Below, piece after piece: positions 1 through 39,721 of a stretch of 39,721 nt of DNA. The notes beneath the pieces were generated by a model that worked only from the letters and a program-made list of their open reading frames with translations, was not told where the DNA came from and did no database searches. The stretch covers positions 1-39,721 of IMG/VR virus record IMGVR_UViG_3300020439_000022. The stretch is one strand, 5' to 3'. This DNA comes from a virus. Each line of letters starts with the position of its first letter. Position 1 is the stretch's first letter. The translations under genes were made by a program, and so were the position numbers.

Positions 1-2
1 AA

Positions 3-194
3 GCGGCACGTGAACACAGAGAGAAGTACCCTTCGTTGCCTATGGGACAGGCATTCGCAGGCAAGGGTACTAAAAATGACTCCTGGGAATCAGAGAAACA
101 GAAAATTAGTTCTGGTTATACAGTTGCTCCTGCGTACAACAAAGGTGCCTATCAAGTTATAGGTAAAAACAACATTAAAGATATAGGACGTTAG
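3..194 (+). CDS. C-terminal fragment of an unknown phage protein (5' end outside window)
   Basis: An open frame enters from the window edge and ends at TAG 192-194, giving 63 residues with no stop. The fragment is basic and polar, contains the stretch VAPAYNKGAYQVIG and ends KDIGR. I do not recognise a family and see no membrane segment or catalytic motif. The next gene starts 2 bases after the stop, so the two are probably co-transcribed. The start and full length cannot be judged from here. Confidence 0.6.
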   Translation, partial: AAREHREKYPSLPMGQAFAGKGTKNDSWESEKQKISSGYTVAPAYNKGAYQVIGKNNIKDIGR

Positions 195-195
195 A

Positions 196-417
196 ATGAA
201 ATGGTGGGAAAGATACTGGCCTAAAAAAGAAGAAGAACAAGAACAGGAAGTTCGTGTTGTAGATATGATGGAGGATGATGTAGATCCTGAAGAACTTACA
301 ATAGCGAATGCGTATAAAACACGGTGGATTTGGTATCACACCATCTTAGCGATTGAGATCTTTACCACTAATATACTTCTAATAGCTATTCTTATCGTAC
401 TGGCGGTGAAATTATGA
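196..417 (+). CDS. Small membrane protein, C-terminal transmembrane helix
   Basis: A 73-residue protein with a charged, Glu-rich N-terminal half (WPKKEEEQEQE) and one long hydrophobic segment at about residues 45-71, ending almost at the C terminus. This is the layout of a tail-anchored inner-membrane protein with a cytoplasmic head. Its stop overlaps the start of the next gene by four bases (ATGA), which suggests translational coupling. Function is unknown. Pairing with the adjacent lipoprotein-like gene could point to a lysis or envelope role, but nothing in the sequence proves that. Confidence 0.6.
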   Translation: MKWWERYWPKKEEEQEQEVRVVDMMEDDVDPEELTIANAYKTRWIWYHTILAIEIFTTNILLIAILIVLAVKL

Positions 418-752
418 GCAAAAAGTTTAACACAGTTAAGGCCTTAAAGCGAATGAAACTAATCCCTACAACAAAACAGCATATTCAACTTATGTTCATG
501 GGTAAAATAGCAATGGTTGCAACGGCCGTTATTATATTATTCATGCTATTGTCAGGATGTTCTACTATACACGTCGTGAAAGAAGGCAAAGTATTAGAAG
601 AGATAGAGCGTGTTTATGATGAAGAAGACGTTATTCGTGATATAGAACTTAAAATAAAGTCGTTACCAACACAGAGTATTGAACTTTCGGAAGGTGTTTG
701 TTGGAGTGAACGTATGGGATTACATCTTTGTCCCGACGGACGAACTTACTAA
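414..752 (+). CDS. Lipoprotein-like envelope protein
   Basis: A 112-residue protein. A basic N-terminal stretch is followed by a hydrophobic segment at residues 31-46 and a lipobox-like LSGC with the cysteine at residue 49; the remaining 63 residues are acidic and contain two more cysteines near the end. If processed as a lipoprotein, the acidic part would sit in the periplasm. An internal start at Met27 or Met29 would give a more ordinary signal-peptide length, but I see no good ribosome site there. An o-spanin-like lysis role is possible but unsupported. Its stop interlocks with the stop of the opposite-strand gene (shared CTAA at 749-752). Confidence 0.55.
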   Translation: MSKKFNTVKALKRMKLIPTTKQHIQLMFMGKIAMVATAVIILFMLLSGCSTIHVVKEGKVLEEIERVYDEEDVIRDIELKIKSLPTQSIELSEGVCWSERMGLHLCPDGRTY

Positions 753-1924
753 GCCCAATCCCCAGAAGTATCAAAGTGAGATCTATCAGGCCATTTACCA
801 CAAGTCTGTACACACTTAACACAATGGCCTACAGGATCTTTTAGATTTCCTTCTATTCCGTCAGGTATTGTTTTATTGAAGAACTTAGATTGTAGTATAT
901 CTTCTACAGAATTTGTTTCACTAGGTATAAGTAAACTTTCATCACCTACCATATCTCGTAATTGATTGTCTTTAGCGAACCAACTACCACCTAAAAAACA
1001 ACAAGGTAAAAACATACCATCACAATCTATAAAAAGTTCCTTTTGTTTAATGGCATGACAGTCTACGTCTAAATTATTATGTTCTCGTAACCAATAATAA
1101 CTATACATATCATCATAGCCTTCTGTTCGTGTTCTTAATTGAGTTCTGTATTTAGCACTCTTTGCTATAACGTTTTTATTGTAAAAATCATTCTCAGTAG
1201 TTTCTTTTGCATAGAAATCGTAATCATATTGCTTTGTTTTTGTGTCTGGATATATCTCATACATATAACTACCGTCTTTTCTACTATGCACAGCCATTGT
1301 ATCTAAATTAGGATGACTAGGCCCGTTAGCAAATCCAAATGGTTGTTTTAACTTTAATTGTATATCGTGTTCTTTACAGAACTCTTTTACTTTAGGTATA
1401 TCGTCGACATTGTGTTCAAATACAAGAAAATCCCATTGCGCCAAACCAGGACCCTCTTTATACGCCAATATATTACGCATAACCTTATCCCATTTAACAT
1501 TTTTACGATATATGTGATTTGTATCTTCCCAACCGTCTACAGAAAAGGTCATTGATCCTCTTCCAAATCCACTTTCGTTGCCTTGTAATATATCTGACAT
1601 ACGTCTAAATTGTTTAGCACTTCCCATACCACCATTGGTTAATACATCTACACCCGCATTTTCATTAATACTTTTAATGTATTCTAATATATCAACTATT
1701 TCTGTACAGGACATTGGGTCACCACGCGTGCCACAGAATAACCAATAGTTTATTGATTTGATAAAGTCCTCACCTAATAACTTAAAATAGTTTAGGTCTA
1801 ATTGTACGTTCTTTATATTGGAATCTACGATGCCTCCGTAATGGCTACGGAAGCATCCTGGACATTCGGCGTTACATTTATCAGTAAGTTCTACGTGAAC
1901 TCGTTCTATACCATGCTTATACAT
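749..1924 (-). CDS. Radical SAM protein with SPASM-like C-terminal cysteines
   Basis: 391 residues. The N terminus has the radical SAM cluster motif CxxxCxxC at Cys17, Cys21 and Cys24 (DKCNAECPGC), which binds the [4Fe-4S] cluster that cleaves S-adenosylmethionine. The region around FCGTRGDP probably replaces the usual GGE SAM-binding motif. The C-terminal third holds CHAI...DCDGMFLPCC and then a CVKC...C group, the pattern of SPASM or twitch domains that carry auxiliary Fe-S clusters. Such enzymes often modify peptides or sugars; the substrate here is unknown. It differs clearly from the three tandem radical SAM genes at 10222-14590. A late-promoter box lies at 1934-1941. Confidence 0.8.
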   Translation of the reverse strand: MYKHGIERVHVELTDKCNAECPGCFRSHYGGIVDSNIKNVQLDLNYFKLLGEDFIKSINYWLFCGTRGDPMSCTEIVDILEYIKSINENAGVDVLTNGGMGSAKQFRRMSDILQGNESGFGRGSMTFSVDGWEDTNHIYRKNVKWDKVMRNILAYKEGPGLAQWDFLVFEHNVDDIPKVKEFCKEHDIQLKLKQPFGFANGPSHPNLDTMAVHSRKDGSYMYEIYPDTKTKQYDYDFYAKETTENDFYNKNVIAKSAKYRTQLRTRTEGYDDMYSYYWLREHNNLDVDCHAIKQKELFIDCDGMFLPCCFLGGSWFAKDNQLRDMVGDESLLIPSETNSVEDILQSKFFNKTIPDGIEGNLKDPVGHCVKCVQTCGKWPDRSHFDTSGDWA

Positions 1925-1933
1925 TATAAAGAG

Positions 1934-1941
1934 TATTTATT
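1934..1941 (-). promoter_or_regulatory. T4-type late promoter box (AATAAATA)
   Basis: Read on the minus strand the bases are AATAAATA, one mismatch from the T4 late consensus TATAAATA. By T4 spacing the transcript would begin at about 1928, leaving only a four-base leader before the radical SAM start at 1924. The box overlaps the stop codon of the upstream coiled-coil gene. Confidence 0.5.
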
Positions 1942-2372
1942 TACTCTACATCATTAAGTGGATTTTCGAGTACCGTTTGTATCTTTTCTTCTAACTCTTC
2001 TTTGTTCTCTCTAATGTCTGCATCCATTTCTCTAAAACGCTTTTGCATTTCCTTCTCCATCTCGTAAACATCATTACGGATTTCTCTTTGGGTTTCAGCA
2101 GTAGTTCTATCTACTCTACGTGCTAAGTCTACAGCTTCTTCTATTTCTCCCTGTAAGTTATCCTTAATAACATCAGTAAGTTCAGTTAGTCTTACTATTT
2201 CGTTTTCGATGGTAGTTGGATTAAGTGCATTTAGTTTTTGTTCTGCATCCAATAGACGACTATAGAGTTCAAAACCTCCCCATAGGCCTCCAATTAGAGT
2301 ACCTATCAACGGAAGTATTAGTAGGAGTTTAGAACCTCCGACTTTGACACCTGCGTATTCTATTTCTGCCAT
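1941..2372 (-). CDS. Membrane-anchored coiled-coil protein
   Basis: 143 residues: a short N terminus, one hydrophobic segment at about residues 15-37 (LLLILPLIGTLIGGLWGGF), then a long highly charged helix with heptad character to the C terminus (EMEKEMQKRFREMDADIREN). This is a bitopic membrane protein with an extended coiled-coil domain. An i-spanin has the same layout, so a lysis role is possible, but the size and context do not settle it. Its start abuts the stop of the upstream acidic protein (1-base overlap), so both belong to one operon. Confidence 0.65.
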   Translation of the reverse strand: MAEIEYAGVKVGGSKLLLILPLIGTLIGGLWGGFELYSRLLDAEQKLNALNPTTIENEIVRLTELTDVIKDNLQGEIEEAVDLARRVDRTTAETQREIRNDVYEMEKEMQKRFREMDADIRENKEELEEKIQTVLENPLNDVE

Positions 2373-4909
2373 TATTGATTCTCCTTGTATTGTGATAATA
2401 TCATTGTTTTAAGTTTTGCTTCTGTACTTCCTGCCATACGATAAAACGATCCCTTATTATCGTTTATCTTAGCATTTGTGTACAGCATTTTAACCTCATA
2501 CCAATTTGCATTATCATTGATTTGTTCCATGCCTGTATAAGCGCTAAATCCGGCTTTGTAACCTAATACAGTAACTGCTACTGTTTGGTCATCAAATCCT
2601 CCTGACTCATTATTAGATTCTAATTGGGCTGCTAACTGTTCTTGTGCTGCCTCTTCACCTAAACGTTCTGCTAAGTTTTCTACCGCTTTTGTTGTACGTT
2701 TTTCTGACATACTTGGCGGTTCTACATCAAAACTACTAAAGTCAGGCATTTCATTACTTAAAAATTGTCCAATGCTTTGTCCTGCTCCTAAAGCATCGGA
2801 AAAACTGTTTTCAAATTCTACACTTGAACCTCCAAAACTATCATTTGATTCAAATGTAAATTCTTGTTGTGCTACTGTTTGTTCTTGTTGTTGCTCAGCA
2901 ACTTCAAAAACGTTTGTTTGTGGACCTACTTCTACTGTTGCTACCTGTATGTCCACGGTTCCTGTTTGTTGTTCCTGTTGTTCTAAAGCGAAGGTGTCAC
3001 CTCCTTGTGACAGTTGACCTCCTTGTACACCTCCATTAGATTGTGACTCGGAGCCACTTTGTACTTGCTGACTTACAACACTTGCAGCCGCTCCCAATTC
3101 CTTTTTAAGTTTTGCTATAACCATTGCTGATCTACTAGGACGAGAACTTTCCTTTTTCTCTTCTTTAACTTCTGCTGGTGCTGTTTCCTCAACAACTTCA
3201 TCAACTTCCTCTATTACTTCTTCCTCTTCTATAATTAGTTCGGGTTCTTCTTGTAATAGTTCTTGTAATTCTTCTTCGTTAATTAGTTCTTCGAATGCCT
3301 CGTCATCTAACAAGTCCTCGACTTCTATACTAATTTCCTCTTCAAACACTTCCTCAATTTCTTCAGCGATATCTGTAAAGTCTTCTTCTACCAAATCTTC
3401 AAGTATATCTACATATTCCTCTTCTATAAACTCTTCAGCAAATTCTTCTTCTGGTTGCCACTCATCTTCTCTAAATATCTCTACACCTACTTGCTCTTCT
3501 AATATGTAAACTTCTGTACTATCTAATTGTGCTAGTAATTCGTCTGGTTCAGACATTTCTACACTATCCCACTCTATCATGCCTTCTTCTGTAAACTCTA
3601 CATCAGCACCATACCATTCATCTACTTGTTCTTGTCCAAACTCTTCTACATCTATTGCATACCATTCTTCATCAGTAAATGTGTCCCAACCTTCTCCAAA
3701 TTGTTCTGTCATTTCCTGTTCATATAAACCATCATCTATAATCATTACTTCTTCGTAACCGTATTGTTCTGCCTCACTTCCATAACCTAGAGCCTGAGCT
3801 TCGAAGTCATCATCATAACCATACATTTCCATTTCTTCGTCTGAAAACATACCGTCATCATAATACTCTTCGTCGCCACCTTGTAGTGATTCCTGATATG
3901 CTAGTTCTTCCCAATAACCATCACATTGACTATCATACAACGGATCCATGTCACATTGTAAATCAAAATATGCTGCAGTATATCCTGGACAGTCCTCACT
4001 ATACAGCGAATCTAAATTACATTGTTGCGTAAGATAAGCTGTTGCGTATCCAGGACATTGTTCATCATATAAGGCATCTAGTCCACATTGTTGATTAAAA
4101 TATGCTTGTGCGTAACCTGAACATTGATCGCTGTATAAAGGATCTAAATTACATTGTTGTTCTAATGTAAGACCTTCACTATACAACGAACCACCGTTTT
4201 CTATATCAGGTCCGCCATAACCTGCTAGGAAAGCGTCGAATGTATTGTAACCATTCTCGCCGTCATTGTAGAACAGATAAGTTTTATAATCGTCAGCAGC
4301 ACCTTGTTCCCCGATTACTACATCATGATTAATAATGTCTAGTTCTCTATATCTAAAATCAAATGTATCGTTGTTCCACAATATAACCTCGAAACTATTA
4401 CTAGAGTTTCTATTGTATTCTTTCATGTAATACCAACCAAAGACTACATAGTCATCAAACTGTTTGAATAACATTTTAGAATTATTGCCACGAATAAGAT
4501 CTGTCCATAAAGGATAAAGTGTATAGTTTCTATATGGTAATGATTGAGGTGTATAGTCTTGACAGTTAGAAGCGTTTCGTCCATCACTTCTGCCTACAAA
4601 ACCTAAACAACCATTGGTAGACATTCTTGCTTGATCCCAACTATATCCCCAACGATTCCAAGTGTTTCCTAGGTTTACAATACTAGACCAAGCGTCATCT
4701 GCTGCATTCAGGTTTGTTGTGCCTGACATATTATATAAGTCTATAAGAGGTTGTCCACTTTCGTAGATATATTCATCTTCGTTATAACAGTTTTTATTAT
4801 CGGCACAGGTTTCGTTGAAACTATCGTCTGCAAATGCGTGGCAGGCAAAGAACGTTAATAAAACGGCAATGCCTAGATGTGTTCCTGTTATTCTCTTGAA
4901 GACGCCCAT
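2372..4909 (-). CDS. Large exported protein: NIDO-like domain, Cys repeats, acidic and Gln-rich regions
   Basis: 845 residues. Residues 1-27 form a signal peptide with a likely cleavage after AFA. Residues about 50-235 resemble nidogen-like (NIDO) extracellular domains, with phrases such as FEVILWNNDTFDFRYRE. Four tandem 22-residue repeats follow (251-338), each with two cysteines and a CxGY-type core. Residues about 340-590 are extremely acidic, about 600-700 are Gln/Ser-rich, and the last 75 form a small folded-looking domain. A Sec-exported, envelope or extracellular adhesive protein is the best guess. Exported proteins of this size are unusual in a T4-like phage. The start overlaps the upstream Thr/Asn-repeat gene by 22 bases. 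Confidence 0.75.
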   Translation of the reverse strand: MGVFKRITGTHLGIAVLLTFFACHAFADDSFNETCADNKNCYNEDEYIYESGQPLIDLYNMSGTTNLNAADDAWSSIVNLGNTWNRWGYSWDQARMSTNGCLGFVGRSDGRNASNCQDYTPQSLPYRNYTLYPLWTDLIRGNNSKMLFKQFDDYVVFGWYYMKEYNRNSSNSFEVILWNNDTFDFRYRELDIINHDVVIGEQGAADDYKTYLFYNDGENGYNTFDAFLAGYGGPDIENGGSLYSEGLTLEQQCNLDPLYSDQCSGYAQAYFNQQCGLDALYDEQCPGYATAYLTQQCNLDSLYSEDCPGYTAAYFDLQCDMDPLYDSQCDGYWEELAYQESLQGGDEEYYDDGMFSDEEMEMYGYDDDFEAQALGYGSEAEQYGYEEVMIIDDGLYEQEMTEQFGEGWDTFTDEEWYAIDVEEFGQEQVDEWYGADVEFTEEGMIEWDSVEMSEPDELLAQLDSTEVYILEEQVGVEIFREDEWQPEEEFAEEFIEEEYVDILEDLVEEDFTDIAEEIEEVFEEEISIEVEDLLDDEAFEELINEEELQELLQEEPELIIEEEEVIEEVDEVVEETAPAEVKEEKKESSRPSRSAMVIAKLKKELGAAASVVSQQVQSGSESQSNGGVQGGQLSQGGDTFALEQQEQQTGTVDIQVATVEVGPQTNVFEVAEQQQEQTVAQQEFTFESNDSFGGSSVEFENSFSDALGAGQSIGQFLSNEMPDFSSFDVEPPSMSEKRTTKAVENLAERLGEEAAQEQLAAQLESNNESGGFDDQTVAVTVLGYKAGFSAYTGMEQINDNANWYEVKMLYTNAKINDNKGSFYRMAGSTEAKLKTMILSQYKENQ
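3896..4159 (-). repeat. Four tandem 66-bp units encoding 22-residue Cys repeats
   Basis: Within the acidic exported protein, four consecutive 22-residue units share the form QQCxLDxLYxxxCxGYxxAY. Each has two cysteines about ten residues apart. The DNA copies have diverged at many silent positions while the cysteines, LY and GY are kept, so the repeat is maintained at protein level. Confidence 0.85.
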
Positions 4910-6081
4910 TCTGCCCTACAAGTCCTTCCTGATTTATAAATTCCCTTATGTTTACCGTCTAAGTGTTTTGTATTCTTACAGGCCTTAACAAAAGCGTCTC
5001 TTTCATCTTTTTCTATTTCTTCAAGAATGTTATCCGCTTCTTCTTGTCGTCTCGCCTGTCCATCTAAACGTTCTCTCCATTGTTTGTAATCAGGTCTTTC
5101 CTGTGGGTTTTGTTTCCAAGCATCAGCTGCCTCAGCACCTATTTTACCCATATACGGACAAGGTGTACCAGCCATTTCCATTGCTGCAAATACTCTTTCA
5201 TCTTGACACATTAACGATACAGCGGCAACTTTCATACCCATATCATATACAGTTTTAGAAAGTTTAATACGTTCACAGTTTTCATCTCTTACACTTTTAC
5301 CACCTGCAACACCAAATAATTGTGTTTGAACGGCACCACTAACACCTGTTGTACATAAGTCTTGAGAGAAACTTGCTCCAATACTAGGTGCTATAGCACT
5401 AGGTGGAGGACTCTTAATTTCCTGTTTAATAGTCTGATTAGTTTCGTTCTTGTTTATGTTTTCGTTCCTATTGTTATTAGTGTTATTTGTTGTGACTTTA
5501 GAATCACTTGTGCTTTCGTTCTTATTAATATTTGTATTATTTGAAGTCGTATTATTGTTATTTGTGTTCGTGTTATTAGATGTACTGTTTACAGTTTGAT
5601 CCACAGTTGAATTATTTGTATTCGTATTGTTAGATGTACTGTTCACAGTCGTGTTATTTGTATTATTATTCGTATTATTGTTGGTATTAGTACTCGTACC
5701 CGTATAAGTGGTATTGTTTGTATTATTGTTGGTATTCGTGCTAGTACCTGTATATGTTGTATTATTAGTATTGGTATTCGTGTTGTTATTGGTGTTCGTA
5801 TTTGTTGATGTGCTTGTATTTGTATTTGTGTTGTTATTGGTGTTCGTATTTGTGTTAGTACCAGTATAAGTGGTAGTATTCGTGTTCGTATTGGTGTTGG
5901 TATTGGTGTTCGTGTTGGTATTCGTATTTGTGTTCGTGTTCGTATTCGTCGACGTTGTAGTCGTATCTACGGACTCACAATATTGAGTGCCCTGCGTACA
6001 ATCCCCGGTTTGGTCAGCGTATGCTGTCCCGCTTAATCCTATGAGCCCTATTCCTAATAGTGCTACTATAATTCTTTTCAT
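4888..6081 (-). CDS. Exported Thr/Asn-repeat protein with Cys-containing C-terminal domain
   Basis: 397 residues. A clear signal peptide (MKRIIVALLGIGLIG...TAYA, cleavage near residue 22) is followed by a short segment with two cysteines, then a low-complexity Thr-Asn tract from about residue 40 to 225 with interspersed TYTGT units. After a Pro-rich hinge (KSPPP) comes a domain of about 170 residues with six cysteines, including MCQDE and AGTPCP, and a charged helical tail. The mature protein would be extracytoplasmic; the Thr/Asn tract is a likely flexible stalk or glycosylation target. Function is unknown. It sits in the same operon as the other exported proteins. Confidence 0.75.
   Translation of the reverse strand: MKRIIVALLGIGLIGLSGTAYADQTGDCTQGTQYCESVDTTTTSTNTNTNTNTNTNTNTNTNTNTNTNTTTYTGTNTNTNTNNNTNTNTSTSTNTNTNNNTNTNTNNTTYTGTSTNTNNNTNNTTYTGTSTNTNNNTNNNTNNTTVNSTSNNTNTNNSTVDQTVNSTSNNTNTNNNNTTSNNTNINKNESTSDSKVTTNNTNNNRNENINKNETNQTIKQEIKSPPPSAIAPSIGASFSQDLCTTGVSGAVQTQLFGVAGGKSVRDENCERIKLSKTVYDMGMKVAAVSLMCQDERVFAAMEMAGTPCPYMGKIGAEAADAWKQNPQERPDYKQWRERLDGQARRQEEADNILEEIEKDERDAFVKACKNTKHLDGKHKGIYKSGRTCRAEWASSRE
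5407..5964 (-). repeat. Thr-Asn low-complexity tract (hexanucleotide-like ACN-AAY repeat)
   Basis: About 186 codons alternate mostly between Thr and Asn. Codon choice is mixed (ACG, ACA, ACC, ACT with AAT and AAC), so the DNA is only an imperfect hexamer repeat. The purest alternation is at the N-terminal side; further on, the Asn share rises and TYTGT and VNST units appear. Confidence 0.85.
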
Positions 6082-6166
6082 ATTAGTTCCTTAACTTAAA
6101 TAGGCAACGCGCCTAAACTCAAATCAAAAACTAATTATGAAGTCATTATTTTAAATTTGTATTAAA

Positions 6167-6277
6167 TTATAAACAGTAGTCTGGTGTAGGATCTATTACC
6201 CAACAATGATTGTCTTCGGAAATATCTGTTGCGTATATACACAACGACAAACTACCTATCATCAAAATCCATTTCAT
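6167..6277 (-). CDS. Tiny exported peptide (36 residues)
   Basis: The ATG at 6277 overlaps the TGA of the upstream 95-residue gene (ATGA), the usual coupling signal in this phage. The product starts MKWILMIGSLSLCIYA, a short signal-peptide-like segment, and the remaining 20 residues are acidic with two cysteines that could form a disulfide (DNHCW...DYC). It ends at TAA 6167-6169. Its small size makes it easy to miss. No family is recognised; reality rests on the start overlap and the peptide's signal-like composition. Confidence 0.5.
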   Translation of the reverse strand: MKWILMIGSLSLCIYATDISEDNHCWVIDPTPDYCL

Positions 6278-6561
6278 TTTTTACTCTCTAAATCCTCTAT
6301 ACGTTTTATCATATCAGGATATGCTTCGAATTCATGTAATTCTTTACACGGATGCGAATCCTTTTCTAACTGAAGAATTCTTTTATAAATTCCAGGATAC
6401 TTTTCCCAAAATTTTTCCTCTTGTTTTATGATGTCAATTCCTAACTTATCTTCACACCACTTATCAACCTTTAACAACCAAGGTTCTAAGAAACTGAATG
6501 CTCCGGTTGTAGCCAGTTTGACAACAATATTCTTTAATATAATTAATATAAAATTAAACAT
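6274..6561 (-). CDS. Small membrane-associated protein, first gene of the minus-strand late operon
   Basis: 95 residues with a hydrophobic N terminus (MFNFILIILKNIVVKLA) followed by an amphipathic charged region rich in Glu and Lys. A TATAAATA box at 6608-6615 and a GAGGAC ribosome site just ahead of the ATG support this start. It leads the operon that continues through the 36-residue peptide, the Thr/Asn-repeat protein, the large acidic protein and the coiled-coil protein. No family is recognised. Confidence 0.55.
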   Translation of the reverse strand: MFNFILIILKNIVVKLATTGAFSFLEPWLLKVDKWCEDKLGIDIIKQEEKFWEKYPGIYKRILQLEKDSHPCKELHEFEAYPDMIKRIEDLESKK

Positions 6562-6607
6562 TTAAGTCCTCAGTTAAACGTCAAATTAATTACATTATAT
6601 ACCTGAG

Positions 6608-6615
6608 TATTTATA
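6608..6615 (-). promoter_or_regulatory. T4-type late promoter box (TATAAATA)
   Basis: An exact TATAAATA on the minus strand lies 46 bases upstream of the 95-residue gene at 6561. By T4 spacing the transcript would start near 6602, giving a leader of about 41 bases with a GAGGAC ribosome site. It probably drives the whole exported-protein operon down to 1941. Confidence 0.75.
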
Positions 6616-6708
6616 AGACCTAGATTACCAGACGTTGTAAATTATTGAGTTTGCTCTTATAAATCACTATGTGATGGATATTAAGGCAAACTTTATATAG
6701 ACAGCCAA

Positions 6709-6716
6709 TATAAATA
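6709..6716 (+). promoter_or_regulatory. T4-type late promoter box (TATAAATA) heading the modification cassette
   Basis: An exact TATAAATA lies 21 bases upstream of the ATG at 6738. The predicted start is near 6722, giving a 16-base leader that contains AAGGAAGG as ribosome site. It is divergent to the box at 6608-6615 within the same 176-base intergenic region. It implies that the 12.6 kb enzyme cassette downstream is expressed with the virion genes. Confidence 0.8.
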
Positions 6717-6737
6717 GTAACAAAGGAAGGACAGAAC

Positions 6738-7040
6738 ATGGTGAGAGTAGCGTTCACCACCGTTTTAATGTTAATATTTTTCTGGTCATGGCCTATACGG
6801 TTGTTTACAAATAAGAACAACTGCTACTTTTGGACATTAGAGAAACTTATAACAAAAGGTGGCTCAGCTAAGTGGTATAAGAGCAGGCGATGGTTTGGAC
6901 ATCACGTAATATGGATTGACAAAGCAGGCCAAGCGTGGGAGTACACGATCCCAAGAATGGCCCGTAATACACCTTGGTATAGAATGCTTTTCTATCATGG
7001 TTCCGTTCGTAAATTTAGAAACTTTAAGAAAGACCAATGA
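6738..7040 (+). CDS. Small basic membrane-anchored protein
   Basis: 100 residues: a hydrophobic N-terminal segment (residues 3-22, VAFTTVLMLIFFWSWPI) followed by a basic, aromatic-rich domain with several Trp and Tyr (WYKSRRWFGHHVIWIDKAGQ). It is probably anchored in the inner membrane. It has a good ribosome site and late promoter, and its stop overlaps the desaturase start by four bases, so it may work with that membrane enzyme. Function is unknown. Confidence 0.65.
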   Translation: MVRVAFTTVLMLIFFWSWPIRLFTNKNNCYFWTLEKLITKGGSAKWYKSRRWFGHHVIWIDKAGQAWEYTIPRMARNTPWYRMLFYHGSVRKFRNFKKDQ

Positions 7041-7783
7041 GAAAGGCTGTTTTCAAACAAAATAAATCCTGGGCTCCCATCACACTTCTGGCGGGCCAAC
7101 TGATTGCTCAGGTTACTGCAATTAGCTCATTGTTTCTATATAGCTGGACACCTGTAACAATAGGTGTAGCATTTGCAGTATATATTTCCATTATGTTGGG
7201 TATCACTATGGGATACCATAGACTTTATTCACATAGGGCTTTCAATTGCCCTAAACCTATAGAATACCTTTTATTATTCTTTGCACACATAATGATGGTT
7301 GGCCCTGCCATTACTTGGGTTGCTAATCACAGAGAACATCACAAATATGTAGACACACCGGAGGATCCACATAGTCCTCACTATCGTGGTTGGCTAATGG
7401 CATACTTTGGACAAGTTTTAATAGATATAAACTTTAAGTATGCAAAAGATTTATTAAAAGATCCCTTACACAGATTACAAGTTAAATATTATTGGCAAGT
7501 CATTATAATCTGGGCAGCGTTATTGTTTGCTTTACTAGGCCCTGAGGCGTTGTTATATGCTTGGTTAGTTCCAGCAGGATTTGCTAAACTATTTGGTTCA
7601 TTAGTATTTACATTTTCTCATAGAGGTAAACAAGCACGTAGCGATACGTGGGTTGGTATTCTCACATTAGGTGAAGGTTTTCACGATAAACATCACGTCA
7701 ATGCGAGAGTAGCAGTTTGGCATCCTTTAGATTTAGGTGGGCAACTTATTAGAATGATAGATAGAAATGCTAAAATACAATAA
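7037..7783 (+). CDS. Fatty acid desaturase (membrane di-iron, acyl-CoA/lipid type)
   Basis: 248 residues with several hydrophobic helices and the three histidine boxes of membrane fatty acid desaturases: HRLYSH (His61, His66), HREHH (His98, His101, His102) and HDKHH (His216, His219, His220). These bind a di-iron centre that uses oxygen to insert a double bond in an acyl chain, usually delta-9. At 248 residues it is shorter than the roughly 300-residue bacterial forms but keeps all boxes. It could adjust membrane fluidity during infection, or modify an acyl chain on another product of this cassette. It would act in the inner membrane. Confidence 0.88.
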   Translation: MRKAVFKQNKSWAPITLLAGQLIAQVTAISSLFLYSWTPVTIGVAFAVYISIMLGITMGYHRLYSHRAFNCPKPIEYLLLFFAHIMMVGPAITWVANHREHHKYVDTPEDPHSPHYRGWLMAYFGQVLIDINFKYAKDLLKDPLHRLQVKYYWQVIIIWAALLFALLGPEALLYAWLVPAGFAKLFGSLVFTFSHRGKQARSDTWVGILTLGEGFHDKHHVNARVAVWHPLDLGGQLIRMIDRNAKIQ

Positions 7784-8438
7784 GAGAAATTATCCTGCAA
7801 TTGCACAAATAGACGTAGACTTAGATTACAACTTAATCGAAGACTTTCTGTGGGAAAACTATGATAGATGGCAAAACAATTTTGAGGCACATAAAGGATT
7901 AGCAGTCGCTAGTAATAACATAGCAGACGAAACATATAAACACGTTCAACACTTTCACCTAACAGAATGTAAGAAAGAAGAAGATTTAGGTGATGCTACT
8001 GAATACACTACAAAAGATAAACTGAGGCGCAATATTCCATTTACAATGGATGAGCATAATTGGGACGAACCCGTAGATTTTTACAAGGGCTCTACGCTAC
8101 AGTCACATTTAAACGGAGCATTCCAAGATAAATTGATACGGGTTCGTTATTCTCGTATGTTTCCCAATGGTTTCGTCCCACCTCATATAGATTACAATAC
8201 AACATACGCAATGCGTTTTATTATTCCTATATCAGGTAATAATGGTGTTGAAAATCATTTCTGGTATAATGGAGAACACAAAGTAGTTGAAATGGAAGAG
8301 AAGAAATGTTATTTTCTTAATATAGGATATAAACACGCAGTATATCACAAGGGACAAAGTATTAGACATTATTTAATGGGCTCTATTGCTGGGCAAAGAG
8401 ATTTTGAATGTATAAGATTAAAACAAGACAACAACTAG
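7767..8438 (+). CDS. Aspartyl/asparaginyl beta-hydroxylase-like 2OG-Fe(II) oxygenase
   Basis: 223 residues. The C-terminal half has the iron facial triad pattern: PHIDYN (His140, Asp142), then YKHAVYH (His190) and SIRHYL (Arg200, likely for 2-oxoglutarate). The spacing and flanking residues fit the Asp/Asn beta-hydroxylase cupin family, which hydroxylates aspartate or asparagine side chains. The N-terminal 100 residues are not recognised. The gene starts inside the end of the desaturase gene (17-base overlap). A related protein lies at 18548-19027, so two such enzymes frame the cassette. The substrate is unknown. Confidence 0.75.
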   Translation: MLKYNKRNYPAIAQIDVDLDYNLIEDFLWENYDRWQNNFEAHKGLAVASNNIADETYKHVQHFHLTECKKEEDLGDATEYTTKDKLRRNIPFTMDEHNWDEPVDFYKGSTLQSHLNGAFQDKLIRVRYSRMFPNGFVPPHIDYNTTYAMRFIIPISGNNGVENHFWYNGEHKVVEMEEKKCYFLNIGYKHAVYHKGQSIRHYLMGSIAGQRDFECIRLKQDNN

Positions 8439-8986
8439 AAGATGAAAATGCTTTAGGTAGCATTGACATTATTATTAACCAAGCATACGCAGAAGGCAAC
8501 GGCGAAACCTTCGACAACAAGTATCACCCATACAATACACCAGGTGAAACATTAGTTCTTTTTTGGCACGGACAACCTGCAGGTATTGCACACTTAGAAC
8601 CTAGTCATTATACAGGCGACGAAGATATAGCAATCAGAGCTTGTCGTTATCACATACTAAAAAAATTTAGAAACAATCAATTAGGATTTGTGTTGTTGCC
8701 TGAACTAATGAAACATTCAAAGAAACTAGGTTATAAAGTTATGTGGTGGAGTCTACACGAAAGTAATGTAGCATTAAACAATGCCTATCAAGGCAAAAGA
8801 AGAACAATACAGTCTAAAAAGTTATGGAACAATACTTATGACGAGGACTTCTGGCAAAAAATTATATTTGACGAACGTTATAAATTTATGGTGGATGAAA
8901 ATGCACCACACTATTTACAGAACGTTTATTGGATAGATTTAACAGACGAAGGATATGATTGGCAACCTAAAAAAGGAATGGTATGA
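8408..8986 (+). CDS. GNAT-like acyltransferase
   Basis: 192 residues. The middle section (GETLVLFWHGQPAGIAHLEP, then FRNNQLGFVLLPELMKHSKKLGYKVMWW and NVALNNAYQGK) follows the beta4-alpha3-beta5 layout of GNAT N-acetyltransferases, including the typical crossover from strand to long helix and a late helix carrying Asn and Tyr. The acetyl-CoA loop is degenerate, so assignment rests on overall pattern. GNATs acetylate amines on proteins, sugars or small molecules; the substrate is unknown. It overlaps the upstream gene by 31 bases and the downstream one by four. Confidence 0.55.
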   Translation: MYKIKTRQQLEDENALGSIDIIINQAYAEGNGETFDNKYHPYNTPGETLVLFWHGQPAGIAHLEPSHYTGDEDIAIRACRYHILKKFRNNQLGFVLLPELMKHSKKLGYKVMWWSLHESNVALNNAYQGKRRTIQSKKLWNNTYDEDFWQKIIFDERYKFMVDENAPHYLQNVYWIDLTDEGYDWQPKKGMV

Positions 8987-9681
8987 GATTTCAAGAAGAT
9001 ACAGTTTTAAAATGGATGAGCTTGGTAAGAAAACACCCAGATGCTCTTGAAGCGTTTTGGCCTAGTCAAGTACAAAGTAAGACTTGGTTGTGTGAAGTTA
9101 TGGGAGAATATTTAGCACAAGAAGGCTCTTCAGGTTGGTATGAACCACAAAGCTGTATTATATTTGGATCTTGGTATGGTGTGTTAGCAGATATGTTGGA
9201 AATACCTAAAACCATATGTGTTGATATAGATCCTAAATATTTAGAGTGGTGTAATACTCCTGATTTGAATTGGAAGGCTAAGGACTTTCATCTTTCTAAT
9301 AAACACTATCCAACAGAACAATGCAGTTTAGATGATTATGTGTATTCTGAAGATTTGCCAAATCCTGACGTTGTAATCAATACAATTTGTGAACACATAA
9401 CACAAGCACAATATGACAAATGGTATGATAATATACCTGAGGGCACCTATGTTATTATACAAGGAAACAATGATTTTTCTCACAAAGATCATATTAGAGC
9501 TAACAATTCATTAGAAGAGTTTCTTAATAATAATCATGCAATACATACAATATATCAAGGACAATTAGAATACGAAGGTCCTTGGGATATGAAAAACGAT
9601 AAACCTACATACTTTACAAGATATATGGCAATCACTAAAAAAGGAAAATATGTAGGTGAAGATATAGGTAATATAAAATGA
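8983..9681 (+). CDS. SAM-dependent methyltransferase-like protein
   Basis: 232 residues with a class I Rossmann methyltransferase layout: a glycine motif FGSWYG at residues 61-66, an acidic end of strand 2 (VDID, Asp81 and Asp83), and a motif-IV-like strand near PDVVINTICEHI. The glycine loop is shorter than usual (GSWYG), as is common in phage members of this class. It probably binds S-adenosylmethionine and methylates a product of the neighbouring oxygenases or radical SAM enzymes. It overlaps both neighbours by four bases (ATGA). Confidence 0.6.
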   Translation: MRFQEDTVLKWMSLVRKHPDALEAFWPSQVQSKTWLCEVMGEYLAQEGSSGWYEPQSCIIFGSWYGVLADMLEIPKTICVDIDPKYLEWCNTPDLNWKAKDFHLSNKHYPTEQCSLDDYVYSEDLPNPDVVINTICEHITQAQYDKWYDNIPEGTYVIIQGNNDFSHKDHIRANNSLEEFLNNNHAIHTIYQGQLEYEGPWDMKNDKPTYFTRYMAITKKGKYVGEDIGNIK

Positions 9682-10232
9682 ACTATAGACAAGTAGACAT
9701 AAAATATCCTGTATGGAAAGTTACGGATTTTTATCTACAAAATACAAACTTTATAGAGAAACATATTTACAATCAAGGCTCCTCACACGACCATCTAAGA
9801 ATAAGCTGTGCATACAATGAAAACTTTTATTTAAATTGGGACGCCAATACAAGAAAGTTACAATACTATATAAGAAACGAGATAAGTAAAATAGAAGAAG
9901 TTAGACAAATGTGGATGAATAATTTGTCTAAATTTGTTTGGCCTTCATTTAAAGAAACAGGAGAAGTGTTACAGGATAAAGAAGGTTTTAAGATGTCACC
10001 ACATATAGACAATAGATTTATATTTGGTGTTTTAATAATTAATTTACAAGATAACCCTGCAGGCTCAGGGACAAACTTTATTGATATGGATTGGGAAGGA
10101 CCTACAGAAAAAGGTACAGGAGTATTCATGTTAAATAATTGGAATACAAGACACAGTATTACAAATCTTGGACCAGGGACTAGAACTATTGGATACCAAA
10201 CGATCCATATTAGAAGTATAAATGACAGATAA
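9678..10232 (+). CDS. 2OG-Fe(II) oxygenase
   Basis: 184 residues. The iron and 2-oxoglutarate ligands are recognisable: SPHIDN (His109, Asp111), NTRHSITN (His159) and GTRTIGY (Arg169), the HxD...H...R signature of 2OG-Fe(II) dioxygenases. These hydroxylate or otherwise oxidise substrates using O2. The gene lies directly ahead of the three radical SAM genes, and its end overlaps the first of them by 11 bases, suggesting a shared pathway. The substrate is unknown. Confidence 0.75.
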   Translation: MNYRQVDIKYPVWKVTDFYLQNTNFIEKHIYNQGSSHDHLRISCAYNENFYLNWDANTRKLQYYIRNEISKIEEVRQMWMNNLSKFVWPSFKETGEVLQDKEGFKMSPHIDNRFIFGVLIINLQDNPAGSGTNFIDMDWEGPTEKGTGVFMLNNWNTRHSITNLGPGTRTIGYQTIHIRSINDR

Positions 10233-11676
10233 AATAAAAGTAGTAGAACTGAACGAAGACATTCGAGGAGACAAAGTTACAGCAGACTTAGAAGGCGCGT
10301 ATCAATCAGTCTATTTTAATGATACAAAAGAAATGGGCGAGGCACTCAATAAAGTTTCTCCCTCATTTTGTTTAGCAAAATGGTTCAATGTTAGTGTACA
10401 TATACCCACAGGCAGAACGCATTCTTGTTATCACCCACCAACACATAAAGTTCCTTTAGATGAATTGGCAGCAGATCCTGGTGCTTTACATAATACAAAA
10501 CACAAAAAGAAACAACGTGCAATGATGTTAAATGGCGAGAGACCTAAAGAGTGTTCTTTTTGTTGGGACATTGAGGACGGAGGCAATATTTCAGATAGGC
10601 CTTATAGAAGTTTTGATGTAAATGAAGAAGGTATTATAGCAGAAGCAATTAAATACGGTTCTGACGGCAATCCTGCACCTAAATATTTAGAAGTTAATTT
10701 TAACCAAGCATGTAATTTTAAATGCACATATTGTAGTCCACATTTATCTACAGAATGGCATAAAGAAATAAGAAAACACGGTCCTTACAAACTAGAAACA
10801 GGTACGCATAACGACAGTGCTTGGATGGAATCAGGAGAGCATATGCCTAATAACAGGCCTGACAATCCATATCTTACAGCTTTCTGGAGATGGTTTCCTA
10901 GTGTATATGATAACTTACAAACATTTCGTATGACAGGTGGCGAACCATTAATGGATAAAAATACATTTAAAATATTTGATTATGTAAAAAAGAATCCTAG
11001 TGAGAAACTTCATTTAAGTATTACAAGTAATTGCAATCCACCTAAACAAGAATTGTGGGATAGATTTATGACAGACTTAAAAGAGATAACAGATAAAGAT
11101 GCAATAGATCACTTTATGTTATTTTGTAGTTTGGATTCATGGGGACCACAAGCAGAGTATATAAGATCAGGTTTACATTTTGATACTTTATATAATAATG
11201 TCAGAAGATTTTTATTAGAAAGTAATAAACACAGTCTAACCTTTATATCTACAATGAATGTTTTATCATTACCAGGTTGGATGGATTATGTAACTAATAT
11301 ATTGGCTCTGAGAAAGGAAATAAATACTGATAGACAACTTATATGGTTTGATACACCAATGTTACATGACCCTAAATGGATGTCATTAAAATTGGCAACA
11401 CCTGAGATGTTACAACCTTTATTAGACAGTATTGTCTTTATGGAGGAAAATAAGGAAACACAATCTAATAGATTTAAAGGTTTCAAAGATTATGAAATAG
11501 ATAAAATTCGTAGATTGTATGATTGGGCAAAGGAACCTTTTGAGCCTAATTTAGAAAAACAAATTAAAAGGAATTTTATACAATATTTTAACGAGAAGGA
11601 TAGAAGGCAAGGAACAAATTTAAGAAAAACTTTTCCAGAGTACAGAACTTTTATTAATGAATGTGAGAAATCATGA
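10222..11676 (+). CDS. Radical SAM protein, first of three tandem paralogues
   Basis: 484 residues. The radical SAM core begins at ACNFKCTYC (Cys164, Cys168, Cys171) and continues with the SAM-binding MTGGEPL. Ahead of the core is a domain shared by all three paralogues with four conserved cysteines (Cys50, Cys69, Cys111, Cys114; signature SCYHPP and CSFCW), a likely auxiliary Fe-S site of the twitch/SPASM type but placed at the N terminus. The C terminus carries a shared DRRQGTNLRKTFPEY motif. Such enzymes start radical chemistry on peptides, sugars or nucleosides. It would be cytoplasmic and oxygen-sensitive. The following gene overlaps it by four bases. Confidence 0.85.
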   Translation: MTDKIKVVELNEDIRGDKVTADLEGAYQSVYFNDTKEMGEALNKVSPSFCLAKWFNVSVHIPTGRTHSCYHPPTHKVPLDELAADPGALHNTKHKKKQRAMMLNGERPKECSFCWDIEDGGNISDRPYRSFDVNEEGIIAEAIKYGSDGNPAPKYLEVNFNQACNFKCTYCSPHLSTEWHKEIRKHGPYKLETGTHNDSAWMESGEHMPNNRPDNPYLTAFWRWFPSVYDNLQTFRMTGGEPLMDKNTFKIFDYVKKNPSEKLHLSITSNCNPPKQELWDRFMTDLKEITDKDAIDHFMLFCSLDSWGPQAEYIRSGLHFDTLYNNVRRFLLESNKHSLTFISTMNVLSLPGWMDYVTNILALRKEINTDRQLIWFDTPMLHDPKWMSLKLATPEMLQPLLDSIVFMEENKETQSNRFKGFKDYEIDKIRRLYDWAKEPFEPNLEKQIKRNFIQYFNEKDRRQGTNLRKTFPEYRTFINECEKS

Positions 11677-13208
11677 GCAACAACACTGATACAGAACTAC
11701 ACAAATATAAATTTAATTTTATAGACAAAATAAGCCCTTCATATTGTGGCGCTAAATGGTATAACGCTACTATATGGTTGGGACATGGACAGACAACTAG
11801 CTGTCACCACCCACCCTCACATGCTATAGATTTAGAAGAGATAAAAACAAATCCTTCTGCTATACACAATACAAAGCATAAAAAAGAAATGCGTAAGATG
11901 ATGCTTAACGGTGTTCGTCCTAATGAATGTGAGTATTGTTGGAAAGTAGAAGATATGGGTAAAGATCATATCTCAGATAGAGTTATGAAAACAATTACCT
12001 TTTCTAAAGAGGATAATTTAAAAGCAGCCGACATGACAGGCGATGAAGACGTTACACTAAAAACATTAGAAATAAGTTTTGATAGAACTTGTAATTTTGC
12101 CTGTTCTTATTGTAATCCTTCTTTTAGTTCTACATGGGTCAAAGACATTAAGAAATATGGCGGTTACAGAAATATTGTAAGTGATGGCAGAGGACACTTT
12201 GTTACAGACGCACCCTGGGCTAAAAATGCAGCAGATAAAGAAGAAGAGAATCCGTACATACAAGCATTTTGGAAATGGTGGGAATCAGACTTACAACATA
12301 GTTTACAGGAAATAAGAATTACAGGCGGTGAACCGTTGATGGCGGCATCTGTTTGGAAATTATTTGATTGGTTTAAAGATAATCCCGATAAAGGTAAAAA
12401 ATTAAAATATGCTATCAATTCAAATTTAGTTCCTAAGAAAAAACTTATGGATAGATTAATTGAATACAGTCATCATGTTCCGCAGTTAGACATTTATACA
12501 AGTAATGAAGCCGTAGGAGCTCATTCAGAGTATATTAGAGATGGTATGATATACAAGCAGTGGAAAGAAAATGTTATACGATTAATTACAGAAGGAAATG
12601 TAAATCAAATTATTTGCATGGGTACAATTAATAGTCTTTGTTTAGCAAGTCTTACAGAGTTTTTAGATGAGCAAATAGATATTAAGAGAAAATACGGAAG
12701 GCAATATCTAACAATATCACTAAACATATTAAGGTTCCCTAGTTTTCAGGCAGCAGCAATTTTGCCTGTAGAAATAAAAACGTATTACAAGGAAAAATTA
12801 GAGAAGTGGTTGGAACCACTAAAAGCAAATCGTTGGGAAGATAAAGATCCTAATGGAATAGCAATACTTAGTGATTGGGAAATAGCACAGGTAGAAAGAT
12901 TAATTGATTACTTAGATATTGTTAAAACACCTCATCAACAGACAGCAGAAACAGATAAGTTATATAATGATTTCAAACAATTTTATACACAATACGATGT
13001 AAGACGAGGTAAAAATTTTAGAGAAACATTCCCACAAAGATTCGTAGATTTCTTTGATAGTATTAAAACAATGGAAGTTATTCCTACAGTTCAACAAATT
13101 GTAGAACAGGATTTACCTGCACCAATTCGTAAAGATGAAATAGAATCAGGTGTTGAACTAGATGAATTTAAAAAAGGTGGCGGTTATATATCTGAGGAAC
13201 TAAAATAA
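11673..13208 (+). CDS. Radical SAM protein, second tandem paralogue
   Basis: 511 residues, same architecture as its neighbours: N-terminal Cys25, Cys44 (TSCHHPP), Cys86 and Cys89 (CEYCW); radical SAM motif TCNFACSYC (Cys140, Cys144, Cys147); SAM-binding ITGGEPL; and C-terminal DVRRGKNFRETFP. A C-terminal extension of about 45 residues (after IKTMEVIP) is absent from the other two and is rich in Glu, Pro and Gly. The shared FSSTW right after the cluster motif is also in the third paralogue, so copies two and three are probably closest. Substrate unknown; possibly each copy acts on a different site of one product. Confidence 0.85.
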   Translation: MSNNTDTELHKYKFNFIDKISPSYCGAKWYNATIWLGHGQTTSCHHPPSHAIDLEEIKTNPSAIHNTKHKKEMRKMMLNGVRPNECEYCWKVEDMGKDHISDRVMKTITFSKEDNLKAADMTGDEDVTLKTLEISFDRTCNFACSYCNPSFSSTWVKDIKKYGGYRNIVSDGRGHFVTDAPWAKNAADKEEENPYIQAFWKWWESDLQHSLQEIRITGGEPLMAASVWKLFDWFKDNPDKGKKLKYAINSNLVPKKKLMDRLIEYSHHVPQLDIYTSNEAVGAHSEYIRDGMIYKQWKENVIRLITEGNVNQIICMGTINSLCLASLTEFLDEQIDIKRKYGRQYLTISLNILRFPSFQAAAILPVEIKTYYKEKLEKWLEPLKANRWEDKDPNGIAILSDWEIAQVERLIDYLDIVKTPHQQTAETDKLYNDFKQFYTQYDVRRGKNFRETFPQRFVDFFDSIKTMEVIPTVQQIVEQDLPAPIRKDEIESGVELDEFKKGGGYISEELK

Positions 13209-14590
13209 TGGCAATGCTACATGGCCTAGATCCGAAGATGTTTAAAAAACATCACTTGGATAAAATTTCATCTTCATTTTGTTTAGCAAAATGGTATGAA
13301 GCAACCATGTGGTTATATATGGGCGAGACAGCATCTTGTCATCACAATCCAACACACGGTATAGAATTAGATCCTAACGATTTACGTTCTTTACATAACA
13401 CCAAAGAAAAAATACACGAACGCCACAGTATGTTAAAAGGTAGGCAACCTGCAGGTTGTAACTATTGTTGGAATGCAGAGAAGTTTGGCCAAACAAGTGA
13501 TAGAATGATGAAGTCTAGATCTTACGATACAAACTTAATAGCAACAGACATTCCAGATAAAGTTACACCATTAAGATTAGAAATAGCATTCAGTAGAACT
13601 TGTAACTTAGCTTGCGCTTATTGTGGACCTCAATTTAGTTCTACATGGGCTAATGATATTAAGAAACATGGTTCATACGATCTAAAAGTTAATAGAAGAT
13701 TTAATGCTGATATAAAAGACAAGCTCATAAAAGATGAAGAAAATCCTTATGTTGATGCTTTTTTAGAATGGTGGCCCGAACTTTCTAAGACATTACAAAT
13801 TATTAGATTCACAGGAGGTGAACCTTTACTACATATTCCTTTCTGGGAGTTTATGGATATGTTAGATAAAGAAAGAACATATAGAGGAAATTTATTTGTA
13901 AACTCTAATTTAATTCATCACAAAGGACAAGTAGAAAAATTTATTGAGCAAACAAAATTTTTGTGGGATAAACAAAGTAAAGACGTAGATAGAAATTCTT
14001 TTATGGGAAACAAAGTTGAAATACATACAAGCTGTGAAAGTAATATGGCACAGGCGGAATTTACAAGAGATGGTTTCGACGGTGAATTATGGATGAAAAA
14101 TGTTCGTACAGTTTTAGATACAAGTGATATTGCATTGACGATAACCACTGCTATTAATAATATGTCTTGTTGGTCATATATAGATTATTTAAAGATGATA
14201 GAAAGTTTAAGAGCAGAATATGGAAATCATAGAGTTAGATTAAATGCTAATAGAGTATTGCATCCAGAATTTCACCAAGTACAACTTATTCCTAAAGAGT
14301 ACAGAGAACAACTAGGAAAAGAAGTAGAAGAATTTATGGAAGTACAAAAACATTTAGGTGACTCTGTTTCTAAAAATCAAATAAAAAACTTTATAAGTTT
14401 TATGTATGATAGTTATTTTGAATCTGCTATTGCTAAACAATATCACATAGCGCAAGATGATGTTGAAAAAGATATGATTAAATTTTTAGATCAATATTTA
14501 GTAAGAAGAAACAAAACAATGGACGGATTGGATCCAAGATATATCGAATGGATAAATACAGTACGGGAAAAATATAATGGCAACGCTTAG
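13208..14590 (+). CDS. Radical SAM protein, third tandem paralogue
   Basis: 460 residues. N-terminal cysteines Cys25, Cys44 (ASCHHNP), Cys84 and Cys87 (CNYCW); radical SAM motif TCNLACAYC (Cys132, Cys136, Cys139) followed by GPQFSSTW; SAM-binding FTGGEPL; and a weaker C-terminal LVRRNKTMDGLDPRY in place of the RRG..FRETFP motif. All cluster ligands are kept, so it is probably active. The start overlaps the stop of the second copy by one base, and the end overlaps the SGNH-like gene by 14 bases. Confidence 0.85.
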   Translation: MAMLHGLDPKMFKKHHLDKISSSFCLAKWYEATMWLYMGETASCHHNPTHGIELDPNDLRSLHNTKEKIHERHSMLKGRQPAGCNYCWNAEKFGQTSDRMMKSRSYDTNLIATDIPDKVTPLRLEIAFSRTCNLACAYCGPQFSSTWANDIKKHGSYDLKVNRRFNADIKDKLIKDEENPYVDAFLEWWPELSKTLQIIRFTGGEPLLHIPFWEFMDMLDKERTYRGNLFVNSNLIHHKGQVEKFIEQTKFLWDKQSKDVDRNSFMGNKVEIHTSCESNMAQAEFTRDGFDGELWMKNVRTVLDTSDIALTITTAINNMSCWSYIDYLKMIESLRAEYGNHRVRLNANRVLHPEFHQVQLIPKEYREQLGKEVEEFMEVQKHLGDSVSKNQIKNFISFMYDSYFESAIAKQYHIAQDDVEKDMIKFLDQYLVRRNKTMDGLDPRYIEWINTVREKYNGNA

Positions 14591-15737
14591 AGGCGGCGGT
14601 AAAGAAGGACACAAGTATAACGGAAAAATGATTAGTTTCGGTTGTTCTGTGACTGCAGGTTCTGAACTAGAAATAGCAAACAAGTTATTTGATGGCGATA
14701 ACAAAGCTAGATATGAATGTTCCAAAAAACACAGATACGAAAGCTCATTAGTTGACTCTTTTAAGTATTGGAAAAATGTCTACGCAAAAATTGAAGACTG
14801 GAGTCCCATAGTATGGGAAGATGTTGAGTGGCAATATTGGGGCATACATAGCGGGTTCCCACAAATGGTTGCAGACCATTATAATTTTGAACATGAAAAC
14901 TATGCAACACCGGGTGCAGGTCCTATGTGGAATATTTACAGAGCTATGGAGTTAATACACAAAGAAAAAATTCAAGCAAACAATGTAATATTATTTGGAA
15001 TACCACATTCTGCTAGACAACATTATTATATAAAAGAAAGGCACATACATTCACCAAATCAAATACAATCTCATAATGAGTTTTTTCTTGCTAAGAATGA
15101 TGTAGAAAAAACTGTACATTATGTTCCTACATTACAACCAAGAAATGTACATGAAGAAGGATTAAGAAAAATATGGAATAATCCTTATAACGAATATGAA
15201 AGATTAATACACGGTTTATATGGTTTGTTTAGTCTTTGTAGGTTAAAAAATATTAGAATATTTTTCTATGGAACAACTGACCATGGAAAATTATTTACAA
15301 AAATACCAATGCACGAAACATTGCAAGAGTTTTTACAAAAAGCACACCCAACAACAAAGATAGAATATTCACCAATAGAACATTTAAAAAACGGAATACG
15401 AGCACCCGATTACGAAGAAGTTAGGGAGCAAATTATAACACTATGTTCTATGGCAGAAGAAATGAGTGAGTATTGCTTATATAAAACAGATAAAAGAAAG
15501 AAATATCCAGATAAAGATGATGTACTCGTAAATATTGACCATTACAACGTTTTGCATTGGTTGGAACAGGATACAAATTCTAGAACTAAATGGATTCATA
15601 CTGATATGCCTGAAAAACAAATCAGAAATTATGAAGAGTTCGAAGCAGGATTTTACAATCCTTATGGACATCCAAATTTTAAAGGACATAGATTAATTGC
15701 AGATGCAATGATACATGCACTACGAGGTAAACTATGA
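14577..15737 (+). CDS. SGNH/GDSL-hydrolase-like protein
   Basis: 386 residues. Near the N terminus is ISFGCSVTAGSE, matching block I of SGNH hydrolases with the candidate nucleophile serine in GCS. A middle block NVILFGIPHSARQ and a C-terminal NPYGHPNFKGHRLIADAM carry candidate Asn and His residues of blocks III and V. SGNH enzymes remove or transfer acyl groups on sugars, lipids or peptides. The usual DxxH is not clean here, so a non-hydrolytic or acyltransfer role is possible. It is paralogous to the next gene, with which it overlaps by four bases. Confidence 0.6.
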   Translation: MATLRGGGKEGHKYNGKMISFGCSVTAGSELEIANKLFDGDNKARYECSKKHRYESSLVDSFKYWKNVYAKIEDWSPIVWEDVEWQYWGIHSGFPQMVADHYNFEHENYATPGAGPMWNIYRAMELIHKEKIQANNVILFGIPHSARQHYYIKERHIHSPNQIQSHNEFFLAKNDVEKTVHYVPTLQPRNVHEEGLRKIWNNPYNEYERLIHGLYGLFSLCRLKNIRIFFYGTTDHGKLFTKIPMHETLQEFLQKAHPTTKIEYSPIEHLKNGIRAPDYEEVREQIITLCSMAEEMSEYCLYKTDKRKKYPDKDDVLVNIDHYNVLHWLEQDTNSRTKWIHTDMPEKQIRNYEEFEAGFYNPYGHPNFKGHRLIADAMIHALRGKL

Positions 15738-16717
15738 AAAAATTATTTGGATTTGGTTGTTCCTTTCCAGCAGGTAGTGAAATACTTCTTGAGGAACTTT
15801 ACCCAGACAGAGCAGAACTCTGGAGTCTAAAAGACAAGTATATGTCAGAGAGTCAAATATACAAAGAACATTTTGGTATAGATGAAGAGTTTCTAGGACC
15901 AAAGACTACAGAAGTTATGAGAAAAGGAAAATATAAAGGATACCTTTCACATCTTGCATACGAGTTTAATATGGAACTTTTCAATTATTCTGAACCAGGA
16001 CACGGACCAGAATATTCATCAAGGCAAGCAATAGAATTAATTTATAGAGATGTTATAAAGAAAGGTGATACAATATTATTTGGAATAAGTGCACAAACTA
16101 GAATGACGTATGCTTTACCAAGAGTTCCTTATTGGAGAAAAATATTACCTACAGCTCCAAGAAACGGTGCAAAATTTGATATGGCATATTTAGATCAGTG
16201 GTGTATGAGCGATTATAATGTAGTAAAAAGATTAATACATAATTTATCAAGTTTACTTAATTTATGTAAAGCAAAAGGTATAACTATATGGTTCTATGGC
16301 ACAGTGGTTTCTCCAGGCATATTTACTGAAACATATTATTTTGAAAAATTATTTGAAAAAGAGTATGGCTATAATAATATACAAAAACTTCCTAGATCTG
16401 GAGATCCTAAATACGGTGAAACAATGGTAACAGAAGTATATGACAGTTTACAAGATTTAAAAATTATGAGGGACGAAATATGTGAACATATATTATCAGT
16501 TAATAATAAGTTCAATATATTTGATTACTTAAAGGATTATGATCCTAATGCTAAGTTACAATGGGAAGTAGAAGGAGATGATTGGGAGTCATATTATAAT
16601 AATGAAGACTTTTCAAAATATAATAATCCTTTTGGACATTTTTCAAAATTAGGAAATAGTGCTGTATATACTACAATGGCAAAATTATTAGAGGAGAAAG
16701 GTTATGTCAGAAGATAA
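15734..16717 (+). CDS. SGNH/GDSL-hydrolase-like protein, paralogue of the preceding gene
   Basis: 327 residues. It starts MKKLFGFGCSFPAGSE, again a block-I-like motif with GCS, then TILFGISAQTR and a C-terminal NNPFGHFSKLGNSAVYTTMA that aligns with NPYGHPNFKGHRLIADAM of the upstream gene. The second histidine of that block (GH) is replaced by GN, so catalytic details may differ. Tandem duplication within the cassette parallels the radical SAM triplication. The last codons overlap a small acidic ORF whose ribosome site (GGAGAAAGG) is inside this gene. Confidence 0.6.
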   Translation: MKKLFGFGCSFPAGSEILLEELYPDRAELWSLKDKYMSESQIYKEHFGIDEEFLGPKTTEVMRKGKYKGYLSHLAYEFNMELFNYSEPGHGPEYSSRQAIELIYRDVIKKGDTILFGISAQTRMTYALPRVPYWRKILPTAPRNGAKFDMAYLDQWCMSDYNVVKRLIHNLSSLLNLCKAKGITIWFYGTVVSPGIFTETYYFEKLFEKEYGYNNIQKLPRSGDPKYGETMVTEVYDSLQDLKIMRDEICEHILSVNNKFNIFDYLKDYDPNAKLQWEVEGDDWESYYNNEDFSKYNNPFGHFSKLGNSAVYTTMAKLLEEKGYVRR

Positions 16718-16829
16718 GAAAAAGAAGGAAGAGGAAAAAGAAGAAGAATTTCCTGTAGAGTTTGACGATAAAGAATGGGAAGAAAAACTTAAAAAGATGA
16801 GAGAGGAAGATCCGTTTATCTATGATTAG
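16704..16829 (+). CDS. Small acidic/basic peptide bridging two cassette genes (41 residues)
   Basis: ATG 16704 to TAG 16827-16829. It overlaps the upstream SGNH-like gene by 14 bases and the carbamoyltransferase start by 8, and has a strong ribosome site GGAGAAAGG ahead of it, so it fills an otherwise empty gap in a tightly packed operon. The product is highly charged (Lys/Glu runs), with a short hydrophobic motif FPVEFDD and a C terminus ending EEDPFIYD. No known domain. It could be an adaptor for its neighbours or a substrate peptide of the cassette enzymes; both are speculation. Confidence 0.6.
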   Translation: MSEDKKKKEEEKEEEFPVEFDDKEWEEKLKKMREEDPFIYD

Positions 16830-18243
16830 TTGGGGTATTGCTGCTTATAATCACGATGGTGCAATTGCATCTGTACAAGATGACAAAATATTATTTGCAG
16901 GCCATGCTGAGAGATATAGTGGTATAAAAAATGATAAAGATTTAAATGAAGGCATTATACTAGATGCTTTATCCTATGGCGAACCTGATGTTATACATTG
17001 GTACGAAGACCCTAGACTTAAAAATTTAAGACGTCTTCATGCTGGTCAAGGTTGGGATAGTAGATTTTTAAATTTTAAAGATGAATTAAAAAAGTTAGGT
17101 GTAGATAAAAAGATTAAATATCATTTACATCATCAAACACACGCCGCTGCCGGCTTTTATACAAGCGGTTATGAAAGCGCTGCAGTATTAGTTATAGATG
17201 CAATAGGAGAATTTGATACAGCGTCTATTTGGCACGCTACTCCTACAGGTATGAAAAAGATTTGGTGTTTAAAATATCCTTCCTCACTTGGTTTGTTTTA
17301 TTCTGCTATTACGCATCGCTGTGGATTGAAACCTAATGAAGAAGAATATATTTTAATGGGTATGTCTGCTTACGGAGACCCAGATAAGTATTACGAAAGT
17401 ATGTCGCTTTTGTTGGATGAAAATTTACATAGAGGTTGTCGTTGGTGGGAACATGGAAAAGAAGACCACTTTGACTTTGCCGCTTCAGCACAAAAAATTT
17501 ATACCGAAGAGTTTGAAGTATTACTAAAGAAGGCAAGGGAACTTTTACCTGAAGAAAATAATTTAGTTCTTATGGGAGGTTGCGCCTTAAATTGTGTAGC
17601 AAATAACAAAGCAATAAAATATTATCAAGACGTTTGGATTATGCCTAATCCAGGAGACGCAGGTTCTTCTTTAGGAGCTATATTAGCAGGAAATAAAAAA
17701 CACGTCAAATGGGAAGGCCCTTATTTAGGAACAAATATTGTAGGTAATTGGGATTACAAACATATGATAGATTTTTTAATAGACGGACAAATGATAGGTG
17801 TAGCAAAAGGACGTGCAGAGTTTGGACCACGTGCATTAGGTAATCGTTCTTTGTTAGCAGATCCTAGAGGACCTGAAGTACAGGACAAAGTAAACGAAAT
17901 AAAACGTAGACAGGAGTTTAGACCATTCGCTCCTATTATAATGGAAGAACATGCACACAAATATTTCTCTATGCCAGTAAAATCTTCTCCTTATATGCAG
18001 TATGTTTTTGAGTGTACATCTAAGGAAGTACCTGCTATAACACACGCAGACGGAACAAGTAGGGTACAAACTGTTACAAAGGAACAACACCCAGAAATGT
18101 ATAAACTCCTAGAACATTGGTATGCACGAACCGGGTGTCCTATGTTACTTAATACGAGTCTAAACATTAAAGGTAAACCTATTGTAAATACATGGAAGGA
18201 TGCACTAGAATTTGAGAAAAAGTATGGGGTCAAATGTTTCTAG
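16822..18243 (+). CDS. Carbamoyltransferase, NodU/CmcH/TobZ family
   Basis: 473 residues. The N-terminal Kae1-like ATPase domain starts ISWGIAAYNHDGAIA and includes HHQTHAAAGFY, a metal-binding His motif, and VLVIDAIGEFD. MGGCALNCVANN and GDAGSSLGA follow, then the C-terminal carbamoyltransferase domain with GRAEFGPRALGNRS and FRPFAPII, and the late TGCPMLLNTSLNIKGKPIV block. The family uses carbamoyl phosphate and ATP to O-carbamoylate sugars or antibiotics. Usual length is about 550-600 residues, so this is a compact but complete-looking version. In this cassette it probably carbamoylates a hydroxyl on a sugar or peptide product. Confidence 0.9.
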   Translation: MISWGIAAYNHDGAIASVQDDKILFAGHAERYSGIKNDKDLNEGIILDALSYGEPDVIHWYEDPRLKNLRRLHAGQGWDSRFLNFKDELKKLGVDKKIKYHLHHQTHAAAGFYTSGYESAAVLVIDAIGEFDTASIWHATPTGMKKIWCLKYPSSLGLFYSAITHRCGLKPNEEEYILMGMSAYGDPDKYYESMSLLLDENLHRGCRWWEHGKEDHFDFAASAQKIYTEEFEVLLKKARELLPEENNLVLMGGCALNCVANNKAIKYYQDVWIMPNPGDAGSSLGAILAGNKKHVKWEGPYLGTNIVGNWDYKHMIDFLIDGQMIGVAKGRAEFGPRALGNRSLLADPRGPEVQDKVNEIKRRQEFRPFAPIIMEEHAHKYFSMPVKSSPYMQYVFECTSKEVPAITHADGTSRVQTVTKEQHPEMYKLLEHWYARTGCPMLLNTSLNIKGKPIVNTWKDALEFEKKYGVKCF

Positions 18244-18244
18244 A

Positions 18245-18252
18245 CATAAATA
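18245..18252 (+). promoter_or_regulatory. Late promoter-like box (CATAAATA)
   Basis: CATAAATA differs from TATAAATA only at the first base. By T4 spacing the transcript would begin at 18258, exactly the A of the ATG chosen for the next gene. It lies just after the carbamoyltransferase stop. Confidence 0.5.
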
Positions 18253-18257
18253 ATCGT

Positions 18258-18548
18258 ATGGCAAGGGTAATACAGTTTCCAAAAGCAGTAACAAAGCCCA
18301 AAATAATAAAGGGCTATAAGATGGCTTTTTATACAGACCAAGAGATAGATCTTGCGTTATTGTGTCTCAACACCTTCGGGTGGGAGCGAATACGATACGA
18401 TAGAATAGAACTAAAAAGAACTGATCCCATGTACATTAAGAAGTGCCTTATACTAGGATACAATTCCCAACTACTGTCCCACCATAGTAGAAAACTTATA
18501 AATAAAATTATAGACAGTATAACAGAGTATTCGGTAACTGCAACATAA
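18258..18548 (+). CDS. Small phage protein of unknown function
   Basis: 96 residues beginning MARVIQFPKAV. An upstream ATG at 18234 in the same frame exists but overlaps the carbamoyltransferase and the late-promoter box, so 18258 is preferred. The protein is basic, with a helical TDQEIDLALLCLNTF segment and a C-terminal HHSRKLINKIIDSI. No domain is recognised. The next gene begins on the last base of its stop codon, so the two are coupled. Confidence 0.55.
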   Translation: MARVIQFPKAVTKPKIIKGYKMAFYTDQEIDLALLCLNTFGWERIRYDRIELKRTDPMYIKKCLILGYNSQLLSHHSRKLINKIIDSITEYSVTAT

Positions 18549-19027
18549 TGTATGATATTGAAAAAATAAGAAGCGAGATAAATTTATTGCCAGAATATAA
18601 ATTTCAAATATCGCTACAAACCGTAGAAGGTTGTACAGATCCCTTTTATGGCACAGGAGCAATTGTTGATCCAAAAGATTTTCCAACATACCAAGACGCA
18701 CAAAAAGCAGCAGCAGTATTGGAAAAAACATTCATACACCCTATGTTTCCAGAGTTAGAATACATAAACTCTATATTAGAGGAATTGAAAATGTATAGAA
18801 CAAGAGTGATGAAACTTATACCAGGCAAATGTTATAACTATCATCAAGACTCAACAAAAAGAATGCACATTCCTGTACAGACAAACGAAGATTGTTTCCT
18901 TATAATCGACGATGTAGTCCATAGATATCCCGCTGACGGAAATAATTATGAGGTAAACACATTACTAAAACATACTGCGGTAAATGCAGGTAGAGAGGAG
19001 AGAATCCACATAGTGGGTTGTATATAA
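18548..19027 (+). CDS. Asp/Asn beta-hydroxylase-like (2OG-Fe(II)) protein
   Basis: 159 residues. The C-terminal half has NYHQD (His99, Asp101) followed about 40 residues later by LKHTAVNAGREERIH (His142, then Arg149 or Arg152), the HxD...H...R pattern of the Asp/Asn beta-hydroxylase family of 2OG-Fe(II) oxygenases. It is shorter than the 223-residue relative at 7767. It probably hydroxylates a protein or peptide side chain; the partner is unknown. Its stop overlaps the next start by one base. Confidence 0.65.
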   Translation: MYDIEKIRSEINLLPEYKFQISLQTVEGCTDPFYGTGAIVDPKDFPTYQDAQKAAAVLEKTFIHPMFPELEYINSILEELKMYRTRVMKLIPGKCYNYHQDSTKRMHIPVQTNEDCFLIIDDVVHRYPADGNNYEVNTLLKHTAVNAGREERIHIVGCI

Positions 19028-19344
19028 TGCCAACATATAGTTTTGAAAACGAAAAAACAGGTGAACAATTTGATAAGTTTATGTCCTGGAAAGACAGAGA
19101 ACAATACTTGAAGGATAACCCAGAATTAAGAGCTGTCATGACATCAGCTGCCCTAATCGGAGGCACAGGTGACAGAACAAAACCACCAGCAGGATTTAAC
19201 GATGTACTATCTAGGGTAGCAGAAAACTCCCCATTTAGTCCTTTGGCAGAAACACACGGTAAAAAAGATAGAATATCCGTTGCCAAAAGAAACATAGTTA
19301 AAAAAGCAAGAAAAAAATTAGGAGGTAAAATAAGCAAAGACTAA
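19027..19344 (+). CDS. Small conserved-looking phage protein
   Basis: 105 residues starting MPTYSFENEKTGEQFDKFM; an upstream in-frame TTG at 19018 is not needed. The opening MPTY..F resembles FmdB-type zinc-ribbon proteins, but the ribbon cysteines are absent. Short proteins with this kind of start are, from memory, common in T4-like marine phages; function is unknown. The C terminus is strongly basic (KKARKKLGGK), which could bind nucleic acid. It closes the cassette; 36 bases separate it from PhoH. Confidence 0.65.
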   Translation: MPTYSFENEKTGEQFDKFMSWKDREQYLKDNPELRAVMTSAALIGGTGDRTKPPAGFNDVLSRVAENSPFSPLAETHGKKDRISVAKRNIVKKARKKLGGKISKD

Positions 19345-19360
19345 AGTTCGTTATGATTTA

Positions 19361-19380
19361 ATTAATACAACGGAGGATAT
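19361..19380 (+). promoter_or_regulatory. Leader of phoH with ATTAATACAACG element and strong ribosome site
   Basis: ATTAATACAACG (19361-19372) runs directly into GGAGG ahead of the ATG at 19381. The same 12-base element lies upstream of gp32 at 26287-26298, also followed by a GGAGGA site. It may be a middle-type promoter part or a translational control site shared by the two genes. Confidence 0.4.
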
Positions 19381-20118
19381 ATGTCCAGAAAAAATTTAGC
19401 TTTAGTTCATGATACAATTAAACATCAACAAAGGAGATCAACTCCTTTAAAAATTTCAGCACAGGACTTAACACGCATTGATCCAATGACACAGGCACAA
19501 GTCCAATTCTTTAAAAACTACAAACGCAAAAACGCTTTAATATTACACGGTGCGGCAGGCACAGGTAAAACTTTTATTGCAATGTATAAAGCAATGGAAG
19601 ATGTAATGGCAAAGAGTTATCAATATACAAAATTAATTATTCTCAGGTCAGCGGTACCGTCCAGAGAGATAGGACATTTACCCGGTGACTACGGCGAAAA
19701 AATTGACGTTTATTCCATACCATATCAAAATATGATGGATGAATTGTTTCCTCATAAACAACAACCATACGATAGATTAATGGAGCAAAAGAAAGTGTAT
19801 TTTATGTGCACATCTTTTGTAAGGGGCATAACATTAGACAATGCCATTATACTTGTAGACGAATGTCAAAATATGAATGATATGGAAATTAACAGTATTA
19901 TGACGCGAGTAGGTCACAACACAAAAATCATATTTTCAGGGGATTTTAGACAGACAGATCTATACAAAAATAACGACAAATCAGGACTTAAAAAGTTCAT
20001 ACAAATAGCGGAAAATATGCCATCATTTGAACTTATTGAGTTTGGTACAGACGATATAGTAAGATCTGACCTTGTAAAGGAGTATCTCATAGCGAGAGAG
20101 CAATACGAAGAGCAGTAA
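19381..20118 (+). CDS. phoH: PhoH-like ATPase
   Basis: 245 residues. Walker A HGAAGTGKT (residues 56-64) and Walker B AIILVDECQN (Asp160, Glu161) with a following GDFRQTD sensor region identify a PhoH-type P-loop ATPase, common in marine phages and named for phosphate-starvation genes. The family is linked to RNA/DNA helicase-like or nuclease-associated activity, but its role in infection is not known. Length is typical of phage forms. It has a strong GGAGGATAT ribosome site and an element shared with the gp32 leader. Base composition matches its neighbours. Confidence 0.9.
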   Translation: MSRKNLALVHDTIKHQQRRSTPLKISAQDLTRIDPMTQAQVQFFKNYKRKNALILHGAAGTGKTFIAMYKAMEDVMAKSYQYTKLIILRSAVPSREIGHLPGDYGEKIDVYSIPYQNMMDELFPHKQQPYDRLMEQKKVYFMCTSFVRGITLDNAIILVDECQNMNDMEINSIMTRVGHNTKIIFSGDFRQTDLYKNNDKSGLKKFIQIAENMPSFELIEFGTDDIVRSDLVKEYLIAREQYEEQ

Positions 20119-20167
20119 GTTATTGATATCACAGTAAAAAAGATTTCAAAAAAAGTGTAAAAAATGC

Positions 20168-20196
20168 TTGACTTTTGGTTCCTATGGTACTATCAT
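20168..20196 (+). promoter_or_regulatory. Sigma70-type early promoter
   Basis: TTGACT (20168-20173), a 17-base spacer and TATCAT (20191-20196) form a good -35/-10 pair. The predicted start near 20203 leaves a leader of about 25 bases with GTGAGG before the ATG at 20228. It would let host RNA polymerase express the ligase-nuclease group early. Confidence 0.7.
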
Positions 20197-20227
20197 ATAC
20201 ACATAAACTAAAAAAGTGAGGTAATAA

Positions 20228-20584
20228 ATGTTAGATAATGTACTTAAAACAAAAATTGAAAAACTTTGTAAGGATATTGAAAAACAACACTTTGAGGACT
20301 TTCCAACCCTTAAAGATTATGCTGTTTCTTATAAAGCAGGACGTAAATTTGTAAAAATTATTATTGCAAATCCTGGACAAAGTGTATGGGGTTTCATTAA
20401 TTTGTCCCATGAGAAATTTAAAACAGGTGATGTGCTTTTAGCAGCCGGCTGGTCAGCTCCAGCTCTTAACAAAGCTAGAGGTAATGTTATTGATGGTTTT
20501 AAAATTGATCGCAGAACAGTTTATGGTCCTGGATATTGTTCAGGAGCCGTAGCAGGCACACCAAGAGATGGGAGTTTCGTATAA
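20228..20584 (+). CDS. Unknown early protein
   Basis: 118 residues. The central part VKIIIANPGQSVWGFINLSH and GDVLLAAGWSAPALNKARGNV looks like a compact beta-rich domain. No catalytic motif is evident. It is the first gene after an early promoter and its stop overlaps the ligase start by one base, so a DNA-metabolism role is possible by context only. Confidence 0.65.
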   Translation: MLDNVLKTKIEKLCKDIEKQHFEDFPTLKDYAVSYKAGRKFVKIIIANPGQSVWGFINLSHEKFKTGDVLLAAGWSAPALNKARGNVIDGFKIDRRTVYGPGYCSGAVAGTPRDGSFV

Positions 20585-21708
20585 TGATATTTAGACTTCC
20601 AACACTTTACAAAAGAGACACTTCCGGAAAAATCCGGGAGTGGACTATAGAATGGACAGGACATGGTGTAACTACACCTGGTATTCGTACTGTCTCAGGA
20701 ATCAAAGATGGCAACCTTGTTACTTCTGAATGGAAACATACAGAAGCTAAAAACACAGGTAAAGCAAATGCTACAACTGCCAGTGAACAAGCAGAAAAAG
20801 AAGCCCAAGCACAATGGGATAAAAATATTGAAAAAGAATATTTTGAGTATGTTAACCAAATTGATTCTTACGATAAATTCAAACCACAACTTGCACATGA
20901 CTATTCAAAACTAGATGGTCCTAAAAGGATGATGCTAGATATGATTTGTCAACCCAAGTTAGATGGTATTCGTTGCATTGCAAGAAAAGATGGCCTTTAT
21001 ACAAGGCAAGGTAAAGCAATCACAACTTGTGACCACATCTTTTTAGCTCTACAACCTTACTTCAAAGAAAATCCTAACGATGTTTTAGATGGTGAATTAT
21101 ATAATCATCAGTTGAAAGCAGATTTCAACAAGATTACAAGTCTTGTTAGGAAAGTTAAACCTTCAGAAGAGGAACAAGCAGAATGTTTCAAACTTGTTGA
21201 GTATCATATATATGACTTAGCAGGAGATGAGTGGGAAGGATTCTCATTTGAAGATCGTAATATACATTTAGAATCTCAAAATTTTGAGGCACCACTTGTA
21301 TTTGTTGAAACAGAATATTGTAACACTCAAGAAGAATTAGATTCTAAGTATGCAGAGTACACAGAAGCTGGTTACGAAGGACAAATGGTTAGAAACAATA
21401 CTCCTTACGAAAACAAAAGAAGTAAGAACTTATTGAAAAGAAAAGAGTTCATTACAGAAGAGTTTGAAGTAGTTGAAGTATTAGAGGGTTCTGGTAATTG
21501 GGCAGGATATGCTAAACACTTTATTCTTACAGATGGCAAAGAAACATTTAAGAGTGGAGTCAGAGGTAATCAAGCAACACTTAAGGCTCTACTAGAGCAG
21601 GAAGTAAAACCTAATTGGGTAACTTGTAGATACTTTGAAAGAACTGTAGATAACATTCCAAGATTCCCGGTTGTAATTGATTGGGGCGTAGGAGAAAGAA
21701 ATGATTAA
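20584..21708 (+). CDS. ATP-dependent DNA ligase with WGR-like N-terminal domain
   Basis: 374 residues from ATG 20584; a longer frame to 20536 lies inside the upstream gene and is not used. Residues 1-85 (LYKRDTSGKIREWTIEW, and GKANATTASEQAEKEA) resemble a WGR-type domain found on some phage ligases. Motif I KLDGIR gives the adenylated lysine Lys125; later DGELYNH (motif III) and EGQMVRNN (motif IV) follow, with LLKRKEF near motif V and an OB-fold C terminus. It seals nicks during replication and repair, using ATP. All nucleotidyltransferase motifs look intact. Confidence 0.88.
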   Translation: MIFRLPTLYKRDTSGKIREWTIEWTGHGVTTPGIRTVSGIKDGNLVTSEWKHTEAKNTGKANATTASEQAEKEAQAQWDKNIEKEYFEYVNQIDSYDKFKPQLAHDYSKLDGPKRMMLDMICQPKLDGIRCIARKDGLYTRQGKAITTCDHIFLALQPYFKENPNDVLDGELYNHQLKADFNKITSLVRKVKPSEEEQAECFKLVEYHIYDLAGDEWEGFSFEDRNIHLESQNFEAPLVFVETEYCNTQEELDSKYAEYTEAGYEGQMVRNNTPYENKRSKNLLKRKEFITEEFEVVEVLEGSGNWAGYAKHFILTDGKETFKSGVRGNQATLKALLEQEVKPNWVTCRYFERTVDNIPRFPVVIDWGVGERND

Positions 21709-21997
21709 AAGATTTGAAAACATAAATGGCGAAACTCCTGTAATAGAAGTTAAAGAACATCACTACCCAGGAACTAAGCAATTTATTGTTTCATTTAAAA
21801 ATGGATACAGCGCAAGTGTAATCCCTGAATATAAGTATGATGGTGATGGTTTAGCAACACCAATTAAAGGGATATATGAACTTGCAGTATTTAAAAACGG
21901 CGAATTGTGTTACGATACACCTGTTACAAATGATGTATTGCGAGGACTTAATGATCCTCAACTGCAAGATGCTGTAGAAAAAGTACAAAGATTATGA
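21701..21997 (+). CDS. Small unknown protein
   Basis: 98 residues starting MIKRFENINGETPVIEVKEH. It looks like a small beta-strand-rich domain followed by a C-terminal helix (DPQLQDAVEKVQRL). No family is recognised. It overlaps the ligase by eight bases and the next oxygenase by four, so it belongs to the early operon. Confidence 0.65.
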   Translation: MIKRFENINGETPVIEVKEHHYPGTKQFIVSFKNGYSASVIPEYKYDGDGLATPIKGIYELAVFKNGELCYDTPVTNDVLRGLNDPQLQDAVEKVQRL

Positions 21998-22530
21998 TAA
22001 GACAATATGCAAATGTATTGAGTGCTGACTTATGTGATTGGCTTATCAGTACCTTTAACGAAAGTGAACATGCACATATACATCAAAAAACAAATGTTAT
22101 GGATTTTGTTGAATACAACTTTACACAGAATAAAAGCAATCTTATGGACGGTGAAGATAAACATCAAGAGGTTGTTGATGCTCTGAAAAAAACTGTACGA
22201 GATTATTTGGCAGAATTAAATGTAAAAATATTTCCTGAGATAGGGTCTGTAGAGTCATTTAGGGTAAAACGATACTTGAAAAATAGTTCACAAGACTTTA
22301 AACTGCATATTGATTGTGCTAATAAGGAATCCTCACAAAGGTTTCTTGCATTTTTATTTTATTTAAACAACTCTGATGGAGAGACAGAATTTACAAGACA
22401 AGGATTAAAGGCAACTCCAATACAAGGTTCTGTATTAGTATTCCCGCCAACATGGGAATATCCTCACATTGGACACCCAACAAAGGATAATGACAAATAT
22501 ATAATGTCAACATATTTACACTATGGATAA
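21994..22530 (+). CDS. 2OG-Fe(II) oxygenase, PKHD/prolyl-hydroxylase type
   Basis: 178 residues. FKLHIDCAN (His105, Asp107), YPHIGHP (His158) and NDKYIMSTYL (Lys168) match the HxD...H...K/R signature of PKHD-type hydroxylases, with the usual FLFYLN..DGETEF segment between. Such phage enzymes are common in marine T4-like viruses; targets are unknown, with prolines on proteins as the family precedent. Unlike the oxygenases in the late cassette, this one lies in an early operon between ligase and nuclease genes. Confidence 0.8.
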   Translation: MIRQYANVLSADLCDWLISTFNESEHAHIHQKTNVMDFVEYNFTQNKSNLMDGEDKHQEVVDALKKTVRDYLAELNVKIFPEIGSVESFRVKRYLKNSSQDFKLHIDCANKESSQRFLAFLFYLNNSDGETEFTRQGLKATPIQGSVLVFPPTWEYPHIGHPTKDNDKYIMSTYLHYG

Positions 22531-23185
22531 AAAATTTACACACGACTTTATCGAGATACCTAAATTAAAAAGAGAGAACGTAGACGGTTCTAGAAAGTAT
22601 CTCACACCAGAAGGTAAACATTATCCTTCTGTTACAACGATTTTATCACACAAATCTAAACCATGGGTACAAGCATGGCGACAAAGAGTAGGTGAAGCAG
22701 AAGCTAATAAAATTAGTAGGACTGCAACAGCACGTGGAACAAAATTCCATACCTTATGTGAAAATGCACTTCGTAACGAATACGAGGATAAAAGCAAATT
22801 AAGTTTATTAGATGTAGAAATGTATGATGCAATGCGTCCGTTGTTAAACGATATTGATAACATAAAATCAATTGAACAAACAATGTACTCCGACCATTTA
22901 CGATTGGGTGGTCAAGCAGATTGTATTGCAGAATATAAAGGCAAACTTTCTATTATAGATTTTAAAACTTCCAAGAAAAGAAAGACAAGAAGCAACTGTT
23001 ATAATTATTTTATACAATGTTCTGCTTATGCTATTATGTTTGAGGAGCGTACAGGTATTCCTGTAAGTCAATCAGTTATTATAATGGCAATGGAAGATGA
23101 CGGTCCCGCAGTGTTCACTGCTACAAGGGACGAATTCGTACCACAACTTATAGAAGCGAGAGACGCATACGAACTAGAAAATTAA
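22523..23185 (+). CDS. PD-(D/E)XK exonuclease (Cas4/RecB-like)
   Basis: 220 residues. The nuclease core is visible: GTKFHTLCE (His76, Glu80), GGQADCI (Asp133), LSIIDFKTSKK (Asp146, Lys148) and FIQCSAYA (Gln165, Tyr169), the order typical of RecB/Cas4-like PD-(D/E)XK enzymes. It probably degrades or processes DNA ends in recombination or host DNA breakdown. No Fe-S cysteine set as in Cas4 is present. It ends just before the tRNA cluster and overlaps the oxygenase by eight bases. Confidence 0.85.
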   Translation: MDKKFTHDFIEIPKLKRENVDGSRKYLTPEGKHYPSVTTILSHKSKPWVQAWRQRVGEAEANKISRTATARGTKFHTLCENALRNEYEDKSKLSLLDVEMYDAMRPLLNDIDNIKSIEQTMYSDHLRLGGQADCIAEYKGKLSIIDFKTSKKRKTRSNCYNYFIQCSAYAIMFEERTGIPVSQSVIIMAMEDDGPAVFTATRDEFVPQLIEARDAYELEN

Positions 23186-23186
23186 G

Positions 23187-23263
23187 GCGCCCGTAGCTCA
23201 ACTGGATAGAGCAACGGCCTTCTAAGCCGTAGGTTGTAGGTTCGAATCCTACCGGGCGCGCCA
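23187..23263 (+). tRNA. tRNA-Arg (UCU)
   Basis: 77 bases with a full cloverleaf: acceptor GCGCCCG pairing with CGGGCGC, anticodon loop CTTCTAA giving anticodon TCT, T-arm GTAGG-TTCGAAT-CCTAC, and encoded GCCA 3' end. It reads AGA, a frequent codon in these AT-rich genes. Confidence 0.95.
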
Positions 23264-23267
23264 ATAC

Positions 23268-23353
23268 GCCCTCTTGGTGAAATAGGTAGACACAAGAGAC
23301 TTAAAATCTCTCGTCCTTAGGACGTGCCAGTTCGAGTCTGGCAGAGGGCACCA
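23268..23353 (+). tRNA. tRNA-Leu (UAA)
   Basis: 86 bases with acceptor GCCCTCT pairing AGAGGGC, anticodon loop CTTAAAA giving TAA, a long variable arm CGTCCTTAGGACG typical of class II tRNAs, T-arm with TTCGAGT, and encoded ACCA. It reads UUA, one of the commonest Leu codons here. Confidence 0.95.
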
Positions 23354-23360
23354 TATAATG

Positions 23361-23437
23361 GGGCTTGTAGCTCAGTTGGTTAGAGCAGTCCGCTCATAAC
23401 GGATAGGTCACTGGTTCGAGTCCAGTCGGGCCCACCA
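23361..23437 (+). tRNA. tRNA with CAU anticodon (probably Ile2, reads AUA; Met possible)
   Basis: 77 bases; acceptor GGGCTTG pairs CGGGCCC (two G-U pairs), anticodon loop CTCATAA gives CAT, T-arm ACTGG-TTCGAGT-CCAGT, encoded ACCA. It lacks initiator features. CAU can be elongator Met or, after lysidine modification by host TilS, Ile reading AUA. AUA is very common in this phage and the other two tRNAs read AT-rich codons, so Ile2 is favoured. Confidence 0.9.
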
Positions 23438-23475
23438 TTTATTACAAAAATATTACAACTCAAGAGTATTTCCGT

Positions 23476-23483
23476 TATAAATA
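23476..23483 (+). promoter_or_regulatory. T4-type late promoter box (TATAAATA)
   Basis: An exact TATAAATA just after the tRNA cluster. Predicted start near 23489, giving a leader of about 57 AT-rich bases before the small membrane protein at 23546. Confidence 0.65.
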
Positions 23484-23545
23484 AAACGTTATTATAGAGT
23501 CCGTTTATAATAACTAATAATTATAACTTATTTTAGGAGAAGGCT

Positions 23546-23716
23546 ATGTCCACAGCAGCACTGCGGGTTGCGAAGAACATAGTGCTTAAAGTCGAACGAC
23601 TAAGAGAGAATGACAAAGTTTGTCTTTTCTGCGATGCGGTTGAATTTGTAGCATTGTTATCTTTACCACTCGCCATACCAGTATTTATCATGTATGCTTC
23701 AACATACAGTTTTTAA
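23546..23716 (+). CDS. Small membrane protein (56 residues)
   Basis: ATG 23546 preceded by a strong TAGGAGAAGG ribosome site, stop TAA 23714-23716. The N-terminal half is basic (LRVAKNIVLKVERLREN), followed by a CxxC-like VCLFCDAVEF and a hydrophobic C-terminal helix of about 22 residues (FVALLSLPLAIPVFIMYAS). It is probably a tail-anchored membrane protein. It sits between a late promoter and a terminator as a single-gene unit. Its function is unknown; a holin-like or superinfection role would be conjecture. Confidence 0.65.
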   Translation: MSTAALRVAKNIVLKVERLRENDKVCLFCDAVEFVALLSLPLAIPVFIMYASTYSF

Positions 23717-23751
23717 TCTGTGATTAAACGATTTATAATCATAGGTGTCAT

Positions 23752-23788
23752 AGTAGTACCGTGGGAAATTGCTACGGTACTACTTTTT
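23752..23788 (+). terminator. Rho-independent terminator
   Basis: A perfect 11-bp stem AGTAGTACCGT / ACGGTACTACT with an 11-base loop is followed by four further T residues (23785-23788). It closes the small membrane gene and precedes the epimerase promoter. Confidence 0.85.
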
Positions 23789-23802
23789 GGTAATATTATT
23801 AC

Positions 23803-23831
23803 TTGACTTATACATAGTAAGCATCTATAAT
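23803..23831 (+). promoter_or_regulatory. Sigma70-type early promoter with consensus -10
   Basis: TTGACT (23803-23808), 17-base spacer, TATAAT (23826-23831). Seven bases after the -10 puts the predicted start at 23838, exactly the ATG of the epimerase frame. It would express epimerase, gp33, the unknown gene and gp59 early. Confidence 0.8.
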
Positions 23832-23837
23832 AGAACT

Positions 23838-24716
23838 ATGCTTACAGATATGCCACATATAATAGTTACAGGCGGATGCGGATTTATTGGTTCGCATTTA
23901 ACACAACGATTATTGGATAATGGTTTTTCTGTTTCTGTTGTAGATGATAATCGAACAGGTGATTGGTATATAAAACATCCTAACGTAGAATATTACAAAC
24001 AAGATGTTGCAACCTTTAATCCCCACCAACCTTACGTTGAACCTCCTGTCGCTATATTCCATTTAGCAAACAGTCCGAGAGTCCGTAGAGCGTTGGAGTA
24101 TCCCACAGAAACAATAAATAACAACGTGGCAACAACTACTGCAGTATCTGATTGGGCGAGAATATTTAATTGTAAATTATTTTTCGCTACGTCTAGCAGT
24201 ACGCAGTATATGGAAGCAATAGAAAATCCTTATACTTTTAGCAAAATTGTTTGCGAAAATATATTAAATTTATATAGAAATCTGTACTCTTTAGACTTTG
24301 TTAAGATGTATTTCTACAATGTATATGGTCCCGGTGAAGCTAACTACGGTGAATATAGTACGGTTATTCGTAAATTTAAAATGGATTATTTGAAAGGAGA
24401 ACCTTTAACAATATTTGGCAAAGGCGATAAAGAAAGAGATTTTACGCATGTCGATGATGTAGTTCAAGGATTGTTACAATTATTAGCAGATCCGTCCTCA
24501 CCAGATGTTGCACATTTTGGAAGTGGAAATCCTCAAACCATAATGTCTATAGCAGAGTCTTTTGATGCTACTGTGGTACATTCATGGGACAGACCAGGTG
24601 AAGCGCAAAGAACATATTGTCAAAATCCATATGTAGATCCTACACATGATGTTCATGCTTATATAAAAGATTGGGTAAAAAGGAAACATAATGAAACCGA
24701 AGATAGTAATAGATAA
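23838..24716 (+). CDS. NAD(P)-dependent epimerase/dehydratase (extended SDR)
   Basis: 292 residues from ATG 23838 (alternatively Met5 at 23850). The Rossmann motif TGGCGFIGSH (residues 11-20) and the YxxxK catalytic pair (Tyr132, Lys136) mark an extended short-chain dehydrogenase acting on nucleotide sugars, for example as UDP-glucose 4-epimerase or dehydratase. NVYGPGE and KGDKERDFTHVDDVV are also family features. The frame extends to 23769, but that part holds the promoter. It may supply an altered sugar for surface or virion glycans. It overlaps gp33 by 26 bases. Confidence 0.88.
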   Translation: MLTDMPHIIVTGGCGFIGSHLTQRLLDNGFSVSVVDDNRTGDWYIKHPNVEYYKQDVATFNPHQPYVEPPVAIFHLANSPRVRRALEYPTETINNNVATTTAVSDWARIFNCKLFFATSSSTQYMEAIENPYTFSKIVCENILNLYRNLYSLDFVKMYFYNVYGPGEANYGEYSTVIRKFKMDYLKGEPLTIFGKGDKERDFTHVDDVVQGLLQLLADPSSPDVAHFGSGNPQTIMSIAESFDATVVHSWDRPGEAQRTYCQNPYVDPTHDVHAYIKDWVKRKHNETEDSNR

Positions 24717-24990
24717 CACAATAGAAATGACAGAAAAACAATTTTCAGACGTATTTTTAGTTACCAAAGAGTTTAATACTACAACAGAATTTTCTCAGTA
24801 CATAGAAAAAATGGCCTTTAATGCAGATACAGGATGTTTAGATATGCTAACAGATTATTGTATTAAAAAAGAAATAGAAGTTGAAAGTGTTAGTAAATTT
24901 TTAACAGCGTCTCTAAAAAACAAAATAAAACAAGAAGCTTTAGAATTAAATCTACTTAAAGAAAAGAAAAAGAATTCATTGCCGCTATGA
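24691..24990 (+). CDS. 33: gp33-like late transcription coactivator
   Basis: 99 residues. In T4, gp33 binds the flap of host RNA polymerase and links it to the sliding clamp for late promoters. The region FSQYIEKMAF...LTDYCIKKEIEVESVSKFLTAS followed by LKNKIKQEALELNLL resembles gp33 proteins of T4-like phages, and gene order (33, then 59 and 32) supports it. T4 gp33 is 112 residues. Its presence fits the many TATAAATA boxes. The partner sigma-like gp55 is not in this window. Confidence 0.7.
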   Translation: MKPKIVIDNTIEMTEKQFSDVFLVTKEFNTTTEFSQYIEKMAFNADTGCLDMLTDYCIKKEIEVESVSKFLTASLKNKIKQEALELNLLKEKKKNSLPL

Positions 24991-25685
24991 AAAAATATCT
25001 AGAAATAATTCCTGTTGGGGAATTAAAGGAAGTACCCGAACCTTTAGAGTTTAGAGAAATGAGCGCAGTTCAAGCTCAGGAAAAATTAAAAGAACAATTT
25101 GAAGGCAAACCTTATATTACATATGAACTAGCAAGACTTTTAGTTCCTTTAAGAAGATGGCCCGAATATAGTGATGAAGATTATACATTTTATGATTACG
25201 AAAGAGATTGTAAGGACTTTATTAGTTTATTGAGTGAATATATTGACACAGTGGTTGATGCATACAAAATAAAACCTATTACAGGACGTCGTGAAGATGT
25301 TTTAAAATATTATGAAAATCATGCTCAAAAAGGAATGCGTTGGATTGCATCTTACTTAGATACTTTGGTAGACATACATCCAAATATTACTATACGAAAC
25401 CAGGCATTGACAGTTATGTTAATTACAAAATTTATGCCACCTTATTTTTATTGCCCATCTAAAACTTATAAAAGCAATTGCTGGAATAGTTATAATAGCG
25501 AAGGTGTAGGAACAGATTGGTTTGTTGGAGATACATGGCAAAACATGAAAGACAGAATTGAAAAAACATTAGAAATTACATGGGATCAGGATAAAGATCC
25601 TAAAAATGTTGTAAGAAGATTATATAATGTAGCGATTATGATTGTAGATGAATATCATCAGATAAAATATCATGGAACCCTTTGA
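24987..25685 (+). CDS. Unknown protein inserted between gp33 and gp59
   Basis: 232 residues, largely helical and aromatic-rich (YSDEDYTFYDYERDCKDF, and KFMPPYFYCPSKTYKSNCW). No motif of a known enzyme is seen. It overlaps gp33 by four bases and gp59 by 14, so it is firmly within the replication/late-transcription operon. In T4, genes 33 and 59 are neighbours, so this is an extra gene. A replication or transcription accessory role is inferred from position only. Confidence 0.65.
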   Translation: MKKYLEIIPVGELKEVPEPLEFREMSAVQAQEKLKEQFEGKPYITYELARLLVPLRRWPEYSDEDYTFYDYERDCKDFISLLSEYIDTVVDAYKIKPITGRREDVLKYYENHAQKGMRWIASYLDTLVDIHPNITIRNQALTVMLITKFMPPYFYCPSKTYKSNCWNSYNSEGVGTDWFVGDTWQNMKDRIEKTLEITWDQDKDPKNVVRRLYNVAIMIVDEYHQIKYHGTL

Positions 25686-26280
25686 TGTATATAAAATATA
25701 TCTAGCTTTAAAGTTACATTTTACAACTGATAGCTACGATATAACTAAACATAAATTTGCTGCCAAAGGTAGAAAAGATACATTTTTAAAACGGAAGGAT
25801 TTAATTGTTATACGAAAACTTGCAAGAGACTTTAGTAGACAAGAAATTATTGATATGCTTGTTGCTAACTTTGTTAGTGGTGACAGGTGGGGAGGCGTAT
25901 TTGACGCCCAGGCATTTGACACTTACAAACATTGGCAATCAAAACAAGAAAAACTAGCATATCAATTTGAACAGGATCTTTATTCTATTCAGTTAAGAAT
26001 GGAAAAAGATAATATAGAAGATGCCACACAAGGTGACCATCCTCTTATATTAAAGATGTTACTAGGGAGTCAGATTACCCTAGAAACGGTTGTTATATTA
26101 AACAGAAATCTGGACTTTTGTAATGAGTATAAGGAGGACTTGGTACTATCAGACTTTGTTCGTTTGGTTGAGAAATATACACCATTTGTTTCTAAAAAGA
26201 GTACCAATCCGTTGTATGTAAAACATACAGACCTTATAAATAATATTGCAAGAAACAGAAATGTTTCTTATACAACGTAA
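25672..26280 (+). CDS. 59: gp59-like loader of replicative helicase
   Basis: 202 residues (T4 gp59 has 217). The N-terminal YLALKLHFTTDSYDITKH and the conserved basic helix region with IRKLARDF...DMLVANFVSGDRWGG match gp59, which loads the gp41 helicase onto forked DNA coated with gp32. The all-helical C-terminal half is typical. The gene lies immediately before gp32 as in T4. It would act at the replication fork with gp32 and gp41; gp41 is outside this window. Confidence 0.85.
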   Translation: MEPFDVYKIYLALKLHFTTDSYDITKHKFAAKGRKDTFLKRKDLIVIRKLARDFSRQEIIDMLVANFVSGDRWGGVFDAQAFDTYKHWQSKQEKLAYQFEQDLYSIQLRMEKDNIEDATQGDHPLILKMLLGSQITLETVVILNRNLDFCNEYKEDLVLSDFVRLVEKYTPFVSKKSTNPLYVKHTDLINNIARNRNVSYTT

Positions 26281-26286
26281 AATACG

Positions 26287-26313
26287 ATTAATACAACGCA
26301 ATACGGAGGAAAT
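26287..26313 (+). promoter_or_regulatory. Leader of gp32 with ATTAATACAACG element and strong ribosome site
   Basis: ATTAATACAACG (26287-26298) repeats the element before phoH. A second ATACAACG lies at 26270-26277, in the end of gp59. GGAGGAAAT precedes the ATG at 26314. T4 gp32 represses its own translation through its leader, so a similar control site is possible. Confidence 0.4.
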
Positions 26314-27246
26314 ATGTCGTTTAATACACTTAGTGAACTTAGGAATTCTCGCGGTAAGTTCGATAATCTAATGAAAGAAGTCGAGAAAATCTCAAATCCA
26401 CAATCCAACTTCAATCAAGATGATGGTAAAGAGTGGAAACCCACAGTAGACAAAGCAGGTAACGGTTACGCCGTTATTAGATTTTTGCCTGCTCCTAAAG
26501 GAGAGGATATGCCTTGGGTAAGAATTTGGAATCATGGGTTCCAAGGTCCTGGAGGCAAATGGTACATTGAAAACTCTCTTACAACACTCAACAAACAAGA
26601 TCCTGTTTCGGAACTAAACTCCGAACTTTGGAATTCAGGTGTTGAAGCCAATAAAGACATTGCACGTAAGCAAAAAAGACGTCTTAACTATTGGGCTAAC
26701 ATTATGGTTGTTGAGGATTCTGCTAATCCAGACAATGTAGGTAAAGTTTTTACATACAAGTTTGGTAAAAAGATCTTTGACAAAATTAAAGATGTTATGC
26801 AACCACAGTTTGAAGATGAAACTCCTGTAAATCCTTTTGATTTCTGGGAAGGTGCAAACTTTAAATTAAAAATTAGACAGGTAGAAGGTTATCGTAATTA
26901 TGATAAAAGTGAATTTGATTCACCTTCACCTATTGCATCAGAGGATGCAAAAATTGAAGAAATTTGGGGACAACAACACAGCTTGGCTGAATTGGTTGAT
27001 CCTAAGAACTTCAAAACCTATGAGGAGTTGAAAGCTAAACTAGACATGGTTTTAGGTAGCAAGAAACCAGCTCCAACTGCTGAAGCTATTAGCCAAGCAG
27101 ACAATAATATAGATGCTGAAGACGAACATTTTATGGAAAAGGTGAAAACAGTCCAAGCAGCACCTGTAGCGTCTCCTGTTACAACGGAAGATGAAGACGA
27201 AGATGATACTTTATCTTATTTCAAATCCTTAGCAGAAGACAGTTAA
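26314..27246 (+). CDS. 32: gp32-like single-stranded DNA-binding protein
   Basis: 310 residues (T4 gp32 has 301). A basic N-terminal segment (SELRNSRGKFDNLMKEVEK) for cooperativity is followed by the OB-type core (YAVIRFLPAPKGEDMPWVRIWNH ... KQKRRLNYWANIMVV) and an acidic C-terminal tail (EDEDEDDTLSYF) that recruits partners. In T4 the core holds a zinc bound by one His and three Cys; this protein contains no cysteine at all, so that zinc site is lost. It coats ssDNA in replication and recombination. A terminator follows directly. Confidence 0.9.
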   Translation: MSFNTLSELRNSRGKFDNLMKEVEKISNPQSNFNQDDGKEWKPTVDKAGNGYAVIRFLPAPKGEDMPWVRIWNHGFQGPGGKWYIENSLTTLNKQDPVSELNSELWNSGVEANKDIARKQKRRLNYWANIMVVEDSANPDNVGKVFTYKFGKKIFDKIKDVMQPQFEDETPVNPFDFWEGANFKLKIRQVEGYRNYDKSEFDSPSPIASEDAKIEEIWGQQHSLAELVDPKNFKTYEELKAKLDMVLGSKKPAPTAEAISQADNNIDAEDEHFMEKVKTVQAAPVASPVTTEDEDEDDTLSYFKSLAEDS

Positions 27247-27261
27247 ACTTCTAAAGTTTGG

Positions 27262-27299
27262 GGGGCTGGCGTTCGAAAAGTGAGCTAGCCCCTTTTTTT
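27262..27299 (+). terminator. Rho-independent terminator after gp32
   Basis: Stem GGGGCTGGC / GCTAGCCCC (nine pairs, one G-U) with a 13-base loop, then seven T residues. It lies 15 bases after the gp32 stop and four bases before a late promoter, separating the early/middle unit from the late unit. Confidence 0.9.
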
Positions 27300-27302
27300 A
27301 GA

Positions 27303-27310
27303 TATAAATA
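27303..27310 (+). promoter_or_regulatory. T4-type late promoter box (TATAAATA)
   Basis: An exact TATAAATA. By T4 spacing (box at -13 to -6) the transcript would start at 27316, which is the A of the next gene's ATG, giving a leaderless mRNA for the oxygenase. Confidence 0.75.
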
Positions 27311-27315
27311 TTTTT

Positions 27316-28086
27316 ATGTTCGATATACCAATTTATCACAAATCAAATGTTGCAATGGATTTAATTCCTAACTTGCAATCAGAAGTATTTGCTGAATATC
27401 AAAGACGTAAATTTTATTTAGATGCCAATCCTGAGATGGGCAGACATTATAGAAAACTCTCAGTATATAACGAACAAGGACAGCATGCTATTGTTACAGG
27501 TGATGATCCTATGGTTAATATTAGCAGTTTTCCTAAACTACAAAAAATTATTCATACACACGCAATAGATTATTTAAATAGTCTTAGTGATTTTCCTTTC
27601 TCAAAAATGTTAGAAAGGAATTGGCATAATTACGCCTGGTGGACTTGTTTCGACGGTGGAGATAGTTATTCATGGCATAACCACAGTCAGTTTTTTCTTA
27701 TAGCAACTTACTATGTAGAAAACGAAGAGGAACATAGCCCTATAGCATTTAGAAATCCTATAGGAAATTTATTAGAGTCTTGGTTACCAGGTAAAATGAC
27801 AGGTATAGATACAGAAGTTATTGTAAAACCTAAGACAGGAGATTTAATGATCTGGCCTGCTTGGTTAGAACACTTTGTATATAATAGAACATTGTGGGAT
27901 TTAGAAAGAAACAATGATCCTGATGCTAGATATCACAGAGGTGGAAATTTTAACAAAGCAGTAGCAGGTGTAGATACAATAAATACACCGTACGATACAA
28001 TAAGAAAGAGTATCACAATAAACTACATGAAACCAGCAGAATTGTTTGGTTACATGGTAAAATATTTAGAAGGTAAAAATGAATAG
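27316..28086 (+). CDS. 2OG-Fe(II) oxygenase (2OG-FeII_Oxy_5-like)
   Basis: 256 residues. SWHNHSQFFLIATYYVE (His121, His123), PKTGDLMIWPAWLEHFVYN (His186) and a C-terminal RKSITINY (Arg for 2-oxoglutarate) match a group of putative 2OG-Fe(II) oxygenases with an HxH-like first motif and the PxxGxLxxxPxxxxH block. These are common in marine phages. The gene is late-promoted and overlaps the lysozyme by eight bases, so it is expressed with lysis or virion genes. The N-terminal 100 residues carry no recognisable domain. The substrate is unknown. Confidence 0.75.
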   Translation: MFDIPIYHKSNVAMDLIPNLQSEVFAEYQRRKFYLDANPEMGRHYRKLSVYNEQGQHAIVTGDDPMVNISSFPKLQKIIHTHAIDYLNSLSDFPFSKMLERNWHNYAWWTCFDGGDSYSWHNHSQFFLIATYYVENEEEHSPIAFRNPIGNLLESWLPGKMTGIDTEVIVKPKTGDLMIWPAWLEHFVYNRTLWDLERNNDPDARYHRGGNFNKAVAGVDTINTPYDTIRKSITINYMKPAELFGYMVKYLEGKNE

Positions 28087-28525
28087 AGAAGCAGTATTTG
28101 AACAACTAAAAATAGACGAGGGTGTAGTGTATGAGATTTACAAAGACCACCTGGGCTACCCGACATTTGGAGTCGGACACTTGGTTACCGAATCCGATCC
28201 TGAGCAAGGACAAGAAGTCGGCACGCCAGTTTCAGAAGAGAGAGTTAAGGATTGTTTCGAGAAAGATCTGGATACAGCAATAAATGAATGTGAACTACTT
28301 TATGAAGAAGGAGTGTTTACAAATTTACCAGATGAAGTACAACAAATCCTAGTTAATATGATGTTCAACATGGGTAGAACTAGACTATCTAAATTTAAGA
28401 AAATGCACGCAGCAATACTAGAAGGTGATTGGAAAACTGCAGCAGTAGAAGGAAGAGATAGTCGTTGGTATAATCAAGTTACTAACCGTGCTGAAAGATT
28501 AATGGTAAGATTAGAAAACGTCTAA
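28079..28525 (+). CDS. T4-type lysozyme (glycoside hydrolase 24)
   Basis: 148 residues (T4 lysozyme 164). Catalytic Glu14, Asp23 and Thr29 have exactly the spacing of Glu11, Asp20 and Thr26 in T4 lysozyme, within the context DEGVVYEIYKDHLGYPTFGVGH, and the C-terminal NMMFNMGRTRLSKFKKM and SRWYNQVTNRAERL blocks are also conserved. It cleaves the MurNAc-GlcNAc bonds of peptidoglycan. No signal peptide is visible, so release by a holin, or attachment to the tail, is required. It may be the host-lysis enzyme or the tail lysozyme separated from gp5. Its stop interlocks with the convergent tape-measure gene. Confidence 0.92.
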   Translation: MNREAVFEQLKIDEGVVYEIYKDHLGYPTFGVGHLVTESDPEQGQEVGTPVSEERVKDCFEKDLDTAINECELLYEEGVFTNLPDEVQQILVNMMFNMGRTRLSKFKKMHAAILEGDWKTAAVEGRDSRWYNQVTNRAERLMVRLENV

Positions 28526-30891
28526 ACGATTTTATAATTACTTAGAACTTTTGACATATTATCATCTAGTGGGAATCTAGATGTCGCTTTCATTACAGCA
28601 GCAATAGCATCTTGTCCGCCTTGCTGAGCACCCGTAACTGCATTATTAGCAATATTAATAACTGGTTGCATTGCAGCAAAGTCTAAACCTTCTGCTAAAT
28701 CAGTCATATTACCTACTGCATCTGCTGTAGGAGATGTTTCAGCAACAGCTTGTCCTGTAACAGGATCTGTAGTCATACCAACTGTTCCTGCTGTACTGGA
28801 TTGAACTTGTTCCATTGTTGCCGCTGTATTTGCTTTTTGATCTTTTAAGTCTGTTAGGAATGCAATATCATCTTCTGATAAATCATCGCCTTCTTGTGAT
28901 AGTAGTGATGTAATATTTTTTACGGTGCCCACTTCCTTCATTTTCTCTCTATTAATTGTAGAGTTACCAAAAATAACTTTTTCAAAAGCACCATCTGATT
29001 CTAGTTTTTCAATTTCTTTTTCTGCATCGTTTGTTGTAAGAGCATCACCTGCTTCCTGACCCGCTGCTGAACCAGCAAAGTAACCCATTACACTACCACC
29101 AACACCACCAATAAAACCACCAACAGCTGCACCCGCTACTGTGCCTGCACCTGGTATAATACTACCAATAGCAGCACCCAATGCTGCTCCTCCCTTGGCA
29201 CCTGCTGCACCACCTGCTGCCGCTCCTACAAGTCCTCCTCCAAAACCAGATACATTTTCTACTCTATCAGCATCTGCGCTTTCTTCAGTATAAATGTCTC
29301 CTGTTCTTTGATCTGTGGCAGTTTCATCTCCTGCTTGTGCTCTTTCTAATAGATCTCTTTGAGCCATATCATCACTAATTCTAAAACCTGCATCTACTGC
29401 TACACCAAGAACACCTAGTCCTTTAGCTGCTCCTCGTATTACTTTTCCTGTTGCACTAGGTTTAGGTGCTGCCTTAGCGACATCGTCGACTACATCGGCA
29501 TTTTTAGTCATGTTTTGAATCATTTGTCCTTGAGGACTATTAGATGGGAAGAACTTACCACTCTTAGATTTTACTAAATCAACTCCCTTAGGTGCCTGAG
29601 CGGGACTTGTAAATCCTCCTTTAGGTACTTTAGGTCCTGATGGTCTTACGTTAGGTGTTTTAGCTCTTGGTCCCGGAGTTCTAGTTCTTGGTGTTCTAGA
29701 TCCTGGCGTTTTAGTTCTAGCTGGGCCACTTCTTGGTACCAATGGCATACCACCACCTTCGTCCATACCACCTTGCATATCTAAAAGTATATCTCTTATT
29801 TCTTCTAGAACTTCTAATTGTTTCTCTTGTACTGTTTCTGTATCTTGTCCTGTTCTACTACTTACTAACGCTTTTCTAGGATCTATTTTTTCAGGATCAC
29901 GTTTTTGAAAATCTTCTCCTTTAAAGAATTTTTCTAAAGTCTCACTAACAGATTTTTGATCTTGTTGGGCAACCGCTGTGCCAACCATACCTTGAAATTC
30001 TTTTTCGTTTGCTCTACTTTGACCACCAAAAGGATTTTTAAGTACTTCTTTAAACTTATCTATACTGTCTAATAAATTTTGGCTCTTTTGTTCTACAAAA
30101 CCTGAAACACTTAAATCGTCACCTTGTGATACACCTAATTTTTCTTTTATGTTTTGCTTAGAAAACATTCCTTGTTTTTGTGTACCTTTTTGTAAGGCTT
30201 CTAAATCTAATCCAGTATCGATACCAGTTCTTTGTTGATAGGCTGTTAGTTTTGCTAGTTCTTCTTTTGCTTCACCAGCATCTCCTGTCGCTTGTTGTTT
30301 TCTTGTGGCTTCTAAAAGTTTACTTATTCTTTTACCTAACTCGCCTTCACCTTCAGCATCCTTTAACATTGCTTGTTCTAAAACACTAGAATCTGCCTGT
30401 GCCATTAATTTTAAGTTAGTACCTGCACCACCTTTAATTTGATCGGAACCAATTTTTGTAGGCATTAAATTACCTAACACAGCTCCTATATTACGGATTC
30501 TAGGACCTGCATCATCTCCGCCACCACCAGAACCGCCACCCATTCCTACACCGGTATCTACTTTTTTATGTAAACTATCTAAACTAGCTTCTATTCTTTT
30601 ACGAGAGGATTTTGCACCTTTGTTATGTGATGCCTCAGCTCTTATTCCTTCTTCAGTTCTGTCTGCGATACCTCTTAGAACTTTATCACCTTCACGACGT
30701 TGAACTACGTCTGCAACCTGAGCAAGATTCATTACTTTATTGGTTGCAGCGTGACTTTCTATAGTCGATATTCTTTCTTTAATTTCGTCGCCAAAATTAC
30801 CTAGATCTTCTTTGGTATCTGCATGAAGTTTTTTCAGATCTTCGTTATCTGTTGCTTCATCAATAACTTTCTTTAAATCTTTCTCGTCCAT
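28522..30891 (-). CDS. Large tail protein, probable tape measure / gp29-like
   Basis: 789 residues. The N-terminal half is helical and charged (coiled-coil-like), with a glycine patch near residue 120 (GGGSGGGGDD). A Pro/Arg/Thr-rich linker lies around residues 390-430 (repeated RTPG units). A long Gly/Ala-rich hydrophobic stretch follows at about residues 550-620, able to span a membrane, then helical segments. This layout suits a tail tape measure that sits in the tube and reaches the host membrane. T4 gp29 is 590 residues and follows the hub genes; similarity is not evident by eye, so the call rests on context and composition. Confidence 0.55.
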   Translation of the reverse strand: MDEKDLKKVIDEATDNEDLKKLHADTKEDLGNFGDEIKERISTIESHAATNKVMNLAQVADVVQRREGDKVLRGIADRTEEGIRAEASHNKGAKSSRKRIEASLDSLHKKVDTGVGMGGGSGGGGDDAGPRIRNIGAVLGNLMPTKIGSDQIKGGAGTNLKLMAQADSSVLEQAMLKDAEGEGELGKRISKLLEATRKQQATGDAGEAKEELAKLTAYQQRTGIDTGLDLEALQKGTQKQGMFSKQNIKEKLGVSQGDDLSVSGFVEQKSQNLLDSIDKFKEVLKNPFGGQSRANEKEFQGMVGTAVAQQDQKSVSETLEKFFKGEDFQKRDPEKIDPRKALVSSRTGQDTETVQEKQLEVLEEIRDILLDMQGGMDEGGGMPLVPRSGPARTKTPGSRTPRTRTPGPRAKTPNVRPSGPKVPKGGFTSPAQAPKGVDLVKSKSGKFFPSNSPQGQMIQNMTKNADVVDDVAKAAPKPSATGKVIRGAAKGLGVLGVAVDAGFRISDDMAQRDLLERAQAGDETATDQRTGDIYTEESADADRVENVSGFGGGLVGAAAGGAAGAKGGAALGAAIGSIIPGAGTVAGAAVGGFIGGVGGSVMGYFAGSAAGQEAGDALTTNDAEKEIEKLESDGAFEKVIFGNSTINREKMKEVGTVKNITSLLSQEGDDLSEDDIAFLTDLKDQKANTAATMEQVQSSTAGTVGMTTDPVTGQAVAETSPTADAVGNMTDLAEGLDFAAMQPVINIANNAVTGAQQGGQDAIAAVMKATSRFPLDDNMSKVLSNYKIV

Positions 30892-30896
30892 TTATT

Positions 30897-31088
30897 TTAA
30901 ACCTGTTGCTTTGCTCTCGTTTGTGCCCTTTCGGCCTTTTTATTTAAGTGCTCTACCAAATATGTTATATAAACTTCTCTTTCCCAAGGCATCATATTCT
31001 CCAACTCTGTTAAACTATATTTGTGTTCCTGCATTAACAAGAAATTTGTTTTATAATAGTTTTCAAGATTCTCCTGAGAAAGAGTCAT
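30897..31088 (-). CDS. Small baseplate-hub accessory protein (gp51-like position)
   Basis: 63 residues, charged and helical: NYYKTNFLLMQEHKYSLTELENMMPWEREVY. It lies directly after the gp26-like gene (4-base overlap), where T4-like phages encode the hub assembly catalyst gp51; T4 gp51 is much longer, so this may be a different small chaperone read from a similar position. The tail-assembly position, before the tape-measure gene, also suits an assembly chaperone. No catalytic motif. Confidence 0.5.
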   Translation of the reverse strand: MTLSQENLENYYKTNFLLMQEHKYSLTELENMMPWEREVYITYLVEHLNKKAERAQTRAKQQV

Positions 31089-31768
31089 CCGAAAAAATGT
31101 TCTGCTCCATTAATGTTAATAGAATTCTCAGTACCACATTCAGGACATTTATAATTAACCTCATGTGACATCATTGGCATACTATCGAAATATTCTAACA
31201 TTTCATTATATGCTTTTACGGGTAGACTATCTATAAAATTTTCAATTTCTTCAGGTGTTTCGTCTTCTACTGTAATAGTTTCTTCTCCTACTGTAACAGA
31301 AGCTAAACACGCTTTAATATAATCAAATGTATTATTTGTAGAATTTAGAGTATCATTGACAGTAGGGTATTTTAATTGTAATACGATACCATCATCTAAA
31401 TCCAATCTACCTTTTTTAATTTCGCCATTTACGGCAAGCTCTTCTAGTTTCATTTCATATGGAATTTTATGTTCACAGTTTCCACAAATTAAAGTGAACT
31501 GCTGTGTACCTGTTACAGACTTTTCCTTACAACGTATGAACAAATGTTGTAAATCAAACATTGTAATTTTGCCTGCATCAACTTTTCCAAATGAACAGTT
31601 TTGTACAACCGTTTTACACGCTTGTACCATGTCTTCGAATTGTCCGCCCTCATTTGCTAACATGAGAACTTTCTCTTCCTTTACCAACCACGGCCTAAAA
31701 GTATGTCTTTCTCTTGTTGACGGTACTTCTAGTTCGAATGTTGGCGTATCAATTTTTGGTAATGCCAT
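31085..31768 (-). CDS. 26: gp26-like baseplate hub protein with zinc-type CxxC pairs
   Basis: 227 residues (T4 gp26 208). The opening LPKIDTPTFELEVPSTRERHTFRPWLVKEEK is typical of the T4 baseplate hub family in marine phages. Two CxxC pairs, CGNC near residue 89 and CPEC near residue 213, could bind zinc. Such proteins act in assembling the central hub under the tail tube. Neighbouring gp54-like and gp51-like genes support the role. A GGAGAAAATT ribosome site precedes the ATG. Confidence 0.7.
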   Translation of the reverse strand: MALPKIDTPTFELEVPSTRERHTFRPWLVKEEKVLMLANEGGQFEDMVQACKTVVQNCSFGKVDAGKITMFDLQHLFIRCKEKSVTGTQQFTLICGNCEHKIPYEMKLEELAVNGEIKKGRLDLDDGIVLQLKYPTVNDTLNSTNNTFDYIKACLASVTVGEETITVEDETPEEIENFIDSLPVKAYNEMLEYFDSMPMMSHEVNYKCPECGTENSININGAEHFFG

Positions 31769-31788
31769 AATTTTCTCCTATAATATAA

Positions 31789-32580
31789 CTAGCCACCTGA
31801 TCCATTTTGTAATTCTGGATCTTGATTCTGTTCCTCGTTTTGCTTTTTCTCGCTATCGCCTCTAAACAAATCTAACACCCATTCTCTTACTGCTGTTCTT
31901 GTAGAATTTTCTTCTGCTTTGTTCATACTACTATCAAAGTTTGCCGGGTCACTTGAACCTATACCAACATTAATAGCAGTAGACTCCCAGTAAGTAGCAG
32001 ATACAATCAATGTAGCTCTCGCTATACCTGAGTTGCCCATTGAAAGAGGTATAAGGTTAAGAACTTTAGGTGTGACTTCATGTAACACCCAAGCTTTTCT
32101 GTAACGGTCCTTCATATCTAAGGAAGCAATTACAATTCTACCCCATGTGTCTGCTGGGAATTCAACTTGTTTTGATGTAGTGTCTACACAATGAGACATC
32201 CATCTTTCGAAATGATGTCTAAGTCTCCAATCTACATCACAATAAAAAGTTAAATTTATTTCGTTTCCTAAGAACCCTATATTGTTATTTCTATAATGTG
32301 TCCAGGGTCCTACATTAAATTCTTTATTTGTTAATACCATACCAGGTATTTGGACTTCTTCACAAAATATTGAGAAGTCACCTATTGTTTCTTTATCCTG
32401 TAAGGCGGGTGGGAAGGAAACTTGTACTTCAAATCTCTCTGAACGGGCTAATTGTCTACGTCTTATTTCTGACATAAACGAAGTAGCGTCCCAACGTTGA
32501 TTACCTAATTGGGTAACTGGTCCTTCTATTTCTTCTCCGCCTACCTTAACTGATGGTTTTTTAAAGTCTAACCAGCCCAT
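31789..32580 (-). CDS. 54: gp54-like baseplate tail-tube initiator / tube-like protein
   Basis: 263 residues (T4 gp54 320). A central tail-tube-type beta domain is suggested by RFEVQVSFP, FSIFCEEVQIPGMVLTNKEF, and INLTFYCDVDWRLRHHFERW with WVLHEVTPKVLNLIPLS, phrases shared by gp19/gp54-type tube proteins. gp54 starts tube polymerisation on the hub. The protein ends in a charged, Gln/Asn-rich tail. A plain tail-tube-like paralogue is the alternative. It starts one base inside the stop of the upstream gene. Confidence 0.6.
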   Translation of the reverse strand: MGWLDFKKPSVKVGGEEIEGPVTQLGNQRWDATSFMSEIRRRQLARSERFEVQVSFPPALQDKETIGDFSIFCEEVQIPGMVLTNKEFNVGPWTHYRNNNIGFLGNEINLTFYCDVDWRLRHHFERWMSHCVDTTSKQVEFPADTWGRIVIASLDMKDRYRKAWVLHEVTPKVLNLIPLSMGNSGIARATLIVSATYWESTAINVGIGSSDPANFDSSMNKAEENSTRTAVREWVLDLFRGDSEKKQNEEQNQDPELQNGSGG

Positions 32581-33197
32581 TATACGCTCCCCATACCCAT
32601 ACTAGGTTTTTTCTTTCTTTCTTCTTTTAACATTGTTCTTCTATAAACTGTTCTGTCTGTTGCTCCTGTAAATTGTTGTGTCGGTAAAAATACTGCCGAT
32701 CTCCAATGTATAGGATTTACTTTGTAAAATCTACTTGTTACTTGACCAAAAATATATTTTTTAACAGCACCCTTAATTTGTGGATATTGTGAGAATCTTT
32801 TTACAACCTCCCAACTAGATCTTAATTGTGCTTTTTCGTCTGTAAGTTTTTCTGTGGTTTCTCTCAACGCCCCTAAAACTTCTGCTCTAAATAAAGGCGG
32901 TAAATAATGTAAGTTAATACCACTAAAACCACCTATATTAGGAAGTGGTTCAATAATAATTGATAGAGGAAACTTATCATAATATGGTAATGTTTCTGCG
33001 TGTTTAGCGTCATAAGTAAACATCATCATATTTCCTGTATCAACACTTGTCTCAAATTTTCCTAAATCAGAACTAAAAACAGACATAGGATTGTCTACAC
33101 CCTTTGCAAACTCTCTAACTGCGTTTATATACCAACGGTCAGAGCGGTCTACATCACCAGCTTCTAGTCTAATTTGTCTAAATTCATTGGTCGCCAT
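32580..33197 (-). CDS. gp2-like DNA-end protector / head completion protein (tentative)
   Basis: 205 residues. The phrase TLPYYDKFPLSIII followed by GFSGINLHYLPPLFRAEVL is a pattern I associate with a T4-like phage protein encoded next to gp4; in T4 that neighbour is gp2, which protects DNA ends in the head. The assignment is by neighbourhood and memory, so tentative. C-terminal half is basic (KKYIFGQ, MLKEERKKKPSMG), suiting DNA or capsid contact. It is headed by a late box at 33203-33210 and coupled to the gp54-like gene. Confidence 0.5.
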   Translation of the reverse strand: MATNEFRQIRLEAGDVDRSDRWYINAVREFAKGVDNPMSVFSSDLGKFETSVDTGNMMMFTYDAKHAETLPYYDKFPLSIIIEPLPNIGGFSGINLHYLPPLFRAEVLGALRETTEKLTDEKAQLRSSWEVVKRFSQYPQIKGAVKKYIFGQVTSRFYKVNPIHWRSAVFLPTQQFTGATDRTVYRRTMLKEERKKKPSMGMGSV

Positions 33198-33202
33198 GTA
33201 AG

Positions 33203-33210
33203 TATTTATA
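33203..33210 (-). promoter_or_regulatory. T4-type late promoter box (TATAAATA)
   Basis: An exact minus-strand TATAAATA just after the gp4 gene. By T4 spacing the transcript would start at 33197, the A of the gp2-like ATG, so the mRNA would be leaderless. Confidence 0.7.
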
Positions 33211-33212
33211 AG

Positions 33213-33659
33213 TTAAATGCCAAGTTCCTTTTCAGTAACAAGCATAAAATTTAAATTCTTTTCTTTACAAAAAGACTCCGCTGCCTTCCATTTTGCTTCG
33301 TTTACAGCATAATTAGCAACTTCTTGTAAATACTTTTTGGTTTTTCTTCTTTTTTCTGGGGGCTTTGTAAAGCGTTTGGGTTTAACTTCTATTAGATATG
33401 ACTTCTTATGACCACCTTTATCGGTTACTTCTACATAAAAATCTACGAAATATTTGTGTATTCTGTTATCCATAGGGTTACGATAAGGTATAGCAATCTC
33501 TTCTGACACCCATCCTGATACGGATTCGTTCATATCACACCAATTCATAAACTTCAGTTCATAACTAGAACGGTATGTTATCTTTGTGACATCACCTAAA
33601 TATTTCGAATAATTTTTAGGTATGAACTTTCCTTTATATATTTCTTTAGCGTAGACCAT
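33213..33659 (-). CDS. 4: gp4 head completion protein
   Basis: 148 residues from ATG 33659; T4 gp4 has 150. It resembles T4 gp4 along its length: KGKFIPKNYSKYLGDVTKITYRS, then WVSEEIAIPYRNP, YFVDFYVEV, SYLIEVKPKRFTKPP and NEAKWKAAESF. The D...ExK arrangement (VDFY..., IEVKPK) is nuclease-like. gp4 is needed to finish heads before tail joining. A longer frame to 33704 adds 15 residues not found in T4 gp4 and covers its promoter, so it is rejected. It lies back-to-back with gp48. Confidence 0.9.
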   Translation of the reverse strand: MVYAKEIYKGKFIPKNYSKYLGDVTKITYRSSYELKFMNWCDMNESVSGWVSEEIAIPYRNPMDNRIHKYFVDFYVEVTDKGGHKKSYLIEVKPKRFTKPPEKRRKTKKYLQEVANYAVNEAKWKAAESFCKEKNLNFMLVTEKELGI

Positions 33660-33666
33660 ATAAATA
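33659..33666 (+). promoter_or_regulatory. T4-type late promoter box (TATAAATA) for gp48
   Basis: An exact TATAAATA; predicted start near 33672, leader of about 23 bases to the gp48 ATG at 33695. Its first base is the first base of the gp4 start codon on the other strand. Confidence 0.8.
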
Positions 33667-33682
33667 AAGTAAATAACATAGG

Positions 33683-33690
33683 TATTTATA
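33683..33690 (-). promoter_or_regulatory. T4-type late promoter box (TATAAATA) for gp4
   Basis: An exact minus-strand TATAAATA; predicted start near 33677, leader of about 18 bases to the gp4 ATG at 33659. It faces the plus-strand box, only 16 bases away, and lies in the gp48 leader. Confidence 0.8.
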
Positions 33691-33694
33691 TCAG

Positions 33695-35020
33695 ATGAGT
33701 TCATTAGTAGACAAAGTAGGAGACGCCTTAGGAGTATCCTTTGGTTCGGGGCAACCAGGCAGTGGCTCCACTAAAACAACAGACGCACAATCAGGTCAAA
33801 CAAGCGGTACCACTGAAGGCGGAAAAGCACCTTCAGCAGGAACTGCAAGAGCAGCAGATTTAGGGGCTACTACAAGTGTTTATCCTCAAGATTTATTTCA
33901 AGCAAATCAAGTAAATGCAGTAGGTTTTTATATCATTGCTAAAAAGAAATTAGGATCTGGAGAAAGCAATAGAGGAATTTCCCTAACAGGAGATGGAACA
34001 ACAAGCTCAGGAATAAATGCAAAGGCAGCAGCAGATAATTATTTAGCAGATTATTTCAGTGGAGATGCAGAAGGAGCTAGTGAAGGAAATAGAGCCTCAG
34101 CAGAAAACGTAACAGCTACGGATGTAGGGGCGATGGGTGTAGGGGCACTAGCAGTTGCAGGAGGAGCGAGTGCACTTTTAGATAAAAAACTTACCACTAC
34201 AACTGTTGCAGCGGGAGCGGTTGCAGCCGGAGCAGTAACCACTTACCTGGCAAGTGATATATTTAAAGACAATGTAGGAGAATTTACAACACAAGGGATA
34301 TACTTGTATGTTCCTCAGTCAATTATAACTGCATATCAAGCTAACTATGATGAAACAGATTTAGGAATGGCAGGAATGGTAGCGGGCGGTTTAGATTTTA
34401 ATCTTACTGAACTAGGTGAAGCGGCGGGTGCAGCAGGTAGAGGAGTTATTGGCGCCGCAGCCAACTTGCCGAGAGCTTTAGGAGTAAATGCAGACTTTGC
34501 ATCAGCATTACAAGCAACAAGTAAGTTAGCAGACAACCCATTCAAAGAGCAATTATTTAGAAGTATGGGTTTCAGAAAATTTAGTTTTCAATATATTTTC
34601 TCTCCTAAAAATAGAGAAGAAATGGCACAAGTAGAACAAATTATTAAAATATTTAAATTTCATATGCACCCTGATATGTCACCCGAAACAGTATTTTTAC
34701 AATACCCATCAGAATTTGTAATTGAATTTTTAAGAACAGAACCAGGCCAGCCACCCCCACCCGCTGAAGATGCTAATGACAACACAGAAGAAGACGGAGA
34801 TAAAGAGCCCCCAGAACCACCTGTTAATGAGGTAGTAAGAAATGAAAACTTACCTAGAATAGCAAATTGTGCATTAACTAATGTTAAAGTCACATATGGT
34901 CCCGATGGTTTCTTTACAACATTTAAAAATTCGGGCGGTAAACCAACAGAAATAACAATGGAATTGCAATTTACAGAACTTGAAGTTCTTACAGGCGATC
35001 ATATACAGGCAGGTTTCTAA
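33695..35020 (+). CDS. 48: gp48-like baseplate tail-tube cap
   Basis: 441 residues (T4 gp48 364). The C-terminal half carries the family pattern: FRKFSFQYIFSPKNREEMAQ, IIKIFKFHMHPDM, FLQYPSEFVIEFL and the last LPRIANCALTNVKVTYGPDGFF, ELQFTELEVL. gp48 caps the hub and primes tail-tube growth with gp54. The N-terminal half is extended, with a Ser/Gly/Thr-rich start and an Ala/Gly hydrophobic stretch near residues 145-190 (34136-34260) that is odd for a baseplate protein. It is followed by gp53 with a 1-base overlap. Confidence 0.85.
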   Translation: MSSLVDKVGDALGVSFGSGQPGSGSTKTTDAQSGQTSGTTEGGKAPSAGTARAADLGATTSVYPQDLFQANQVNAVGFYIIAKKKLGSGESNRGISLTGDGTTSSGINAKAAADNYLADYFSGDAEGASEGNRASAENVTATDVGAMGVGALAVAGGASALLDKKLTTTTVAAGAVAAGAVTTYLASDIFKDNVGEFTTQGIYLYVPQSIITAYQANYDETDLGMAGMVAGGLDFNLTELGEAAGAAGRGVIGAAANLPRALGVNADFASALQATSKLADNPFKEQLFRSMGFRKFSFQYIFSPKNREEMAQVEQIIKIFKFHMHPDMSPETVFLQYPSEFVIEFLRTEPGQPPPPAEDANDNTEEDGDKEPPEPPVNEVVRNENLPRIANCALTNVKVTYGPDGFFTTFKNSGGKPTEITMELQFTELEVLTGDHIQAGF

Positions 35021-35535
35021 TGTATTTTAAACAATTTCCTAAAACAATGTATTCTTATACTAAAGGCGGTAAGAAAAATTTTACGGCAGTCACAGATATA
35101 TTTAGAAGAGTTATTGTAAGTAAGTTTATACCTGACGCATCTAGATTAAGAAAGCATTATGTAGGCGATGGAGATACACCCGAAATCTTATCTCACAAAC
35201 TATATGGTAATGCTCAATATCATTGGGTAATATTGTTAATTAATAATATTGTAGACGTTAATAAGGAATGGCCTTTATCACAAGAAGATTTGGTAACATA
35301 TTGTGAAGATAAATATGGTGCTAACAATATTAAAGATACGCACCATTATGTTTTAGCATCAGACAATACAGTCATTGTAGATTGGGATGCAACAAAAGTA
35401 AACAACGGTACTTATAAGGAAGTAACAAATTTTGAGTACGAAGAAAATTTGAACGAAGAGAAAAGACAAATATTAGTATTAGGTTCTGAATACATATTTA
35501 GTATGAAGAGTCAGTTCAAAAAATTAATTAAGTAA
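35020..35535 (+). CDS. 53: gp53-like baseplate wedge protein
   Basis: 171 residues (T4 gp53 196). The signature GDGDTPEILSHKLYGNAQYHWVILLINNI is characteristic of the gp53 family, which clamps wedge units together round the hub with a LysM-like fold. FKQFPKTMY at the N terminus and VDWDATKVNNGTY near the middle also fit. In T4, gene 53 lies next to genes 4 and 5; here it follows gp48 and precedes the gp27-like hub gene. Confidence 0.88.
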   Translation: MYFKQFPKTMYSYTKGGKKNFTAVTDIFRRVIVSKFIPDASRLRKHYVGDGDTPEILSHKLYGNAQYHWVILLINNIVDVNKEWPLSQEDLVTYCEDKYGANNIKDTHHYVLASDNTVIVDWDATKVNNGTYKEVTNFEYEENLNEEKRQILVLGSEYIFSMKSQFKKLIK

Positions 35536-35544
35536 GGTTATAAT

Positions 35545-36960
35545 ATGTCTGAAGAAATAATTCAGAAAGTTGGACAGTATGAAGTAGAAGAATTCAGACT
35601 TCAAAACAACTACGGTCATGATCCTATAATTCTCAGCAACTTTATGGTTGAGATGACTATCTATGAAGATATTTTTTCTCCCTATATGCACGGTAGTATT
35701 TTAATTGCAGACTCAAGTGATATAATTAATGGTTTAGGAATACACGGCGGAGAATCCATTACAATTAAATTTCGTACAACGACTTTAGAAGACCAACCCT
35801 CTAATATATTTTTCAGAACTTTTATAGTTTATGCTATTACTAATAGGGGTATGATAAATGACAGACAGCAAACATATACTTTAAAATTTTGTTCGCCTGA
35901 AGGATATGATGATCAAACAAAACCTATGGCAGGAATTCAAAATGTAACAGGTTTTTATGATCACCTAAGAGATCTTTTTAATGATAATATTTCTGGCGGT
36001 AGAGATAGAACTGAGGATGGCGGTAGGAATCCTTTAGATGTAAGGCCGTGGCCACAATCTATGGAATTCGCTTATATGTCTAATAATTGGTCGCCTGTAC
36101 AAAACATGATGTATCTAACAAAATTTGCTAAGAATGAGGATGGTATACCTGATTATTTATTCTTTGAAAGTAGCAAAGGATATTATTTTAGATCTCTGTC
36201 AGAAATGATAGAATCTCAAAAGGCTGCACCTTTTGATCAATATACTTATGTGCAAGAGGGGCAACCTCCAGTAAGTAAAGAAGGTGAAAGTTTATCAAGT
36301 AATCAATTACCTCCAAAATTCTCACAATTCAATGAAATTGATATACCGAGAACAATAGATGTATTAGAAGGACAAGCATCAGGTCAATATGCAAGTAATA
36401 CAATGATGGTAGATCTATTTAGTAAGGAAAGACAAACAATTGCATCTGATGTACGTGGAGATATGTCGGCATTTAAGAAAACAGATACAGGTTTAGGAGT
36501 CCCTGCTTTTGTACCTCGAAATTCATTACAAAAAACTATTATGATGTATGGAAATTCAATACTAAATACAACAAATAAAGTAGGTTTTGGAGTATTAGAT
36601 GGAGCCTATGTACAAGGAGCGGGAGGTTATTCATACGCCCAGGCCTTTAGAAGGCAATATCTATATTCGTTTAAAGATTATTCCTTTGAAGTTATAGTAC
36701 CAGGAAGAACAGATATAGAAGTAGGAAAATTAATTAAATTAGTATATCCTAAAGGCACATCAAAGGCAGGAATAGAAGATCAAGACGAAGCGATAGATCC
36801 AATATTAAGTGGAAATTATTTGATAACATCTATTGCACATAGGTTTAAACCAACAGATTATACAATGAATATGAATATAGTTAAGAACGGATTATTAGAA
36901 CAAGCAGGACCAACTGAAGATGAAATGAATGTGTCCTATGATGCTGCAGGAGGTGGATAG
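35545..36960 (+). CDS. 27: gp27-like baseplate central hub protein
   Basis: 471 residues (T4 gp27 391). The start, VEEFRLQNNYGHDPIILSNF followed by MTIYEDIFSPYMHGSILIADS, and the late EVIVPGRTDIEVGKLIKLVYPK with LSGNYLITSIAHRF, are typical of gp27/gpD-type hub proteins, which form a trimer ring between tube and spike and hold gp5. It lies directly before the spike gene, as expected for the partner. A Pro/Gln/Ser-rich insertion sits about residues 233-260. The stop overlaps the spike's GTG start by one base. Confidence 0.8.
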   Translation: MSEEIIQKVGQYEVEEFRLQNNYGHDPIILSNFMVEMTIYEDIFSPYMHGSILIADSSDIINGLGIHGGESITIKFRTTTLEDQPSNIFFRTFIVYAITNRGMINDRQQTYTLKFCSPEGYDDQTKPMAGIQNVTGFYDHLRDLFNDNISGGRDRTEDGGRNPLDVRPWPQSMEFAYMSNNWSPVQNMMYLTKFAKNEDGIPDYLFFESSKGYYFRSLSEMIESQKAAPFDQYTYVQEGQPPVSKEGESLSSNQLPPKFSQFNEIDIPRTIDVLEGQASGQYASNTMMVDLFSKERQTIASDVRGDMSAFKKTDTGLGVPAFVPRNSLQKTIMMYGNSILNTTNKVGFGVLDGAYVQGAGGYSYAQAFRRQYLYSFKDYSFEVIVPGRTDIEVGKLIKLVYPKGTSKAGIEDQDEAIDPILSGNYLITSIAHRFKPTDYTMNMNIVKNGLLEQAGPTEDEMNVSYDAAGGG

Positions 36961-38384
36961 TGATAACAAATATTGAAGGCCCAAATTTTACATGGTGGAC
37001 AGGTGTCGTAGAAGATATTGTAGATCCATTAGAAACAGGCAGAGTAAAAGTAAGAATACATGGTTATCATAGTGCAGATCTCAATGAATTACCTGTAAAA
37101 GATTTACCTTTTGCCACACCCATCATGCCTGTAAGTAATGGCAGCATAAATGGTATTATGGAAAACCACAGTTTACTTTGTGGCTCATTAGTAGTTGGTT
37201 TCTTTGCTGACGGTGAAGACGGGCAAATACCAATGATAATGGGATCAATTGCAGGCCAAATACCTGAAAATCATCAATTTGATGGAATAGGATATGAAGA
37301 TCCTAATGGCAACTGGCCTAGAGAAAAAGATAAACCAGACGGATATGCAGGTAAAGGGGAACCCGATGTTTCAAGATTGGCGAGGAGAAATGCAGAGGAC
37401 CATTACAACTTAAAAAATAGAAGATCAAATAGAGAAACAGGAGTATTAATAGCAAAAGCTCCTGATATGTCTGAAGATGGATTTGGAGCGGCGGGTAATA
37501 ATAGGCCAGGAACAGCGTACGAAAACAAAACATGGGACGAACCACACCCTAGAGCAAATCCTACAGACAATGATCCTGCAGAGGATTTTGAACCTAAATA
37601 TGCAGAGCAATATGTGGCTGCAAAAGGAGATGAAACTTCAATTTATCCGTTTAATATTGTAAACGAAACAAGAGCAGGAATCATACACGAAAGAGATAAC
37701 TCTCCTAATAATATTAGAATACATGAATTTCACCCAGCAGGAACATGGTATGAAATACATAATGATGGAAGTAAAGTAGAAAATATTACAAAAAATAATT
37801 ATCAAATAATTGCAGGTAATGATAGTGTACTAATTAGAGGAAAATGTAATGTAACTATCGAAGGAGATTGTAATATGCTTGTTAAAGGAAATTATGTACA
37901 AGAAGTAGATGGCGACTATCATTTGTCTGTAGCAGGAACTAAATACGAAAAAATTAATGGTAACCATATGAAAGTGGTAGGTACAGATCAAAACTATACA
38001 ATCGCAGGAAATAGGCAGGCTCGTGTTTCTAAAGACGATATGGAAACTATTACAATTAATCAAACTAAATCTGTTGGAGGAACAAAAAGAACAACAGTTA
38101 ATGGCTCTGTAAAACAAAAATATGGAAGTTTCCTTAATACATCTATTAAGAAACATATCCTAACAGAAGTAGCGAGTCATAAGGTTACAATAGTAGGTGG
38201 GGATTATAAATTAGGTAGTGGTGGAGTTATGGAATTAGGATCCGCAGGAGATCAAACAATTAAAACAAACGCAAATCAAATAGTTGAAATTGCTACAGAC
38301 CAAACAAATACTATTGGTGGAAATGTAGATACTGATATTACAGGCAATTTAGATATTGATGCAGCACAAATAGACTTGAATTAA
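36960..38384 (+). CDS. 5: gp5-like central spike protein without lysozyme domain
   Basis: 474 residues (T4 gp5 575), GTG start. Residues about 5-100 form the OB-fold (FTWWTGVVEDIVDPLETGRVKVRIHG ... DGQIPMIMGSIAG). A polar linker follows (about 100-245), then a long repetitive beta-helix of V/I-x-G units (YEIHNDGSKV, IIAGNDSVLIRGKCNVTIEGD) up to the end. Nothing in the linker resembles the T4 tail-lysozyme domain: no E...D...T pattern. The trimeric needle punctures the outer membrane, tipped by the PAAR protein encoded next. Confidence 0.85.
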   Translation: MITNIEGPNFTWWTGVVEDIVDPLETGRVKVRIHGYHSADLNELPVKDLPFATPIMPVSNGSINGIMENHSLLCGSLVVGFFADGEDGQIPMIMGSIAGQIPENHQFDGIGYEDPNGNWPREKDKPDGYAGKGEPDVSRLARRNAEDHYNLKNRRSNRETGVLIAKAPDMSEDGFGAAGNNRPGTAYENKTWDEPHPRANPTDNDPAEDFEPKYAEQYVAAKGDETSIYPFNIVNETRAGIIHERDNSPNNIRIHEFHPAGTWYEIHNDGSKVENITKNNYQIIAGNDSVLIRGKCNVTIEGDCNMLVKGNYVQEVDGDYHLSVAGTKYEKINGNHMKVVGTDQNYTIAGNRQARVSKDDMETITINQTKSVGGTKRTTVNGSVKQKYGSFLNTSIKKHILTEVASHKVTIVGGDYKLGSGGVMELGSAGDQTIKTNANQIVEIATDQTNTIGGNVDTDITGNLDIDAAQIDLN

Positions 38385-38385
38385 T

Positions 38386-38646
38386 ATGCCAGGAGTAACT
38401 AGAAATGGAGATACAGCAGGAGGAGCAATAAGTTCCTCACAGTCTACTGTCAAAGCAAATGGCGAGAATATTATTGTAGATGGAGATGCTGTAGAAGGAC
38501 ACGGTGATGCACCACATAACGCACCTACAATGACAGCAGGATCTAATAATGTTTTTATAGGCGGTACTGCCGTAGTAAATTCAGGAGATGAAGCAACTTG
38601 TGGGCATACAAGCAATGGTTCAGGAGACGTAAACGTAGGGGATTAA
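38386..38646 (+). CDS. 5.4: PAAR-type spike tip protein (gp5.4-like)
   Basis: 86 residues (T4 gp5.4 97). The beginning PGVTRNGDTAGGAI, the repeats of glycine-rich turns (NIIVDGDAVEGHG, NVFIGGTAVV) and a Cys-His near the end (EATCGHTS) match PAAR proteins. Three histidines and a cysteine (such as His48, His53 and CGH) are candidate metal ligands, as PAAR tips hold a metal ion. It sharpens the gp5 needle. It starts one base after the spike stop. Confidence 0.88.
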   Translation: MPGVTRNGDTAGGAISSSQSTVKANGENIIVDGDAVEGHGDAPHNAPTMTAGSNNVFIGGTAVVNSGDEATCGHTSNGSGDVNVGD

Positions 38647-38647
38647 T

Positions 38648-39721
38648 ATGGCAACTATTAGTAGAGGTGGAATATTACAAGTTAAGGTTACCGATCCCGG
38701 CCGTCAGCTACTTAGTGACAATAGCAATGTAACAGGAGCAAGGTACCTCGGAAAACCAGAAACAGTTGCAACACCTACTTACACTCAAACAGTCTATGAT
38801 TTAACAGGTTCTGGTGCAATATTCGAAATAGATACTTCGCCGACTGCAACACTACAAGATGGCAAAATAACTATTGTAGACCCCGGAAGAAATTATAAAG
38901 TGGGTGATGTATTTGAATGTTCATCAGTAAGTTTTGGTGGGCAACTATACGGTTATTTCGAAGTCACTGCAGTCAAAGAAAGTAAGACAGGTTATACTCC
39001 GCCAGACAGTCCAACTGTTGGTGGAACAATGAAAGATTTATTCCAACCTTCTAGAGTCGATCCACAATACCAAGATCTAGATCCACATTATTCTAATTAT
39101 ACACTTTTAAAAGGAAAAGGCCTAGCAATACCAATAGATGTTAAGCAAGGGTGGCAAGGATTTGATCAATTTAATATTAAATTTCCTGTTGGTATAAATT
39201 TATCTGGTTATGTGCTTACGGCAACCATAAGTAAAGTTGCATACGGTGCGCCAGGTGCTTTTGGACTTAGACAAAACGGCGAAGTTAAATTTAAATTTGG
39301 TGATCAACCTTGGGGTGAACAAGATAGAAGAAGATTATTAATTTACCAAAACGATTCACCGGCCGGAAAAGGTAAGCTCCATCTTCCTACAAAAGGCGGA
39401 CAAGGATTTCTAAATTTCTATTTACACAAAGAAGGCGATACAAATGATAGATTCAATGACTTTGATGTAACACTTAGATTATTCAGAGTAAATAGACAAA
39501 CAGCACTTAAACAAGACCCAGGTGTAGTAGTTGCACAAGACGTAACAACTACAACAGGCTCAGCTAGTGGATCTACAGGTGTAAGAAGCGGAGGAAGCGG
39601 CGATGGAGGCGATGATGGCGGCACTGATATAAAAGATATTGCCGTTGGAATTGCAGCGGGAGCAGCAGCGCTTTCAGCATTTAAAGGTGCTTTAGGTGGA
39701 GCAGATGCTTGTGGTCCCGCA
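38648..39721 (+). CDS. Putative virion structural protein (3' end outside window)
   Basis: Open for all 358 codons to the window end, starting MATISRGGILQVKVTDPGRQ two bases after the PAAR stop. The first 300 residues are beta-rich, with GKITIVDPGRNYKVGDVF resembling a small repeat common in phage fibres, then a Gly/Ser-rich spacer (GSASGSTGVRSGG, GDGGDDGG) and an Ala-rich hydrophobic segment at the edge. T4-like phages usually place baseplate genes such as 6 and 25 near here; this is probably a baseplate- or tail-associated structural protein. No specific family is recognised. Confidence 0.65.
   Translation, partial: MATISRGGILQVKVTDPGRQLLSDNSNVTGARYLGKPETVATPTYTQTVYDLTGSGAIFEIDTSPTATLQDGKITIVDPGRNYKVGDVFECSSVSFGGQLYGYFEVTAVKESKTGYTPPDSPTVGGTMKDLFQPSRVDPQYQDLDPHYSNYTLLKGKGLAIPIDVKQGWQGFDQFNIKFPVGINLSGYVLTATISKVAYGAPGAFGLRQNGEVKFKFGDQPWGEQDRRRLLIYQNDSPAGKGKLHLPTKGGQGFLNFYLHKEGDTNDRFNDFDVTLRLFRVNRQTALKQDPGVVVAQDVTTTTGSASGSTGVRSGGSGDGGDDGGTDIKDIAVGIAAGAAALSAFKGALGGADACGPA

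Follow-up and report, generated by a model that had tools for sequence, protein, structure and literature searches.

Gene organization and predicted products at the locus

The window analysed here is the whole 39,721-nt stretch of the IMG/VR record IMGVR_UViG_3300020439_000022. Genes for a tail tube cap, a baseplate wedge, a gp5 OB domain and gp32 show that it derives from a T4-like phage, as stated in a preliminary description of this DNA. Three overlapping genes on the minus strand, here called A, B and C, are the subject of this analysis. Gene B (2372..4909, ATG start) encodes the 845-residue protein on which the preliminary description had focused; the reading frame is real, but it runs on the minus strand from 4909 to 2372, and the plus strand at these coordinates contains stops throughout. 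The 5' end of B overlaps the start of the gene for the predicted exported protein A by 22 nt, and its 3' end overlaps the gene for the membrane protein C.

The features previously described for B were largely borne out. Its N-terminus, MGVFKRITGTHLGIAVLLTFFACHAFA/DDSF (the slash marking the predicted cleavage site), combines a charged n-region, a hydrophobic core and an AFA cleavage motif and passes a rule-based test, so that residues 1–27 (4829..4909, minus strand) are predicted to form a classical, Sec-type signal peptide. Residues 28–250 (4160..4828, minus strand) constitute a putative NIDO-like beta-sandwich domain, assigned from Pfam matches of relatives, a family profile and a predicted structure. 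It is followed by four 22-residue two-cysteine repeats, predicted to be helical (residues 253–340; 3890..4153, minus strand), with the unit C-x9-C-x-G-Y and the first cysteines at positions 253, 275, 297 and 319; the period is exact, and only 0.0018 occurrences of this pattern are expected in the shuffled protein. The acidic stretch of about 250 residues is equally well defined: residues 343–592 (3134..3883, minus strand) consist of 40.8% D/E and contain just five K/R (188 D/E versus 37 K/R in the whole protein), and the best 250-residue acidic window was reached in 0 of 2000 shuffles. The C-terminal region (residues 691–845; 2375..2839, minus strand) is common to relatives, some of which carry an unrelated N-terminal domain.

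Gene A (4888..6081, minus strand) encodes a predicted exported, Asn/Thr-rich protein of 397 aa with long Asn/Thr repeat tracts and, as judged from conservation among relatives, a four-Cys domain at residues ~238–340 (5062..5370, minus strand). It is matched by phrog_20531 (E 8e-13), a name without a function that covers A, but not B or C. Gene C (1941..2372, minus strand), the start of which overlaps the stop of B (TAATG), encodes 143 aa with an N-terminal TM segment followed by a coiled coil and ends in ENPLNDVE; its family comprises small one-TM coiled-coil proteins with a C-terminal 'NPL'. The charge bias flanking the TM segment of C favours neither topology.

A nidogen-like domain in the B family

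The preliminary description also mentioned nidogen-like features. This holds for the family, but not for the window protein taken alone: seven of 20 diverse B relatives matched Pfam NIDO (PF06119; best E 3.5e-5), whereas window B gave no match to it at E up to 1, and neither did its first 336 residues when the limit was set to 0.5. A profile built from the 20 relatives found a single match among PDB sequences, namely residues 3–190 of RemA (E 6.8e-12), a surface adhesin of Flavobacterium johnsoniae whose structure was determined together with the type 9 secretion translocon (PMC10994853). Like RemA, B would thus be an exported protein whose N-terminal part is a domain of the extracellular adhesion type; in contrast to RemA it is phage-encoded, has Cys repeats and an acidic linker after the domain and comes without a type 9 secretion system.

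Structure prediction, which had been suggested as a check, gave a confident result. Using an alignment of 62 sequences, the AlphaFold model of residues 28–345 reached a mean pLDDT of 84.4 and consists of a beta-sandwich (core pLDDT >90) and helical repeats (~97); a model from 6 sequences (pLDDT 40) was unusable. A Foldseek search of the PDB with this model returned no match with E ≤1e-3. The best VIA-align score (Z 5.3) was obtained for supersandwich domains of sugar enzymes, a likeness that possibly reflects merely a common beta arrangement. Among predicted viral proteins the model does have matches, for instance a protein from Synechococcus phage S-SRM01 (2.3e-4). The NIDO and RemA matches, the predicted fold and the signal-peptide rule together favour the earlier reading of B as an exported adhesive protein. 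Calcium binding had been considered as well, and B showed no match to known Ca motif families. Direct searches with the full protein against Pfam, PHROGs, NCBIfam and the annotated phage collection yielded nothing of note; structural PHROG families gave no match, and matches to PADLOC defence families were confined to stretches of coiled coil or low complexity (best E 0.0014).

A conserved three-gene cassette in marine phages

B is the middle gene of a conserved three-gene cassette, A-B-C. In B-anchored loci with enough flanking sequence, A lies upstream of B in all 68 cases and C downstream in 55 of 61, and the A and B reading frames overlap in most loci. When one rule-based test was applied to all proteins, signal peptides were predicted for 68 of 75 members of the A family and 45 of 61 of the B family (31 of 372 for other ORFs). 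The homologue search proposed earlier extended the cassette to pelagiphages and to a large number of uncultivated viruses: scans of IMG/VR confirmed at least 596 stretches with the A domain and at least 555 with the NIDO region of B. The remark that such a protein is unusual for a T4-like phage is therefore misleading, as B belongs to a cassette spread over many marine phage lineages. Among 50,697 annotated phage records, only 11 contain gene A. Named carriers are the Pelagibacter phages Mosig, HTVC115P, HTVC033P, HTVC202P, HTVC023P and Baldr, a Votkovvirus fosmid phage and the Roseobacter phages CRP-207 and CRP-810, with SAR11 and Roseobacter as hosts; HTVC023P, HTVC115P, HTVC202P and Mosig are cultured. 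A scan of 84,980 species genomes found only 23 cassette loci, almost all of them from assemblies of metagenome bins or single cells, and these are most likely phage contigs.

The general plan of B comprises a signal peptide, a binding-type domain, 0 to 12 Cys repeats, an acidic linker and a conserved C-terminus. Judged by sequence comparison, the N-terminal domain appears to be exchanged between lineages while the C-terminus is kept: the B proteins of loci L095 and L081 share 59% identity over the last 200 aa (E 4e-73), but the N-terminal domain of L095 is unrelated, and two podovirus-type B proteins show weak matches to CBM_4_9. Among close relatives, the NIDO part is the best conserved (64–83% identity), with the acidic part ranking near the bottom (38–59%); because of this conservation, the ligand of B is probably constant within a lineage.

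Several individual loci deserve mention. Two near-identical B proteins (L005 and L006) contain 11 and 12 Cys repeats, respectively, apparently the outcome of a recent gain or loss of one repeat. HTVC115P carries two different C-type genes in one phage (7842–8204 and 8547–8975; gp52 and gp49). Some database annotations are likely to be erroneous: in CRP-810 (OR671924.1), gp51, labelled 'lysozyme', is a C-type TM coiled-coil protein and gp53, labelled 'OmpA family', is gene A, and in AP013540.1, BAQ94057 is gene B and BAQ94058, annotated as 'DUF2730', is gene C and lacks a Pfam match.

Genomic context and late-promoter-like sites

In podovirus-like members the cassette is surrounded by genes for lysozyme, Rz/Rz1 spanins and holin-like proteins, in gene orders that include holin-like-A-B-C-Rz-Rz1-lysozyme. 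The neighbours match phage lysozyme (PF00959, 9.6e-47), Rz-like spanin (phrog_739, 8e-10) and Rz1-like spanin (phrog_812, 5.5e-11); the holin-like ones match only PHROGs of unknown function. Lysis families account for 99 of 676 genes within 5–7 genes of A and for 12 of 406 further out (p 5e-11, uncorrected for relatedness, and too small because the loci are related to one another). Lysis neighbours occur in 27 of 31 loci with the podovirus-type C, but in only 4 of 21 with the C type of the window, so that the link to lysis rests on other lineages, as the window's own lineage has the cassette away from lysis genes. In AP013540 the cassette lies between tail fibre and terminase genes, with a multi-TM holin-like protein directly before A, and in HTVC023P it is located three genes before a peptidase M15 gene.

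The window contains nine copies of TATAAATA, which we take to be a T4-type late promoter. Their number is not above chance (9 versus 7.5 expected), but eight of the nine lie ≤80 bp upstream of gene starts, including those of tail genes (p ~1e-10). One late-promoter-like copy (6608..6615, minus strand) is situated 46 bp ahead of the ORF that opens the leftward gene group containing A, B and C. This ORF (6274..6561, minus strand), taken from the ORF list, encodes 95 aa with a hydrophobic N-terminus, separates the site from A and matched no family of known function in Pfam or PHROGs. In T4-like relatives, TATAAATA is often found before the cassette, 48–101 bp ahead of A. A published SAR11 phage transcriptome covers HTVC022P and HTVC027P (PMC12753301); neither is among the 11 gene-A records.

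Proposed function and alternatives

We tentatively propose that A-B-C is a late, Sec-exported module that acts on the host envelope in the course of lysis or egress and that B is the arm by which it binds. We infer that, expressed late, A and B would cross the inner membrane via their signal peptides, while C would sit in it by its single N-terminal TM segment, and the coiled coil of C may dock the conserved C-terminus of B. The Cys-stiffened helical repeats and the long acidic linker would space the binding domain of B. No outer-membrane exporter travels with the cassette, and A and B would therefore most probably remain periplasmic until the cell lyses and exert their effect at that point. 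As for ligand and exact step of action, our guess is that the exchangeable N-terminal domain, which is NIDO-like in the window and CBM-like or different in other lineages, binds a glycan or protein of the envelope or surface, and that the module might break or detach the outer envelope or coat debris so that progeny are not lost. Since genuine spanin genes adjoin the cassette in relatives, it would be an addition to spanins and not a replacement for them. A bolder version of this idea, which we regard as rather doubtful, is that the three proteins make up a hitherto undescribed envelope machine that is restricted to phages and has an adhesin arm that can be swapped. Many marine phages infecting SAR11 and neighbouring hosts would use it late in infection, alongside holin, endolysin and spanins and without replacing them, and it would form a fourth functional layer of egress.

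The adhesin-type domain of this predicted exported protein could alternatively serve superinfection exclusion, as the preliminary description had also considered, or receptor masking, the three proteins coating the infected cell surface or a receptor against adsorption or injection by other phages. Replacement of the N-terminal domain of B between lineages would be expected if receptors differ. However, such genes are usually early, whereas the site resembling a late promoter and the presence of lysis genes near the cassette in relatives favour a late role; moreover, the cassette lacks an outer-membrane exporter, and among close relatives no part of B is better conserved than the NIDO-like domain, unlike what a fast-evolving arms race would produce. 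We therefore consider exclusion unlikely. Even less probable is a role in the virion, such as that of an adhesive protein decorating the head or tail, with the apparent signal peptide left unused. A large multidomain protein with a binding domain and late-type gene placement would suit it, but in both A and B, N-termini resembling signal peptides persist from lineage to lineage at a frequency far exceeding that in control ORFs, B matches no structural PHROG, and the cassette is linked to the TM protein C; we judge this reading very improbable.

Two further alternatives arise from known phage systems. Pelagiphages carry CsgF, CsgG, curlin-like, FecR and cyclase genes (PMC7029224, PMC9599517, PMC9004378), and the cassette resembles these curli or type VIII secretion genes in being a predicted exported multi-gene module of the same marine phage groups. 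A and B might accordingly assemble outside the cell into adhesive fibres that keep host cells attached to one another, the 'sibling capture' proposed for pelagiphage curli (PMC7029224), and the Asn/Thr repeat tracts of A would be in keeping with this, as would one cassette found inside a phage curli cluster. In that locus (L036; IMGVR_UViG_3300006191_000057, 415–13285), the order of genes is CsgF, CsgG, a curlin-repeat protein, FecR, a second exported repeat-like protein, two small ORFs, then A, B and C, and after them a CHASE2 adenylate cyclase. However, CsgG was found in 0 of 20 and 1 of 50 cassette records (69 of 70 without it; many are fragments, five are complete named phages), the control HTVC008M is positive for CsgG but lacks gene A, neither window A nor the L036 A protein matches Curlin_rpt, and no clumping was seen for the curli-bearing phage Melnitz (PMC9004378). 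Aggregation thus appears improbable, and we rejected the cassette as a curli module as a rule, this one co-location notwithstanding; the two are distinct modules that may have a purpose or a place in the genome in common. Similarly improbable is that the cassette is a membrane-lysis effector proper, with C acting like a spanin or releasin and A and B as its outer partners, in place of known lysis proteins. C does resemble Rz or Mu gp25 (for Mu lysis and gp25 see PMC9239132) in size, in its single N-terminal TM segment with coiled coil and in its lysis-region setting, and one C relative is annotated as DUF2730. The N-termini of A and B have AxA-type cleavage sites and no lipobox, and C matches no spanin PHROG. 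The family of Mu gp25 is presumably DUF2730, to which C gave no match at E up to 1 and 0.1, and unlike gp25, C is accompanied by two predicted exported proteins. In relatives, true Rz and Rz1 are encoded by separate genes that adjoin the cassette and are thus not replaced there; on these grounds a spanin role of the cassette was rejected.

The contrast between hundreds of marine loci and 11 annotated records points to a large gap in what is known about the biology of abundant viruses of the ocean. If the cassette acts at lysis or egress, as we tentatively propose, it would add a step to the opening of Gram-negative hosts; if it masks receptors, it would explain competition between phages. The cultured carriers make its function testable now.

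Additional observations in the window

Between 26314 and 30891 the window encodes gp32, a 2OG-Fe(II) oxygenase and a lysozyme, followed by a leftward tail gene. The curli cluster of HTVC008M is found at the matching place, between a 2OG-Fe oxygenase and a leftward tape measure gene; this shared position suggests that lysozyme and curli genes may occupy one variable slot. At 196–752 a small protein with a C-terminal TM segment overlaps a lipoprotein-like ORF (LLSGC), and the two could form an envelope pair, though not in the classical spanin arrangement. Finally, three tandem proteins with common AKW and SCHHP motifs are encoded at 10222–14590, beside further host-like genes, and are probably radical-SAM-like paralogues.
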